Assembly: GCA_029834535.1 (NCBI GenBank)
Contig: JAQMWT010000531.1
Coordinates: 354,341-418,340 of the forward strand
Length of the DNA stretch: 64,000 bases
Reading direction: 5' to 3'
From: Chrysophaeum taylorii
Lineage: Eukaryota; Sar; Pelagophyceae; Pelagomonadales; Pelagomonadaceae
Position numbers and translations under genes: made by a program. Shown here piece by piece: positions 1 through 64,000 of the stretch. A model generated the notes under the pieces. The model did no database searches and was not told where the DNA came from. It worked only from the letters and a program-made list of their open reading frames with translations. Position 1 is the first letter of the stretch, and every line of letters begins with the position of its first letter.

Positions 1-3000
1 TGCCTCCGATAATAACAATCGCAGCCAGGTGCAGCCAGAAAGACAGACCGGGTGAGACGCAAGAGAGAGCGACGACATGTGCGGGCGGGCGGGCAGGCAC
101 CCGGTCCCCTTGCCGACCGGGGGTGAAGAAGAGCGCAGAGGGGTCACACAAACTTACTTACCCGGGCGCGTGTGGCGCCGAAGTGTAGGACTTTTCGAAG
201 CAATAGTACCTATGAGAGGCGGTGCGTGACCAGAGCAAAATTATTTGAAGAATACCCTGGGTCGCATAGGCCACGCGGAGCCGCCAGCCCGTATCCGTCG
301 CAATAGGTCCCCGGCGAACAGGCAGTACAATCTTCCGTCCGTCGGAGACCGGTTGAATTTCCATAAGTGCCTGGTCTGCACGGTTCCGGCCGAGATACGC
401 CCGTCGAACAGTAATATCCAATAGGGCACGGTTTGGGTGCCGCGCTCGCGTTTACGCAGTATCCTCCTGCGCCCGAAGTCAAAAACAACAACGGCGCACT
501 TAATAATTTCGACGTGCACCTGATGTACACAAGCTGCAGTCGCTCAGCGATCCGCCGCCGGCGTCGGGCAAATAAAATCTCGCCGGGCATGGTACCTCAG
601 TCGGCGACGTCGAGCCCAAAGGACAGTAGTAGCCTGGGGCGCAGAGCCCCGTCGCGTTGCTGGCACCCTGTATGGTGTAATATCCGCGAGGCGTCGGGAG
701 GCAGTCGTCTACGTCGTCGGCGCCCGTGACCGGCATGTACGTGCCAGCGGGACACGGGATTGGATACTCGATCGCCGTCGGACAGTAGTGTCCTATCGGG
801 CACGCGTCGCGGAGGAGGTCCGGCGCTCTGGTCATACCCGGCGGACAGTACGTGCCGTTGAAGCAGCGACCAGCGAGGTCGCTTGCGTCAACCCAATCGC
901 CACCGAGCGAGTACATGTCGTCCTGGTCAGTCGTATTTGAACCACAGTAATATCCGGCTTCGCAGAGTGAACACAGAGCCGCTCCGGTAGCCGAGTAGTT
1001 TCCCAACCCACACGGCGCGGGTTCGGAGGCGCCTTCGACGCAGCCGTACCCGGCCCAACACTCGATGCATGCATTACGGTCGTCGAAGCAGTCTTCGTTG
1101 ACACCCCTACAGACCACGGGCCCGGCCGACTGTGTCTTGGTATATGGCGAGAACGACCCGGCCGCGCAGGGCAACGGCGACGTCGATCCGGCCGCGCAGA
1201 AGGATCCCGCAGTGCACTCGGCACACTCGTGCTCGTATGCCAAACCTGGGGAGCCCCCGTAGCGTCCGGCGGGACACAGCGTTCCTGCGGAGGCACCGCC
1301 GGGACAATAGCGACCCCTTCTGCAAGGCCCGCTGACGCTCGTGTCGCCGCCTTCGCAGTAGTACGAGACGTTGCACGACGTGCAGTCTGATGCTGTTTTG
1401 AGGTTCGACGAGGACGAGTAACGACCCGCAGGACACGCTGACATCGTCGCCGGGCTCGTGCCAGCTTCACAGAAAAATCCTGGTCTACAGTCCATCGATG
1501 GCTGCACGGCGCCTCGCCAGCACGCGTAGCCGGCGGGGCACTCGACGCACTGGTCGAGAGACGTCAGGTTGGTGAAATTGGAGTAGTAACCAGCAGGGCA
1601 CGGCCACTCCGTTCTCGAACTAGTCCCTGGGGGACAATAGTGCCCTGCGGCGCAGGGCGTTGTCATGTGCCACGCGCCGTACGTCTCGCACGCCCAGCCG
1701 GCTTGACAATCTCTGCAGTTGGCGACGTCGACGCCGCGTTCGAGCGGGTTGTAAGTCCCCGGCGCGCACGGCCTTGGCGTGACAGTCGCCTCCACGCAAA
1801 AGTGCCCGACGGTGCAATTCCTGCACTCAGACGTCAACCTGAGCCCAGTCGCATTCGAGTACGTGCCGGCTGGACACGCGACCTCCGTGCCCGTCGTCGA
1901 GCTCGCGGCGCACGCGTAGCCCGGCTCGCACAAGTTTTCGGCGTAGCTCGACGAGTTCTTGGGGCAAAAGTATCCCGCGGGGCAGACGCGGCACGCTGCA
2001 ACCGATGTCGTACCAGCCGCTGGTTGATAGTACCCCGCCGGGCACGCCGTCGGCAGGATTGACCGCCACGGGCAGAACGACCCGCCGGGACAAAGCCGCC
2101 GGGTGGCGTGCGCGAGGCCTTCAACGGGACAAAAATACCCAGGAATGCAAGGCGCACAGGCGTGATCGACGCTACGGCCAGCGGTCGTGTTCCCGTAAGT
2201 ACCCGGTGGGCAATAGTCGAGCCTGTGCGCTGGATTGCACCACGTCCCCGGCGGGCACTCTGATCCCGCGGGCGTCGGCGACGTCGAAGCGTTCGCGCAT
2301 CTGTAACCTGGCGTGCACTCCGTGCACAGCACGGCCCCGCCGGTCGAAAAGTATCCCACACCGCAGGGCGTCGGATCGTCGGCGGGGTCCTCGCACGAGA
2401 ATCCCGGGGGGCACACTGTGCAATTGCTTTGATTCCTGGCCGCGAACGTCCCGAACGGACACGACGACGGCGTCGCGTCGGGCGTATGGCAAAAACTACC
2501 CTTCGGGCAAGCGCGACATGTGGCGTCCCCTAAGAGCGAGTACGAACCAAGCGGGCACGGCGCGCGCGCGCTCGAGGCGGGGCTCACGCATTCGAGCCCC
2601 GCCGGGCAGGACAGGCACGCGTCCCGGCCGCCGTCGGAGAACGTCCCCCGCGCGCACGCGTCTACCGCCGTTGGCTCGGCGGTTGTCGTCCTGCATTCGT
2701 ACCCAACCGGGCACGTCGTGCACATCGCTTGTGAGCCGAGCGAATACGTCCCAGCGGGACAGGCGAGCTGCAGCTCGAGATCTTCGAACGGGCAATAAAA
2801 TCCTGCGCCGCAGCCCGAGCAGCCAGAGCGATCAGCGTTCGGTTTGCGTCCGGGCGAGCACGCGCTGCAGTTGACCGCACCCGCCTTGCTGAAAGTGGCG
2901 ATCGGGCATGGGATCGGAAGGATGTTTGGGTTTGGGCAGTAGCTTCCGGCCGGACACGTCTCGCACCTAGACGCGTTTCCGACGGCGTACGTGCCGTAAA

Positions 3001-4813
3001 CGCACTGGAGCGCGACGCCCGCGTCGCACGCGTACCCGGTCGGACATAAAACGCAGCGCGTGTTGTCGTCGCTCGCGAACGTGCCGCTCGGACACCCAAC
3101 GTCGGCGAGTCTGCCGCCAGCACACACGAATCCGTCGGGGCACGGGGAACACAATGCGGCACCCGCTTCGCTGTAGTTCCCGATTCCGCACTTGACGGGA
3201 GCGTCGCTCGGGTCGAGGCACGCGTACCCTTCGGGACACTCGGTGCAGTTTGTCTGGCCAAACGGCGCGTATTCCCCGGCGTTGCAGGCAATAGGTTCGT
3301 CCGTTTTTGTCGGGCACTCGTGGCCCCGAGGACACACCGTGCAGCCGATCGTCGTACCATTAAGAGCGTAGTATCCCTCGTCGCACGACATCGGCCCGCC
3401 GGCGGGATCTGAGCACTCGTACCCGGCGGGACAGTCGCCGCAGCGCGTGAAATCATCCGAGCTCCGCCTCCCGACATCGCATGGCGTGCATGCAGCTTGG
3501 CTGTAATTCGAAAAGCTTCCCGTCGTGCATTGGATAGGTTCTTGGCTGGGGTCCGGGCACTCGAAGCCTCGCGGGCACCGCTCGCACGCGTCGGCGCCCG
3601 CACCACCGTAACGGCCGAGCTCGCAGCGCGAGCAGGCCGTCTCGCCTGGGCCCGAGTAAGTCCCGTTCTCGCACGCCACAGGATCGGCGCTCGGATCGAA
3701 GCAACTGTGGCCCCGTGGACACGACGAGCATCGCGCCGCGCCCGTGACGTTGGCGCCCGCGTACCGCCCGCTTACGCAACTACTGCAGTGCGTCGCGTTA
3801 CCGGTCGCGTACGACCCCGCCGGGCACGCCAAAGGCGCAACGGCCGAGTTGATGCAATAATGCCCGGGCGGACACAACACGCAATACTGCCAATTCGTCA
3901 GCGAAAAGGCACCTTTCTCGCAGATCGTAGGCGCGGCGCCTGCCGATCGGCACGCGTATCCGGCGGGACACGCAGAGCACGCCGATTGGTTCCCGAGGGA
4001 GAAGGTCCCCGGATCGCAGGGCGTCGCGACGTACGTCCTCGCGCATTCAAACCCCGCGGGGCACGCCGCACACGCCGTCTGTCCCTCGAGTTCTGCGTAT
4101 CGGCCGCTGCTACAATTCTGGCACGCCGTCGACCTCGCGACCGAAATCCTTCCGACGGCGCACGGCGCCGGCGCGCTCGGGTTTCCGCACTCGTAGCCCG
4201 GCGCACACGAGGCGCAGGCCGACGCGCCATACTCTGTAGTATACTCGCCACGCGGGCACGTCGTGCAATTCGTGCTCCCCTCGGCGGCGGAAAACGTCCC
4301 GGGTTGGCAAGGGGTCGGAGCGTCGCAGCCGCCGTCGCACGTATACCCCGCCGGACATGCCACGCACGCTCGCGTCGCGTTGCATGTCGTCGAATAATAA
4401 CCAGGCTGGCAGTCCCGAACGCAGGCGTCGTCGTCGAAGATTGTTAGCGCTACGACGACGGTCGCGCATCCCGTACTACTACTACTACCGCACGCGTTGG
4501 CGAACTCGACCTCGCGCTCGTCGTCGGCACCCCACGAGTCGTCGACGCTCGACACTGTGATGGTTGCCGCCGCGCTCCAATTTGTCGGCGTAAACGTGAC
4601 GGTGGATTCGCTCGCGTAGGCTAAAGAGCTATTGCTGCTCGCGATGCTGATGACAACAGCTGCCGCTGGTTGGCTTGCCAGAGCGAGAGTGTAGCTCGTG
4701 GATTTGCCCTCCTCGACAAACAGCCTGGTGGTCGAGACGCTGATTGTGGTGGTCGTCGCCGTCGTCGAACCGCAGTGTAATAACACCGCGCCGCCCAGCA
4801 ACAACCACCTCAT
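1..4813 (-). CDS. Secreted/surface protein with many GCC2/GCC3 (ephrin-receptor-like) cysteine repeats; 3' end outside window
   Basis: The ATG at 4813 opens a signal peptide (MRWLLLGGAVLLHCGS), so the product probably enters the secretory pathway. The open frame extends further upstream, but only from a TTG. About 110 residues follow that resemble a Calx-beta-type beta-sandwich (SFVEEG-like start, Ser/Thr-rich). More than 25 cysteine-rich repeats of the pattern CPxGYxC...PCxxGTYS...C then run to the end, the GCC2/GCC3 fold seen in extracellular proteins of many protists. The long frame stops at 500, but the repeats resume in other frames. A 53-nt GT-AG intron at 467-519 restores the pattern CTSGGYCVN. 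A second intron (about 48 nt near 210-260) joins CDPG to YYC. A perfect donor GTAAGTAAG starts at 161, so the gene continues past the left edge. Function is unknown; ligand binding or cell-surface structure is inference. Confidence 0.8.
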
Positions 4814-4967
4814 GATTGATGCCCACCTTAACAACAACGCCGCGGTGGCGGCGGCGGCTTGACAGACTTTCTCCAACGGATCGAGGAGGGTTTAAGGTTG
4901 AGGAGGAGGGGTTTGCGACTATGACGCGACGACTATGGCGTGCGACTATTTTGTAATATTTCCTTCC

Positions 4968-5510
4968 ATGAAGCTCGTCATCCAGCGCGTTTTGAGCGCG
5001 AATGTTCGCGTCGAGGAGACCGAGGTATCTTCGATCGGTCGCGGAGTCGTGGTGCTCGTGGGAATCGGGGAAGACGACACGGAGCTCGATGTCGATTGGT
5101 GCGTGTCGCGCATAACCAAGACGTCGCTGTGGCCCGAACATATTGGCGCGGATCCCGCGGAGGAAGGTAAGCCTTGGCAGCAGTCGGTGGCCTCAGCCCA
5201 TCTTGATGTGTTGTGCGTGAGCCAGTTCACGCTGTGCGGGGTCCTCAAGAAGAAGAAGGGTGGTGTCTCGTTCCACCGCGCGATGCGTCCCGAAAGAGCC
5301 AAGGAGATGTACGAGACGCTGCTCCAGCGTGTGCGCACGGAGCTCCCGCAGTCCTCCAAGGTCGAGGACGGCGTCTTCGGGGCGAGAATGCACGTCTCGC
5401 TCGTTAACGACGGGCCGGTCACGCTCTCCCTCGACTCGAGAACGGGCAACGGCACGACGCCCGTGTCCCCCGGCACAGACCACTCGCGAGAGGGCGTGGA
5501 TAATTTATAA
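4968..5510 (+). CDS. DTD1: D-aminoacyl-tRNA deacylase (DTD)
   Basis: The protein is about 180 residues, the usual DTD length plus a short C-terminal tail. I start it at the ATG at 4968 (MKLVIQRV), which matches the family's N-terminus (MRxVVQRV). An in-frame ATG at 4935 would add 11 unconserved residues. The two DTD signatures are present: SQFTL near the middle and NDGPVTLSLDS near the end, which form the cross-subunit active site. DTD hydrolyses D-amino acids (and glycine mischarged on tRNA-Ala) from tRNA, a proofreading role in translation. No targeting peptide is evident, so a cytosolic location is likely. It is transcribed divergently from the cysteine-repeat gene with about 154 bp between the starts. 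Confidence 0.93.
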   Translation: MKLVIQRVLSANVRVEETEVSSIGRGVVVLVGIGEDDTELDVDWCVSRITKTSLWPEHIGADPAEEGKPWQQSVASAHLDVLCVSQFTLCGVLKKKKGGVSFHRAMRPERAKEMYETLLQRVRTELPQSSKVEDGVFGARMHVSLVNDGPVTLSLDSRTGNGTTPVSPGTDHSREGVDNL

Positions 5511-5534
5511 CAATAAGGCGGGTGCATATTATTA

Positions 5535-7346
5535 TTATGTGACGTCCGGGGCTTGTAGGCGGCGCTCGCTCGAGTCTAGTAGGGCGTGTGTCGGCAGGTA
5601 AGCGGCGGCGTTATCGTGACGCGTGCGACGAACGAGACGGCATGGGACCCCCGCAAGCAACTTAAGTACTAGTAGTACAATACGGCGGCGGCGGCGTCGT
5701 GGAAGGAGGGGTGTTCGTTCGTTCACCACGTCGCAATCGTGACCTGTGGTGCCGCGAGTATACTTAAAAGAAAGAAAAACCAAGAAGAAGCTTACGCCAG
5801 TGCAGGCGATTGCGAGGCCGAGGCCGATGAGGATAAAGATGATGTTGGTGAGGCGAATGATGCGCGGGGCCTCCGGGACGAGCTGGAGGTGGATCGCCAG
5901 GGGGTAGACAAAGGCGAGGGGAATTCCGAGGAGACCCCCGACTAAGGCCACGAGCTTGTCGAGGCTGTGGACTTCGAATATCGAGACCGCCGAGAGGCCG
6001 AGAACCAAAAAGGCCCGCGCGATGTTCCCCTCGAGGCGGCGCTTGCCGGGGTGCGTCTTTTCGTCGTCGATCGAGGAGATGCGCTCGTAAGAATCAGACG
6101 ACGACGGTCTGTTCGCGAGGTGGCGACGATGGAGGCTCTCGAGCTTGTGGACAGCGCTTTTTAATATCTGGATCGCCGGGAAGAGCTGAAGGGGGAAGGT
6201 GAACACGACGGCGACGAGGTAGGCGAGCTGCACCGAGGCCTTCCAGTTGCCGTCGGGGAGGTTGACGGTGAGGACGGTCTCGGTGCGGTCGCCGTAGGCG
6301 GCCCAGTTAACAATGCCGAACATTATGTAGACGAGGACGATGCCGCCGGCCGTCTTGAGGTACAAGGGCGCGAAGTCCTTCTGAAGGTCGTCGCGGACGG
6401 CTTCTTGGAGCGGGACGACGAGGGCCGCCGAGCCCTCGTAAATAAACGCCGAGGTGCCTATGAACAAGTAGAACGCGTTCGGGTTGAACAAGGGAAGCGG
6501 CTGCGCTTCGTGTGACACCTTCAACGACGCGAAGGACGTCAGGACGAGGAGCGAGTACAGGATCAGCACGTTGGCGGCGAGGTTCGTGTACGCGAAGTTC
6601 TGAACGTTCCGGACGCAGCTCAAAGGCGCGTACGCGAGGACCTGAACGAGACAAAAGAGAGCGAGCGACGGCGGCGGCCGGTCTGGAAAGGCAAACGCGA
6701 ACAGCTGCCGCGCGTTGGTCGCCACGAAGACGAAATAGGTCAAACAGATCCCGCATTGCTGCGCGACGATGGTCACGCGCACGATGGCGGTCCCTCGCTT
6801 GCCGTAAGCTCGCCCCATGAGAGCCGCGTACGACTTCCGGCCCTTGCGCCACGACTCTAAAAGCCGCATCGCGGCTGTCCCAAACAGCGTGTAGGAGAGC
6901 AGCAGCATCGCAAACGAAAACACGAGCCCGCCTTCCTGGAACCCCTTGGGCATGTAGAGGACGGCGGGCCCGACGGCCGACCGGATCGACGCGAAAAACG
7001 CCTCCATCAAAGTGAAGCCCGACCGCCGCGCCAACGGCTCGTGAGGGCCCTCGCGTCGAGTCGCAACCGCCCGCTCGGCCTCCTCGAGCCACGACGGCAG
7101 CCGCGGCCGTCGCATCTCCATGCCCTCCTCGTCGACTTCATCTTCCTCCTCGAGACCCCTGGCAGCGAGGACGGCCACGTGGAGACGCGACGAGATAATT
7201 ATCCCAGCGCCTGACACCTCGTCGCGTCGCTGCAGCGCGGCGCGGTGTTGGATCCCGATCTCGCGCGCGCGCGATGCGAGGTCCTCGACGTTGCTCCCGG
7301 CGGCAAATGTGTGCGCATAACCTCCAGAGCTGACCTGCTGCGCCAT
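5535..7346 (-). CDS. AAAP-family amino-acid transporter (vacuolar AVT / SLC36-like)
   Basis: An open frame of 603 codons encodes a roughly 110-residue hydrophilic N-terminus followed by about 10-11 hydrophobic segments. The first segment carries the family's start, AFFASIRSAVGPAVLYMPKG, matching the FxNxxxGxGILxLP consensus of Aa_trans proteins. Later segments include GTSAFIYEG and the repeated GG..G/P hinges near LVGGLLGIP. After the last segment comes NERTPLL, an acidic dileucine-type sorting signal typical of vacuolar or lysosomal proteins. The extreme C-terminus (RRRRRR then low-complexity) may be non-coding read-through. A 33-nt stretch at 5763-5795 starts GTAAGC, ends TTTTAAG and keeps frame, so it could be a micro-intron in the last TM region. 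Substrate is not predictable; proton-coupled neutral amino-acid transport is the family role. Confidence 0.85.
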   Translation of the reverse strand: MAQQVSSGGYAHTFAAGSNVEDLASRAREIGIQHRAALQRRDEVSGAGIIISSRLHVAVLAARGLEEEDEVDEEGMEMRRPRLPSWLEEAERAVATRREGPHEPLARRSGFTLMEAFFASIRSAVGPAVLYMPKGFQEGGLVFSFAMLLLSYTLFGTAAMRLLESWRKGRKSYAALMGRAYGKRGTAIVRVTIVAQQCGICLTYFVFVATNARQLFAFAFPDRPPPSLALFCLVQVLAYAPLSCVRNVQNFAYTNLAANVLILYSLLVLTSFASLKVSHEAQPLPLFNPNAFYLFIGTSAFIYEGSAALVVPLQEAVRDDLQKDFAPLYLKTAGGIVLVYIMFGIVNWAAYGDRTETVLTVNLPDGNWKASVQLAYLVAVVFTFPLQLFPAIQILKSAVHKLESLHRRHLANRPSSSDSYERISSIDDEKTHPGKRRLEGNIARAFLVLGLSAVSIFEVHSLDKLVALVGGLLGIPLAFVYPLAIHLQLVPEAPRIIRLTNIIFILIGLGLAIACTGVSFFLVFLSFKYTRGTTGHDCDVVNERTPLLPRRRRRRIVLLVLKLLAGVPCRLVRRTRHDNAAAYLPTHALLDSSERRLQAPDVT

Positions 7347-9818
7347 GGCGAAAACTAGAAAAAAACTCTAGTATTTTGACGAGCTAGAGCGACCTCGCAA
7401 AGCTCTCTGCAACCCCCCTTTTTCCAGCACTAGCTGTTTGAGCATCAAACAAACCAAACCCACCCACATCCTTCATGCTCCCCCCACACACCCCCCTCTT
7501 AGCAGTCGACATTTACAGACAAACAAATGGGCGACCCCGCCTTCCCTCGCGTCCTTACCCCAAAAACCTTGAACCGCGTCAACGCACTCACCACAGTCGC
7601 TCGACTCCCGCCCGCCAATCTAATAAGCTGCTTTTTTTTATTCAGCGCACGCTCCGCCCTTTGGTTTATTATTATTAACCTTTGAGTTGACTCCTAAACC
7701 CCTGAGCCGGACACCTTCGCCATTCTCTCACGTCTCCGCACAACCCATAGCCCCTCGACGCCCGTGCCACCCCTTTAGCAGTCGACTTTAAAAAACCCTT
7801 CCGTCTCTAACCACTCTCCTCGCTGTCCCCCATTCTCAGCAGAGCAGACGCCACCCTGTGCGCTGCAGCAGACGCCGCCCTGCGCACTGCTCGCTGCTGC
7901 ACAAGTCTTGTTTCTTCGGTTTTGTGGCACAACCATGACATGAAAACTTTTACTACAGCGAAGTACAGCCATTGCCAAGCGCGCTTGACAGACCATACAG
8001 CCTATATAGACAAGACTTCCAAGCAGCCCTTACCAATAATTAGACGCGGCCGTCGCCACCTGCTCACGGTCGCAGGGGATTTGGCACTCTGCTACCCCAC
8101 AATCCGCGTTTTTGACTCTCTGCTCCACACTCATCGCCGCCAACCTGCCTGCGCTGTATCGCATGGCACTTCCACCTCTTCGCAAGGGGCTCGGTGCACG
8201 CTCGCAAGTCGACGTCACCTTCACCGCCTTGTTGGGCGCTGCCTGCAAGCCTCTTTCGGTTATGCTTTTTCGGACGGTCTCGCTTGGCGGGACCATCATG
8301 GTCCCCAGTTTCTGCGATGCCCTGGCGCCCACCTTGCGTGCCGGGCCATTCGATGAAGCCCGCAGCACGATGGGTTATTACACCGGCAGACACCATCCTC
8401 TGCTGGCGATGGCCATCGGTGGAGTACGGGAGCGCCCGAGCGAAGAGGTCGCAGCTCTCTCGGCGCCGTAACGGCCGTTGCACCGCTCGCGGCGCCAGCC
8501 AAGGCCGCTCATGTCGATGTCACGCGCCGGGCGCCTTTCGCCAAGGTCCAGTTCGCGGTCACGCGGCAGCGCGAGTCGGCGCGCGGGGCTCAGCTCAAGA
8601 TAGACCCTGGGCCTGGGGCCCTTCTCTCGAATGACCTGCGACGTATGTCCTACGAGTGCGTCGACAAGATGCCGATGGTTTGGGTCGGCTCCTGGCCTAG
8701 GCGCCTACGCTGACTTTGCAGTTTTCCCGAATCGAATCTCCCGGAGGGAGGCCGCTGCCAGTTGCGTGGGGTTTCAATCCCCTGGTTGCGCGCCACACAT
8801 GCATGTACTTGGGTCCTTGGCACGAACAGTCTTACGCTCGATCGATCCTCTGGCCACAGCCTGCTCACTGAGGTGCTCCAAGGAGTCGGGATCCAAGACG
8901 AGCTCGAAGTTTTCCGCCCGATTCTTCGATGTGCCCCTTTTTGCGCGCTAGGTACAACCATCCATGCGATGATGGCGCTTAAAGAAGACGCCGGCGTACC
9001 CGGCCGAGTAGGCTCATCGAGGGACGTACGCCTGCCAGTTTGGTGCCGTTTTGGCGTCGAGACTTAGCTTTGTTGTGACAGACAGCCGTTTCCAGTCGAC
9101 CGCCAAAAAAAGCAGACAGGCAAGGTAGGGAGTACGTAACGCATGCGAAGGACGCCGACTAAAGTTTTTGTGGCACCACGCCCACGAGCGTCTATCGTAA
9201 GTGATTCGCTCATTTTGAAGAGGTTCGCAGCCTCGTCCTCTGTAGCAACCACGAGAAAGGCAGCAGTGGGCGCCGCCTGATCCGCAGAGCTCTTTTTCAA
9301 ATTTTTACTCGAACAAAACGAGTGCGACTTATTAGCCTCCAGCTCCGTACGTGACGGGCGTACTCCCGTTTGCTGGTGCATGAGCGGGGAGTGTTTCATA
9401 TGCACCAGGCGTTCCGCGAGCGGCTTCATGTCAACCAAACGACTGCCGAGCCACGCTGCGCGTGCTCGCGGCCGTGGTGCCGCTTCTGGGGCAGGGGGGG
9501 TGGGGTGATAATTGCGGCAACTAAGCTGGCCCTGCCTCGCCTAACTCGCCACTTGTAAATGCTACGTGAGGCTGCCCAGCCTCCGAGGATGAACCCGCTT
9601 TCTGCTCCTCTGCGCAAGGGAAATCGTCGCCGCCAGTAGTGAGCCAGAAGAAGCTGCCAGCATACTATCCGTCACCCTTGCCTCGGTTACCATGAGTTCG
9701 GGTAGCGGGCGTCGGCAAATACCAGGGTGGATCTTGTCGTACACGCTGATTACCCCTCCACCCCCCCTTCGTCACATTCCTGCTAGAAACCTTGTAAACG
9801 CGAAGAAGGATTCGTAAC
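7347..9818. other. Gene-poor interval, about 2.5 kb
   Basis: No recognisable gene. The first part is pyrimidine-rich (CCCACCCACATCC, CTTAGCAGTCGAC) and contains short motifs that recur elsewhere: AGCAGTCGAC with a following T/A run at about 7500 and 7776, and a relative near 33108. The string ACCCACCCACATCCTTCAT near 7455 recurs near 49220. A short imperfect duplication (CAGACGCC...CTGTGCGCTG) lies at 7845-7885. Overlapping open frames of 100-145 codons at 7922-9067 on the plus strand have no motif I know. They could be decayed mobile-element sequence. Confidence 0.5.
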
Positions 9819-10601
9819 ATGTGGAGCGCATCGCAGCTGGAGCGGGCAAAAAAGAACAGGGAGGCCGCAAAGCGGAAGCTCGAGGCGAAGCGTAGGCTCG
9901 AGACGAATCAGGTGACGCCCTCGAAGAAGAAAAAGAAGAAGATGACGACGACGACGACAACGAAGAATGTGGAGGAGTTGCCGGAGCGGATCTACGTCAA
10001 CAGGTCGCCGGTGATGATCCTGTGGGGCGCAGTGTGTGGTCAGCGCGCTTACAACCTGAACTGGGAGGAGGCCGTGTCGGTGAGCGCAGCGGCGGCGTCG
10101 CGGATCGCGAAAATGAAGGGCGCGTCGCTCGGGCTGATGTCGGGTCCTCCGAAAGCACCGAGCGAGGGTCTCGGGGTGCTGGGCGTTGTCGTGGGGACGA
10201 GCTGCGAGTCGGAGGTGGATGACGTTCGCGGTGTCGACGCCGAGGGCAAGGTGGTACAGCCGGAGCGTGCCGAGGCTGGTCTTGTAAGGAAGTTTGGGGA
10301 GAACGTTTACCAACCTCTGAAACGGGCGATGGCGAGGGCTGCGGGGACGCAGGTGCCCGAGGCCCTGCGGTCGGGGAACGGCCAGCTCATCTACGACCTC
10401 TACTGCCGGTTTCGACCCGATGTCCCCAAGGGCCGCGCCGGGTGGGCGGCCGGCGGGAGCTTTGTGACGGCGAACCTCCTCGAGCTAATCGGGGAGAATG
10501 TCCACGACGACGACGACGACGACGACAAGGTGGTGTCGTCACCTCCTCGTCAGAGTTTGCCGTCGTCGTCATCTACGTTGGCGGCGGGAAAAAAAGAATG
10601 A
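9819..10601 (+). CDS. Conserved protein of unknown function (RPxVPxGxxGW family)
   Basis: 260 codons starting at a clear ATG. The first 50 residues are a basic, Lys/Thr-rich low-complexity leader. Residues about 55-225 contain PVMILWGAVCGQRAYNLNWEEAV and end with FRPDVPKGRAGWAAGG. From memory, bacterial and fungal hypothetical proteins share this layout, an N-terminal LWAxVVAERLGF-like helix and a C-terminal RPEVPxGxxGWGAxG motif. That makes it a genuine conserved gene, but I know no assigned function. The tail is Asp-rich (seven consecutive Asp from a GACGAC repeat) and Ser-rich. It is convergent with the large minus-strand gene, with stops 85 bp apart. Confidence 0.7.
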   Translation: MWSASQLERAKKNREAAKRKLEAKRRLETNQVTPSKKKKKKMTTTTTTKNVEELPERIYVNRSPVMILWGAVCGQRAYNLNWEEAVSVSAAAASRIAKMKGASLGLMSGPPKAPSEGLGVLGVVVGTSCESEVDDVRGVDAEGKVVQPERAEAGLVRKFGENVYQPLKRAMARAAGTQVPEALRSGNGQLIYDLYCRFRPDVPKGRAGWAAGGSFVTANLLELIGENVHDDDDDDDKVVSSPPRQSLPSSSSTLAAGKKE

Positions 10602-10604
10602 GGC

Positions 10605-10610
10605 CTGCTC

Positions 10611-10648
<38 letters not shown>

Positions 10649-10650
10649 GA
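10605..10650 (+). repeat. CAA trinucleotide microsatellite
   Basis: About 14 tandem CAA units just downstream of the preceding stop codon, in the presumed 3' UTR between two convergent genes. Confidence 0.95.
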
Positions 10651-10685
10651 AAAACGTTGTTGTTGATGATGAGAGGCGGAGGGAG

Positions 10686-13427
10686 CTAGACCGCCGTGGG
10701 CTGGAGGTGAAGGTCGTCGAAGAGGGCGTCGACCCAGGCCTTTCTAGAACCGGTGCGGGTCCAGGCGTCGGCGCGGCGGAGGATGGTGGTCTCGAGGCTG
10801 TCGCGGTCGGAGAAGTTGGCCTTGTCGTCGAGGACGAGTCTCCGGAGGTCGGGCTGGTCTATTTTGAGGAGGACGAGGTTTTCCCGGAGCTCGAGGAGGC
10901 GGGAGTCGGTGGTGGTGCAGCCGAGGGTGGCGAGGGCCTTGCGGAGCTCGTCGACGTCCCTCGCGAAAACAAAGGCGCCCGTCGTAGTTATTTTGAAGGC
11001 GTCGACGTGGGCGAGGAAGACGGTGTAGACGGTCTGGGCGAGGGCGAGGCGCCAGCGGGCGTGGAGGGTGGCGGCGATTTCTCTGGCGCGGTCGACGTCG
11101 GGGTCGGTATGTCGCGAGGTGGAGGTGGGTCTGACGAGGATCGAGGCGACGACCCTGGCGTGGGCCTCGAGGGTCAGGCAGAGGTCGGCCGCGGCCCTGG
11201 TGGGCGTAAGTTTGTCGGGCTCGGAGCGGGAGGCGTAGTCGTGCTTTGATCCGAGGGCGTGGAGCTTGGCGCGGAGGAGGTCGGCCTCCTTGGTGGCGGC
11301 GAGGCGGAGGGCATCGCCGAGGTCGACGCGGAGGGCGGCGCTCTGGCCCTCGCGGTGGGCGAGGTCGTCGCCGGCGTGGGTTCCCTCGCGCGAACGCCAG
11401 CGGCCCTCGGCGTCGAGGGCGGCGAGGACGACGTCGAAGAAGGCGCGGGGGGGGGCGCCGCGCGGCTCGTCGTCGGAACCGGGTTTCGCGGCGGCCGAGC
11501 GCGCGAAGAGAGAGCGTTTTTCGTCCGAAGCGTGGTCGAGGTCGGCGACGCGTGCTGCCGCGGCGCGCGCGGCCGGGCGGAGGACGACGTCGTAGGCGAA
11601 GCGGCGCGCGCGCTGGGAGAGTTCGGCGAGGAGTTCGTCGGCCGTCCCGGCAGAGCGCGAATGTTGTTTCGACGGCTTGAGGACGTGGACGACGTCGTCG
11701 GCGCTCTTCTGGAGGACGGCGAGAACCTGGGCGCGGGGGAGTTCGGGGTCGTCGGCGCTCCCGACGAGAGGCAAGACGGCGGCGGCGCGGGCGCGGGCGC
11801 GCGCGAGGGCGTCGAGCGCGGCGTCGAACGTCGACGATTGGAGCGGGCCGCGAAGGAGCGCCGCGAGGGACGCGTCGCGGGAAACGGGCCGCGACGCCGC
11901 CGCGAGGGCCGCGTCGAGCCAGTCGAGCTCGCGTCGGACGTACCCGCGGCGCGCGGCCTCGAGGACGGCGTCGAGGGCCGCGCCGATCTCTCTGCGCGCG
12001 GCCGTCGCGAGGTCGTCGTCTTCCGAATCGTCCGCGTCTTCGCCCTCCGACGCGACCGCGGTCTCGTCGTCTTCGGGCGCGGCGAAGAGGGGCCGCGGGA
12101 CCACCACCACCCGGCGCGTACCTCCCCGGCGGGTTGCCACGTCCCGCACGCGGCGGTCGAGGGCGCGCCGGAGGGCCGCGACCGCGACGCACACTCTCGC
12201 GGTCGCGTCGAGGTGAGCGCACGGCGGCGGCTCCCGGTCGGCGTCGTCGGCGTCCTCGTAGTCTGCCGCCGCCAGGACCTCGAGGATCCGGTCGCGAAGC
12301 CCGAGGTCGGGGTCGTCGACCACGCCGCGCACGAGGCCGCGGACGATGTGGCGCGCGTCGACGACGCGGTGCTCGGGAGCCGCGTTCCTGCCGTGAGAGC
12401 TCTCGAGGTACGCGCGGAGGGCGGTCCCGAGCTCGCCGTCGCGGATGCCGTCTCCGCACAGCACGGTCCGCGCGGCCAATATCGCCGACCGGAAGGCCGC
12501 CTCGGTCGAGCGCCTGGACGCGTCCTGCGAGGCTCCGCCCGCCCTCTGCCAGCGCGCGACGGCGCGCCGCGCGACCGCGATCGGCCACGCGTCGTCGAGC
12601 CAACCCTTGTGGTGGTGGTGCCGGCGCCGGAGCGTCGCGAGGGCCTCGGCCGCCGACACGAGGGCTGCCTCGTCCCGCGTCCGGAACTGGCCCTCCCCTC
12701 GCTCGTCCTCCTCCCGCAGCGCCGCCGCGAACAGCAGCTTTTCGGCGAGCTGGCGCTCGAGGCGCTCCGCGCGCCGCTCGACGGCCGCCGTTTTCCGCGC
12801 GTCGTCCACGCCCGACGCGACCTCCAGCAGCAACCCGACGCGCTCGGCCTGGGCCGCGAGCTTCTCGGGCTCCACCGGGACATCCTCGCCCGCGGCGGCG
12901 TCCCAGTCGCGCAAGAGCGATTCCGCCAACTCCGTCTCGCGCACCTTGGCGTCGGCGAGTGCGATCCGCGCCCCCGCCTCCAGCGCCGGCCAGGCCGCGC
13001 TCTCGAACCGCGCCTGCAGCTCGCGCGCGGCCGCGCTCCGCCGCGCCGCCATGGCCCGCGCCGTCTTCAACTCCTTGCGTGCCGCGAGAGCTTCCGATCG
13101 CGCCTCGCGCGCCGCCTCCGCCGCGACCGCGTCCAGCGCCTCGGCGTTTTCCCGCAACGCCGCCGCTGCCGCCTCCCGGTCACCCAACTTCACCTGCAGC
13201 AGCTGCCGCGACGCCCGACGCAGCTTGCACGCCCGCTGCTCCATCAACGCCTCCTTCGTCGTCACCTTATCGTTCGGACCACCCACCTCCTGGAGGGCGG
13301 CGTACAGTCGCTGCAGCTCGTCCACCTCCTCGAGACGCAGCCAGTCCCGGCACGCGGCGAACACCTCGGCGCTCAGCTCGGGCACCCGCACCGACGTCGA
13401 CGACGACTCCATCGTCGCCCTCCCCAT
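10686..13427 (-). CDS. Large helical protein, possibly a vesicle-tethering (exocyst Sec10-like / CATCHR) subunit
   Basis: A single open frame of 913 residues from a proper ATG (MGRATMESSS). The first 330 residues are almost entirely Ala/Arg/Glu-rich helices and coiled coils. An acidic linker lies near residue 480 (EGEDADDSEDDD). The C-terminal part remains helical and ends with a block containing FLAHVDAFKITTTGAFVF and RDVDELRKAL. That block resembles the C-terminus of exocyst subunit Sec10, where a Phe-rich helix is followed by GGxxLxRD. The family call is weak and rests on this block and overall architecture; other CATCHR tethers are possible. Very GC-rich codons create long shadow frames on both strands. 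No introns are needed. Confidence 0.45.
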   Translation of the reverse strand: MGRATMESSSTSVRVPELSAEVFAACRDWLRLEEVDELQRLYAALQEVGGPNDKVTTKEALMEQRACKLRRASRQLLQVKLGDREAAAAALRENAEALDAVAAEAAREARSEALAARKELKTARAMAARRSAAARELQARFESAAWPALEAGARIALADAKVRETELAESLLRDWDAAAGEDVPVEPEKLAAQAERVGLLLEVASGVDDARKTAAVERRAERLERQLAEKLLFAAALREEDERGEGQFRTRDEAALVSAAEALATLRRRHHHHKGWLDDAWPIAVARRAVARWQRAGGASQDASRRSTEAAFRSAILAARTVLCGDGIRDGELGTALRAYLESSHGRNAAPEHRVVDARHIVRGLVRGVVDDPDLGLRDRILEVLAAADYEDADDADREPPPCAHLDATARVCVAVAALRRALDRRVRDVATRRGGTRRVVVVPRPLFAAPEDDETAVASEGEDADDSEDDDLATAARREIGAALDAVLEAARRGYVRRELDWLDAALAAASRPVSRDASLAALLRGPLQSSTFDAALDALARARARAAAVLPLVGSADDPELPRAQVLAVLQKSADDVVHVLKPSKQHSRSAGTADELLAELSQRARRFAYDVVLRPAARAAAARVADLDHASDEKRSLFARSAAAKPGSDDEPRGAPPRAFFDVVLAALDAEGRWRSREGTHAGDDLAHREGQSAALRVDLGDALRLAATKEADLLRAKLHALGSKHDYASRSEPDKLTPTRAAADLCLTLEAHARVVASILVRPTSTSRHTDPDVDRAREIAATLHARWRLALAQTVYTVFLAHVDAFKITTTGAFVFARDVDELRKALATLGCTTTDSRLLELRENLVLLKIDQPDLRRLVLDDKANFSDRDSLETTILRRADAWTRTGSRKAWVDALFDDLHLQPTAV

Positions 13428-13428
13428 A

Positions 13429-13890
13429 ATCCCTGACTGACGCGAATATCAATTATTGAATATATTACCCTCCCCACCCATCACTTTCCTTCCCTTCCTG
13501 ACCTGCTGGAGGGGAATTCCAAGTCCGTCGCGTGCAGCAAGGGGATATTAATATCCCCGTATTTCTTTCTTTCTTTCTTCTTTAGATTCTTCTTCCTGAT
13601 GATGAGAGGCCATCCATCCATTTATCAATAGGGAGGTCGCCTCTGCGCCCGATTGCGTGCGGTATGCCGCGCTTTGAGCCACATGCCCTAGACCACGCCG
13701 CGGGTCTGCGCACGCGCTCGCCCCCCATCGTTGTAGCGTACGCTGCTGCCACCCGTATCGTCGGCTTCGCGACACACACGGCGCGCGTATCGTCCAAGTC
13801 GAACAACTGCGGACTTACCTTGCGGCTCGATGCACTAAACTGCCGCACGTACGGACCGCCGTCATAACTGAGTCATCATTCCAAGTCAGG
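13429..13890. other. Intergenic, nothing recognisable
   Basis: Short A/T-richer promoter-side sequence of the preceding minus-strand gene, including a CTTT/TTCTT tract at 13562-13590. I see no gene. Confidence 0.5.
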
Positions 13891-13896
13891 CAAGAT

Positions 13897-14190
13897 GAGG
13901 CTATGCGACAGACCGGAGGATGCAGTCGCGCCAACGCCTGGTGCGCAAGCCTTCGGTGATGGACTCGATAAACTCGGGTATCTCGTGCTTGACACGCTCG
14001 TGCGAGGCCCACAACCGGAAGCGCGCATTTGGGAAGAGCTCGAACTGAGCGATGTGGTAGCCCGCGCTACCGAAACAGCTCGTCTTCGCCATCCAAAAAG
14101 CCGACTCGGCGCATGAGGAGCATCTGGCCCGCGACTTCGCGCGAAGCCGCCGCTTCGACGGCAGTGTCTTGTATAAACTTGACACGACAC
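13897..14190 (-). pseudogene. Decayed coding segment, family not recognised
   Basis: The minus strand reads as protein in two frames joined by one base. Upstream of about 14064 the frame gives VKFIQDTAVEAAASREVAGQ and then DGEDELFR. One extra T at about 14063 moves the frame, which then gives GYHIAQFELFPNARFRLWAS, HERVKHEIPEFIESI and CILRSVA before a stop. Composition is protein-like with no low complexity. I do not recognise the family. Either this is a pseudogene or part of a decayed mobile element, or the assembly has a one-base error here. Confidence 0.45.
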
Positions 14191-14847
14191 CTTGAGCCAA
14201 CTCGTCGGCTTGGGGGCTCGCGGGCTATCGTCGCGTTTTTTTCGGCTGTGGTCGTGGTCCTTCTGGCGTTCGGGCATCGAGACTTTGATCGTCTGCCTCA
14301 CCGCACCCGGAGATATCCCAGAAGGCGTAGTGGTTGTTGTTCCTTGAAGTTCGCAAGCCCCACCTCTCCGCCGCGCCACCTTGTGCTAGTGCTGCTGCCT
14401 CACGAGTTTTGCGACGGTCAACCGCGACTCGGCCACTATCTGAGTGCGCTCGTGGGCTACTTGATGAGATAGAGCCTCTCGCCACCATTTCCAGCTCGAC
14501 CGCCGCTCCGAGCTCGTCCAGCTGCTCGCGATCGTCCACCACCACGGACTGACCCTCGCGTACGCCTCCTCGTCTCTGTCCATAGCGAGCGACAGTTTGT
14601 CCTTCGCGCCGCCCGTGCCGTGAAATTTCCCCGTGCAGTGACAATTTCAGGTGGTGTTCTTCCGGAACGATAGGAGCGCAGAGGCGCTGACGCCGTCGGT
14701 GGTGATGCGCTTCTCGAGGCGACACCCACCGTTTCGCGACTCGCGCTTGCGTACACCCTTTGAAGAGGAGAAAGAAGAAGCCCTAAGAAGTCCACGTCGA
14801 CCAATTGTCTGAGCCTCTTATTCTCGTGATGCGTCCTTTGATTGCTT

Positions 14848-15240
14848 TATCTTGAGCCGCGTGAGTGTCGCCACGAAGTAGTCAATGATGACCGGCCCGG
14901 CGCCAAGGGCTGATGCTTGAAGTGTCTGGCCGTTGGCTACGGGGACGTCGTATCGTGGAGCGCACGCTTCTTCTTAAACCAACTTTCCGACGTGTTGCGG
15001 ACCTCCTCGTAGCCGCGCTGGATGATGTACGCGTCTTCAAAAGGCGGAGTGTACTTTGCTTGGACTTCGTTGCTTTCCCAAATTTTGAGCCAGACGCGTC
15101 GTTGCGGCGAGAGACGGCAGAGGCCCTTAAAAAGTTCATGGAGATGCGCATCGCCGCCACAATGATGTGTGGTGGTACAAAGGACGGGCGGACGTAGCCC
15201 CGTTCTCCCTTCGTACGGAAATCGTAAACATCACAACGAG
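14848..15240 (-). pseudogene. Decayed coding segment, family not recognised
   Basis: The minus strand gives HCGGDAHLHELFKGL, RRVWLKIWESNEVQAKY, DAYIIQRGYEEVRNTSESWF in one frame down to about 14950. After a one-base shift it continues VPVANGQTLQ, GAGPVIIDYFVATLTRLKIK and stops at about 14850. The text is clearly protein-like and is not seen on the other strand. It may belong with the segment at 13.9-14.2 kb, the same strand and the same kind of lesion, as one broken gene of about 1.3 kb or more. Family unknown. Confidence 0.45.
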
Positions 15241-15459
15241 AAAGTCGCGCGGAGATCGATGTGTACGATGATGACCAGGCTGCGGCGCGACGGGAACAGT
15301 CAACGATCGCAAAGCCTCAACTCCGCCGCCTTCTTCACCGCCGCGATCCTGTGCAAGTCAAAGCAACTTACACGAGATTGATGCTAACACGATGCTGCGG
15401 ATGTAAGAGCCGGGAAGGACGCGCAGCGCAAAACCATACCTCGACGCGAGAATCGCGCG

Positions 15460-15955
15460 TTGCGGGCGGAAGGCGATGACGCTGCATTTGCGAAAGCGAC
15501 AAAGGACGCGCAGCGCAATGCCACGACTCGAAGCGCGCGACACTACGTCGGGAGCGGCTGTCAAGAAAATCTCGGGGTGCCAGCCAGAGGGCTCACGCCA
15601 ACAATGCCAAAACTCGAACCAAAGGCACTCGTCCTTTTTCCTCAGCCGTTGGTCGGACTTTGTCCGCTGGCACCGCGAGGACCATACCCTGCAGGGTAAG
15701 TTTGGATAGCCACTTATAAGCAGAATGCTGCCTTCGACGAAGGAAGACATCAAGGAGAACAAGAGGGGCTTTGACGGCCCTATCGCTTGGGGGAATTGGG
15801 CGCTCGAGTCGGCGTCGGCGTCGATTGCGTCCGTCCTCAACGTTCTGTTGCCGTACCCAACGGACGAGTCCGTCGCGGAAACGCGGAGAAAACTTGAGGC
15901 CGAGGATCGGCCGATTGATCCCATGACTGGCGCGGCCTACGCCCGTCCGGCGTAG
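15460..15955 (+). CDS. Possible two-exon small gene, unknown function
   Basis: A perfect donor (GCAGG/GTAAGT) at about 15691 is followed 28 nt later by TTATAAGCAG. Joining the flanks gives GPYPAGMLPSTKEDIKEN and then a well-behaved 76-codon frame ending at 15955 (GPIAWGNWALESASASIA, LLPYPTDESVAETRRKLEAE). The downstream frame also has its own ATG at 15725 and may simply start there. Minus-strand frames across the same DNA are also open, so the call is tentative. No family recognised. Confidence 0.3.
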
Positions 15956-16251
15956 GGGCTTGGTCCTAACTTGCACTTTGTACATATTTCCAACGAGGCC
16001 GACCTAGACCTCCTTTTATTCTTCTCTACATATAAGTGCCATTTGACGCAGCGCACGATGCTCGTGTTGAGAGGGAGAGAGCGGATTTCCCACAATAGCA
16101 CGTCGCGACGGTTAAGAGAGCTCAAAGGCCCTAGCATCGTTTTCCGGCACTAGCGAGAAACCCTCATTTAGACCGAGTGGGCGCGGGCAGCCTCCCTCCA
16201 AATTCCGCCTGCCCCCCGGATCGGCGATGACCCAGATTTAGCCGGGCGGGT

Positions 16252-16315
16252 GCCGCCCCGCTCCGCCTTCCGGGTACCTGCCGCCCCGCTCCGCCTTCCG
16301 GGTACCTGCCGCCCG
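16252..16315. repeat. Two tandem 31-bp units
   Basis: The unit GCCGCCCCGCTCCGCCTTCC followed by GGGTACCT is present twice in a row with no differences I can see. Confidence 0.85.
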
Positions 16316-17743
16316 TAACCCCCAGCCACTCTCCCACCATCGTGATGACACCCCCCCCCTTGGCAGTCCCCCTTTTTGCTTCCCCGCGTTGCCGCCCCAC
16401 GTTGCGTTCTTGATACTTCTCTCTTTCCCTTTGCGCTCATCCGTCTGGCTCTTCGACAGCCTGGGAGTTGTAAACCATATTGTTTAAAATTACAAGTTCC
16501 TTGTTGCGATGTAGACGGTACCACGTACATCTGCGTGTGTATTGGCCATCACCCCAACGACGCTCTTGACGCGCTACACCCACCGAGGAAACGATGTGCA
16601 GAGCGCTTAAGACTCTTGGATCTACGAGATGGGTACTATATCTGCTACGTCGAACCAGTGCAGGAATCGAGTCGTAAGTAGCCCGCTTCCCTGGAGCTAT
16701 AATCTTGATTAATTTTGCGGTTCCCCCATTTTCAAGTTCACGTGGAAGCCATCAATTGCCGGACGGCGAAGTCGCCCGGCGAAATGGGGGGTTCGGGGGG
16801 TGGAGCCCCAAAGCCCCAGATATAATGGGGGATTTGGGGGGCGAAGCCATCCGAGGAGAAATTTTAACTTGTTTTTCGTGCTTGAAAATCTTGATTAAAT
16901 TAGAGTGTCCGGAGCTACTTTCCAACCCGGGTTCCAGCCCTGCGCCGAGCTCATCCGGGAGCGCTCATCGACGTCGTGAGCCGTATTGTTGATTCTATAT
17001 TATGCGCTCATTTCTTTGCATTCATGCTTCTTCCTTGTTTCCCTGAGAGCTCATCCATTCTGGCCCTTTGAGCCTGGGAGTTGCACACCATAATCACTGA
17101 AAATAAAATTTTGCGGATTCGATGGCGTCATCGACTAGTAAGCTTGTTTCCCATTTCCCGGCTTGTAGACATACCTTTCCAGAGTATGGCAAAGACTGTC
17201 CGATGCAAGCTATCCTCGCTTGCACCTCGGACTCGATGACGGAGCAGCTCAAGACGCGCATTTGGCCGGGCGATGAGAATTGGGTCGTTTACGGCTATTC
17301 GAGCGTTCAAAGAGCGGACGAGGCGGTGTTTGAGAAGATACGTTACCATGGGAACCGTGACGCTCGCCGTTAAGTCAGTTGTCGGCAACACGATGGTTGG
17401 CCGTTCCGGCGTTCGCGATAGAGGCGCATGGAGCCCCCATGACACGCGCGACTCACGCTTCAGCCTCGTCACACCGATGCGCCTATAACCTGTCCTCGCC
17501 ATTGCGTCGGAAAGAGTTATTAGCTAGCTGAAAGGGACAAGATTGTCAGCAACCTGAAGGCGGCGGAGACGCAGCAGCGGCGCACTGTCATTGCCGAGCA
17601 TGAGACGAGGATGGCCCACGCCCGACGACCCTGAGGACGAGGAAGCCTTTTGCTACGGAGATGGAGGCGTAGATGGTCACCGATCGGGAGCGCGAGGACT
17701 TTATCTGAGACGCCGCACATTGGGAGCCACGGGTTCAGGTCCT

Positions 17744-18000
17744 CATCGAATGTCACCAGGCTATCAAGCAGAAGCAGTACGAAGTCGACGAAGGTGCGAA
17801 GCGCGATAGACACGAGAGCGGCGGTAAACACTGCTCAAAAAATGGACGCCAAGGCGGCCACAGCCGACTCATCGAATGTCACCAGGCTTTCGAGCAGTAG
17901 CAGTGCGAAGGCGACGTGGCGAAGGTGCAAAGCGCGGTAGACATGCGAGCGCCGGTAAAACACTGCTCAAAAGACGGACGCCAAGGCAGCGACAACCGAC
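17744..18000 (+). repeat. Imperfect tandem duplication, about 125-132 bp per unit
   Basis: Both units start TCATCGAATGTCACCAGGCT, share GAAGGTGC(A/G)AAGCGCG and CACTGCTCAAAA, and end GGACGCCAAGGC(G/A)G then CAACCGAC/CAGCCGAC. Unit 1 is about 17744-17868 and unit 2 about 17869-18000. Divergence of roughly 12-15 percent and small indels show the duplication is not recent. No coding frame runs through both units. Confidence 0.8.
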
Positions 18001-19621
18001 GACAGAATAAACGAAGCAGCATTGCGTGAAGCGGTGGGACCCTCGAAAGCTCCACCGACTCGAGAAACGCCACGCAGCAGTCAACCGGGGCGCAAAGCGC
18101 ATGGCGCTCGAACTCGCCGTTGTCTGGGCAGCCTCGAGCCGAAGGACGACGAAATCGAGCGAACCGGGCCCGCATCGAGACGCTCGAGGCGAGGAGGAAC
18201 GCCTCGCCGTCTTTTTGTCGCATGAATCCGCGGAGCAATGCGCCGGTAGTGGAGTTTGTGGAGGTGGAAATTGAGCCGGCTTTGCATGAAGCTTCTCGAA
18301 TAGCGCGTGGCGCCGAGCGAGGTGGTTTCGGCGACGGTTGCTACGGCGGTCTTTGCCCAGTGTGGGCGTGCGAGATGGAACTGGGGAGAGTTTCGTGCGC
18401 GCACTTTGCGCGGAGAATGTAAATAAGGTGTTGCCGCTCTCGATCTTGGTGATGGCGAGCTCTTTGACCCCCGCGGCGGATTCCTCGACAGCATTGAATT
18501 GACGCTAACGATGATCTGGAAATCAAGGCGATACTCCAGAAAATCGAAGCCTAGGGCCGGGGATGCACCCACACCTTCGAGAACGGCCAGGCCGTGCGCT
18601 ATGTTGACGATGGCGTCCCCTCCGCGGGCAACTAGACCCCGGAGTGGCAGCACGCCTACGGGGGCTCGCGCCTTCGCACGAACCGGGTAGAGGGCGACTT
18701 CTTGCTCCCGCAAGTAATTTCTTATGGCTGTATGCGACAATGTTATCCCCGAACATGGCAAGGTGCCGACTGTCACCCCCCAGCTTTAACGCCTCGATCG
18801 CCTCAAATTAACCCACCTCTCATACCTGGACCACATCGTGCTCTCGATGAGTGGCGGCGCGACATCTGGGGCCAGCATCGCCGACAGACAGCATTGGGCC
18901 TACCCCACACCCCGGTGCTGAGCTCTACGGAGGCAACCTCTACGGCGCTACGTTCCGCTGGCGCGGCTCAAACCAATCGAAATCGCCCTAACACGCACCC
19001 TGCGGTCGTCATTCGACTCTGCGTGGGGTGGTGCAACTGGACCCTTCTCGTCTGTCATTAGAACGAACTACGTGCATGTCGATCAACAACCGCCGAGGAC
19101 CAGCTCATTTCATGTTTTCCGAAAAAATCTACCGCCTTTCTCCGAGGCCCAGCCCGAGTTTCCTTATAGTTATTCTTTCGCTTGCTTTTACCCTTGTGCA
19201 TGCATCTCGTTTGTTTCAGATGCTTCTCCAGTCTCGTGTCTCGACGGGTCTCATACAAAACAATACTGCACCCTGCGCGTTTGTCGTTTAGCCGCTCTCT
19301 CAGCTTGTCCTTCGCTCCTTCGTTACATCAACATGGCGCTATTCTTGCTGCTTAACCGTGGCGCAGCCACCCCTGCCAGTTCCTCCTTGATATATATTCG
19401 ACGTTTCTCGGTTCAACAACCCCATGGATCCACCACCACCTCCTCCTCCTCCTCCTCCACAACGGGCGAGCACCTCTGGCCCCACTTCCCCGGAAGAAGC
19501 CAAAAAACCACTAGAGCCACCACCGACGACCGACCGTGCACGAAAGGAGTCGGTCGTGTTATCCAGTTTATATATATGGATGGTTGTTCTTCTTATTCAG
19601 GCGCATGGAGGCGGCGGGCGG

Positions 19622-19665
19622 CCGCCCGACCCGACCCGACCCGACCCGACCCGACTCGACTCGAC
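19622..19665 (+). repeat. CCCGA / CTCGA pentamer microsatellite
   Basis: Consecutive CCCGA units that grade into CTCGA units, downstream of bioB. It lies in non-coding sequence. Confidence 0.95.
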
Positions 19666-19752
19666 TCGAAGGTCGTGCGGGCTGGGAAAAAGAAAGAAAA
19701 CGCAAGCCATCATCTATCCACACCAGGTGCTGCTGCGAGAAAGGAGGGAGAG

Positions 19753-20895
19753 CTAGTCGGCTCTGGGCCTCGGTTTGATCCCGGTGAGGCCGAGGGTGTC
19801 GAAGAGGGCTGCGTCGTCGTCGACGTTGGGGTTTGGCGTCGTGAGGAGCTTGTCGCCGTTGAAGATGGAGTTTGCCCCGGCAAGAAACATGAGAGCCTGT
19901 TCACCTTTGGAAAATTCGAGGCGGCCAGCCGAGAGGCGGACCATGGTCTTCGGGAGGACGACGCGCGCCGTGGCGATCATGCGCGTCATCTCAAAGACAG
20001 AGACGGGAGGAGTGTCTTCCATGGGCGTCCCGGAAACTGCGACGAGGGCGTTAACGGGAAGGCTTTCGGGATGTCCGCCGGGGAGCGTCGCGAAGGTGTG
20101 GAGCATGGAGACGCGGTCGTGTTCGGCTTCGCCGAGGCCCAAAATTCCCCCCGAGCACACCGAAATCCCGGCGGCGCGGACGTTGGCGATGGTGTCGAGG
20201 CGGTCGTCGTAGGTGCGGGTGGTGACGACCGAGGGGTAATAATCCCTCGAGGTGTCGAGGTTGTGGTTGTAGGCCGTGAGGCCGGCTTGCTTGAGTTGGG
20301 TGGCCTGGGTTGGGTCGAGCATTCCGAGGGTCGCGCAGACTTCGAGGCCCTCGGCCGAGACCTTCTCGACCATCTCGAGGATGTCGGAAAAAGCCCGGCG
20401 CTTGTTTCCTAATTGGCGCCACGCGGCGCCCATACAGAAGCGCGTCGAACCCGCTTCTTTCGCGCGGCGCGCGGCCTCGAGGACCTGGTCGACCGTCATC
20501 TGGGGCGTGGGCTTGACGTGGGTCTTGTAGCGCGTCGACTGCGAGCAGTAGCCGCAGTTCTCGGTGCAGCCGCCCGTCTTGATCGAGAGAAGCGTGCACC
20601 TCTGAACGTCGCGGGATTCCCAGTAGGCGCGGTGCACGAGGGTCGCCTCGCGGACGAGCTCGAGGAGGGGCATATTGTAGATCGCTCGAATTTCCGGAAC
20701 GGTCCAGTCCGACCGGACGGGATAGGCCTCGAGGACGTGGGCGTGGAGGCCTGCCGCGCGTGCGAGGCCCTCGCGGGGAGGGGGGGTCTCCGGTGTCTCG
20801 TGGTGGGGGATGACGCGGGTCACGGTGATGGTCCGTTCCTCGGCCGCGGCCGTGCTCAAACCACGACGAATCCATCGCGACGACGAAAGCATCAT
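19753..20895 (-). CDS. bioB: Biotin synthase, mitochondrial-type
   Basis: 380 residues. The radical-SAM cluster motif CTENCGYC (CxxxCxxC) is followed by SQSTRYKTHVK. Further family landmarks are FCMGAAWR, CATLGMLD, YNHNLDTSRDYY, VCSGGILGLGE and LPVNALVAVSGTP. These are the SAM, [4Fe-4S] and [2Fe-2S] contact regions of BioB, which inserts sulfur into dethiobiotin to make biotin. The first 20 residues (MMLSSSRWIRRGLSTAAAEE) are basic, Ser/Ala-rich and free of acids until the end, a good mitochondrial presequence. The length equals a bacterial BioB plus that leader. It is divergent from the NCKX gene with about 100 bp between starts. Confidence 0.97.
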   Translation of the reverse strand: MMLSSSRWIRRGLSTAAAEERTITVTRVIPHHETPETPPPREGLARAAGLHAHVLEAYPVRSDWTVPEIRAIYNMPLLELVREATLVHRAYWESRDVQRCTLLSIKTGGCTENCGYCSQSTRYKTHVKPTPQMTVDQVLEAARRAKEAGSTRFCMGAAWRQLGNKRRAFSDILEMVEKVSAEGLEVCATLGMLDPTQATQLKQAGLTAYNHNLDTSRDYYPSVVTTRTYDDRLDTIANVRAAGISVCSGGILGLGEAEHDRVSMLHTFATLPGGHPESLPVNALVAVSGTPMEDTPPVSVFEMTRMIATARVVLPKTMVRLSAGRLEFSKGEQALMFLAGANSIFNGDKLLTTPNPNVDDDAALFDTLGLTGIKPRPRAD

Positions 20896-20996
20896 CCTTC
20901 AACCTCGCCGACAGAGTTGTTGTTGTTTGTTTATTTATTAGCCGTGTAGCAAAAAATGAAAGAAAACTTCGGGAAAAAGAAAGTTCAACAGAGTTG

Positions 20997-22889
20997 ATGG
21001 CCGACGACGACGACGAGTCGTCGTGGTTTGTTGCGGTGGTCGGTTTGCCGGGGGCCGCGGTGGTGCTGGTGGCGGCGACGGTAGTGTTGTTCTGGGCGCT
21101 GTCGACGGTGTGCGAGGAGCGGTTCGTGCCGGCGTTGTCGGTGATCTGCGAGTTGTTCGGGATCCCCGACGACGTCGCCGGGGCGACCCTTATGGCTGCC
21201 GGCGCGAGTTCCCCCGAGGTGTTTTCGAGCATCGTGGCGTTGTTCGTGACGCATTCGTCGTTGGGGGTCGGGACTGTCGTGGGGAGCGAGATGTTCAACC
21301 ACCTCATCATCTGCGCGGGATCGGTGTTTTCGAGCCGTAAGGGCGAGCTCACCCTCGACAAGAGAATCGTCGCGCGCGAGTCGTCGTTCTACCTGCTCGC
21401 CCTCGTTTTGTTGCTGGTTGCCCTCGAGAGCGAGCGGACGACGGTGAATGGCCGCGCGCGCGTCGTCGTTAGGTGGCCGGCAGCCCTCGCTCTGGTCGTC
21501 GCGTACGCCGCGTACGTATTCGCGTGCGCGCGCTTCGACGCCATCACGAGGTATCTCCAGCCCACCGATCTCGAGGTGGGGGTGGTGGATCGGCTCCGCG
21601 CGGACCACATCCTCGCGATCGAGAACGAGCCGCCGGCGAACTTCGAGGACGAGGAGCGACGGAACGACGGGTACGCGTCTATCGCGTCGATCCGGAGCGA
21701 CGACGACGCGGCGCGGCGGTTCCAGCACACGCCCTCGCTCCGGCGCCTCACCTCGACCGCCGCGAGCGTGGTCCACGCCCTCGACATGTTCGGAGCGCAC
21801 CGCGAGCTCGAGGAATGGGAGGAAGAAGCCTCGAGCTTCGCGTGCTTCCTCTTTCGAGCCAATCGCTTTTATTCGCGCGCAAAGTTCTCCGCCCACGCCT
21901 GGGAACTCCGATGGTGCGTCATAGATCTCGTCTCCCGCGAGCTCCACACCTACCGCGCCCGCGAGGACGTGGGCCAAGTCGAGTTTTTTCTGGAAAACAG
22001 CGGAGCTCGCCGCTACCGCCTCCGCGGTCTCGCGACCGTCGACGAAAAACGATCCCTCTTGGAACTCGAGTTGAGCCCCATTCAAGGAACCGACGACGAC
22101 GAGCCCGTGCAGCATCTCGCCCACTTTTTGGCCCCCTGCCGCAAGGTCCACGACGCGCTCGTCCGACGCTCCGACGAGATCGACCCCCCTACGCAGAGCA
22201 AGCGGACCTTGGACGACGAACACCGCGCGGAGGCCTCCCTGATCGAGTGGCCGCGCAACGGCTCCTGCCCCGCCGTCGCAACCCACCTTCTCCTCTTCCC
22301 CTTGAAGCTCGCGCTCCATGCGACCATCCTCGACGTCCGATCCAAGACCGAACCGAACCGCGTCGACGCCTTTTTCGCCTGCGCCCAGTGCGTCGTCTGG
22401 CTCGCGCTCCTCAGTCTGGGAATGTGCGCCTGCTGCGAGACGATCGGCGCGATCGTCGGCCTCTCCGACGCTGTCATCGGGATCACCTTCTCCGCCATCG
22501 GCACCTCCCTCCCTAACCTCGTCAGCTCCATGGTCGTCGCGCGCCGGGGCCTCGGAAACATGGCCGTCTCCAACGCCCTCGGCTCGAACACCTTCAACAT
22601 CCTCGTCGGGCTCGGAGTCCCCTGGCTCGCCTACTGCGTCGTCAACCGAGGACCCTACGCCGAGCTCCCTGCGGGCGACATCGTCGCCCCCGTCCTCGTC
22701 CTCGTCGCGACCCTGGCGGCCTTTCTCTTCATCCTCGCCTACACCGGCTTCAAACTCCGCACATTCCACGCCCACCTCTTCATCCTCACCTACGTCGCCT
22801 TCCTCGTCTGGGCCGTCGCAAAAGAGCTCCGACGAGGAGGAGGAGGAGGAGGAGGAGGAGGAAACCACCACCAGAACCACCACTCGTAG
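20997..22889 (+). CDS. K+-dependent Na+/Ca2+ exchanger-like (CaCA family) with a PH-like insert in the cytosolic loop
   Basis: 630 residues from the ATG at 20997. The first hydrophobic half carries the alpha-1 repeat GATLMAAGASSPEVFSSIVA. The second half carries alpha-2, GITFSAIGTSLPNLVSSMVV, followed by SNALGSNTFNILVGLG. These paired repeats form the ion-binding pathway of NCKX/CaCA exchangers. Between the halves is a loop of about 270 residues. In it, a segment with FYSRAKFSAHAWELRWCVID and RELHTYRA looks like the beta-1 to beta-3 strands of a pleckstrin-homology domain (WxxRWxxLxxxxLxYY pattern). The C-terminus is a polyGly/His tail from GGA repeats. Predicted role: Ca2+ export across plasma or organelle membrane. 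A PH module in this position is not standard for the family. Confidence 0.85.
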   Translation: MADDDDESSWFVAVVGLPGAAVVLVAATVVLFWALSTVCEERFVPALSVICELFGIPDDVAGATLMAAGASSPEVFSSIVALFVTHSSLGVGTVVGSEMFNHLIICAGSVFSSRKGELTLDKRIVARESSFYLLALVLLLVALESERTTVNGRARVVVRWPAALALVVAYAAYVFACARFDAITRYLQPTDLEVGVVDRLRADHILAIENEPPANFEDEERRNDGYASIASIRSDDDAARRFQHTPSLRRLTSTAASVVHALDMFGAHRELEEWEEEASSFACFLFRANRFYSRAKFSAHAWELRWCVIDLVSRELHTYRAREDVGQVEFFLENSGARRYRLRGLATVDEKRSLLELELSPIQGTDDDEPVQHLAHFLAPCRKVHDALVRRSDEIDPPTQSKRTLDDEHRAEASLIEWPRNGSCPAVATHLLLFPLKLALHATILDVRSKTEPNRVDAFFACAQCVVWLALLSLGMCACCETIGAIVGLSDAVIGITFSAIGTSLPNLVSSMVVARRGLGNMAVSNALGSNTFNILVGLGVPWLAYCVVNRGPYAELPAGDIVAPVLVLVATLAAFLFILAYTGFKLRTFHAHLFILTYVAFLVWAVAKELRRGGGGGGGGGNHHQNHHS

Positions 22890-22977
22890 CAGGGTTTCAA
22901 AATGTCGAAAAATTAAATGCAAGGGGGTATTTATTTATTTTTATAACCCCTTGATTAATTAATCGCGAGCTACGAGG

Positions 22978-23671
22978 ATGTGAGTGCTTTGTGTTTGTGT
23001 CTGTGAAAAAAAAAAACCGTAGGTTCGCCCAGTACCAAGCCGAGTTCCAGAGCGTGGCGAATGAAGTGGCGACCAAGCTCGAGAGCGTCAACGCCTACTC
23101 GGACAATCCGATCCATCAGAACTCAAAGCCGGAGACGCTCCGTGGAATCGAGGAGTTGCTCAAGCAGGCGTGCGATTTGGTGAAGCAGATGGACGTCGAG
23201 GTGCGGTCGGCCGAGGGCGGGCAGCGACGACTGCTGTCGGAGCGCGCGAGACCGATCCGCGAGCAGCTCAAGCGACTGCAGGCGACGTACCGCGAAACGT
23301 CCGAGCGCCTCGAGCGGGAGGACTTACTCGGCGGCGCCAAGCTGGGCTCCAACGCGGCCGACGCCCGCGGGAGGCTCGCCGACGCGAACGACCGCGCGAG
23401 GCAACAGACCCAGATCATCCGCGGGGCCCTCGAGATCGCGCAAGATACCGAGCAGGTCGCCCTCGATATTACCGGCGAGCTCGAGCGCAACCGCGAGACC
23501 ATTAACTCCATTCGTGGCCACATCGCCGACACCTCGGGGGCCCTCGGCACGGCGCGCGGTCTCATCGCCTCGATGCAGAAGCGAGAGTACCAGCAGAAGG
23601 CCATCCTCTCCTTCGTCGCCGTCATCCTCTTCTGCTCCGTCGGAACCGCTATGTACTACGCTTTCAAATGA
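22978..23671 (+). CDS. Qb-SNARE, Vti1/NPSN-like, with an intron inside the start codon
   Basis: Proposed joined exons are 22978-22979 and 23023-23671. The exon 1 sequence ends GAGGAT, the 43-nt intron runs GTGAGTGC...ACCGTAG, and exon 2 begins G TTC GCC CAG. Splicing therefore makes ATG TTC GCC CAG (MFAQYQAEFQ), the expected Vti1-like start. Without splicing, ATG at 22978 is followed directly by TGA. The protein is about 217 residues. It has an N-terminal helical domain, then a SNARE heptad region beginning near ALEIAQDTEQVALDITGEL and passing through RETINSIRGHI. A single C-terminal anchor (ILSFVAVILFCSVGTAMYY) ends the protein. Role: membrane fusion in the endomembrane system. NPSN versus Vti1 cannot be separated here. 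Confidence 0.8.
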
Positions 23672-23887
23672 GTCTTTTTTGCGTTCGTTCCTTATGGGCC
23701 TTGTGGTGGTGGTGGTGGCGGTTTGTTGTTGTATTGTCCCCTCGTCGTTGCCTTATTAAAGCATACGAGCCACCCGGCAGCGGCAGCGGTAAGAGAGCAT
23801 GCCTGTCGCCGCCAGATGATGATTATAGATTTTAAATATCGAGCGACACGGACACGGACACGGACATGGACACGTCGCGCGCGCGGT

Positions 23888-24847
23888 TCAACGAAGAACG
23901 GTGTACGCACAGATAGACAGCATGGCGGCAGAAGCGGTGAGGAGCTCGTAAGCGGAGTACCGCTCGCCAAAAAGCATCGCGGCAAGGAGGATGGTGCTGG
24001 CCGCCTTGAACTGACCAAGCAGGATGTGGGCAATGGCGCCGAGGTTGCCAACTACGAGGAAGCCGGACCAGTTGACGAGGAAGGCGGCCAGGCCCGAGGC
24101 GAAGACGGCTGCGGCTCGCTGCGGCGTCCACTCGTAGTCCAAGAGGCCGGGGGGGTCGACGACGGGGAGGAGGCAGGTCTGGACAGCGAGCGCGTACGGG
24201 AGAAGCTCGTACATGAGGCCGAGCGTCGAGCAGCCGGAGGCGCGACTCTTAAGGCGGGCGAACTGAACCTTGTAGCCTGCCGCGAGGGGAATCCAGACGG
24301 CGGTGCTCAGGAGCCCCACAAACCGGTCGGTGGCCGTGAGGGGGATCGCAGTCGCCGGGTGCGCGCGGGACATCATGAAAACGAACCCGCAGACGGCCGC
24401 TAAACACGCCGCCCTCGGTCGCGTTGGGAGCTTACCGTCGAGGACGTACTCGATCGCAACCACAAAGGGCGTCACGGCCGTCTTGGCGATCTGGTAGAAG
24501 CCGGCCGAGTTGTATTTGAGAGCGGTGTTGTTCAGGGGCGTGACCGTCCCTATCAACAGCACCATCAACACGAAGTTCCGCTCGCGCCACGCCGAAGGCG
24601 GCAGCGACGGGACGAGTCGCGAGTCGACGATTTTAATCGCCGCGACGCCGAGCCAGGTGACGAGATAATGGACGTTGGAGAGCGCCGCTGGGTATCCGAA
24701 ACTCACGTCGCCAGTGAAGAGGTATTTGTTTAATTGGATGATTCCAACGGTCGACAGCGCGTTAAAGATCAACAACCACATCGACGACACATCGGCCTTG
24801 CCGCTGTCCTTTCGCTCCTCCTCGTGCAGCGGCAGACGCCCGCCCAT
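23888..24847 (-). CDS. DMT-superfamily transporter, triose-phosphate/nucleotide-sugar (SLC35E-like)
   Basis: About 319 residues from the ATG at 24847 (MGGRLPLHEEERKD); a longer frame begins only at TTG. It has about nine to ten hydrophobic segments. TPT-family landmarks are NKYLFTGDVSFGYPAALSNVHY near the start, TPLNNTALKYNSAGFYQIAKT in the middle (the N..L..NSVGFYQ-K pattern) and GNLGAIAHILLGQFKAAST in the second half. The family exchanges phosphorylated sugars or nucleotide sugars across Golgi or plastid membranes. There is no clear plastid leader, so a Golgi location is more likely. It lies tail-to-tail with the SNARE gene. Confidence 0.85.
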   Translation of the reverse strand: MGGRLPLHEEERKDSGKADVSSMWLLIFNALSTVGIIQLNKYLFTGDVSFGYPAALSNVHYLVTWLGVAAIKIVDSRLVPSLPPSAWRERNFVLMVLLIGTVTPLNNTALKYNSAGFYQIAKTAVTPFVVAIEYVLDGKLPTRPRAACLAAVCGFVFMMSRAHPATAIPLTATDRFVGLLSTAVWIPLAAGYKVQFARLKSRASGCSTLGLMYELLPYALAVQTCLLPVVDPPGLLDYEWTPQRAAAVFASGLAAFLVNWSGFLVVGNLGAIAHILLGQFKAASTILLAAMLFGERYSAYELLTASAAMLSICAYTVLR

Positions 24848-25274
24848 GTCGGTCGGTCGCTCCCCACAGGCCCTTTTCGTCGTCCCTGTCGTCGTAATTT
24901 TGACGTTGTATATACCCAACGAACTTTTTTTTGGGGGGTCGTCCCAATTAGAGCAACGACATTGACTTATTAAATGAGTTCATTTTACCTTAATTTGATT
25001 CATATTGGCTTAATTCTGAAACTTAGTTAGATATTACTTAAGTAGAGCAAATTATTCATTAAGATAGAATAATAAGGACTTAGTTACACCAATTTTTTCA
25101 CTTAGTTGGTGCATGATACTAACCCTTGGGTTGATTCTAACTTAGTTTTGCGATGCATCAAATTTTAAGCTAAATAGGTCACAGTTAAGTCGTTGTTGTC
25201 TGGGTTCCCAGCGGGGTGCCTTTGAGTACCTTGTTCGCGACTTCGATCTCGGTCTTCTTCTTGCGGTTGCCGCC

Positions 25275-25882
25275 TTACTGGCCCTCGATGGATGCTAGGA
25301 CGGCGTCCTTGAGAATAATTTCAAGATGCCTGGCCGTATAGTTGGACTTGGCTGGCCGTTGGCATGAAATCCCCAGAATTGCAGGTACGGCGGCCGTGCA
25401 CGTGCCGGCGGGGCCGTCACACCCGCGTGACACCTGGAAGACGCGTAAGAACTCGCAGCCTTTGACCTTGCAGACAAGGTACATCCGCCGCTTTGTGGAC
25501 CTAGAGCTCTCGAGAAGTTGGCCGTCTTTCTCGGCTTCCTCCAGGACGTTTAACTGAAGTCCCACTTTGATATGAAGCCATTCCCTACGGTCACCTCGTG
25601 GGCGATCTCCCTCAGATGAGCCAATTTCCGCGGCTCGCGGCCTTCGAAGTGTCGGTGCAGTCGCGAGACTTGCCTCCTAATGAGCCTTTTCCTCGGGTCT
25701 TCATTCACCGCCTTCTCGAACGCTAGCTGAATATCGTCTTCGTCGCTGTCCCGAACTCCATCGTAGACCCGAGAGACTCCCGCCGTGCCTCCATGGCGCT
25801 CCGACACTCCCCGACAAGTCAGCCTCGCGAACAGGCTACGTTGGCGCGTGTCGACCTGTGCGGTGCACACGGGTGTAATCAA
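25275..25882 (-). pseudogene. MULE-like transposase N-terminal region, frameshifted
   Basis: The first frame (25550-25882) gives SDEDDIQLAFEKAVNEDPRK and LREIAHEVTVGNG. A one-base shift near 25570 leads into HIKVGLQLNVLEEAEKDGQ, RRMYLVCKVKGCEFLRVFQV and ARHLEIILKDAV. The layout resembles the N-terminal DNA-binding region of Mutator-like transposases: a hydrophobic-VG start, an EE-rich helix, then CxxxGC before a basic strand and later Cys/His. No DDE catalytic domain follows, so this is at most a fragment. The family call is by pattern only. Confidence 0.3.
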
Positions 25883-26151
25883 GGGTTAGTGCGCGGTGCC
25901 GCTCATCGTCGCGTCCGAAGACTATGCGAAGAACACGACATTCTCGTTGTATCCCGCATGAATCGTGTGTCCATCGAATAAGCCCGCGCGCAGTACGGAG
26001 ATCTCCTGCGCGGGCGCCTCAAGAAAACGTCGGAGATCCCCTCGGGACCGAACGGAGAGCCACCCGAAGACCTATAACAAGCGCGCGTGGGCGGCCTAGC
26101 GAGTTTAGTACATAACTTCTGTGACCGCGCCGTGCAGCTTTTGGGGCGGCA

Positions 26152-26200
26152 CGGTTTCACCGTGCCGTGCGGATGTGACGGGTGGCACGGCACGGAAACT
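26152..26200. other. Short hairpin GCACGGT-TTC-ACCGTGC
   Basis: A perfect 7-bp stem with a 3-nt loop, followed by a second GGCACGGCACGG. It lies inside the putative transposon interval and its function is unknown. Confidence 0.6.
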
Positions 26201-26395
26201 GGGTTGTCTTGGTACACGTCCGGACACTCGAGCTTAGTTTGAACCACTTGGGCTTGGTTTGATATCATTTAAATCAAACAAAGCCATCGACTTTGCCCCA
26301 ACTAAGTCATGATGAAGCTCTAATTAAATCACGGAATAGGTGGATCTAACTAATCGGGAGCGCTACCCTAATTGCGATTTCACCATTTTTTTTTC

Positions 26396-27286
26396 TCAAG
26401 AAGAAAGGATTGGTGGCTGCTGGTGTCGAACGAGGGCCCCTCGTCTCGCCAAGTTGCGGCCGGCCTCCTCCGTAGCGAACTGGAGGTTGTGGATGGTTCC
26501 GGCGGTCCGCGGTCCACGAAAATTTTCTTTTGCGAAGTTGAGGATAAGGTGCTCCGGGATTACGAGTTCGCGGGGGATCGGGGCCCGCTGCCCCTGGCTG
26601 CGGTCCTCGACGAAGGCGACTGCGGCGGCACGTCCGGAGGGAGCTGCGTTCGTCATCACTTCCTCCTCCTCGTCGTCTTCTTTCGCAACGACGAGCGCGC
26701 TGAAGCGCGTTCGCGCCGTCGACGGTCGCGACTCGAGAAGCTCGTCTTCGTCGGACGCAATTGAGGCGGCATCCTCGTCAGACTCGAGCGGGCGCGGCGG
26801 CCGGTCGCGGTACTGAACCACTGCAAAAGCCCGTTCGAGTCGCGCCATCGCGGCGCGCCTCGCCTCGAGCGAAGGCCGCGGTTGAGACAGCACCTCGGCG
26901 ACAGCACGGTTCCCATTATCTAAGGCGATCTCTAGCGCCGTGAGCCCTGTCTCGTCCACTAGCGACGGGTCGACGCCTGCCATCAAAAGGCGCTCGACAA
27001 TCTCTTCCGCGCGCAGGCACCCGAGCGCAGCGATGTGCAGCGCACTCCACCCCGCCTTGGTTCGCAGCTTCACGCAGCTCGCATACCCGTCGTCATCCTT
27101 CGTGTGTCCAAGATCGTTCACCACAAGATAATCGACACACTCTCCATACCCGTTCCAAGCCGCGTAGTGGAGCGCGCACAGACCGTTCTCGTCCGTTGAG
27201 CACGGATTCGCGCCGCCTTTCAGCAGCTCCACGAGGTACGCCGTCTCCCCGTGGGCGGCGGCGTCTCGCAGCGACGACCCACTCAT
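26396..27286 (-). CDS. Ankyrin-repeat protein
   Basis: 296 residues from the ATG at 27286 (MSGSSLRDAAAHGETAYLVE); a longer open frame to 27424 starts at a TTG. Residues 1-140 hold about four ankyrin repeats: LRDAAAHGETAYLVELLKGG, LCALHYAAWNGYGECVDYL, GWSALHIAALGCLRAEEIVE, and LTALEIALDNGNRAVAEVL. The rest is a charged, acidic linker (SDEDAASIASDEDELLES, EDDEEEE) and a conserved-looking tail (PRELVIPEHLILNFAKENF). Ankyrin proteins act as protein-binding scaffolds; no partner is evident. The 3' end overlaps A/T-rich sequence at the edge of the putative transposon. Confidence 0.85.
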   Translation of the reverse strand: MSGSSLRDAAAHGETAYLVELLKGGANPCSTDENGLCALHYAAWNGYGECVDYLVVNDLGHTKDDDGYASCVKLRTKAGWSALHIAALGCLRAEEIVERLLMAGVDPSLVDETGLTALEIALDNGNRAVAEVLSQPRPSLEARRAAMARLERAFAVVQYRDRPPRPLESDEDAASIASDEDELLESRPSTARTRFSALVVAKEDDEEEEVMTNAAPSGRAAAVAFVEDRSQGQRAPIPRELVIPEHLILNFAKENFRGPRTAGTIHNLQFATEEAGRNLARRGALVRHQQPPILSS

Positions 27287-28836
27287 CGCGCCAGTGCAAA
27301 CAACACCCCCTTGACCGTTAAGCCACCAACGGAAGTGTAATTCAAAGCGACATTTCTTTCGAGCCAGTGGAGTGTACACTGTGTCGCGGCGTGCGCGGGC
27401 AAGCTCTACGGCGTGCGCGGGCAAGCTCTACTGCGCGCGCGCCAAACAAGAACAAAAACTCGATCCAGGCGATCGACCTTCGAACACGGACGTTCCGCCG
27501 CGGTGTTCAAGGCCTGGCGAAGCGGTATGGTCTCATAACTTAGGCTAGCACTCGATCAGTAATCGATGACTCGAAATCGGATACGAAGCACATCAATGAT
27601 AGCCGTGTTCGAAGAATCTTACAAGTGCGAATGCAAAGGCTTGGAGTGTGCCCCCAAAGATGCATGCCATGCTGGTTATCGAGCCGGCGGCGCGAGTGAT
27701 CGGCGATTCCTAACGACGCTGGAGCGATGGAGGCAGCAGTCTTGCAGTGAAGATGCGTGCCATCGTCTCGTTGCATAAATTCAGGTTCGAAAATCCGACT
27801 ACTCCTCTCTTTGGCACACTTCCACGCAACGAACTTCATTAACGGCGACGTCACGCTCGACAGCACCCTGGGCGGGACGTAGACGGTTGAGTTCCACGAA
27901 TGACGTCGGCATGAGCGATCACGATGGCAACGCGCGTGGCTGGCGGGACCCATGGATACTTTGAGCCGGAAGTGAGATCCGGAGAACTATCGATGGCAGC
28001 ATCGGTTGGGGTTTCATGCGGCACGTACGTGGCCCCGTCGCGCGCTCCATTGTATGACAATTCGATTACCCAACAAATGAAAAAAACATTTGGGGTGACA
28101 ATATGGCAACCACATGCTGGCCGAGGCCTGCTTCGCATTTCTTGCCGTTGCCATTATTGCGGGACCAGGCACGAGTGCTAACAAAGCCTCACAAAAATCT
28201 GCGACGAGCGACGCAAGCCTGGCCAACCAAGCCCTCGCAGAGAAGGAGGGTGCCTTTTGGAATTGTGGGGTGTGAGTCGACGACGTCAAAGTAGCTTCTA
28301 CCTCCTGGCCCTTGAGGACGACCAGGCGGCGTACGCCTGTTGATACTTGCCGCCGGGCTCGAGCGCGAGCTCGGCCTCGATTCGCAAGCGGCCTGCGTCC
28401 ATAACCAGGCATAGTTGAATGGCATTTCGAATGACCAGAAGCGAGCTTCTTGTAGACGCGAATAGTATCACCACAATCCGAGCACACTATGTCTGGACCT
28501 GGACGGAGGGTCCAGTTGGACAATGGCGGTTTAGTAGAATCAGCAGCGCCCACGGGCCGACAGGCCAATCAAGGTGGCGGGCATGGAAAGTGTGCCTGTC
28601 AAGAAGAGGCATATCCTCGACACACGCACCGACCCCTGCTCCTCAACAGACAGCCACTCCCCTCTGAATCAGAACATCCCATTGTCTATCAGCGGCAATG
28701 TGCGGCGAACGCGCGTAGAGAGAGGGGAACGTCGGTCGACCATATGGTTAAAATACGAAACATTACGCACAAAGAAAGAAACGTCCATCCCCCCTTTTTT
28801 CCTCGAAACGAAGGGAAGAAAAAAAAGATGAGAAGA
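27287..28836. other. Gene-poor interval
   Basis: About 1.5 kb between the ankyrin gene and the uL10 gene. A 25-bp duplication (GGCGTGCGCGGGCAAGCTCTA, twice) lies at 27380-27432 in the ankyrin promoter region. Open frames of 130-180 codons occur on both strands near 28.0-28.6 kb but lack recognisable motifs. Confidence 0.5.
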
Positions 28837-29559
28837 TTATGCTTTGTTGGGATTTTTTTCTTCGTCGCCGACGGAGAGCTTGATCGCGAGGGCGAGCTTC
28901 TGGCCGGCGGCTTTTTTGAGGCGGACAGCGAGGCCCTGGGCGTTGCCCTTCGCGTTCTTGATGTTCTTGGCGATGCCGAGCGGGCCCGCCAACTGGATCG
29001 CGCCCGCGAGGCGCGCCATGAGCTCTGGCTTGGTCGGAAGGTCGATGACGGCCTTGACAGCCTGCTGGTCGACGTGGGATCCTTCCATGAAGCCACCCCT
29101 GATTTCGTAGCCGCCGTCCTTGAGGCCATTCTCCTTGATCCAGGAGTCGTAGGCTTCGATGGTTTCTTTTAACTCTTCGCCCGTGAAGATCCACAAGTTT
29201 GATTGCTTGAACATCTGGGACTCTTCGATTGTTTCGTCCGTCCAGCCCGCGGCAGAGCCCGCGCGTTTCATGAGCGTGTTCTTGACCATCGTCGCGGTGG
29301 AGGTCTCGGGGAGTTTTTTGCGGAGGGCGGTGATTTTCTTGATGTCGAGGCCCTCGCCCTTGAGCGCGAAGACGAGGGTCGCGTCGTCGATCGCTGTGGC
29401 AACTTGGGCGACGCGTTCGCGCTTCCCGGCGGACGTCGATTGGCGCCCGAGAGGCGTGGCGAGGCGCCCGCCCGAGACGACCACGCGCTGCCTTGGGGCC
29501 ACGTTGTGTGGTCGAGGCACCCAAGCCACGACGTAGGCGGCGAGGAGGATAGCGATCAT
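28837..29559 (-). CDS. rplJ: Plastid 50S ribosomal protein L10 (uL10), nuclear-encoded
   Basis: 240 residues from the ATG at 29559. The N-terminus MIAILLAAYVVA/WVPRPHN is a signal peptide with an aromatic residue at the likely cleavage site, then a basic, hydroxylated stretch. This is the bipartite plastid signal of ochrophytes. The mature part matches bacterial uL10: GLDIKKITALRKKLPETSTA, MVKNTLMKRA, NLWIFTGEELKETIEAYDSW, GGFMEGSHVDQQAVKAVIDL and PTKPELMARLAGAIQ. uL10 anchors the L7/L12 stalk of the 50S subunit. It is divergent from the next gene with 106 bp between starts. Confidence 0.93.
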   Translation of the reverse strand: MIAILLAAYVVAWVPRPHNVAPRQRVVVSGGRLATPLGRQSTSAGKRERVAQVATAIDDATLVFALKGEGLDIKKITALRKKLPETSTATMVKNTLMKRAGSAAGWTDETIEESQMFKQSNLWIFTGEELKETIEAYDSWIKENGLKDGGYEIRGGFMEGSHVDQQAVKAVIDLPTKPELMARLAGAIQLAGPLGIAKNIKNAKGNAQGLAVRLKKAAGQKLALAIKLSVGDEEKNPNKA

Positions 29560-29665
29560 GTAACACGATGTGACGCCAGACCTCAACCTCAATACCGTCC
29601 GTCCGTCCGTTGATCTCTTGCCGACAGGGGTTATTAGTTAGTTAGCGACGACGACGAGGTCCATC

Positions 29666-30469
29666 ATGATGGAAGAAGAAGAAGAAAAGGTGACCATTGC
29701 GTGCGAGGCACCGGCTTCCTACGAGACCCTCGACGAGGTCCGCTACGACCTCGCGGCCTGCGTGAACGTCGACCCCGACGACACGCTCGAGGCCGTGGCG
29801 GCGACGTCGCGTCGCATCGCCAGCGTCCTCCAGAGTGCACTACCCCTCATTCTCGACGAGGGTCCGAACTTGAGCGAAGGCGTGAGGTACTTGCTCGGCG
29901 CGTGGCTCGCGAGGCTTAAAGTGGTCGAGACTCAGCCGGGGTCGCCAGAGTGGGCCGTCGGGCCCATGCTCGGGGCGTTCGGCGCGCTCCTGTGCGAGAC
30001 GGATGGAGACGCGTCGCAGGCGGTCACCATGTTTGCGCTCACAGAATTCGCGGGGATGCCCGAACACGTCTTTCCCTTCGCGCAGACGCTCGTCCGCTTC
30101 TTGAGGACCTCCGCAGCGCGCCAAAGGGCACTCCGAGACGTTCTCGCCCCAATTCTGACGACGACCACCCTTGCCCACGACGCGGCCCTCGCGCCGTCGA
30201 ACTACCTCTACTACGTCATGAGCATGCGCCAAGCGGACGCCCTCGCCGCCGCCGACGATAAGGAGATCGCGAGTCGCCTCGACCTCGCCTTCTCCGCCGT
30301 CGACATTCCGGACACGCTCCTCGACCGTCTCGAACAGGGGGGCACTGCTGCCGCCGAGGCCCGCACCTATTTGCGTTCCACCACGACCCCCCCCGACCTC
30401 CTCGAGCAATTGTTGCTCACCGCGCGTTCAATAATAGGTCCTGAATTCACCCTAGGATCATCATCATGA
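29666..30469 (+). CDS. Protein of unknown function
   Basis: 267 residues from ATGATG at 29666. It is acidic at the start (MMEEEEEKVTIACEAPAS), then mostly helical with several long hydrophobic-face helices. Examples are LSEGVRYLLGAWLARLKVVE, VFPFAQTLVRFLRTSAARQR and ASRLDLAFSAVDIPDTLLDR. No TM segment, signal or cysteine motif. I do not recognise a family; a helical-repeat fold is possible. Its TGA stop lies inside the first copy of a 29-bp duplication created by a retroposon insertion (see 30443-30547). Confidence 0.75.
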   Translation: MMEEEEEKVTIACEAPASYETLDEVRYDLAACVNVDPDDTLEAVAATSRRIASVLQSALPLILDEGPNLSEGVRYLLGAWLARLKVVETQPGSPEWAVGPMLGAFGALLCETDGDASQAVTMFALTEFAGMPEHVFPFAQTLVRFLRTSAARQRALRDVLAPILTTTTLAHDAALAPSNYLYYVMSMRQADALAAADDKEIASRLDLAFSAVDIPDTLLDRLEQGGTAAAEARTYLRSTTTPPDLLEQLLLTARSIIGPEFTLGSSS

Positions 30470-30547
30470 CGCCCAGCCTGGCTCCCATGCCCGGGAGAGG
30501 TCCGAAGTTAGTTAGTTAGAATTCACCCTAGGATCATCATCATGACG
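30443..30547 (+). mobile_element. 47-bp 5'-truncated SINE-like retroposon with 29-bp target-site duplication
   Basis: The 29-bp string beginning GAATTCACCCTAGGATCATC occurs at 30443-30471 and again at 30519-30547 without mismatch. Between them is CCCAGCCTGGCTCCCATGCC... ending in GTTAGTTAGTTA. The same sequence forms the 3' end of the larger element at 43103-43359. A short simple-repeat tail, 5' truncation and a long direct duplication are hallmarks of LINE-mediated target-primed retrotransposition. The first copy carries the stop codon of the upstream gene and the second the start codon of the downstream gene. Confidence 0.85.
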
Positions 30548-31906
30548 AAACCCCGCCGCCGCCGCAGCCTCGGCGTCTTGGGGCTGTTGGCGGTGTTGGG
30601 CGTTGTCGTGGCAGCGGCGCGCTGCTCGTTCGTGTCGCCACCGGCTGTAGGAGAGCTGATCGGCGGCGAGGAGGACGGATCGGCTTGGTGGGTCCTCGCC
30701 AAGCACACGATCGCCCTGGCCGCCGGGACGATCGAGAGCGTCGGGAATGACGCCCGGGAGTACCTGTGCGTCCCCAAGACGCAGTGCCTGTCGGATCTTG
30801 GGTGCGGAGCGCTACGCGCGTGGTGCGAGGTTCTCGCGCCGTATCCGTCGACAGAGTTCAACGGGAACGCGTTCGAGCTGCACTGGGTCGAGGCTCCGAG
30901 GCTCAACGATATCCGGTATTCGGAGGACGGCTCGGTGCTGGACGCGTGGATCCGAAGCTGGCGCGTCGAGGACACGCGATCGGCTTTTGCCGCGAACAAA
31001 GTTCAACTATACGCGAGAAACGTGTCGGCCTACGCGCGACGCGGCCTGCCGGTGGCCTACGAGAGGTCGAGTTTCGACGCCGAGGGCGCGAGGGTGGCGC
31101 ACGTCGGGATCGACCTGGGCTCGCGCGCCTACGAGATCGTGGGCCCGGCTTTTGATGAGGACTTTCCCCAATGGTCTTCGGACGAGTGCCCGCAGCCCCT
31201 CGCCGCGCCGCTGTCGCTGTACGAACGCGTCGCGTCAGAATTCGCGCTCCCTTCGTACTTTGGGGACGCGAGGGACGCGAGTCCCTTGGTATTCGTGGGG
31301 GCCTCGGCCGCCACTTCGAACCTCGAGCTTCAGGAGCCACTTTTCGACCACCTCGAGCGATTGTCCGCGGCGACGGTGACGCGCGAGACGAGACAAAACG
31401 ACTGCGACGTCGCGGCGATCGCGTGGCAATCGATGCCGGGCGTCGCGTTTCGCTACGTCCTCAACCACAACGCGCACGATCTACACCAGCTCCGCGCGTT
31501 CGACACGTTTGCGGCGCGAGAGCACGACGCGTTCGAGGATGAGGCGTGGCTCTCGTGGGATCGCCTCCTCGATCAACACGTCGGCCTCTGGTATGGAAAT
31601 GCCGACCGCGCGGCCTGCGACCGACGAGCCTCGAGAGCAAGACGCCTGCTCCTCGAAACCCGCGGCCTCGCCGTCGCCGAGCGACAGGAGCCCGATGCCC
31701 ACGAGCTCTACGTCGGGTACAACGGCAGCATGAGCTGGGAATACCAGTTTGCCAAATGCGACGCGGGCCGGCCCGACGCGCCCTCCGAGTGCGCGTGCAG
31801 TCCAAGAAATAACCTCGACGACTTCCTCGCCTCTTCTTCCTCGCGCGCCACCACCTGCCTCAACTTCACGCTCGGCGACGACGATTCCCACTGCCAAAGG
31901 TGGTGA
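30542..31906 (+). CDS. Predicted secreted or type II membrane protein, unknown function
   Basis: 454 residues. A basic N-terminus (MTKPRRRRS) precedes one hydrophobic segment (LGVLGLLAVLGVVVAAARC), so it is a signal anchor or signal peptide. The lumenal part holds paired cysteines (CVPKTQCLSDLGCGALRAWC; near the end CDAGRPDAPSECACS), consistent with disulfides. N-glycosylation sequons are present (NVSA, NGSM, NFTL). I recognise no catalytic family. The start ATG lies in the second copy of the 29-bp duplication. The stop is 48 bp from the end of the convergent gene. Confidence 0.75.
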   Translation: MTKPRRRRSLGVLGLLAVLGVVVAAARCSFVSPPAVGELIGGEEDGSAWWVLAKHTIALAAGTIESVGNDAREYLCVPKTQCLSDLGCGALRAWCEVLAPYPSTEFNGNAFELHWVEAPRLNDIRYSEDGSVLDAWIRSWRVEDTRSAFAANKVQLYARNVSAYARRGLPVAYERSSFDAEGARVAHVGIDLGSRAYEIVGPAFDEDFPQWSSDECPQPLAAPLSLYERVASEFALPSYFGDARDASPLVFVGASAATSNLELQEPLFDHLERLSAATVTRETRQNDCDVAAIAWQSMPGVAFRYVLNHNAHDLHQLRAFDTFAAREHDAFEDEAWLSWDRLLDQHVGLWYGNADRAACDRRASRARRLLLETRGLAVAERQEPDAHELYVGYNGSMSWEYQFAKCDAGRPDAPSECACSPRNNLDDFLASSSSRATTCLNFTLGDDDSHCQRW

Positions 31907-31953
31907 GGCACTCTCTCTTTTGAGTGGCGCGCGCGGGTACCGATATATTATTA

Positions 31954-32811
31954 TTAGGAGTGCCCCCCGCCGCCGCCGCCGCCGCCGCCGCGGTGGGCCA
32001 CACGTTTTTTTCGCGCAAGGGCGAAGAGCGGGTTTTCGTGGACATTGGGGTTCGAGTTCCAATACCCGTCGATCATCGTCGAGACGTTGTCGTGGTGGGT
32101 GTACCCTCGTTGCTTCTTCAGGTGTTGGAACGTCGAGTGCTGGTCCCAGACGACGCGCAACTTGATGGCCTCAGCAACGGCGAACCGGAGGTCGGGGACC
32201 ATACGAGCGGGCGCGACGACCATGGCGTCGGCGTACCGCTCGCCATTCTTCTTCCAGCTGGGGTCGCAGCGCGAGGGCTCGAACCCGGACTTGCGGAACG
32301 TGCAGTCGCGCGGCATCTTGTTGTGGACTTCTTTCCACGGGACGCCGAGACGCTCCAAGTCACTCGACACATCCGTGAATTGTCGTTTAAATATGATATC
32401 GGCGCGCACCGAGACGAGCGTGTGCCATCCCTTGAGCTTCAACACAAAGTCGTAGGCCTCGAGGATGAGTTCGTTGGGAAATCTCGCGCGACCGTCGACT
32501 CTCGCGTCCAGAACGTTGGCGCGAGCGACGTCCGAGCGCACGAGCCAGTCCTTGAGGACCTTGCTCTTATAGGTGCACGCCGCAATCGTGACGTTGGCGC
32601 CAGCCGCGACGAGAGGTTCAATGAGCTTGGTCCTGTGGTTCGTGTGCACCTTGTCGGTGTTGCCATCGACGTAGACAAATCGCCCGCGGCCTTTGTAAGC
32701 TCCGGCGTGAACGCCGCGATACAGGACGAGGACGCGTCGATTCGTCCAGTTGTTCGTCTTCTTTTTCGCCGTGGCGACGCAGAGCCACATCCAAAGCACA
32801 GCACCTCCCAT
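31954..32811 (-). CDS. Possible secretory-pathway glycosyltransferase-like protein
   Basis: 285 residues from the ATG at 32811, which opens a short signal anchor (MGGAVLWMWLCVATA). Then come RRVLVLYRGVHAG, RGRFVYVDGNTDKV and VRADIIFKRQFTDV. The RxDxxF and KLKGWHTLVSVRADIIF region resembles the metal/nucleotide-sugar binding part of GT-A glycosyltransferases. Later elements are YADAMVVAPARMV and HHDNVSTMIDGYW. No family could be named with confidence. The frame ends in a polyGly-His-Ser tail encoded by GCC repeats. It is convergent with the preceding gene. Confidence 0.5.
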   Translation of the reverse strand: MGGAVLWMWLCVATAKKKTNNWTNRRVLVLYRGVHAGAYKGRGRFVYVDGNTDKVHTNHRTKLIEPLVAAGANVTIAACTYKSKVLKDWLVRSDVARANVLDARVDGRARFPNELILEAYDFVLKLKGWHTLVSVRADIIFKRQFTDVSSDLERLGVPWKEVHNKMPRDCTFRKSGFEPSRCDPSWKKNGERYADAMVVAPARMVPDLRFAVAEAIKLRVVWDQHSTFQHLKKQRGYTHHDNVSTMIDGYWNSNPNVHENPLFALARKKRVAHRGGGGGGGGGHS

Positions 32812-33309
32812 CGCTTCTTCTTCCTCGCATCCTCCTATAAAGAATTTTTTGATTATAATGGAAGAACCGGCACATGATTGATTGTTATAATAATTCCTAT
32901 GGGTAATAAATAATTTTTCTAAACTCGCAAGAGAATTGATTCGCCGAGAGACCGCCACCTACTACTGACGGGGCGGGGCTCTTCTTCTTCCCCTACAGCA
33001 ACGACCCCGACTATAGGAAGTCGAGGGATCCTTACGCTGCCCCCCAGGTGCCACTCACGACTCCGCACTACCACCCGCGCGCACCCACTTCCGGTCCCCT
33101 CCTCTCTCAGCAGTCGAGCAGTAAAAACTCCGACCATCCTTCATTATGGGAGGATAGTAGGAGAGCGTGCTGCGCGAGCAGCAAAGCAGGGGTGCTCCAC
33201 GCTCTCATGGTCGCATGACTATCGCAGAATAAGGGGCGCGACCGACCGACCGACCGACCGACCTCGAGGCGACGAAGGCGAGATCAAGCTCCTGCACCTA
33301 CTACGGGTG
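32812..33309. other. Intergenic, short repeats only
   Basis: Contains a six-unit CCGA tetramer run at 33238-33262 and a copy of the CTCTCAGCAGTCGAG motif that also occurs near 7500 and 7776. No gene seen. Confidence 0.6.
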
Positions 33310-35058
33310 CTAGGTGAGCGTGAAGGCGCCAGGGCTGTCTTCGGCATCGTCCTTCTTCGAAGAATCAGCTGCAGAAGCCTCAGCAGCAGCAGGCGGCGGC
33401 GGCGACATGGGTGGAGGCGGCGGCGGGGAAGGCGTAGTCGTCGTCGTCGTCGTCGTCGTCTCGGGCGCTTTCTCGGTAGTCGTCGCGGGCTTGGGGGGGG
33501 GATCGGCGCCGCCAGTGGAAGAGAGGGCGGGCTTGGAGGCGAAGGTATAGGTGTTGGATTTATCAGAGGATTTTTTCTCGGGTTTGGGCTCGGACTTTGG
33601 CGGCGGCGGCGGCGGCGGCGGCGGTCGCGAAGGGACGTCCGGATTGTAGGTGACGAGGTCGAAGAGCGCGGCGAGCTCGCCGAAGAGCTCCTTCGCTTCC
33701 GAGCCCCACGAGGACTCGAAGACGGAAGGGATGACGAGGACGACGACGACGACGGCGACGCCAAAGGTGAGGCCGACGGCGCCGGCGAAGGCCACGGGTT
33801 CGTGATTGTGGAAAGAAACGTAGAGGGTGCGAAGGAGGACGGCGACGACGGCGATTGTGCTCGCGAGGGACCTGTAGAAGAAGCCGCGGACGGCGCCGGC
33901 GATGCCAAAGGCGCCGTAGGCCATGAGGATCGAGATGAACTGACGTTCGATGCGCGTGCGTCCGGCGGGGCTCGAGTCGAACCAAAAGGCGCGCCACGTG
34001 GCTTGGGCGACGGCGGCGATCGCGCAGCGCGAGAACGCGATCGTCGTGAGGCGGCCAACCGTCCGGCAGCCGGCATGGTCGACGACGGCACCGACGTCGG
34101 CGCAGCGGGCCCCAGCGATTTCCATCGCCGACGCGACCACGGCCACGACCCCCAACCCGAGGCGGATCGAGATGGAGTGGAAGGCCCACCACGCGAGGGC
34201 GGCGGAAACCCAGCAGAGGTCGACAAAGACGGAGATGATCGCGATGCCGACGAGACCGGGTATGCCCGTGATGAAAGGAGTTTTTTTGAGGCCCCACATC
34301 TTGGAGCTCGCCTGGACGGAGAGGGCCCGGAGGCTCATCGTGGCCACGACGGCCGCCGAGGCCGCCCAGGTCGTGATGAGCGTGCCAAACCGGCGCTTAG
34401 TCTGCGCCCCGCCGAGCGCGTCGAAGAAGAAGGCGTGCATCGCCGTCAGCAGCGACAAAAACGGTACCCAGCCGTGAATGGCTCGAGGCTTGCGGCCACG
34501 AATGGCGTAGTATATCGCGGCCATCCCGGCCCCCGGGGCGGTCGCGATGGCGAGCGGCGTGACGCGCGATCCGCACCGCCGCCACGCGAGCGCGAACAGC
34601 GTCAACGACGTCGTCGCCATCACTAAAGCCTGGAGGACGTCCGACAGCGTCTCGAGCCGCGCCGCGAGGGTCGATGCGAGGACGTTGTTGCGCCCGATGG
34701 CGCGCATCGACGCCGCGCGCCCGAGCGTGTGCACGACCGTCTCGATCGGGAACCCAAAGAGCAGCATCACGCACGCCGAGCACAGCGTCCGCGTCGCGGG
34801 CCCCATCTCTTTCGGAGTCAGAGCTCCTGCCACCAGCCCCAGCGACCCGTAGGCGACCGTCGCGCCCATCCACGTCATCGCCAGCAACGTCGCCGTCCCC
34901 GGCTCGCCCAACCCATTTTGTTTTTGTTGTTGTTGGTTCTGCGGGCCGCCGCCCCGCACACCCAGCTCCTTGCGCGGCACGGGCCGCAGCGCGCGTGATC
35001 TTCGCTGGAGCTCTCCGTGGGCCGCCCCAAGCGCAACCACCACACCCAACACCCTCAT
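33310..35058 (-). CDS. Multipass membrane protein with proline-rich cytosolic tail, unknown function
   Basis: 582 residues. The N-terminus MRVLGVVVALGAAHG could be a signal peptide, followed by a Gln-rich patch. Residues about 58-445 contain roughly ten hydrophobic segments, for example TATLLAMTWMGATVAYGSLG, SAAVVATMSLRALSV, LVGIAIISVFVDLCWVSAA and VAVVVVVLVIPSVFE. The last 120 residues are low complexity: nine consecutive Pro after VPSR, a Thr run and another Pro run. Such tails bind SH3/WW/profilin-type partners (inference). I do not recognise the transmembrane family. Confidence 0.75.
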   Translation of the reverse strand: MRVLGVVVALGAAHGELQRRSRALRPVPRKELGVRGGGPQNQQQQKQNGLGEPGTATLLAMTWMGATVAYGSLGLVAGALTPKEMGPATRTLCSACVMLLFGFPIETVVHTLGRAASMRAIGRNNVLASTLAARLETLSDVLQALVMATTSLTLFALAWRRCGSRVTPLAIATAPGAGMAAIYYAIRGRKPRAIHGWVPFLSLLTAMHAFFFDALGGAQTKRRFGTLITTWAASAAVVATMSLRALSVQASSKMWGLKKTPFITGIPGLVGIAIISVFVDLCWVSAALAWWAFHSISIRLGLGVVAVVASAMEIAGARCADVGAVVDHAGCRTVGRLTTIAFSRCAIAAVAQATWRAFWFDSSPAGRTRIERQFISILMAYGAFGIAGAVRGFFYRSLASTIAVVAVLLRTLYVSFHNHEPVAFAGAVGLTFGVAVVVVVLVIPSVFESSWGSEAKELFGELAALFDLVTYNPDVPSRPPPPPPPPPKSEPKPEKKSSDKSNTYTFASKPALSSTGGADPPPKPATTTEKAPETTTTTTTTTPSPPPPPPMSPPPPAAAEASAADSSKKDDAEDSPGAFTLT

Positions 35059-35085
35059 CTCTCTCCCTCTCCTCGAGCTGCTGCT

Positions 35086-35112
35086 GCTACTGCTGCTGCT
35101 GCTGCTGCTGCT
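35086..35112 (+). repeat. CTG trinucleotide microsatellite
   Basis: CTGCTGCTACTGCTGCTGCT... just upstream of the start of the minus-strand multipass gene, probably in its 5' UTR. Confidence 0.9.
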
Positions 35113-35247
35113 GATCAGGTTGGGTCTGGTCTCTCGTCAGCAACTCAAAACAACGTCATTTAGTCCCAAACTTCGGGAGAATCTTCGATTGATGACGACG
35201 ACTACTGTAGGGCGACGACGACGACGACGAAAGGGGGGGGGGGGGCT

Positions 35248-35545
35248 ATCAGACCTCTCCCGAGCCAGGCCGGAGAATCACGGGTCTGCAGACGAGCTCG
35301 GGGTGCCGAAAGGCGGGTCGGCGGAGAGGGAGTGATCATCCGGCTTGAAGCCATGCGACGACCGCGATGTGACCGGCACAACCAAAATTCGTCGTTGGCG
35401 TTCCGTCTGCGCCCCCCGGCCACCATACCCCGTCGTCCCACTGCGAACGTTCCGGCCCGCCCAGGGGGCGAACAGGTGCCACCAAAAGCTACGCCGTCCC
35501 CGGGAGGCCGGATGCCCTCGCAAGGCCCAGGATTCATGAGGCACT
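35248..35545 (-). mobile_element. SINE-like repeat, longest copy, minus orientation
   Basis: The reverse complement matches the element at 43103-43359 over most of its length: GGCGGGCCGGAACGTTCGCA, then GGGGTATGG, CACATCGCGGTCGTCGCATG, TCTCCGCCGACCCGCCTTTC and GGCCTGGCTCGGGAGAGGTC. This copy lacks the GTTA tail. It ends against a run of 13 G at about 35235-35247, and it has about 90 extra bases on its 5' side. No target-site duplication was found. Confidence 0.75.
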
Positions 35546-35628
35546 TTTGAACTCCATCGCAACCATGCAGTCGGCGATCCCCGAAGGGGGGAAGTGCCTG
35601 ACTAATAAAAAAATATGGTGTGAGCTTA

Positions 35629-37239
35629 TTAGATTTCGTCCCGCAAGATGCGGCGGCGCATATCGGCGCAGAGGTGGTTCATGTACATGATATTGTGGAT
35701 CGAGGCGAGGGTCAAGGCGAGGGGCTCGTTCTGCTTGAAAAGATGGTGGAGATAGGCGCGGGACGAGTCGATTGTGGGAAGGTTAGGGTCGATTTTGCCA
35801 AAGTCCCGGGCAAACTGGGTTTGCTTAATGCGGATGGTGCCGACAGAGGACATGAGGGTCCCATGTCTCGCGACGCGCGTCGGGTTGCAGGAGTCCATGG
35901 TGTCGACGCCAAAGGGGACGACGGCGAGGGCCGACTCGGGGTCTGCGATGCCGAGGAGGTGGTTGGGTTTGTCGCGCGGCACGAGGGGCATCAAAAACTC
36001 GAGCAAGTCGAGCATCTCGGCGCGGTCCTTGCCGAGACTCCCCCCGATCGCAAAGCCGTCGAAGGGGAGCGAAGCGAGAAACTCGACCGAGTTACGGCGG
36101 AGATCGCGGTCGACGCCGCCGTGAACGACGGCGTACATCGCCTGGTTCCTTTTATCGGCGAGGTGGGTCCTCAAGGACCTCGCCATCCAGCGATGCGAGA
36201 GCTCGACCGATTCCCGTAGCCGTTCTCGCGTCACGCGGTAAGGCGGGAGCTCGTCGAGCGGAATTATGATATCGGCGCCAAGCATTTTTTGGGCGCGGAC
36301 GCTCGACTCGGGCGTCAGCTCGATGATCGAGCCGTCGAGGTACGACCGGAAGGTCGTCCCTTTCTCCGTCACAGACAAAAGCTGTCCGTTCGACCGCCCG
36401 TTCTCGTCGCGCCGCCCGCGGTTGACGCGCTTCGACTTCAGTTCTGGTCCGTCCTCGTCGTCGGCGTCGGCGAGCGAAAACACCTGAAACCCCCCCGAGT
36501 CCGTGATGATCGGTAGGCTGCGCCGCATGAAGTTGTGAAGACCCCCGCCCTCCTCCACGACCTCCGCGCCCGGGTGCACGAGGAGATGGTAAGTGTTGCA
36601 AAACATCAGCTGGACGCCCGCCTCTTCGGCCTGGCGCGAATCGACAGCCTTGAGCGCGGCGTTTGTCCCCACGGGCACGAAGCACGGCGTCTCGATGGTG
36701 CCGTGGGGCGTGTGAATGATGCCCGCCCGCGCCCGACTCTTGCGCGACTCGTGGACGACTTCGAATCGGAAGTAATCTCGCGGCGACCACGCTTCGAACG
36801 TCGACGGGTCGGGAAGCGGCGGCGGCGACGCCTTGGGGGACGGAGGCTTCCGCCGCTTGTACGAGCCCTCGTCTCCGGTGAGCTCCATGTATCTCCCTTG
36901 GAGCCGCGCGATTTCGTCCTCGAAAGACGCGCGCTCGCCATCCTCCAGCGACCTCGCCTTGAGCCGCTTCAACGCGATCGTGATCTCGCCCTTCACTGTC
37001 ATTATGTCCTTCTCCAGCTGCGCCTGAGCCTCGTACCTCCGTTCGAGCTCGGCGATGCGCAACGTGTTACTATCATTGTTCTTCGCACCGCGCGCCTGGT
37101 GACGCAGTCGTCGCAACTGGGACCTCAGCTCCTTGGCCGTCTCCTCGGTGGCAGACATCGCAATCCGTCGCTGTGCAAACCGCAAAGGCGTCACGAAGGA
37201 ATGCGTCGTCGCTGCGCAAACAAAGACAAGGCTGCGCAT
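35629..37239 (-). CDS. Queuine tRNA-ribosyltransferase-like (bacterial-type TGT), plastid-targeted, zinc site lost
   Basis: 536 residues. N-terminus MRSLVFVCAATTHS/FVTPLRF resembles a signal peptide plus aromatic-start transit peptide (plastid import). Residues 28-140 are a coiled-coil leader. The TGT barrel follows: CNTYHLLVHPG, ITDSGGFQVFSL (first active-site Asp), ADIIIPLDELPPY, MYAVVHGGVDRDLR, FDGFAIGGSLGKD, NHLLGIADPES and GVDTMDSCNPTRVARHG (nucleophile-Asp region; bacterial form GVDMFDCVMPTRNARNG). SRAYLHHLF and HN near the end are kept. The normal zinc ligands CxCxxC just before SRAYLHHL are absent; the sequence is DPNLPTIDSSRAYLHHL. TGT exchanges guanine-34 for a 7-deazaguanine in tRNA. 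Loss of zinc binding raises doubt about classical activity. Confidence 0.9.
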   Translation of the reverse strand: MRSLVFVCAATTHSFVTPLRFAQRRIAMSATEETAKELRSQLRRLRHQARGAKNNDSNTLRIAELERRYEAQAQLEKDIMTVKGEITIALKRLKARSLEDGERASFEDEIARLQGRYMELTGDEGSYKRRKPPSPKASPPPLPDPSTFEAWSPRDYFRFEVVHESRKSRARAGIIHTPHGTIETPCFVPVGTNAALKAVDSRQAEEAGVQLMFCNTYHLLVHPGAEVVEEGGGLHNFMRRSLPIITDSGGFQVFSLADADDEDGPELKSKRVNRGRRDENGRSNGQLLSVTEKGTTFRSYLDGSIIELTPESSVRAQKMLGADIIIPLDELPPYRVTRERLRESVELSHRWMARSLRTHLADKRNQAMYAVVHGGVDRDLRRNSVEFLASLPFDGFAIGGSLGKDRAEMLDLLEFLMPLVPRDKPNHLLGIADPESALAVVPFGVDTMDSCNPTRVARHGTLMSSVGTIRIKQTQFARDFGKIDPNLPTIDSSRAYLHHLFKQNEPLALTLASIHNIMYMNHLCADMRRRILRDEI

Positions 37240-37787
37240 GCGCCGACGGCTCGCTCTGCCCGCCGCTTGCTTTGTAAAACGATCCGTTGATTGTGAGATT
37301 TGTGGTGAGCATCAGCAGCAGCAGCAGCAACCAAAAACGCGACTAGCACTAGGCTAGTAGCAGGTCCGGTCCTTCTTCTAGGCGATGGAGAAGATAGATA
37401 ATAAACGCCAACAACGAATCGTCGGTGTCGTGCTCGGCGGTGCCCCTCGGACAGGTCGTCGCCGTCGCCGTCGTCGCCGCCGCAGAGCGAGCAAGTGCGC
37501 CTCTCGAAAGCGAACTGACTCGGGGCCAGCCGAATGCATGCCATTGGATGTAGGCCAATAATCCCGCGCGCCACGCTGGGTTAATTTCATAAAGTATAGA
37601 GGCACCGGGCGTTCTCAGAGGGCGAGTTGATGGTCTGTCGCCAGTTGCTACGGTCTTGAGCGAGGGAGTCCCACATCTTCGTTTCTATGTGGAATTTTTG
37701 CTGAGTGCCTTCCTTGTTATCGTTACCCCAGCCGTATGTGAACACTTATCTTCGCCTCGTTTTTTTTGAGACCGCGGACATTCGAAC
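37240..37787. other. Intergenic between TGT-like gene and copia element
   Basis: Includes a CAG trinucleotide run (37311-37330) in the TGT 5' region and short open frames without motifs. Confidence 0.6.
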
Positions 37788-37951
37788 CACTATACTCCTA
37801 GGGTTCGCACCTTCTTATATCACGCTTAATTCAGAACACATCGCTGTGTTATCAACACCGTGCTGTCCTCGTTGTTAGAAACAGGGCAAGGGCAGCCTAC
37901 CACTGCTCTCGCTCTACCGAAGGGCAACACAGTAGAAAATACTGTTCTCTA
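37788..37951 (+). repeat. LTR-like repeat X, plus orientation (left copy)
   Basis: 164 bp beginning CACTATACTCCTAGGGTT and ending AATACTGTTCTCTA. It matches the reverse complement of 47208-47371 with five mismatches that I count (about 97 percent). The two copies are therefore inverted relative to each other, unlike normal LTRs. Flanking sequence diverges sharply on both sides. Confidence 0.9.
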
Positions 37952-38087
37952 CTCATCTGTGCCCCCTCTTCTCTTAACATTTGACTTTACTCCTAAACCC
38001 TGATCGCGCACCATATCCCTTTGAATCCGCGGGCATCGGTCATTCCGGCGAAGGTTGGCACTTCTTCGCCCCCGAAACGGAGCGGTA

Positions 38088-38165
38088 GGCAGCCGGAACG
38101 TTCGCAGGGGGACGGGGTATGGCCGGGGTGCGCAGAAGGGAGTTGACGACGAAGTTGATGGTGGG
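38088..38165 (+). mobile_element. Fragment of the SINE-like repeat (5' part)
   Basis: GGCAGCCGGAACGTTCGCAG, GGGGTATGGCCGGGG and a following CGACGA match the 5' part of the copy at 43103-43359. It lies between the left LTR-like repeat and the inverted RNase H half. Confidence 0.75.
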
Positions 38166-38608
38166 TTCAGCGCAGCTGCTGATGAATGTCAATGGTTTCA
38201 TGAGATCTCCTCTTCCCACCCCTATTTATTTTCGTGTGATCAAGCTCACGCTATTCCCCTGCTTATCGACAATGCTAGCGTGTATATTCATGCGTACATG
38301 AAGCAAACCATCCTAAAGTCAGTGCTCCCTCTCGTCATATTAACTTACGGGAATTCCGCATACGTGACTACCAAGCCAATTCCGTGATTCGTCCCCTCTG
38401 GTGTCCTACTCAGTACCAGATCGCCGATCATTTTTCGAAGATTCTTTCTCGCACTTTGTTTCACAAGTTCAAAAACGCCTATGGTCTTCATTCCACCTCT
38501 TCTTCACCTCCATCTCACCAAGTCCATCTTGCCACTTCTCTTCCATCATACAACTCCGTTCAGAACACTCTCCACATTCTTGTTGACGGAAAATCTCGTC
38601 CTGTTTAG
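38166..38608 (+). pseudogene. Copia RNase H C-terminal half, inverted relative to its element
   Basis: On the plus strand, in broken frames, the sequence reads SAAADECQWFHEI, AIPLLIDNASV and QYQIADHFSKILSRTLFHKF then KNAYGL. This is the end of a Ty1/copia pol (typical pattern: EAEY..L..A..E..W, IxxDNxSA, xxQxADIFTKxL). The matching N-terminal half ends STMEAEL on the minus strand at about 38610. The C-terminal half thus points the opposite way from the other domains of the same element. Confidence 0.8.
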
Positions 38609-39052
38609 TTTGAGTTCGGCTTCCATGGTGCTCTTGGCAGTGAGTGTCTGGCGTTTTCTAGACCAAAATACGAGATAGCCAAGAACGAAAATACAAGCAC
38701 CAGAGTAAGATCGTAAGCGGGGGTCAGAATGGTCAGCGAAACTGGCATCAGTGAAACAAATAATGGGTGAACTAAGATGATGCAATTCGGGATAGTTCCT
38801 GATCAAACGTTGAATAAAGGGTGTAATGGAAGGGCTGTCGGATGAATAGTCTGAAGAATCATTCGGAGTGCCCTTTAAGTAGCGAAGTAAAACATACAAG
38901 TGCAGAAGATGAGTCTGCTCAGGATTGTGCATGCCTTTGCAGCATTTGTTGCACAGAGTTGTAATATCAGGGCGACATGTAACGGAGAGGTGAATAATAG
39001 TGCCACAATATTGAGGAAAATGTTTGCGAAGAATATCGAGAGTAGGAGCCAA
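38609..39052 (-). pseudogene. Copia RNase H N-terminal half
   Basis: Contains TCRPDITTLCNKCCKGM and HLYVLLRYLKGTPNDS, the copia linker before RNase H. Then come ICFTDASFADHSDPR with the first catalytic Asp, SYSGACIFVLGYLVFWSRKR and QTLTAKSTMEAEL. The frame then runs into antisense of the inverted C-terminal half, which ends the domain abruptly. Confidence 0.85.
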
Positions 39053-39065
39053 ATCGGAGAGAAGC

Positions 39066-39782
39066 TTAGCCGAAGGAGAGAGGTATTTTGGCGGTGTTGG
39101 TACCAGTGATCAAAAGATCGTCGACAGAGACGGATAGAAGAGCCCATCTGTTGATAGATCGATCCCAACTTATGTAGAGACAAGTGTCGACTTGCGAGCT
39201 TTCGAACTCATGTTGCCGAAGGAACGAGTCAAGCTTGATGTTCCACAACAAAGCCGACTGTTTGAGACCATAGAGTACCTCGACGAGTCGCAGAGCTAGC
39301 TTGGACTCCGGGTGGTTCTTCTGTATCTGCTGAATGAGGTTCTGCGAGACACGAATACCACGAGGCAAATCGATCCATACCGGGCGATCAAGCGCCGATT
39401 GGATGAAGGCCTGTGGGATGTCCGCGTGCGCGACGGGGAGCTTGTGCTTCACGGCGATGGCGAGCAATAACCGGTTGGTGGCGAGCATCGCGGTCGGTGA
39501 AGAGGTGGCATAGAAATCAATGCTGACGCGTGCCAAGAAACCTCGGGCAACTAGGCGAGCCTTATATCGGTCCGGAGTGCCGTCAGCAAAATACTTGATC
39601 TTTAGCACGAGTTTCGTCGATATTGACGAACGATCCGGCGGCAATGGCTCCAGCTTGAAGACGCCATTAGAGAGAGCATAATCCCTCAATCTCCTTCCGA
39701 ATTGAAGCGATGTGCTTGAGCTTATCTCCCTCGCTGAGGCCCTTGAGTTCGACAATTTTCTCAAGCTCATAGACAATGTCAT
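39066..39782 (-). pseudogene. Copia reverse transcriptase (RVT_2) core
   Basis: Clear RVT_2 motifs: YKARLVARGFLARVSIDFY, TSSPTAMLATNRLLLAIAV, LPVAHADIPQAFIQSALDRP (first catalytic Asp), LVEVLYGLKQSALLWNIKLD and LLSVSVDDLLITG (the YVDD-type box, here SVDD). The frame differs from the segments on each side, so at least two frameshifts separate it from its neighbours. It belongs to the minus-strand element spanning about 38.6-47.4 kb. Confidence 0.92.
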
Positions 39783-41400
39783 CAGCAGTCACGAGCTGTA
39801 ACACCACGTGATCAATGTGCTGCAAGTTATAGTCCATGACTTCTTGGAGAATGTCTTGGTTCGGGTCACTTTGACTTAGAAAAAGGTGACCGAGTTCGCC
39901 AGTGTCGTGCATGAAAGCATGTCTATCACGAGAAGCTATGTGGTAGTGCTGGTGCGCAGAGATGTCCGATAACAGGGAGGAACTCATACAACAGAATTCT
40001 TGGTTCCATTGTCGCACATAGTACTCTGCCAGTGACAAATCGTCATGGCACATGTTGTTCTCGAGGACAGAGCTATCGTTATCCAGATGATCAACTAGAA
40101 CAGACGAATGATATGGCTTCTTTGGGAAGTCGACATGCAAATGTTCTGCGTCTGTTTCCCTCTGCAGATCCAGCGCGCTGCCACCTAATATGCCGTAATC
40201 TTGGGTAGTGTGCGCGAGGATGCATCCTATCGGTACATCGTCTGGTGGCTTAGCGTGTCTCCTGTTCAATCCGGACGCGAGGCTGGCGGCATGGCCTTGA
40301 TGCAAAGCGCTGACGCCGATAAGGAACATCAATGTGCTGGACATGTTGGTTGTGGCGCGTGCCGTGGGCTGATCCTGTTGGTACATCCAGTTGCGACCAT
40401 ACTCTGAGGCGAAAATGCGTCTGGTGAACAGTTGCCCATAGTCAACACGATTTACGATGTAGAGTTGGTCTTTAGGAATGCGGAAACCGCGGTCGTCCTT
40501 GAGATCTGCCTTGAGTTCGTCACTCTGGTTGCGATGAACAATGACTGGGGTGAAACCTGAGTCGTCGAGAACAACCTGTAATCGGTCGTGTCGCTTTGGC
40601 ATTGGGATGCTGCCGTCCGATGGAGGAGGCCTGTTGAGGAACGAAAAGTCCTGTTCAGGTGGCTCGTCACTGTCTGGGCTTGGACGGTTGGCAGGGTTTT
40701 GATCCGAATCCGCATCCTTATCGTCAGGTTTGTCGTCGTGATCATGATTGGGAGTCTCACCCTCATTTGGTGATTCCTGCCTAAGTTCCGGCATCGGCTG
40801 GTTGCTGATGGCTGGAAGCGGGGTATCTTGCCGTGAGTTTGTTGGAGACTGTACCTGTGCTTTAATGAGCTCAATTTCCTTGTTGCGATTAACAGGCGAG
40901 TCTGCGTCGACGTGGAAGTCGTTTGACGTGACGATTTTTCCTTACTTCCCTTGTTGTACAAGCAAGATGGAGCTGTGGACATCGCGGATAAATCTGTCAG
41001 TGCCCGGGAGGTCAGGCAGATAAATGTTGCTGTGGAAGTAGGGGGCCGAGACGTTGGAGGGCTCCATTTTCTGGCTTTGCGGGTACACGAAAGTGACTGG
41101 TTCGCCAAATGGGAGGAGCCAAGAGTGGTGCCTTTGACGACATGATGCGCCTAGGGACGGTGCAAGACATGTGGGTGCGTGAAGGCAGCCCATTGGAGTG
41201 TTGGTTGTCGGCTTGGATCTTGTGCAGCAGAGTAAACGGGTGGTAATACTCGGCGCTAATAGGCTTCCCTTCGATGCGAACGTGGCGCAGATTGCAGATT
41301 CAGAAGGCGAATGACGGTACCACGGGTGTTTTTTTGATGATGTTTTCCGCCAAATTCCGCTGGTGTAGGTGGCGACCAATGATTTGAAACTGGATGCCAA
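39667..41400 (-). pseudogene. Copia pol linker between integrase and reverse transcriptase
   Basis: Two segments in the same frame (40942-41400 and 39667-40794) are separated by stops. They read as a hydrophilic, Pro/Asp-rich linker (ETPNHDHDDKPDDKDADSD, NRPSPDSDEPPEQDFSFLNR) and then a longer helical part ending EKIVELKGLSEGDKLKHIAS. That last part is the copia pattern just before RT. No catalytic motif is expected here. Confidence 0.7.
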
Positions 41401-42601
41401 GCTGCACTTTGAGCGGGTGAAAAGCTTCGGAGCGGAATGTCGAGAATGCGTCCGATGACATCATCTTCACATGTACATCGAATTCGACGTTTGCGACGTT
41501 GACCACGTAGAGGATTCCTGCAAGAACGTCTCGTGCGTCCAGTTTCCGCAGGAAGTACACCCATTTGAGAGCCGATATTACACATACAAAGTGCATGATA
41601 TAACGAAATCCACCATAGCATTTACTGATGCTCGGGCAGGGCACATCCATATGAAGATGTTGACCAGGGGCATAGGCCGGTTCGTCATGCGACCATGAAG
41701 CGCTCTTGTGGCTGAAACCGACGTGTGACTGGCAGCGCTTGCAGTCGGTGCAGTCCTGTAGACACCAGTCATAACCTGAGTGGAGGTTAGTGACATTAGC
41801 TGCGATCGTGCGGCGAAGAACCTCGGGCTGCTGGTGGTGAATGAGGTGCCAGCGGGTGACCAGGAGCACTCTTTGAGCGTGCTGAATGGTGCCAGGCTTG
41901 TGAAAAGGAGGCAGCGCAGCAGACGACGTGCTCGGGGGGTTGGTTCGTTTGTCAACTCTGATCTTTGCAACGGTGGCTTGGGCAAGCAACGTTTCGAGGT
42001 TTGTCGAATTGGGTGACTTGCGAATCGCAGCATGGTGAGCATCTGCAACAGCACTGAAAAGTGAAGTGAGGTGGAGGTCGTCGACTGCTAGAAGGCCGCC
42101 GGAGACGATTGAGAAGAACTCCGTGATCTGACAAATGTCTCCTGGGCTAGGAATGCCATTGCGTAGTGCGTCCCATTCGATGTGAAGATTCACATGGTGA
42201 TGCGATTCGTGATGTGCCAGAACAGCTCTGAACTTTGCCTGTCGCATGTTGTGTGGGACAGCGTTGGCCAGTGCCTTGAACGCGAAGAACGGCGGGTGCT
42301 TGCGGAACAAGCGGAGAAGCTCTGGGTCCGAATGGTGTCCAAATTTTGCGATTTCGTTGAGAGTCTCGTATCGGATGCGATCGGGGGAGACCAGCAGGAG
42401 TGCGTTGGAGTAACTCGTGTTGGTGGGGTACGAGCCAGTGACCGAGTAGCACTTGTTGCTTTTCTGGAGCGTTTCGCCGATGTGGACGACATAGTCCGCG
42501 TAAGTGGGACGTGCTTCGGACATTATGAGTCCCGTGGGGTCATCGAGAGTGATTCGCCCTCGTGAATCGATCGCGGCACAGCCGGGGCGTGAGCGATTCA
42601 T
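41300..42601 (-). pseudogene. Copia integrase
   Basis: 434 codons, open. The zinc-binding HHCC region is RWHLIHHQQPEVLRRTIAAN then CLQDCTDCKRCQSH. The rve core has QHLHMDVPCP (Asp 1), VHVKMMSSDAFSTF (Asp 2) and RNLAENIIKK (Glu), so the DDE triad is in place. About 200 residues precede the zinc region (ALLLVSPDRIRYETL, NAVPHNMRQAKFR), longer than in common copia integrases. The ATG at 42601 overlaps a TGA in another frame (ATGA). The frame also continues upstream through one TAG at 42647 into the methyltransferase-bearing frame. Confidence 0.88.
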
Positions 42602-42649
42602 GTAGTGGACCCACGTGGAGGGACGCGAGCAGCCGTGCGCGGCAGCCTA

Positions 42650-44267
42650 GGAGGTGGTGAAGGCCACGACCAAAAAAGCGGTACCCTTGGGGACAGATGG
42701 GGAGAAGGCGTGTTGCGGCGAGAAAGCGGCGGTTTGGTGGGCGCAATCCAGGATCTGGGGGGGGTGCGAATTGAGCGTGACCGAGGCGCGCGTGAAGTAA
42801 CCACATGCAAGGGCGGTGGCAGCGGTGCCGGGGACGAGTCCATCCAGCTGGTAGATGCACATGTTGACTCGAAAGCGTGGAAGCAGCGAAGCGTATTCCA
42901 GGAGGCGAGAGTGGGGTGTTGCCGCAAGTGGTTGTACAGAAGTGTGAATACCAGGCGCGAGGTGGAAGTCATAGAGGCATAGGGAATGCCGTCTGCATCC
43001 AGTCCAAGATCCATGAAGGGCTGCTTGAGACATGCGAGCATTTGGCAGATGCGTGCATTCTCGGAAATCGACAGTTGAGTTGCATTGTCGGGTGTGTACG
43101 AGCCGGGCGGGCCGGTTGGCAGCCGGAACGTTCGCAGTGGGACGGGGTATGGCCGGGGGGCGAAGACGGAAGGTTATCGACGAGTTGGTTCTCAGTCACA
43201 TCGCGGTCTCCTCGTCGCATGGCGACAAGCTTGATGGTCACTCTCCGCCGACCGACCTTTCGGCGCTCCTCGTCTACAGGCCCGTGATTCCGGACTGGCT
43301 CCTGTCGGTCCGGCCTGGCTCCCATGCTCGGGAGAGGTCTGAAGTTAGTTAGTTAGTTAGTGTGTACGAGAAGATAGCCTTGTGGTGATAGTAAGTAGTC
43401 CAAGGTTGAGCGAGTCACAGTGCCGCGAAGGGCGGGGGCGTGTATCCAGAGATCTTCTGGGATGGTGTGACTAGGGTCCAAGAAGGGAACCATGCTCGGT
43501 GGGGATGTCAACCAGGAGGAGGCGGTTTTCTCGAGATTGTAGCCATCTAGCGGGTGCCGAGCGAAGACAGCGAAATAGCGGTGCTTGCTTATGGCGTCGC
43601 CGAAGGCTGAGGCGTTGTAGACACCGGAGTGTCGGAAGTAGCCCATACTTTGATAGCATCTGGCAAGTTGCGTGTACTCGCGGTGAGTTTTCGGGTTTGG
43701 TGGAACGTTCTCGACAATAGTGAATGTCGGGAGCGTGCAACGAACAAAGCGGACTTGTTCTTTAACAAAAAGATCGGCAGTCGCTGGAGTTGCATAGCCA
43801 TCATATTCCTTCATTACGCTGAGGTGTTGACAGGCCAGGGTGAAGACGGCCATGTCAAGTCGAGGCAGTCGTAGTTTGCCAGTTTGAAGGGCGGCAGTAA
43901 GTTGCCTGTGATCCCTGTGATGCTGAGCATCTGGTAACAAATGTTGCGCGCGGGCGTGCATGGTGGGGTTAATTTCACAGGTGACAACGACAGTAATGCG
44001 TTTGTCGAAGCGTTTTCGAAATGAAGAGAAGCCTTCTTGATGAAGTCCACCTGCGATAATGGCAGTGTGCAGCGGAGGAGGCTGTGTAAACACAGAGATG
44101 TCCGCGGTGCTAGTGAGCGCATATTCTAAATAGGGGCTTGGCAGTTTGAAAGATTCCGTCAGAAAAGCAGAATGGGGTTGCAATTTGGCAAAATCGAGAA
44201 AATGCGACTGGGAGCGGGTTTTTGCGACTCTTTGCGTAATGTTTGCGATTTCATCCTGGAGTGACAT
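42650..44267 (-). pseudogene. Cytosine-5 DNA methyltransferase domain within the copia element (interrupted by a retroposon)
   Basis: Frame 43353-44294, first ATG at 44267 (MSLQDEIANI). C5-methyltransferase motifs appear in order. Motif I/II-like is AIIAGGLHQEGF...VVVTCEINPTMHARAQHLL (GG..xGF then CEI). Motif IV is LDMAVFTLACQHLS, with the catalytic Cys where the family has PCQxFS. Motif VI is FTIVENVPPN. Motif VIII-like is YNASAFGDAISKHRYFAVFAR. After subtracting the 257-bp retroposon and one 11-bp duplication, the frame continues in phase to 42650 (REC, LPRFRVNMCIYQLDG, CAHQTAAFSPQH). It then meets a TAG before the integrase. The enzyme would methylate cytosine in DNA. It is broken here, so inactive as it stands. 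Confidence 0.72.
43103..43359 (+). mobile_element. SINE-like retroposon inserted in the copia element, with 11-bp target-site duplication
   Basis: Flanked by GTGTGTACGAG at 43092-43102 and again at 43360-43370. It begins CCGGGCGGGCCGGTTGGCAG and ends GGTCTGAAGTTAGTTAGTTA, a (GTTA)n tail. Related copies lie at 30472-30518, 35248-35545 and 38088-38165. It has no coding capacity. It is younger than the host copia element because it interrupts its frame. Confidence 0.9.
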
Positions 44268-44377
44268 GTCGCGGCCGGCATGGAAGCTGACCACAATGGC
44301 GAATGCATGCTTTGGGTGAGATGGGAGTGACAGGAGGCCGTTAGTCTGTCAATGAGCGATAACTACAGCAGTGGTTT

Positions 44378-45273
44378 TTAAGAGTGTTTGTAGTCACGAG
44401 GGTCTGAAGTGGAGATTTTCAAAAGTTCATACAAAAATCGCTTGTACGGCAGCGGCGGGTCCGTTGCCTGAACATTGAGAGCTTTTAACTGGGATGTCGC
44501 TATAAACTGCAAACCTGGTCGGAAATGCGGGACGACTAGGAAAACTAAGTATAATGCGTAGCCAGTAGAGCCTTTTATGTTATGTGAGGAGAGACCTGCA
44601 GCTTTCAGATATAGTGGCTTTATACCTATGAAGTTGCTGGTGAGAGTGCCTCTTCCCATGCGGATGGTATGCTCGGGAATCCCGCGAATGGATTCTTGAA
44701 CAGAATTGGTTGTGGTGCGAGTAAAACAAAAGGAAGCACCGCCGTCGAGCAGAGAAAATTCGGTGCCGGGGCCGGGACCGTTGCACCCGTGCAGGGAGTT
44801 CGTCTTTTTTGAAGGTTTTCCTGCGGTGTATGCTGCGCACAAGAAATCGGCGACTGGTTTGGAAATTTTCGATGATGTGGGGGAATTTGTCATCTCGAGG
44901 CTGGGTGCCTGATTAATGTTGTTTGGTTGGCGGCACAGGCGTCGTCGGCAACCGTTAGCGAAAAGGCCGGCTCTGTTGAAGTGCACGTATGTGGTCCTGG
45001 TGGCGTTGTACATTCTTCGATGGAGTCTTCTTGATCTGCGGTTTCGGGAACTTGATCATCGTCGTATAAGCCGAGGTGACCTTGGTCATCATATAAACCG
45101 AGTTGACCTTGGTTATCGTATGAGGAGCCGTCGTCGATAGCGCCCTCATCAGCTTGATCATCCGGCGGTTGGTCGGAGGAGTGGAGCTGAAGAAAGTCGG
45201 CGGTATCAGTATCAGCCTCAGATAGGAGTATCTCGTCAAAGATGGTGGTGATGAGGTTGATGAGCATGTTCAT
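44378..45273 (-). pseudogene. Copia aspartic protease region
   Basis: The later frame (44378-45013) contains GTEFSLLDGGASFCFTRTTT, matching the retropepsin active site of copia elements (LLDSGAS, here DGGAS). LHGCNGPGPG precedes it. The earlier frame (44890-45273) is an acidic linker with repeated LGLYDDQGHLGLYDDD. The two frames overlap by about 120 bp and are separated by a frameshift. The protease lies directly upstream of the methyltransferase domain. Confidence 0.75.
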
Positions 45274-45611
45274 GCGGTCAGAGTTGGAGGTGTTTTGCCG
45301 GGCAGCTTGACTGAGGTTACGGATGGTTTGGAGTTTACGGCGAACATCACGTAGGGGAACTTTGAGCCGTTGGTCAGGAGTGGGTGGCTTGGGAGGGTGC
45401 GTTTGTGTGGGAAAGGTGACCTTGCGGAGGTGCGGGTGTTCGCGTTTGTCAGAGGTGACAGGAGGAGCGCGAGGAATCGGTTTATGCTTAGTGGGGGTGA
45501 CCGGGGTGTGCTTGGGCTTGGGACTGTCATTGATGTCGTAGTAGGACGGTGAACGAGGATTCGGGGGCTTTTTGGTTTTCTTAGGGTGGCGGGTGAGTTG
45601 TTTCTTGCGTT

Positions 45612-47122
45612 AAGCGTGGAGATTTTGGATGAGTGCGTTATCATCTTCTAGATCAAGATTGGCTTCCGTGATAAAGGCGTCGACAAGGTCGGCGTCGTCA
45701 GGAGGTGCGTCGTCTGGATCAGGAGGTATCTCGTCTTCGGGATGAGAAGCGTCGTCGTCATCTTCGGTGAGGTGGAAACCCAGGCGACGTGAGCGGAGGC
45801 GTGGGTTGTCTTTGTCCTTGGTCGGCAGACGACCGAAGTCGGTGACAAAGCGGAGAGGCTTGCAGTTTAGGGTGTGGTGGGGCTTGAGGTGAGCCCAGAA
45901 GTTGCGTTCAAAGGTTGATATGGCTGTGATGCGCGCGATAAGCTTGGGCAGATGATAGATCGCAGCCTTATCTTCGTCGAGGAGCTGAGAGTCGTTCGGG
46001 GTACGAAGACAATTGGCGAGACGGGCGAAGGCTTTAATGTGAGTTGGGGCGCGGGAGTCAAGTAAACTTGGGGTATACTTGAAACGAAGTATTTTGTAGG
46101 TTTCGTCTTTGATCGTGTTGTCGGCGAGTGGGAGAGAAGGATCGTGGGTGATTTGAAGTAATTGCTGTTGGACGTGGCGCGTATAATCGATATAGTGCGC
46201 TGGTTTGTGGATCTCCGGGTTGAACGGTGTCTCCAGAAACGAATTGAAGACATAGCGAGCATGATGGACATGGTTCTGGCCCGTGTGCTTATCAAGAGCG
46301 ATGCGAATTTGGTGTACAAATTCGAGTCCTATGGGGTGTGAGGATCCGAGTTTGTCGATTTCGTCGTATGCGGGGTGCTTGACTGAGTCGCGACCGGCGT
46401 GCAGAAAACGGCGAAATAGAGGGTGGACAGTCTCGCGGAGGTAGACTATGAAGTCAGCTTCTTTATCTTTGAGGTGGGGTTGCGTGATAGGATAGAGCTT
46501 TCCTTTCGACGAATCGGTGGTATCTTTATCTTTTGCTTGTAGTTCTTGGAGTTTGGGCTAATCGATATTGTCGAGGAAGTCTTTGCCGACCTTGCGGTAG
46601 ACGCCCTGGTAATAGACTAAGCGTAATTGGAAATCTTGGTTGTTGCCAGCAGTGGCATGGTGTTCGGGTTTTTGTCGTATTCATCCACGCAGTGGCCAAG
46701 GAGAGCGTCTGCCAGATCGTTAGATCCGCGTATGACGCATTCCCACGTATAGAAGCCAAGGAGGAAGTATTACGTAATGCCAGTCTCGGGCATGAGATGT
46801 TCGGTGAACAACTGCATGACGTGGTAAGAGAGCATTTGGGGGGTGACTTGAGCGCCGTCCATGGACTTGAGAACAGAGCTAAGGGGGTCAGAGAAGGTGG
46901 TGGCCTTGCTCTTCGGGGCTTGTGGAGCCGTAGGGGGGGGGCGGTCGCTGCTGCGACGGCTGGTGGTAGGGTGTTTTGGTTTCGCTGCATCTGGGCGGTA
47001 AACGCGTTGAATTGTGCAGTGAATTCTGCCCTTAGGCGATCTTTTTGGTTTTTCATTGCTTGGTCATGTTGGGTCTTCAGATTGGCCATCTCTTGTCGTA
47101 GGTCTTGATTGCTTCCTGGCAT
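45612..47122 (-). pseudogene. Copia Gag region
   Basis: The ATG at 47122 opens MPGSNQDLRQEMANLKTQHD, a coiled-coil Gag start. A run of eight G at about 46936-46943 coincides with the first loss of frame. The rest of Gag can be read in another frame between about 46330 and 45612: HTGQNHVHHARYVFNSFLE, HIKAFARLANCLRTPND and an acidic end FHLTEDDDDASHPEDE. No CCHC zinc knuckle was seen. Position just inside the right LTR-like repeat fits Gag. Confidence 0.65.
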
Positions 47123-47207
47123 CTTAATTTTGGTTCAGGAACGCCAGAGAGCGGAACTCAACTGGAAATCCTGTACTCTACCGAGACCGGACTGGTGCCC
47201 TTATACC

Positions 47208-47371
47208 TAGAGAACAGTAATTTCTACTGTGTTGCGCTTCGGTAGAGTGAGAGCAGTGGTAGGCTGCCCTTGCCCTGTTTCTAACAACGAGTACAGCACG
47301 GTGTTGATAACACAGCGATGTGTTCTGAATTAAGCGTGATATAAGAAGGTGCTAACCCTAGGAGTATAGTG
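47208..47371 (-). repeat. LTR-like repeat X, minus orientation (right copy, 5' side of element)
   Basis: 164 bp whose reverse complement matches 37788-37951 at about 97 percent. It lies 86 bp upstream of the Gag ATG in the element's own sense, as expected for a 5' LTR. TG...CA ends are not obvious. The following segment (AGGTATAAGGGCACCAG) is not an obvious primer-binding site. Confidence 0.85.
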
Positions 47372-47657
47372 AGGGTATACTAGCCCTAAATGGAATTTCC
47401 GATCTCTAATGTGTGTGCAGAGAGCCCAAAGCGGAGAGGAGTAGAGGGAGGAAGGACGTGGGGCACGGGAGGGTTTAGGAGCAAACTCAAAGTTTAGCGA
47501 ACGTGCGCTGATCAAAGCTGCTTAGATTGGCGGGGGGGAGAGCGTCGAGCTGCACTGAGAGTGGGCGGGCGGCAAGGCGTTAGCCTAACCGTCCGGGCGC
47601 CGCCAGGGACCACGCGGCGGCCGAGCGGGAGGGTTAGGGTAACAATAAAGTGGGCCG

Positions 47658-48094
47658 ATGAAGCCGCCGCGATTTCGAGTTTCCAGGGTGAGTGCAGTCT
47701 CTTCAGATTCCGCCGGGACACCGCCCAAACCAGACGATCCTCGTGCAAAGCGCGTTCATGCTCCTGCCCGGCGCCCTCCTCTACGCCATCATGAAGTCGG
47801 TGCCGCCGTCCTCGTCGTACTTGGTGACTCTCCCCTACCAGGCCTCGCCAGCGGTCGCCGGAGGAGCTCCGTGCGGACCTCGAAGAGAAATACGCTCCGC
47901 AGATCAAGGCATCCAAGGCGCAGCGAGACGCGATGCAACAATTCTTCACAAACCTCAAGCAAGGCCAGCGCGGCACTGTTGCCGACGCCGACCAGGAGCG
48001 AAAGATGCAGGGGCTCCTCACGCACGGCAAGAGCCACGTCGTTCGACATTATGCCTACGAAAATCCGGCAGACAAGAAAGAAGACGGGAGCTAG
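47658..48094 (+). CDS. Small single-TM protein, three exons, unknown function
   Basis: Exons 47658-47687, 47734-47799 and 47852-48094 are all in phase 0 (30, 66 and 243 nt). Introns are 46 nt (GGGTGAGTG...AACCAG) and 52 nt (GGTGCCG...GCCAG). The product is 112 residues: basic start MKPPRFRVSRTILVQS, one hydrophobic segment AFMLLPGALLYAIMKS, then a hydrophilic helical tail (SPEELRADLEEKYAPQIKAS, AMQQFFTNLKQG, HVVRHYAYENPADKK). The size and layout suit a small mitochondrial or ER membrane protein. Family not recognised. It lies about 290 bp from the copia terminal repeat. Confidence 0.65.
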
Positions 48095-48181
48095 CACGCT
48101 ATTATATCATATACAATGGATGATTTGTTTTATTATTCGAGCCGCGCTGACCGTATTTTAGTCAGTCAGTCAATCAATCAC

Positions 48182-48820
48182 TCACACAAACGCGAGATTG
48201 CGCTCGAGCATGATGCGAGCGCCGTCGGGGCTGACCGGCTCAACCTCCTGGTACGCGCCGTCGCGTTTTACATCAAAGGCGAATTCGAAGGAGGCCAGGT
48301 CGTCGTCCATGACAAACAAGGTGGCCCGGGCGTAAAGGACGAAGTCCTCGCCCGTCCGACGGATGAGGCCGTCGTCGCACGCCGATCCGACGGCGAAGAT
48401 GCCGCGGGCGTACAAGTTGTCCTGGAGCGGGGTGGCGAGCGGGAGACTCACGAGGGCCTGCTCGCCCGTCGATTTGCGGAGAATGTGCAAGTTGACGCAG
48501 GACAGAGGCAGTTCGCCGACGCACCACTGCGACAAAATCGTCGACGTCGGCGCAGTTGATCGGCGCTCGTAGATCACAGTGCGTCCAGTTTCCAAGGTCG
48601 TCACGGAAAAGGCCACCGCACTCGAGTCGGCCGGGGCTGCCGCTCTCAGGGGGGTGTCGACGCGCGCGTGAAAGTCGACCGCGAACTCGTAGTCGGGGAA
48701 CGACTCGGCTCGGGACAAGAAAAGGTCGTCGGTTGCGGAGATGTAATCGTCGTAGGCCCCCGAGACCGTCTCGGTGTCAGTACGTGGTCGCGCGGCGTTT
48801 GCACGCGGCTCGGAAGTCGA
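48182..48820 (-). CDS. Partial gene or exon, unknown function
   Basis: An open frame encodes SEPRANAARPRTDTETVSGA, YDDYISATDDLFLSRAESF, DYEFAVDFHARVDTPL, then a Cys-bearing middle (WCVGELPLSCVNLHILRKS). It ends in beta-rich sequence (DFVLYARATLFVMDDDLASF, ARIMLERNLAFV). No ATG opens the frame; a stop lies at about 48821. Either an upstream exon exists or the 5' end was lost, since the DNA beyond reads as coding on the other strand. No TM or signal. Family not recognised. Confidence 0.5.
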   Translation of the reverse strand, partial: STSEPRANAARPRTDTETVSGAYDDYISATDDLFLSRAESFPDYEFAVDFHARVDTPLRAAAPADSSAVAFSVTTLETGRTVIYERRSTAPTSTILSQWCVGELPLSCVNLHILRKSTGEQALVSLPLATPLQDNLYARGIFAVGSACDDGLIRRTGEDFVLYARATLFVMDDDLASFEFAFDVKRDGAYQEVEPVSPDGARIMLERNLAFV

Positions 48821-49210
48821 CTACGAACGATTCTTGGACCTCCATGGCTGGAAACGACAGCACACATGCGCAGAGCGCATCGCTGCGCGAACCTGGGTGG
48901 CAAGCGGCTGCGCCAACTTCACAGAGGCAAAGGCGGCCCAAACTCGCTGCATCTACCGTGAGTGGGGGATCGCCAACGCATTAGGCCGGGCTCGCTGTGC
49001 CCTCACCGCCCTCACCCATGTCGCCGCCTCGGGGAACCCCACCCAGGCCGCCCGATCCCAGCAGGACGTCACCCTTCGTCGCACATACGTCCGGCGGCAG
49101 CATGCGTACGACCTACGGCGGGGCCCGTCCTCTCTTCGCCTGCCCCACGACTCGGCGATGACCCCGACTAGGTCCCGCGTACTTATCTCCGCCCGTCAGG
49201 CACATCCCTC
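48774..49210 (+). other. Coding-like segment, unassigned
   Basis: The plus-strand frame gives GSEVDYERFLDLHGWKRQHT, CAERIAARTWVASGCANFTE, AKAAQTRCIYREWGIANALG and RRQHAYDLRRGPSS. It looks like protein but has no recognised family and no clear start or end. It abuts the minus-strand partial gene at about 48.8 kb, so an insertion or rearrangement junction is possible. Confidence 0.3.
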
Positions 49211-49439
49211 CTGCCCCACAAACCCACCCACATCCTTCATGGTGTGCACACAAGTGGTAAGGAAGAAAACTTAAGTGATAAGGAAGAAATCTGAAGGGTA
49301 AGGGATTAAAATATAGGTTGAAGGGTCTGTGGTGATTTTTGATTTTCGCATGTGGCGCTTGGTTGCGCGTTGCTGAGGAGCCGAAGAGCGCGATAGCAGG
49401 TCGGCTGCGCATGTACTGGAAGCGGTTCTGGACACTCCT

Positions 49440-49890
49440 GTAACTGTTGATGGCCTCCACGGAAGAAACGCGTGGCTCCACGGGTTTTGCAACTCAGGTG
49501 ACAAGCATGACAAGCTTCGCCAAGTAGCGACCAACGTGCCAGATCCCGACGTTTACGACGAAGACGGCGACGACTGCGACAACGATGTCGACCTCACGAT
49601 CGATCCGACAATCAAGCGCCCTTTGATAAGGTCTTCCTATCTGAGCGCGGCGGCGTCAAGTGGTTCCTGTCTCTGGCTCTCCAGACGCTCAAGATTGGCA
49701 AGCAGCACCAAGGCTTCTGGGACTCGGACAATTTTCTTCTTCTGGACGCCGACTTCAGGCATAGTGTATATACGCCATACGGGCTCGCCCGGTGTCACTT
49801 GTACCTTCACGGACAACCCAAGAGGACCTCCTTCGGAGGCCCGAACGAAACTCCGGCCAAATCGACCGATCCCCCCCCAAAAAAAAGGTG
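49440..49890 (+). pseudogene. Decayed coding segment, unrecognised
   Basis: One frame gives DGLHGRNAWLHGFCNSGDKH, DKLRQVATNVPDPDVYDEDG and CDNDVDLTIDPTIKRP. After a one-base shift near 49625 it continues KVFLSERGGVKWFLSLALQT, IGKQHQGFWDSDNFLLLDAD and YTPYGLARCHLYLHGQPKRT. The text is protein-like throughout with one lesion. No family recognised; a mobile-element origin is possible. Confidence 0.4.
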
Positions 49891-50009
49891 AGGGTTGCAG
49901 TACGAAGGAGAGTTTTTCGGTGCGGCGTGGACCCTTAAGATTTGCCGCGCCGCAAGAGCCGCACGAGGCGTGCGACCTACGCAGGGCGGGCTCACCAGCC
50001 TCTAATCCC

Positions 50010-50045
50010 ACCTTTGCATTGCATTGCATTGCATTGCATTGCATT
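50010..50045 (+). repeat. GCATT pentamer microsatellite
   Basis: Seven tandem GCATT-type units downstream of the decayed segment. Confidence 0.95.
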
Positions 50046-50260
50046 ACCGGGAGGATTGGAGATAAATTATAATGAACAAACTTTTGGTATTGAAAAAAAA
50101 AGTAAGAAAAAAAATGGCGAGCGAATCGATCGATGCCTTGCACGCAAACGGGAGATGGCGCTTCCTGCTGAAGAAGAATAATAAGAAGAAGAACGAGAAG
50201 AAGAGAGTGTCGGCGCGTCGTGTATCTTACCCATGGTCACGAGAAAAGAGAAAGAGGTCA

Positions 50261-51089
50261 TCAGCGGCGCGGCGGGCGGGCCCCCGCGCGCGAGGAGCGG
50301 AGAAGACCGAAGAGAGCGATACCGACGCCGATCGCGACGGCGCCGACGGCGGCGATGGTGGTGACTTCGGGATTGGTCTTGCACCATGCCTTGGCGGTGT
50401 CGAAACCCGAGCCGAGGAGGTCGGCATAGGGGGCGTAGGCGTCGTGCATAGCCTTATAGACGCCCTGGACGTCGTCCTCGGCAGCGTTGAGCTTGTCGTA
50501 GAATGTTTGGAGGAGACGGTCGTCATCCGGACAGGATATCTTTTCCAAGCCACAGGCGGCGCCGAAGTCGGCGACAAAGGACGCGGCGCGAAGCCTCGCC
50601 ATGAACTGGTGGGACGGGCGCGAATTCGATGCTCGGAAGGCTGCGGCCGCTGCGACCTTGGTCGAAAGTGTCGGGAGGTCCTCCGCGTCGGCGGCGGTCA
50701 CGTCGACGTTTTCCGCCTCGGCCTCAGGAAGCCGCTCGAGAGCCCTCAGCGCGGACGCCATAGTCGCCAGCGCCGCCTCGTGGACCGTTAGAGCGTACGC
50801 TTTTTGATACTCGGCAACCAGATCCGGCTCCCTCACGACCGCGCGAAAGCTCAAGACGGCGTCTCTCGCGGCCGCTCTCGCCTCCTCGAACCCTTCGCCA
50901 TCGCACGACGATTTCGTTGTTTCGTCCGAGAAAAAGTCTTCGGCGACAAAACGACCGCCTGCGCACGACCTCGCGCACGACCACCGTAACTTAAGGGGGG
51001 GGCACTCTACCCGTGAATTGCGCGTACGCGTTGCACGCCTCGATCAACGGCGCCCACGACTCGAGCGAGCCCGCAGACATGAGCCGCAT
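50261..51089 (-). CDS. Tail-anchored protein, two exons, unknown function
   Basis: Exon 1 is 51011-51089 (79 nt) from the ATG at 51089 (MRLMSAGSLESWAPLIEACN). A 52-nt intron (GTAGAGTG...GTGCGCAG) spans 50959-51010. Exon 2 is 50261-50958 (698 nt). Total 777 nt gives 258 residues. Exon 2 encodes long amphipathic helices (VAEYQKAYALTVHEAALATM, DRLLQTFYDKLNAAEDDVQG). It ends in one hydrophobic segment (VTTIAAVGAVAIGVGIALFGLL) and a basic tail (RSSRAGARPPRR), the layout of a tail-anchored membrane protein. The helical part is reminiscent of BAR/PEX-type helices but is not assignable. The exon 1 start is only 50 bp from a divergent open frame. Confidence 0.65.
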
Positions 51090-51139
51090 CGTTCTTACAA
51101 CTATTCAACCCTAACCCTTACAATGCTTATAGTTCAACT

Positions 51140-51682
51140 ATGACGTCATTAGGTGCTACCCATGACGTCGATTCAACCATCCGACCGGAAAAAATACGAT
51201 TCGACGATGACGGATCCTTTTATGTGTCGCCTCGAAAAATAATTCTCGAACGCGTTGCGACAACATCCTTCCAGTTTTCGGGGATGCAAGGTGCATATCT
51301 ACCAAAAAACCGAGCAGCAAGACGACGCCTTCACCAACATCCCGCAATATATAATGCGCACACTATCGAATATGTGCAAGGTTTGAATACGGCGCACGAA
51401 ATCGGGTTCGCCGCGCTAAACAATCTAAAGTACCTTTGTGCCAGACGCGTCGTCGTCTGCAAGGGGACGAAGAAGCGACCCATCCCGTCGCACTCTAACA
51501 GGAGCTTGCGTGCAACCACGACGAAAACGCTCGCCTACCGCGATCCATACAGCAACATTCGAACCCACTACTCTCGAGCGACGTGTTTTCTCAGCATCCT
51601 TGTAGGTAACTCTGACACGCCCAAGGGCACCAGAGTACGGCCCGATCTCGTCGGCGCTGACCAAAGTGCGCAATATGTCTGA
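51140..51682 (+). CDS. Hypothetical protein, weak
   Basis: 180 codons from an ATG at 51140. Composition is Arg/Thr-rich with no motif (KIRFDDDGSFYVSPRKIILE, NLKYLCARRVVVCKGTKK). GC content is lower than in neighbouring genes. It is divergent from the tail-anchored gene. It may be an artefact. Confidence 0.22.
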   Translation: MTSLGATHDVDSTIRPEKIRFDDDGSFYVSPRKIILERVATTSFQFSGMQGAYLPKNRAARRRLHQHPAIYNAHTIEYVQGLNTAHEIGFAALNNLKYLCARRVVVCKGTKKRPIPSHSNRSLRATTTKTLAYRDPYSNIRTHYSRATCFLSILVGNSDTPKGTRVRPDLVGADQSAQYV

Positions 51683-51984
51683 CTACAATGGCTGGGCGAA
51701 AAAGTGCGGAGAAACTATCCAGGCGCAGCCTCTCTGCGTCTGTCTGCTTTAGAGCATGCGACGCGCTCGAGTAGTATATCCTCATCAAAGCATCAAACAC
51801 GAAGCCCCGAAAATCGAGGAACGCGATGACTGTAGTGGGTAGCGAGCGCTCGAGCCGCTCATCCGCACTCTTGCACGCGAGCGCAACCGGCATCAGAAGG
51901 ACGTCTTCCTGTGCGAATTAGCGCGCAACGGCAAAAAAAACAGGTGAGAGACGTTGTGTGCGGCCGAAGCAAGAGAAGCAACGC

Positions 51985-52350
51985 ATGACCCGACAAGCTT
52001 TCTGTACCATCGCGAGATACTTACCCTATCCAAATATGAGGCTCGCAACCTCCTACACCGACTTTTGGCCTGTCTACCTCAGGGAGCACAGCAAGCCCCG
52101 GACGCGGCACCTCCATTTTGTCGGCACCGCGGGCGGCTTCTGTCTTCTGGCCTGTGACCGGACGCCGGCAGCCCTGCTCAAGGCCCTTGCCTTTGGCTAC
52201 GTGTGGGCGTGGGTTGGCCACTTCTTCGTCGAGCACAACAAGCCGGCCACCTTTTACCATCCTCTGTGGTCTCTCGCCTCCGACTTTCGAATGTTTTTCC
52301 TCTGGCTCACCAATCGCCTTGACCCCGAACTTCGCCGCTACCTCGATTAA
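51985..52350 (+). CDS. DUF962 / Mpo1-like membrane protein
   Basis: 121 residues from the ATG at 51985 (MTRQAFCTIARYL). The DUF962 signature is clear: TSYTDFWPVYLREHSKPRTR, HLHFVGTAGGF, ALAFGYVWAWVGHFFVEHNK and PATFYHPLWSLASDFRMFFL. The paired histidines (EHS, HFVG, GHFFVEHN, YHP) match the iron-binding His of yeast Mpo1, a 2-hydroxy fatty acid dioxygenase of the ER that acts in phytosphingosine alpha-oxidation. The length is typical of the short algal/bacterial forms. A start at the ATG at 52036 (MRLATSY) is possible. Confidence 0.85.
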   Translation: MTRQAFCTIARYLPYPNMRLATSYTDFWPVYLREHSKPRTRHLHFVGTAGGFCLLACDRTPAALLKALAFGYVWAWVGHFFVEHNKPATFYHPLWSLASDFRMFFLWLTNRLDPELRRYLD

Positions 52351-54258
52351 CTTTCTAGGTTGGCCCTCGACAGCGCTCGTTTGTTTCTTCGTCTCCTACA
52401 ACCGACCACTGGTGGGTGCAGAGGACCTCCATTACCCAGGCTCTTGGATTTTCTTCGACGCCTCTATTGGGTCCCACTTCACACCGATTATTAGGCCGAA
52501 TTCGGGCGAGACCCGCAGCGGCTGACTGCCCCGACGGACTTAAAGTGCGCACCGTGGGAGCGAGAGCATGCGCCGTCCGTTGACAGAGCGTGTCTTTGAC
52601 TTCGGTAGCCAGATGGGCTGCGGAAGAGGGTGCGGCGCAAGCGACAGTCCCCTTCGATAACCCACTGCCACAGGTTGGCGCGTTCCCATGCATGGGGCTC
52701 TGCGTAATCGGGTCATTCTTGTTTTTAGACCTATAACATCGGCGTGTATGCGGGAAAACGGGAACATAAAGTCGAGCATGACAATGACGAACGATTCGGA
52801 TGAGGCGTGTTCGTATAGCGCAAAGCTGACAATATTCTTTCGTGATCATTTTAACCCGCAGTTGGGACCGACGGTTTTCAACTCACACGCCGAGTCGACG
52901 CATGAGTTGAGTTCATGGAGTGGTGTCTCCGCGGGAAAAGGTGTCCTGAAATTCACCGCCGGGATAATAAGTGAGTCCGTGATCCAAGGCTGGGTTCTCT
53001 CGACGGTTTTTGCCCTTTAACCTTTTCAAGGTCGCAGTCGTCCTAACGTGCCGGCGTCGACGACCTCTTTCCGAGTTCGTTGGCCTGCGTGTGGAAGTGG
53101 CGTTGATTTCAAACCGGCAAGAGACCCGGATGCACACCGACAACACTAACACCAGGAGTAGCACGATGCTGCTGACGGTTTCGAGCCATGCAACGAACAA
53201 TGGTGCTTCGTTATGATGAGGAGTAGCTTATTTCAAAAACTGCCGCGTTGACATACATGTGTTATGGCACCATAGTTCAATGCGGACGACTACGACTCTG
53301 TTAATACAGCCAACACTGACGCGATATTCTGCGCGTCCGTCCGTCCGTCCGTCCGTTCATCTTGGGTGCGTCTGGCACTCTTGTCCACTGGCGATCGCCA
53401 GCTGTGGACGCCGCTTCGGCGCGAGAAGTAACCCCATCCCTCGCAATGACTACCTACCACATGGTCCTCTTCATCGTATAGCTCGCGGGATTGGCGTCAA
53501 GACTGGCTTCCATGAACGAGGGGGGGGCTCGCTCTCGGCGCAGCAACGGTTGCACAGAGACGCAGCGTCTTTACCGTGCTCTTTCTATCACGGCGAAACG
53601 CGATCGGGCCCTTCTCATCTTGTCCGGGCTTTCGTACGTGGGAGGACGGTGCCGCCACCCCCTACCTCCAGCAGCGGAACTACGCCCAGGTACACACACT
53701 TCCGTGATCGCCAGGACGCCTGCAAGAACGCCAACGGCCAGTACGATTCCTGGTACAACCACGTTCTTGGCGGCGGCACCCGGGCGGTTTGGCTCGCGCT
53801 CTGCCGTCTGTGAAAGTACACCATCGAGTAGCGGAAATGGGATGGGGAATCAGGCAGATCCGGAGAAGCCGACCCTTTTTGCAGCTTCACCGCCCTCTGC
53901 GAAAGGCCCCCTGACGAGTAGGCCTACCTCTGCCGTCCTCTGCGAACGACCTGCGTCTCCGTTATCATGTCAACCCTCCTCGCACACCCCGCTCTCGTCT
54001 CGCTCACCTGGTCAGACTTGCACCCCTTTACAATAACGCGGCATGCCTGTTGATTTGCGTTCTTCTAACCATCGCAATGACGCTTACAGAAACGCCAACG
54101 GCCCCTGCGTTTCCCGGCCGCCGCGTTCGTGGCGGCGCCCGGACGGTTAGGCTCGCGCTCGGTCGTCCCCCCAGAACGGCCTCCGCTCTCCTTACCAGTC
54201 GGCGCTCCGTCAGCCCCTTTCTGCCCTTATCCTTAGAGTTTACTTTTTAACCCTCGCA
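52351..54258. other. Gene-poor interval with a dispersed repeat
   Basis: No gene assigned in about 1.9 kb. A CCGT tetramer run lies at 53337-53357. A repeat pair lies at about 53724-53808 and 54089-54166. Open frames at 52688-53020 (plus) and 52913-53200 (minus, with a hydrophobic start ETVSSIVLLLVLVLSVCI but no ATG) overlap and have no known motif. Confidence 0.5.
53724..54166 (+). repeat. Two related copies of an 80-90 bp repeat, third copy inverted at about 47573-47612
   Basis: Shared elements are GAA(C)GCCAACGGCC, a middle ending in CG(T)TCTTGGCGGCG or CGTTCGTGGCGGCG, CCCGG(G/A)CGGTT and GGCTCGCGCTC. The inverted copy upstream of the small three-exon gene keeps TGGCGGCGCCCGGACGGTTA. Two of the copies lie 45-95 bp upstream of a gene start (47658 and 54259). 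Confidence 0.6.
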
Positions 54259-55139
54259 ATGGAGGATCTCGTCCTCTCGTTTGTGGCCGCCAGCAATCTC
54301 GTGAGCGCGGCCGTCGGCCTTGGGCTCCCCCACAAGTTAGCCCTGTCGGCCGTTTTCTCGACGATCGCAAATCTCTTTATCGTGAGTTGAAGAAAAGGCG
54401 TCGTCACGCGTCGTAGGGCGGACTCATAATTTCGACCGCTATCGTGCACCTCCTCGCGGAGGGCGTCGAAAGCGATGGGGAGTTCCCCTGGGGCTTCGCG
54501 CTATGCGGCGCCGGTTATCTCATCATGGCGTCGATCGAGGTTGCCGCCGACGGCTCGGAGAGAACCTCCCCGGAGGATATGTACTGCGAGCTCCGGTCCG
54601 CAAACGAGGAACCGCCGGTTGACGGTTTCCAGCGCGTCGACTCGCTGTCGTCGCCAGAATACGCGCGCAGGCGGCACGTCCACCACACCCCCGACGCCGG
54701 CGCCCTCGCGACAACCCTAGCCCTCGCCGTCCACTCGGCCGGCGACGGCATGGCGATCTCCGTGCAGCCTACTTCGCACCGCGTCCTCGTGATCGGCTTC
54801 GCCATCGTCGCCCACAAGTTCTTCGCTGCCTACGCCCTTGGCACGATCCTCGCCCACCGACCAACCCGAGAAAGACGACGCAACTTGTTTTATGCTACCC
54901 TCTTCGTCCTCTCGACGCCCGTCACGATCGTCGTCGCCCACCTCGTTGTCTTTGACACACTCAAGCGAGGCGCCCCCGTCCACCGAGCCTCCGCCCTCTG
55001 CTCCGGCTCCCTCTTGTACGTCGGCATCCACGAGATCCTTGGGGCCTACCTGGACTCTCCACTCCTTTCGACGCCGGCAAAACTCCTCTCCATCTGGGCG
55101 GGCTTCCTCCTCATGACGCTTCTCGCGATATGGGTCTAG
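54259..55139 (+). CDS. ZIP-family metal (zinc/iron) transporter
   Basis: Exon 1 is 54259-54381 (41 codons) and exon 2 is 54417-55139, separated by a 35-nt intron (GTGAGTTGAAG...GTCGTAG). The product is 281 residues. TM1 is LVLSFVAASNLVSAAVGLG. The splice joins NLFI to GGLIISTAIVHLLAEGVE, the ZIP TM3 pattern that holds a metal-binding His. TM4 has ALAVHSAGDGMAIS (HSxxDG) and TM5 has IVAHKFFAAYALG (HKxxxAxxxG), the two signature metal-site helices. The loop before TM4 has HVHHTP. The length is short for ZIP (typically 300 or more) but all signature helices are present. Predicted role: import of Zn2+ or Fe2+ into the cytosol. Confidence 0.9.
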
Positions 55140-55861
55140 TGGCTTATATAATCCTACGCTTTTCGCGATATGGGTCTAGTTGGTATGCTCGTTCTCTCCC
55201 TGCAGTCCCCTGTCTTCGTCGGCGCTGATCTGATCTGATCTGATATGATCTGATCTCGGGGTGCGCTGATGTCGATGAAGTTAAGACACCCCCCCCCCCA
55301 AAGTTTTCGCGAGGCTCGGGGAAAGACGGCACATCACTCTTACGAGACTACTCATCTCCCCCGCCAATCTGGTTATAGGAATATATAAAGCTAGGATTGG
55401 AGAAGGACGTGAACTTAACAATCGAAAAGGCCACAATTTTCTTCAGTTCCAGTGCCACTTCCAGACACAGAGTTTGAGATTCCAAGGTCGGTGCGCCGCA
55501 AGACTTTTCCCTAACCACCGGGTGTGATGGTTGCCACTACCATACCATTGCCGCGTACTTGACGCCATACCCGACCCTGCGACGCCATACCCGACCCTGC
55601 AATACCAGCAACCTAATCACATAAAAAGATGCTGGCCGAGCTCGGGCTCGCTGAGGGGTGTGTTAGTAAATGTGCACATAGCCAACGCGTGTCTTTTCTG
55701 GCGCAAGGAGCGAATGGGGAAACAAAAGGAATCTTGCGAATAAGAAGTTCCTCCTCTGGCGGCACGGGAAACAGGAGAAAGGGAAAAGGAGGGAAAGAGA
55801 GAAACATCGAGCACCACCAAAGGTACACGGGATCTTTCGTGGAGGCAGAGGTGCAGGCTTC
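55140..55861. other. Intergenic, small tandem repeats
   Basis: A 21-bp string (TCGCGATATGGGTCTAGT) at the ZIP stop is repeated 42 bp downstream. A GATCT pentamer run lies at 55224-55258 and a 19-bp tandem pair (GACGCCATACCCGACCCTGC) at 55562-55600. No gene. Confidence 0.7.
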
Positions 55862-56863
55862 TTAGTCGGACTTGTCACCAGCGTCCTTGGCTGCGGAGGC
55901 CTCACGGCGCTTCTTGGCGCGTTCCCAGGTGAGCGTCGCGCGCTTGCGGTCGGTAACCAGACCAAGGAAAGCGCACGAGTCGATGAAGAGCTTGGTCGGG
56001 TTGAACTGGGAGGCAATACCAAACTCCGAGGCAGCGTAGTCGTAGGGGTACTTGTGGTGCCAGTTGTGCCACCCTTCGCCAATCGCCGCGAGCGAAACAA
56101 ACGGATTTTCTGAAGGCCACGAGTCTTCGTCGTAGGGGTGGTCGCCGAAGAAGTGGGCCGCCGAGTTGACGAGCCAAGTGAAGTGGAGGACGGCGACATA
56201 GCGGAGCGCACCGGCAACCCAGAAGGCGTTCCAGAAGCCTTCGCCCCAGGCTTTGGACGCGACGATCGCGGGGAAGACAAAGCACATGAAGAAGGCAAAC
56301 CAGGGGTCGTACTTCTGCTGGAAGCGCACGAAGCCATCTTCATCCAAATCGGAAAAATCGAGCTTCTTGCCCTCACTGATGACGTCCGGGTGCTTCTTGA
56401 CGTACAACCAGCCCATGTGCGCGAAGAAAAAGCCCCGAGTCGCGTTGTGGGGGTCGGCGTCCGTCTCCGAGTGTTTGTGGTGGACGCGGTGGTCGCGCGC
56501 CCAGTGGTAGATCGAACCCTGGTTGGCAATAGAGTTCATGAGCATTAAGAAGCACCGGACGGTTGGTCCAGCTTTGTAGGAGCGGTGCGACCAGAGCCGG
56601 TGCACGCCGGCGGTGATTCCTAAGCCCGAGAGCGGCCACAGCATGAAAGCGTACACGAGGGTCACGGGCATGCACCGCCCCAGACGGAACAACCCGACGA
56701 TCGCCATCAAGTGGACGCCCGTGATGTAGATCGACATCGGCCAGTTGATCGTCCCGTGGCTGTAGTGCCACGAAATCGCCTTCGCCCAGTTCATCGGGTT
56801 GAAATCAAGGGAGCGCGTCTCCGGGACGGGGTACTCGGGCCGCGGGATCACTGTTGCCGGCAT
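55862..56863 (-). CDS. Delta-9 acyl-CoA / acyl-lipid desaturase
   Basis: 333 residues from the ATG at 56863 (MPATVIPRPEYPVPE), the usual length for this family. The three histidine boxes that bind the di-iron centre are HRLWSH, HRVHHKH and HNWHHKYP. Hydrophobic segments between boxes fit a four-TM ER enzyme (IYITGVHLMAIVGLF, WFAFFMCFVFPAIVA, VAVLHFTWLVNSAAHFFGDH). It introduces the first double bond at C9 of stearoyl/palmitoyl chains using electrons from cytochrome b5. No b5 domain is fused. The open frame extends to an ATG at 57091. Those 76 extra residues are not family-like and may be 5' UTR, a presequence or read-through intron. Confidence 0.93.
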   Translation of the reverse strand: MPATVIPRPEYPVPETRSLDFNPMNWAKAISWHYSHGTINWPMSIYITGVHLMAIVGLFRLGRCMPVTLVYAFMLWPLSGLGITAGVHRLWSHRSYKAGPTVRCFLMLMNSIANQGSIYHWARDHRVHHKHSETDADPHNATRGFFFAHMGWLYVKKHPDVISEGKKLDFSDLDEDGFVRFQQKYDPWFAFFMCFVFPAIVASKAWGEGFWNAFWVAGALRYVAVLHFTWLVNSAAHFFGDHPYDEDSWPSENPFVSLAAIGEGWHNWHHKYPYDYAASEFGIASQFNPTKLFIDSCAFLGLVTDRKRATLTWERAKKRREASAAKDAGDKSD

Positions 56864-57179
56864 GTTTTTATCTTCGCAGCTGGTCGACGCTTTTGGTTTA
56901 AAGAACGTGCGTGGCGACTTGTACGTGGCTGTTACGTCCTGTTTTATGGGGTAGCTCGTATGGTTTGGGTTACGCCACGTCACTTTCTTCCTCAGCTGTT
57001 TGGGATACCCAGGAAAAAAATGTATCGACTTGAAGATCGGGAAAACTTCCGCACGACTAAGATAGGGATCAACGGACATCAACGGATTCATTCATCATCT
57101 GGCAGAAGCCAGAAGAAGGAATAAAAAAGGTCTAACGCTGGGGCTCGGCCTCCGACCTCCGATTCCTAGCGCGACGTGT

Positions 57180-58301
57180 TAGGAGTCTTGGCGTAGGGTC
57201 CGCGCGCCTGACGCTGGCGGCGAGAGGCCCCAATGTCCCGGAGGTCCTGCCAGCCTTGGACTTCGAGGGTGTTGAAGATTATCTCCTGCTTGCAGGCGCC
57301 CTTGGCGCATGCGAAGCGACGTTTCAGCCCGTTGAAGACCTTGTGGATCGCCTCGCAGGCGTCCTCGCGTCCTCGGTGAAGAGGCCGACCGTGCGCCAGC
57401 GTGTGGCGGTGTGTTTGACATGATCTTCGATAACGTGGAGCTTAAGCTGCACATGGACGGATGGGTACGCTTTGCGCGCAGCAGTCGACACAGTTTCACG
57501 GAAGTCGCAGAGCATCTCAACCTCGGAGTCGGTGAGGAGACGCGCAGCGCGGATAAGAGGGAAGAGAGACGCGTATGCGCGCCTGAGGGGATCGACGCGC
57601 TTGATGACGGCCTCGATCTCTTCCTTTACTTTTGTCACGGTGTCGACGTCCGTCTCCGTGAGCTTATCGATGGCGACCCGCAGTGCGGTCCACATGCCGT
57701 CGATGTTCTCCAGCAGTATCTTGACGTGGTTTCCCACGAAGGCCCCGCTGTAATACGCCTGGCGCTCAACCTGCGATGTATCAGATGAGATCATTGCAGA
57801 CAAAAACGACATACCTTTATCGACTGCAAGAAGTCCTCGAGCGCCTGCTCGAACAGGCCCGGTTCCTTTATCTTCTTCTCGAGCGATTCGATCTTGGTCT
57901 CGTACTTGTTGATCTCGGCCTTGATTCTCTTGAACTCGGTCTGGGCGGCTTTGGCCTTGGCCGCAGCCTTAGTCGCGAGGTCTTTTGCCCTCGTGGCATT
58001 ATTGAGTCGGCCTCGGTGACACCGGCGTCCTTGGCCTTGCTAATGGGGACGTTGAGGCGCTGGTCCTGGAAAAGTGTCCGGGCCTCTTTTCTGAGCATGT
58101 CTGCCGCCGTGTTCTCCTCCTTTGCGGTCTTCTCGGCCTCTGTGGCATCCACCTTGAGTCCCTCGACGAAGTCGCGGGCGTCCTGGAGGTCAGCAAGGAG
58201 CTTGATCGCCGCTTCTTCCATGCCGTCGATGAAGCGAACATCGCGGAGTAATAATTCGTAAGCCTTGACGACGGTGCCGAGGGAGAGGTGGAGGGGCATG
58301 G
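57180..58301 (-). pseudogene. Transposon-derived protein, C-terminal part, broken
   Basis: Minus strand reads PMPLHLSLGTVVKAYELLLR and a long coiled coil (DARDFVEGLKVDATEAEKTA). A shift of frame near 58005 leads into AKAKAAQTEFKRIKAEINKY. A 44-nt GT-AG intron (57771-57814) joins LQSIK to VERQAYYSGAFVGNHVKILL. Then come CDFRETVSTAARKAYPSVHV, QLKLHVIEDHVKHTATRW and, after a GAGGACGC tandem duplication that shifts frame at about 57370, CEAIHKVFNGLKRRF. The combination of PPLHxxLG, GxFVGNH, KLHxxEDH and ESIHxxFNxL is one I associate with uncharacterised eukaryotic transposon proteins found in cnidarians and fungi. The 5' part is missing, cut near the start of the gypsy fragment. Confidence 0.5.
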
Positions 58302-58339
58302 GGCTGACTTTCGACATGGACCAGTGCTTGGAGAGAAGG

Positions 58340-59155
58340 GGGTGGCTCGGCGACACTGGACGTGCGCTGGCCAGACTCGAGACTTGGTTGCGTTTGTTGA
58401 CGATATTATGATGGGATCCGACGATCTTCATCGACATTTACAAGTTTTGATCGAAGTTATGTGTCATTTGCCTCAGAGAGGGTACAGCGGTCGGACCGCA
58501 AAGTTCCACCTTCTCAAGGATGAGACTCAAGGATGAGATCTAGTTTCTGGGACACATTTCGACCCCAGAAGGCTTGAAGCCGAATCCGAAGACGCTGGAA
58601 GCACTGCAGGAGATGCCGATTCCAGGTACTTTGCCGAATATTTATCCGAAGACCTAGATACGATCTTTCATCGGTATGAGCAATTACCGCCGGCGATATG
58701 TAAAAGGCTACTCGAAGATTGTGGAACCGCTGAGACGACTATGTCTCGAAGGCGCAAAGTTCGAGTGGACGCCCGATTGTCAAAAGGCTTGGGATACTAT
58801 TATTGAAGCTTTGGCCGATTCCCGAGGAGGCTACCACCCCAATTATGATCTGTCCTTTCAGATCCGATCCGACGCTTCCAAGGATGGACTTGGAGCATAT
58901 CTCTTCCAGATTGTCGAAGTCAAGGACAAGGCAGGAAGAGTGACTCGAGAAGAACGAGTTATTGAATACTGGAGCCGAGCCGTGCCGAAGGAGATGCGCA
59001 ATTACGAGCCCCGTCGGCTGGAGCTGCTGGCTGTTATCCTTTCTCTAGAGCACTTTCGAGCCTATGTCGAAGGGCATCGAACTGTTTTTGAGGCCGATCA
59101 CCGATATTTGACGATTTTACATAAGTGCAGAGCATTTAGCTTGCAGTGGTAAGTC
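58340..59155 (+). pseudogene. Ty3/gypsy pol fragment: RT end and RNase H
   Basis: LVAFVDDIMMGSDDLHRHLQ carries the RT catalytic VDD box followed by the gypsy H..HL pattern. [15 protein letters not shown] and [11 protein letters not shown] follow in frame but with stops. Next is SNYRRRYVKGYSKIVEPLRR, the gypsy thumb/connection. RNase H then shows FQIRSDASKDGLGAYLF and RRLELLAVILSLEHFRAYVE. The fragment ends near 59150 (DHRYLTILHK) with no integrase, LTR or gag. It is a truncated, dead copy. Confidence 0.88.
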
Positions 59156-59580
59156 ACCTGGGAAACCACCCCGTCTCATCAAGAACGTCTGGAAGGTTAA
59201 TTCGGGGAATAAAAGGTTATGTTCCCTATATCCTCAGAACACGACAGGCGGCATCTCGAACTACACGAGGAATGTCAAGTGTATAGTGCTACATTCCTCG
59301 GGGCGCGCTAGACCATGATGATGAGCTTGAGCACAAATCAGAGGACTAATTGACTGTGTAGAAAGGAAGAAGAAGGGTAAGGAAGAGATCACTTTCTCAA
59401 CGGACGGATAAGGGTAAGAGGCAGCAGATTTCTCTGCACCCCCTCGAGATGTCTTAAGCGCAAGGTGCGACTATAGAACATCTCTTGGAAAGATGATGAT
59501 GAAGGAAAGAAAAAGGAGTATACAGTCTTGATGGTCGCAGAGGTCACATACGAAGCATCAAGAGTATAGAAGGAATGTCT
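59156..59580. other. Probable 3' LTR region of second copia element; 10-bp inverted repeat
   Basis: Between the gypsy fragment and the copia 3' frame. A perfect 10-bp inverted repeat (CGAGGAATGT at 59266-59275, ACATTCCTCG at 59291-59300) is the only clear structure. By position this should contain the 3' LTR of the minus-strand element, but its partner LTR is outside the window, so the boundaries cannot be set. Confidence 0.4.
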
Positions 59581-59589
59581 TAAGGCTTG

Positions 59590-61533
59590 GACTTGGTGGA
59601 GCTGAGTGTAGACTTGATGCTTTTGACCAGAACGTTGCGAAACACAGGTACGACAGACAGTGTGTTAGGGTTATCTGAGGTGGTGGACATCGTTACTGGT
59701 TCGAGAGTGTTGGTATCGTCGTCGTCAGCTTCTGCTGTAAGGTGGTGAACACCAATAGCTGAATGGCGTGGTACCATGCGGAATGTGAGTGCAAGTAAAG
59801 CATTCAGTATGGATGGCACCAGCGAGTCGAGTTGTAGGGTGTCCAGTTGGTTTTCCAAGAAGTTGGACTCAGCGAACGGATCCGAGAAGATAGAAGAGTC
59901 TTCCGATTCACATGAGAGCGGAATGCTTGAATACACGAGAGTAACTTGTCACGCAGATGAAGGAGGTGATCGTCCGGGGAAGAGTGGTTGACGGCATGTT
60001 GTTCGAGGGCGGTTAGTGTTAAGCGAGACAGCAGCTCTGTGATCTTGTACAGTGTTATAAGTAACACATGTGCGTTGGCTGTAGGAGGAAAGAGACGGTT
60101 CTCCAGGGAGGTGATTGAAGCAATAGCAGCCTGTAGATCTGTGCGTAGAGATAGATTCTCAGCACTGAGAACGTTGACCTTGCGGATGTGTATTCGAAGA
60201 GTTTCCTGGAGTTGTTCGACTTGTTGACGCAAGGCATCGAAATCATCAAGCGAAGCAGAAGGCGCAGGATGTGTCGATGGCGAAGACATCTCCAGAGTAG
60301 GGTCTGATGTGGAGAGTGAGTAGTTTAGCGACGTTTCGGTCAACACATGCTGTGCAAGTAGGGGGTATTTCGCGTTTAAAAAGGGCAGAAAGTCTTGTTG
60401 TTCAGCCTGAATATAAGTGGGGCCGAACATTACATCCAGGAGTGACGGCGGTTTTGTATCATCTGAAGATGATGATACGTAGTCGTCAAGATGTTGTACC
60501 CACGATTGAGCAACAGTAGTAACCACATGTTGGAATTTGGAGGGCTTGAACATAGCCTGAGCTTTGCGACTCTGTGTTCGAACAAGAGTCACAAGGAAAT
60601 TAAGATGCTCAAGGTGCATCTGTGTTATAAGCCGAAGATCCAGTGCGAATGGCAATTGTGTGGTGGGATCTGTTGTGGCTGGAGCGGATACGGATAAGAC
60701 CAAGTTAACAAGTGACGGGTGTTGAGCTAGCATACTTGTCAACAGAGTGTATAACTCCATTGGCAAATGATAGATGCGTATGAGGGTAGCGCGTATATGA
60801 TCAGCTGAGCGCGCATCACAAGGGAATTGGAAAGAAGTATCATTGCGAGCACATACGGTAGGTTGCGTGGGCACCTGATCAGTATTTTGACACGCGAAGC
60901 ACAAACCCATAGTAATACCATAGTAATAGCAGAGATGGGGATGTGACCATTCTTCTTATGGTCGTCCGTGTTTTTGGAACTGTACGTGGTCGAGTCGAGG
61001 AAAGTCGGTTGTCCAAGATCATTGAGGCATGGCGTACAAAAGGACGACAAAATGAAACGTTCGCGTTTGGTTCCTCTATAGCAGCCAATAGAAGCAATAG
61101 CAGGAACAGCTTCCCAAGGTATAGTAATGGGTAAGCGCATGGATATGAATGTGGCCAGTTCCACAAATAATGAAGAGTCAGTAGACTCATAGACGGAATG
61201 TAGGGCAGTGATGAGTTCCACTCGCATAAAAGAAGAGAGAAATGGGGTGACAGGGACACGGAAGTTCTCAAGGAGAGAGATTCCTCGTTCGTACAAAGCA
61301 AAGTCCATGCTGAGGCCGTCCTGGAGCGTTAGCGACTGAGGTGAGATATGTTCGGCTGGTGTCGGTGCAACCACAGCAGCCTGTGGGGTAGCAGTAGCAG
61401 CAGTCATGGGTTGTCGCTTTTGTGACAACCTGGGAGAAGGGTCGGCCGTGGAGAGCGAGCGTGGGACTGTCCTTCGAACGACTGGGGAGAAGCCGCGGCC
61501 ACGGGAATGCCAAGAAAAGGACGTAAGCGACAC
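59590..61533 (-). CDS. Extra 3' reading frame of second copia element (coiled-coil protein with Cys pairs)
   Basis: The first part, 60739-61533, is in the same frame as the RNase H upstream, separated by one TGA at 61534-61536. It reads SLTLQDGLSMDFALYERGIS, TPFLSSFMRVELITALHSV and RFILSSFCTPCLNDLGQPTF. A tandem 11-bp duplication (TATTACTATGG twice, about 60905-60928) shifts frame. It continues as MGLCFACQNTD, IRIYHLPMELYTLLTSML, HLEHLNFLVTLVRTQSRKAQ, then a coiled coil (DALRQQVEQLQETLRIHIRK, AIASITSLENRLFPP). Two CxxC pairs could bind zinc. Position after pol recalls the extra ORF of some copia lineages, but I recognise no envelope or other family. Confidence 0.5.
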
Positions 61534-62586
61534 TCACACGCGCACAAACATACCGAGTAGAGAACGAAAAGTGGAGAACTCAGCTGCAAGTGGCTTTGTA
61601 AAACCATCAGCCACGTTTAGCTTGCCGGGAACATGATGGACTCGAATTTTCTGTGGCGAGATGTACTCACGGATCTTAAACCATCTGGTCGACAGTGACT
61701 TGGAGCGAGAGGATCCATCTGGGTTATTAGAGGTGTGAACAGCAGCAGCATTGTCAGACAAGAGAGGGAGGCTTCTGATGAAGCGCATATCTTCAGCAAT
61801 TGGGTTGTCATTGTCATCGAAGTCAACAGGATCAGCGGTGTTCTCACCATTAACATTGTTGACGTAGAAGGTGGGGTTGACGACAATGGAGAGTTCCAAC
61901 AGCAGCTTGCGTAGCCAAACAGCTTCGTCAGCACAAATACTGAGGGCAACCAACTCAGCTTCGTGAGTTGAGCAGGAGACAATCGGTTGAAGCTTGCTTT
62001 TCCAACAGATAAGGCAGTTGAAAAGATAGAAGACAAACCCGGTGGTAGATTTCCTATCTTCCTGTGCTAAGGAAGGGGCATTGTCAGCGTCGACCATGGC
62101 AACTAAGGGATCAAACTGTCCAGTGGATACATCCTGCGGTTGGTAGTCAACCACAGTGGAAAGATCAATTCGATTAGCGGAGACAGTGCGAAGGTGAGCT
62201 TCAATGGCATTACCTTTAGGGTGAAACCAGAGGCGAAGTGAGCGGTTTTCCGGCTCCTTGAGGTAGCGAAGTAAATGCTCTAGCATTTGGACGTGAACAT
62301 ATGTGGGTGCATGCATACCACGCGAACATCTGCCCAAGGCTTGCGAGAAGTCAGGTCTGCAGGCAACTTGCATGAACACCAGCTTGCCAAGGAGGGTGGC
62401 AAAGTGCGAGTTGATGTACAACTCTGCTTCAGAGCTGGGAGTGCCATCTTTATACTTGAAGGACGAGGACATAAGATATTTAAGCGGAGTTAGTTGCTGC
62501 AAGACAGGATGATCAGCGAAGAGTTCATCAAGCTTGGCTTGCACCTCCAGAGATATGGATCCATCAGATGAGCGACACACACGCAT
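61534..62586 (-). CDS. Copia RNase H domain, second element
   Basis: 351 codons. RT connection: LDELFADHPVLQQLTPLKYL, QVACRPDFSQALGRCSRGMH, LLRYLKEPENRSLRLWFHP. RNase H: VAMVDADNAPSLAQEDRKST (first catalytic Asp), TGFVFYLFNCLICWKSKLQ, VSCSTHEAELVALSICADE, LLSDNAAAVHTSNN, ISPQKIRVHHVPGKLNVADG and FTKPLAAEFSTFRSLLGMF. All catalytic acids are in place and the frame is intact. It is much better preserved than the first element's RNase H and belongs to a different copia family. Confidence 0.92.
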   Translation of the reverse strand: MRVCRSSDGSISLEVQAKLDELFADHPVLQQLTPLKYLMSSSFKYKDGTPSSEAELYINSHFATLLGKLVFMQVACRPDFSQALGRCSRGMHAPTYVHVQMLEHLLRYLKEPENRSLRLWFHPKGNAIEAHLRTVSANRIDLSTVVDYQPQDVSTGQFDPLVAMVDADNAPSLAQEDRKSTTGFVFYLFNCLICWKSKLQPIVSCSTHEAELVALSICADEAVWLRKLLLELSIVVNPTFYVNNVNGENTADPVDFDDNDNPIAEDMRFIRSLPLLSDNAAAVHTSNNPDGSSRSKSLSTRWFKIREYISPQKIRVHHVPGKLNVADGFTKPLAAEFSTFRSLLGMFVRV

Positions 62587-62599
62587 GCCTAGGAGGGTA

Positions 62600-63632
62600 C
62601 GGACAGGTTCAAACTGCCCTAGAGCATACCGTTTGTGGAGGGAATCCTGTAACTCAGTACGAGAGTGTCATCATTGGACACGACAACAATGTCGTCTACA
62701 GACAGACTGCATACGACGAACTTAGCATGTGCGGATACTCGAGCATATAGGCAAGAGTCCGAATGCAGGCGTTTGTAGCCAAGGCTACGGAAGAAGCGGT
62801 CTATCTCTTTGTTCCAAAGAGATGGTGATTGCCGAAGTTGACTTCAGCAATTTCGGTAGGCGTCGGCCCTTGTACTTAGCGTCATCGGGGTCGATAAGTT
62901 TGATGCCGTCTGGTAACTGAACATGGACGTTGGCATCAATGTCAGACTGAACGAAGGCGTTCGGGACGTCTGCGTGGTAGATAGGCAAATGCTTGTATGT
63001 TGCAATCGCCAGTAGTACCCGGATTGCGGTCATTGTGGCCATTGGGCTGAAGGTGCCAAAGAAATCGGCGCCAAGGGATGCTAGGAAGCCACGTAGCACG
63101 AGGCGAGCCTTGTGCCGTATTTGCCTGCAGAGTCTGTTTTAATCTTTAGCACCATCCTGCTGTCAATAGGGCGAGAGACACCGTCGGGTAATGAAAGTTT
63201 GAAGCAGCCAAAGCGGATAATGTCGTGGAGTTCCTTGGCGATGGCCTTGAGGTAGGCGTGCCTGTCTTCAGGCGACATACCGTGGAGGCACTTGAGTTTG
63301 TATTCATCGATGGAAACGTCCGCTTCTTGGACTTTGTATTCATCAGGACCAACAGTGGCTGGTGAACTATAGTTTAACGACGTTGCGGTCGAGCGCGACT
63401 TCGGGATAAGCGGAAACAGCGTCAGTAGGAGGGGTAGAGGAAGCAGATTCCAGTTGAATATGGATAGTAGGGTCGGCATGTAAGACCTGAGTGATATTAG
63501 CGCCAAACTCGGAGGAGTTGTGATCGAACAAGCTGGTCGGCGCCAGAACGTAAGTGCATATTGTAATGAAGAGTGCCAAAGGCAGCAGCGTGCTTGGTGA
63601 ACGCAGCTAAAAGAGGCTGAGAGATGGAGCAC
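62600..63632 (-). pseudogene. Copia reverse transcriptase, second element, broken
   Basis: Segments in different frames: SPEDRHAYLKAIAKELHDII and PIDSRMVLKIKTDSAGKYG upstream. Next are RGFLASLGADFFGTFSPMAT, YKHLPIYHADVPNAFVQSDI (catalytic Asp) and VHVQLPDGIKLIDPDDAKYK. The YGLKQS block is missing. After another shift comes WNKEIDRFFRSLGYKRLHSD, then VCSLSVDDIVVVSNDD with the catalytic VDD. At least two frameshifts or small deletions break the RT. Confidence 0.85.
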
Positions 63633-64000
63633 GTAGATGAGCCGCCAGCAGTTAGAAAGGTTGCAGCTGGGATGCTGGATGCGCAGTTGGCGTGGGCGAA
63701 GTAACCATCGACGTGAGGGTAGCGGGCAAGTAAGTCAGTGCGCAACGGAGAAGAAGACGAGCTAACAACGCATGTTCCCACTGAGCAGATAGCAGACCAG
63801 AGGATACCACCATTGATATGTAGGGCGGAGAAGGCGGGGGGCTTGAACGTAAGAAAGTGGTGGCGAAGATCCCAGCGGAAATCGGCGAGTTTGCCACCAG
63901 CGGCTTTGTAAGCACCAATAGTAGACGCTAGCAGCCGGGCTTGGATATTTTCATAGAAGTGTTCTTGCGGTTGTTAGGTTGTTTGGAACCTGGACAAGAA
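63633..64000 (-). pseudogene. Upstream pol region of second copia element, runs off the window
   Basis: Open minus-strand frames (for example PHVDGYFAHANCASSIPAAT) continue toward the right edge. They should connect to the integrase and Gag outside the window. No domain is recognisable in this part. Confidence 0.4.

Follow-up and report, generated by a model that had tools for sequence, protein, structure and literature searches.

The locus examined here raises the question of whether a Ty1/copia retrotransposon of the pelagophyte alga Chrysophaeum taylorii carries a cytosine-5 (C5) DNA methyltransferase within its Pol protein and, if so, whether the enzyme is a one-off capture or a regular part of the element. 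The window is a stretch of 64,000 nucleotides (GenBank assembly GCA_029834535.1, contig JAQMWT010000531.1, positions 354,341 to 418,340), and the positions given below are counted from its first letter. A first-pass annotation had read the frame between the protease and the integrase of this element as a C5 methyltransferase.

The methyltransferase domain in the window

The C5-methyltransferase motifs on which that reading was based are all present, and in the right order: a 331-residue minus-strand frame (43353-44348) holds AGGLHQEGF, CEINP, ACQ, VENV and HRYFAVFAR in frame. The Pfam profile PF00145 matches this frame (8.4e-8; 32.4 bits, where the curated cut-off is 22), and PHROG 116 and 363 match it at 2.1e-8 and 5.6e-8, respectively; the NCBIfam dcm model also matches (2.4e-6), with a score of 27.4 bits that lies below that model's cut-off of 100.65. 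A single-sequence phmmer search of the Protein Data Bank (PDB) with the window frame gave no match.

The element lies on the minus strand, and we set the boundaries of its parts by tblastn and identity to a relative, locus L022, used as a ruler. A 5' LTR is detected over 164 nt (47208..47371; 79-81% identical, over 113-115 nt, to the LTRs of relatives L027 and L031), followed by a gag region in several frames (45013..46587; 73% identity to the L022 gag frame) and a protease region (44390..44917; 76% identity to residues 27-200 of the L022 pol). The annotated protease is represented there by a DGGAS active-site-like motif seen by eye, but the Pfam profile search found no protease match in the window element. 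Next come the catalytic half of the methyltransferase (motifs I-VIII, 43518..44138, with ACQ at motif IV) and a target-recognition region (TRD) split over three pieces (43514-43395, 43101-42856 and 42865-42350): its start (43395..43514; tblastn 85%) is parted by a nested interspersed repeat of about 258 bp (43104..43361) from the remainder (42350..43101; tblastn 76-79% to the L022 pol), which has a frame change near 42856-42865. Motifs IX-X (LNEIAKFG...ANAVP; 42080..42349; tblastn 76%) end the domain. The interval first assigned to the enzyme, 42650-44267, therefore holds methyltransferase sequence but does not bound it, the motifs starting at 44138 and ending at 42080. The first part of the frame annotated as integrase (41300-42601) is likewise the end of the methyltransferase, since motifs IX-X precede an integrase proper at 41026..42019 (79-87% identity to that of L022). 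Downstream lie a linker (39805..41022; 80% identity to the L022 pol), a reverse transcriptase (RT) of Ty1/copia type (38931..39804; tblastn 77-93%; PF07727 in the Pfam profile search, 4e-33) and an RNase H-like frame (38546..39109), recognized by eye, which has a weak match to residues 1532-1719 of the L047 pol (at 39148-38624) and no match in the Pfam profile search. The second terminal repeat, on the plus strand at 37788..37951, is 97% complementary to the 5' LTR and forms an inverted repeat pair with it, whereas the LTRs of L027 and L031 are direct; the 3' end of the window copy is thus rearranged.

ACQ at motif IV, the repeat inserted into the methyltransferase, the broken frames and the inverted second terminal repeat mark the window copy as a dead relic whose catalytic motif has decayed. 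The ACQ that had been taken for the catalytic cysteine motif does stand at motif IV, but it is a product of decay: PCQ stands there in 28 of 29 family copies, and ACQ in the window copy only. Copies of the nested repeat (255-266 bp, 96-98% identity) occur in L026, L034 and L038, with shorter ones in further loci; this short interspersed repeat is found repeatedly in or near these elements (the window, L026, L034, L038, L016 and L048) and is mostly 96-98% conserved. The end of the window cuts through a second copia element, at 61966-63368 on the minus strand. Its RT and the part downstream share 51-58% identity with the L047 pol, and it therefore probably belongs to the methyltransferase-bearing branch described below; a methyltransferase, should it have one, would lie past position 64000.

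Related copies in the genome

A profile search of the genome gave 57 PF00145 matches. With the significant profile match in the window and further copies in the genome, neither of the results that the annotation had named as refuting its reading was obtained. From 20 of these loci that were cut out, 18 match the window methyltransferase by tblastn, and the remaining two belong to the host: L001, which matches DNMT2 structures (3.9e-39), and L002/L021, in which a PF00145 domain is joined to SNF2. The latter gene is DNMT5-like (in L021, at G000:C621, the two domains share an open frame no shorter than 1978 codons), a layout that is described for DNMT5 in the part of Sarre et al. 2025 (PMC12344493) drawn on here. 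Querying the genome with a 607-residue methyltransferase gave at least 82 matches, from the best 72 of 790 candidates; we refer to these 72 loci as family A, and 30 of the 57 PF00145 matches fall on them.

The intact arrangement that the annotation had suggested looking for exists. In L022 a protease-like DGGAS (residue 82), the methyltransferase (349-475), rve (1016-1110) and RVT_2 (1686-1933) lie in one open frame of 1952 codons, preceded by a 578-codon gag frame, and the proposed placement between protease and integrase in a copia Pol is thereby supported outside the window, with the protease represented by its motif. The RVT_2 match is strong (1.6e-38); the rve match is weak (0.0061 on the full pol, 0.0012 on the integrase region) and below the Pfam cut-off. 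Direct LTRs of about 200 bp flank L027 and L031 (95.5 and 96.5% identity), for which inspection by eye revealed no convincing target-site duplications. Many methyltransferase-bearing copies are broken. Among 29 family A copies, PCQ and ENV are each kept in 28 and the motif VIII arginine in all 29 (eight short loci duplicating longer ones were dropped, and choice by profile score favours conserved copies); motif X was seen by eye in alignments A1 and A3.

Two observations concern the assembly and the host genome at large. The contig pairs C10/C297 and C25/C521 give near-identical matches and are probably redundant contigs. The genome also has 84 matches to PF00504 (fucoxanthin-chlorophyll protein), as befits an alga with chlorophyll a/c; for two that were searched, the best solved relatives are fucoxanthin-chlorophyll proteins, and such genes stand in tandem arrays with equal or near-equal scores (G000:C88:35406-41267 and G000:C539:24843-30127).

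Two further families

Two additional groups of elements carry the domain. Family B (L047/L048) is a distinct copia element with the methyltransferase in the same place: motifs I-VIII are in one frame, with TSPCTNRN and EMTPPH, and a IX-X part upstream of its integrase was recognized on inspection and has a weak profile match (0.0005). In family C (L049) the clade profile matches at 8e-38, upstream of an RT from a group that has many rows among the RVT_2 matches listed. PF00145 has no match to the family B and C domains at E values up to 1. Genome searches with the two domains, which are 54% identical, matched at the best 150 of 837 candidates (B) and the best 150 of 905 (C); B and C have no place in common, and neither overlaps any of the 72 loci of family A or any of the 57 places matched by PF00145. 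After one member was left out of each of four pairs of places on the duplicate-looking contigs (one A, two B and one C), the genome holds at least 368 methyltransferase-bearing copia loci (71 A, 148 B and 149 C). This group is very numerous in C. taylorii.

Relatives in sequence databases and phylogeny

Searches of protein databases with the methyltransferase itself gave nothing significant (7987 and 7999 candidates scored), and scans of viral and prokaryote contigs with alignment A2 gave no relative. The successful route was to search with the integrase-RT part, which returned 113 proteins, and to scan these with a profile of eight family A methyltransferases: 13 match at 1e-8 or better, and the remaining 100 are either absent from the matches listed or have values no better than 2.9. 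These 13 proteins (source tag 'ena') are presumably environmental. All have the order methyltransferase, integrase, RT (integrase profile before RT profile); the strict protease motif DSGAS is upstream in two (P0007 and P0045), and some of the records may start downstream of the protease. The motif IV cysteine is kept in 12 of the 12 that cover it (TCQ, PCI, PCQ, PCT, PCL or PCY). Most have E[MIL]TPP for ENV and a non-consensus residue beside the cysteine. A precomputed PF00145 assignment exists for just two of the 13; in P0007, PF00145 aligns to profile position 320 of 324. One further copia pol, P0088, combines rve and RVT_2 with a SET domain (PF00856, a precomputed assignment), possibly a histone-methyltransferase counterpart.

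With the same layout in other copia records, the methyltransferase appears to be a long-standing, integral part of one copia branch, not a one-off capture. The methyltransferase within a copia Pol proposed by the annotation is real, and the finding goes beyond one capture in one alga, to two more families and the 13 database proteins. The alternative, that copia elements took up unrelated methyltransferases of cells or viruses on several separate occasions, would accommodate the very divergent sequences and the long branch of P0002 in the methyltransferase-domain tree. We think it very unlikely, given the same site upstream of the integrase in 13 of 13 and the trees. From 129 proteins with an RT match (122 of them longer than 150 residues), rows were thinned by number to sets of 53 and 40. 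In the 40-row RT tree all 17 methyltransferase-bearing rows lie on one side of a branch with 100/100 support, against 23 other copia; this support holds for the thinned set, from which P0003-P0006, P0009 and nine long-branch rows had been left out. In the 53-row tree the corresponding fork of 25 has 90/93, and the methyltransferase label needs three changes, because those same five truncated proteins, whose records lack the upstream part, nest among the methyltransferase-bearing rows. P0045 is in neither RT tree and family C is in none. In the methyltransferase-domain tree, from which P0001 was left out because it lacks motifs I-VI, all 15 element rows group together (96/96) against a poor outgroup of five rows without DNMT1, DNMT3 or DNMT6, a composition that leaves some room for separate captures.

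Relationship to known methyltransferases

A further question is which type of methyltransferase the elements carry. Against the PDB, the clade profile finds M.HhaI (6e-12), M.MpeI (1e-11) and M.HaeIII (3e-10) as best chains, followed by DNMT1, plant chromomethylase (CMT) and DNMT2, and its alignment with M.HhaI runs from the PCQ region to motif IX. The element domain has the fold of SAM-dependent methyltransferases, with DNMT1, M.HaeIII and M.HhaI among its best fold relatives. (A first structure model, of P0045 with three rows, had a pLDDT of 41.5 and is not relied upon; its 50 listed matches are C5 methyltransferases.) By profile or by fold, M.HhaI, M.MpeI and the DNMT1 catalytic domain are thus best or near-best relatives, but they are free-standing or host enzymes, whereas the element domains are embedded in Pol and, across most of the clade, deviate at motifs IV and VI. 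Chance motifs, or an ordinary copia linker misread as an enzyme, could be argued from the empty phmmer, methyltransferase protein and contig searches above; the PF00145 match, the PDB profile matches and the fold refute this idea, selection and recurrence speak against it too, and its probability is negligible.

Motif IV of DNMT3 is PCN. Family A has PCQ, and no DNMT3-labelled chain is among the 52 PDB matches listed for alignment A3 or the 32 listed for A5, which together point away from the DNMT3s of DIRS and Gypsy elements, although absence from such a list does not exclude DNMT3. PDB chain 7r76, labelled Rad8, which we take to be fungal Dnmt5, matches at 0.0015. The host DNMT5-like gene is nearest to the element rows in the small methyltransferase tree, without support (54/34), and SNF2 has no match in the L022 pol. 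By tblastn, phage and plasmid sequences are 24-33% identical over part of the query only, and we therefore do not claim a bacterial donor.

The same comparison bears on the substrate. The enzyme may methylate RNA (genomic RNA, primer tRNA or mRNA) instead of cDNA, as has been suggested in print for LINE-borne orphan DNMTs, but the clade profile is far closer to the bacterial DNA enzymes named above and, as a weakly telling point, CpG is depleted in the element DNA; we regard RNA methylation as quite unlikely.

Selective constraint and base composition

We estimated dN/dS for the parts of Pol in 15 copies. The medians are 0.125 for the protease (eight open copies), 0.114 for integrase (seven) and 0.124 for RT (five), and within the methyltransferase 0.122 for motifs I-VIII (13), 0.234 for the TRD (12) and 0.187 for motifs IX-X (13); an earlier nine-copy set gave 0.139, 0.228 and 0.16 for these three methyltransferase parts. 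The catalytic half is constrained as tightly as the essential enzymes, and the target-recognition part is looser. C82 and E122 are invariant in alignment A5 (nine rows), and R166 is invariant and C80 and E121 nearly so in A3 (12 rows).

These values weigh on the possibility that most of the clade has lost catalysis and that the domain is now mainly structural or DNA-binding, for example in placing the integrase or attaching to target chromatin. Such a role would fit the variant forms of motifs IV and VI, which occur in most database members as well as in families B and C, and the widely varying length of the TRD; the motif IV cysteine, motif VI glutamate and motif VIII arginine nevertheless persist at very low overall identity, and motifs I-VIII are the most constrained part of the methyltransferase. 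We consider a mainly structural role unlikely. Activity or target may still have shifted, given that most of the clade deviates from consensus, with PCT, PCI, PCL, PCY or TCQ at motif IV and mostly E[MIL]TPP at motif VI, and given the silence of PF00145 on families B and C.

The CpG observed/expected ratio is 1.02-1.05 in six family A stretches and 0.91 in L047, against 1.23-1.43 in nine host stretches, and TG/CA is commoner in the elements than in the host stretches. This deficit fits methylation followed by deamination but does not tell the source of the methylation: it would be expected just as much if the host, which has a DNMT5-like gene, methylated its transposons, or from the GC content, which differs too.

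A model for the element and its relation to published cases

We favour, at a probability of roughly 60%, a deep Ty1/copia branch in which a complete, bacterial-type C5 methyltransferase is a standing domain of Pol and methylates the cDNA before integration. The domain, its place, recurrence, fold and conservation are observed, and the steps of translation, packing and methylation are what we infer. The methyltransferase would be translated with Pol, upstream of the integrase (and after the protease where its motif is seen), packed into the virus-like particle with integrase and RT, and either released or kept joined to the integrase. It would then methylate cytosines of the new double-stranded cDNA, or of the RNA-DNA intermediate; synthesis as part of Pol, and packing together with integrase and RT, would make cDNA its likeliest substrate. 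The new copy would arrive methylated and might pass as host DNA, be shielded from nucleases or deaminases, or be quietened at once, sparing the host. Camouflage, as the annotation had proposed, may be one such role.

Earlier cases in dinoflagellates and charophytes, to which the annotation had pointed, are indeed published, for other element classes. The sections of de Mendoza et al. 2018 (PMC5890265) used here describe DNMTs in LINE and DIRS elements of Symbiodinium and in Gypsy elements of Klebsormidium nitens, and state that Symbiodinium Copia elements carry no DNMT. KnitGypsy-Dnmt3 (PMC5890265) resembles the copia case in having a C5 methyltransferase in the Pol frame, purifying selection and many copies, but it joins a DNMT3 to a Ty3/Gypsy element, whereas the copia clade profile matches bacterial enzymes, DNMT1, CMT and DNMT2. 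SymbioDIRS-Dnmt3 and SymbioLINE-Dnmt (PMC5890265) are likewise retrotransposon-borne C5 methyltransferases present in hundreds of copies in an alga; their bearers are a DIRS element (tyrosine recombinase) and a LINE, and the present element is copia by its RT and Pol order. Sarre et al. 2025 (PMC12344493) also name Copia as a bearer, in one sentence of the available text that places DNMT3s within LTR Copia and DIRS elements; no particular element or structure is given there, and the source named is the 2018 paper, in which Gypsy is described. DIRS elements also carry Dam-like DNA methyltransferases (PMC5890265, PMC6338049), which act on adenine and are described as structurally unrelated to C5 enzymes (PMC5890265). 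In the portions available, Morozov et al. 2019 name Gypsy and DIRS without the word copia, and Hoguin et al. 2023 and a 2025 Ectocarpus transposon paper discuss copia elements with no C5 methyltransferase in them. Among the titles and abstract openings of the open-access papers searched, no other description of a copia-borne C5 methyltransferase was found. The copia-borne enzyme differs in element class from the published LINE, DIRS and Gypsy cases, and we count it as a new form of a known phenomenon.

Implications

Cytosine methylation is usually a weapon of the host against transposons, and what a retrotransposon gains by methylating DNA becomes a testable question. The enzyme probably pays for itself in the replication cycle, since it is under the same constraint as the protease and integrase and is kept in hundreds of copies. 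Surveys based on PF00145 will have missed most of the branch, given the absence of overlap with families B and C and the precomputed match in only two of 13 database proteins. It is an evenly balanced proposition that a whole, so far unrecognised Ty1/copia branch, probably spread across eukaryotic plankton and mostly missed by the standard profile, counts the C5 methyltransferase among its ancestral core domains and uses it to write methylation onto its cDNA before integration. In C. taylorii itself, where the branch is very abundant, the element enzymes could therefore shape the methylome of the host.
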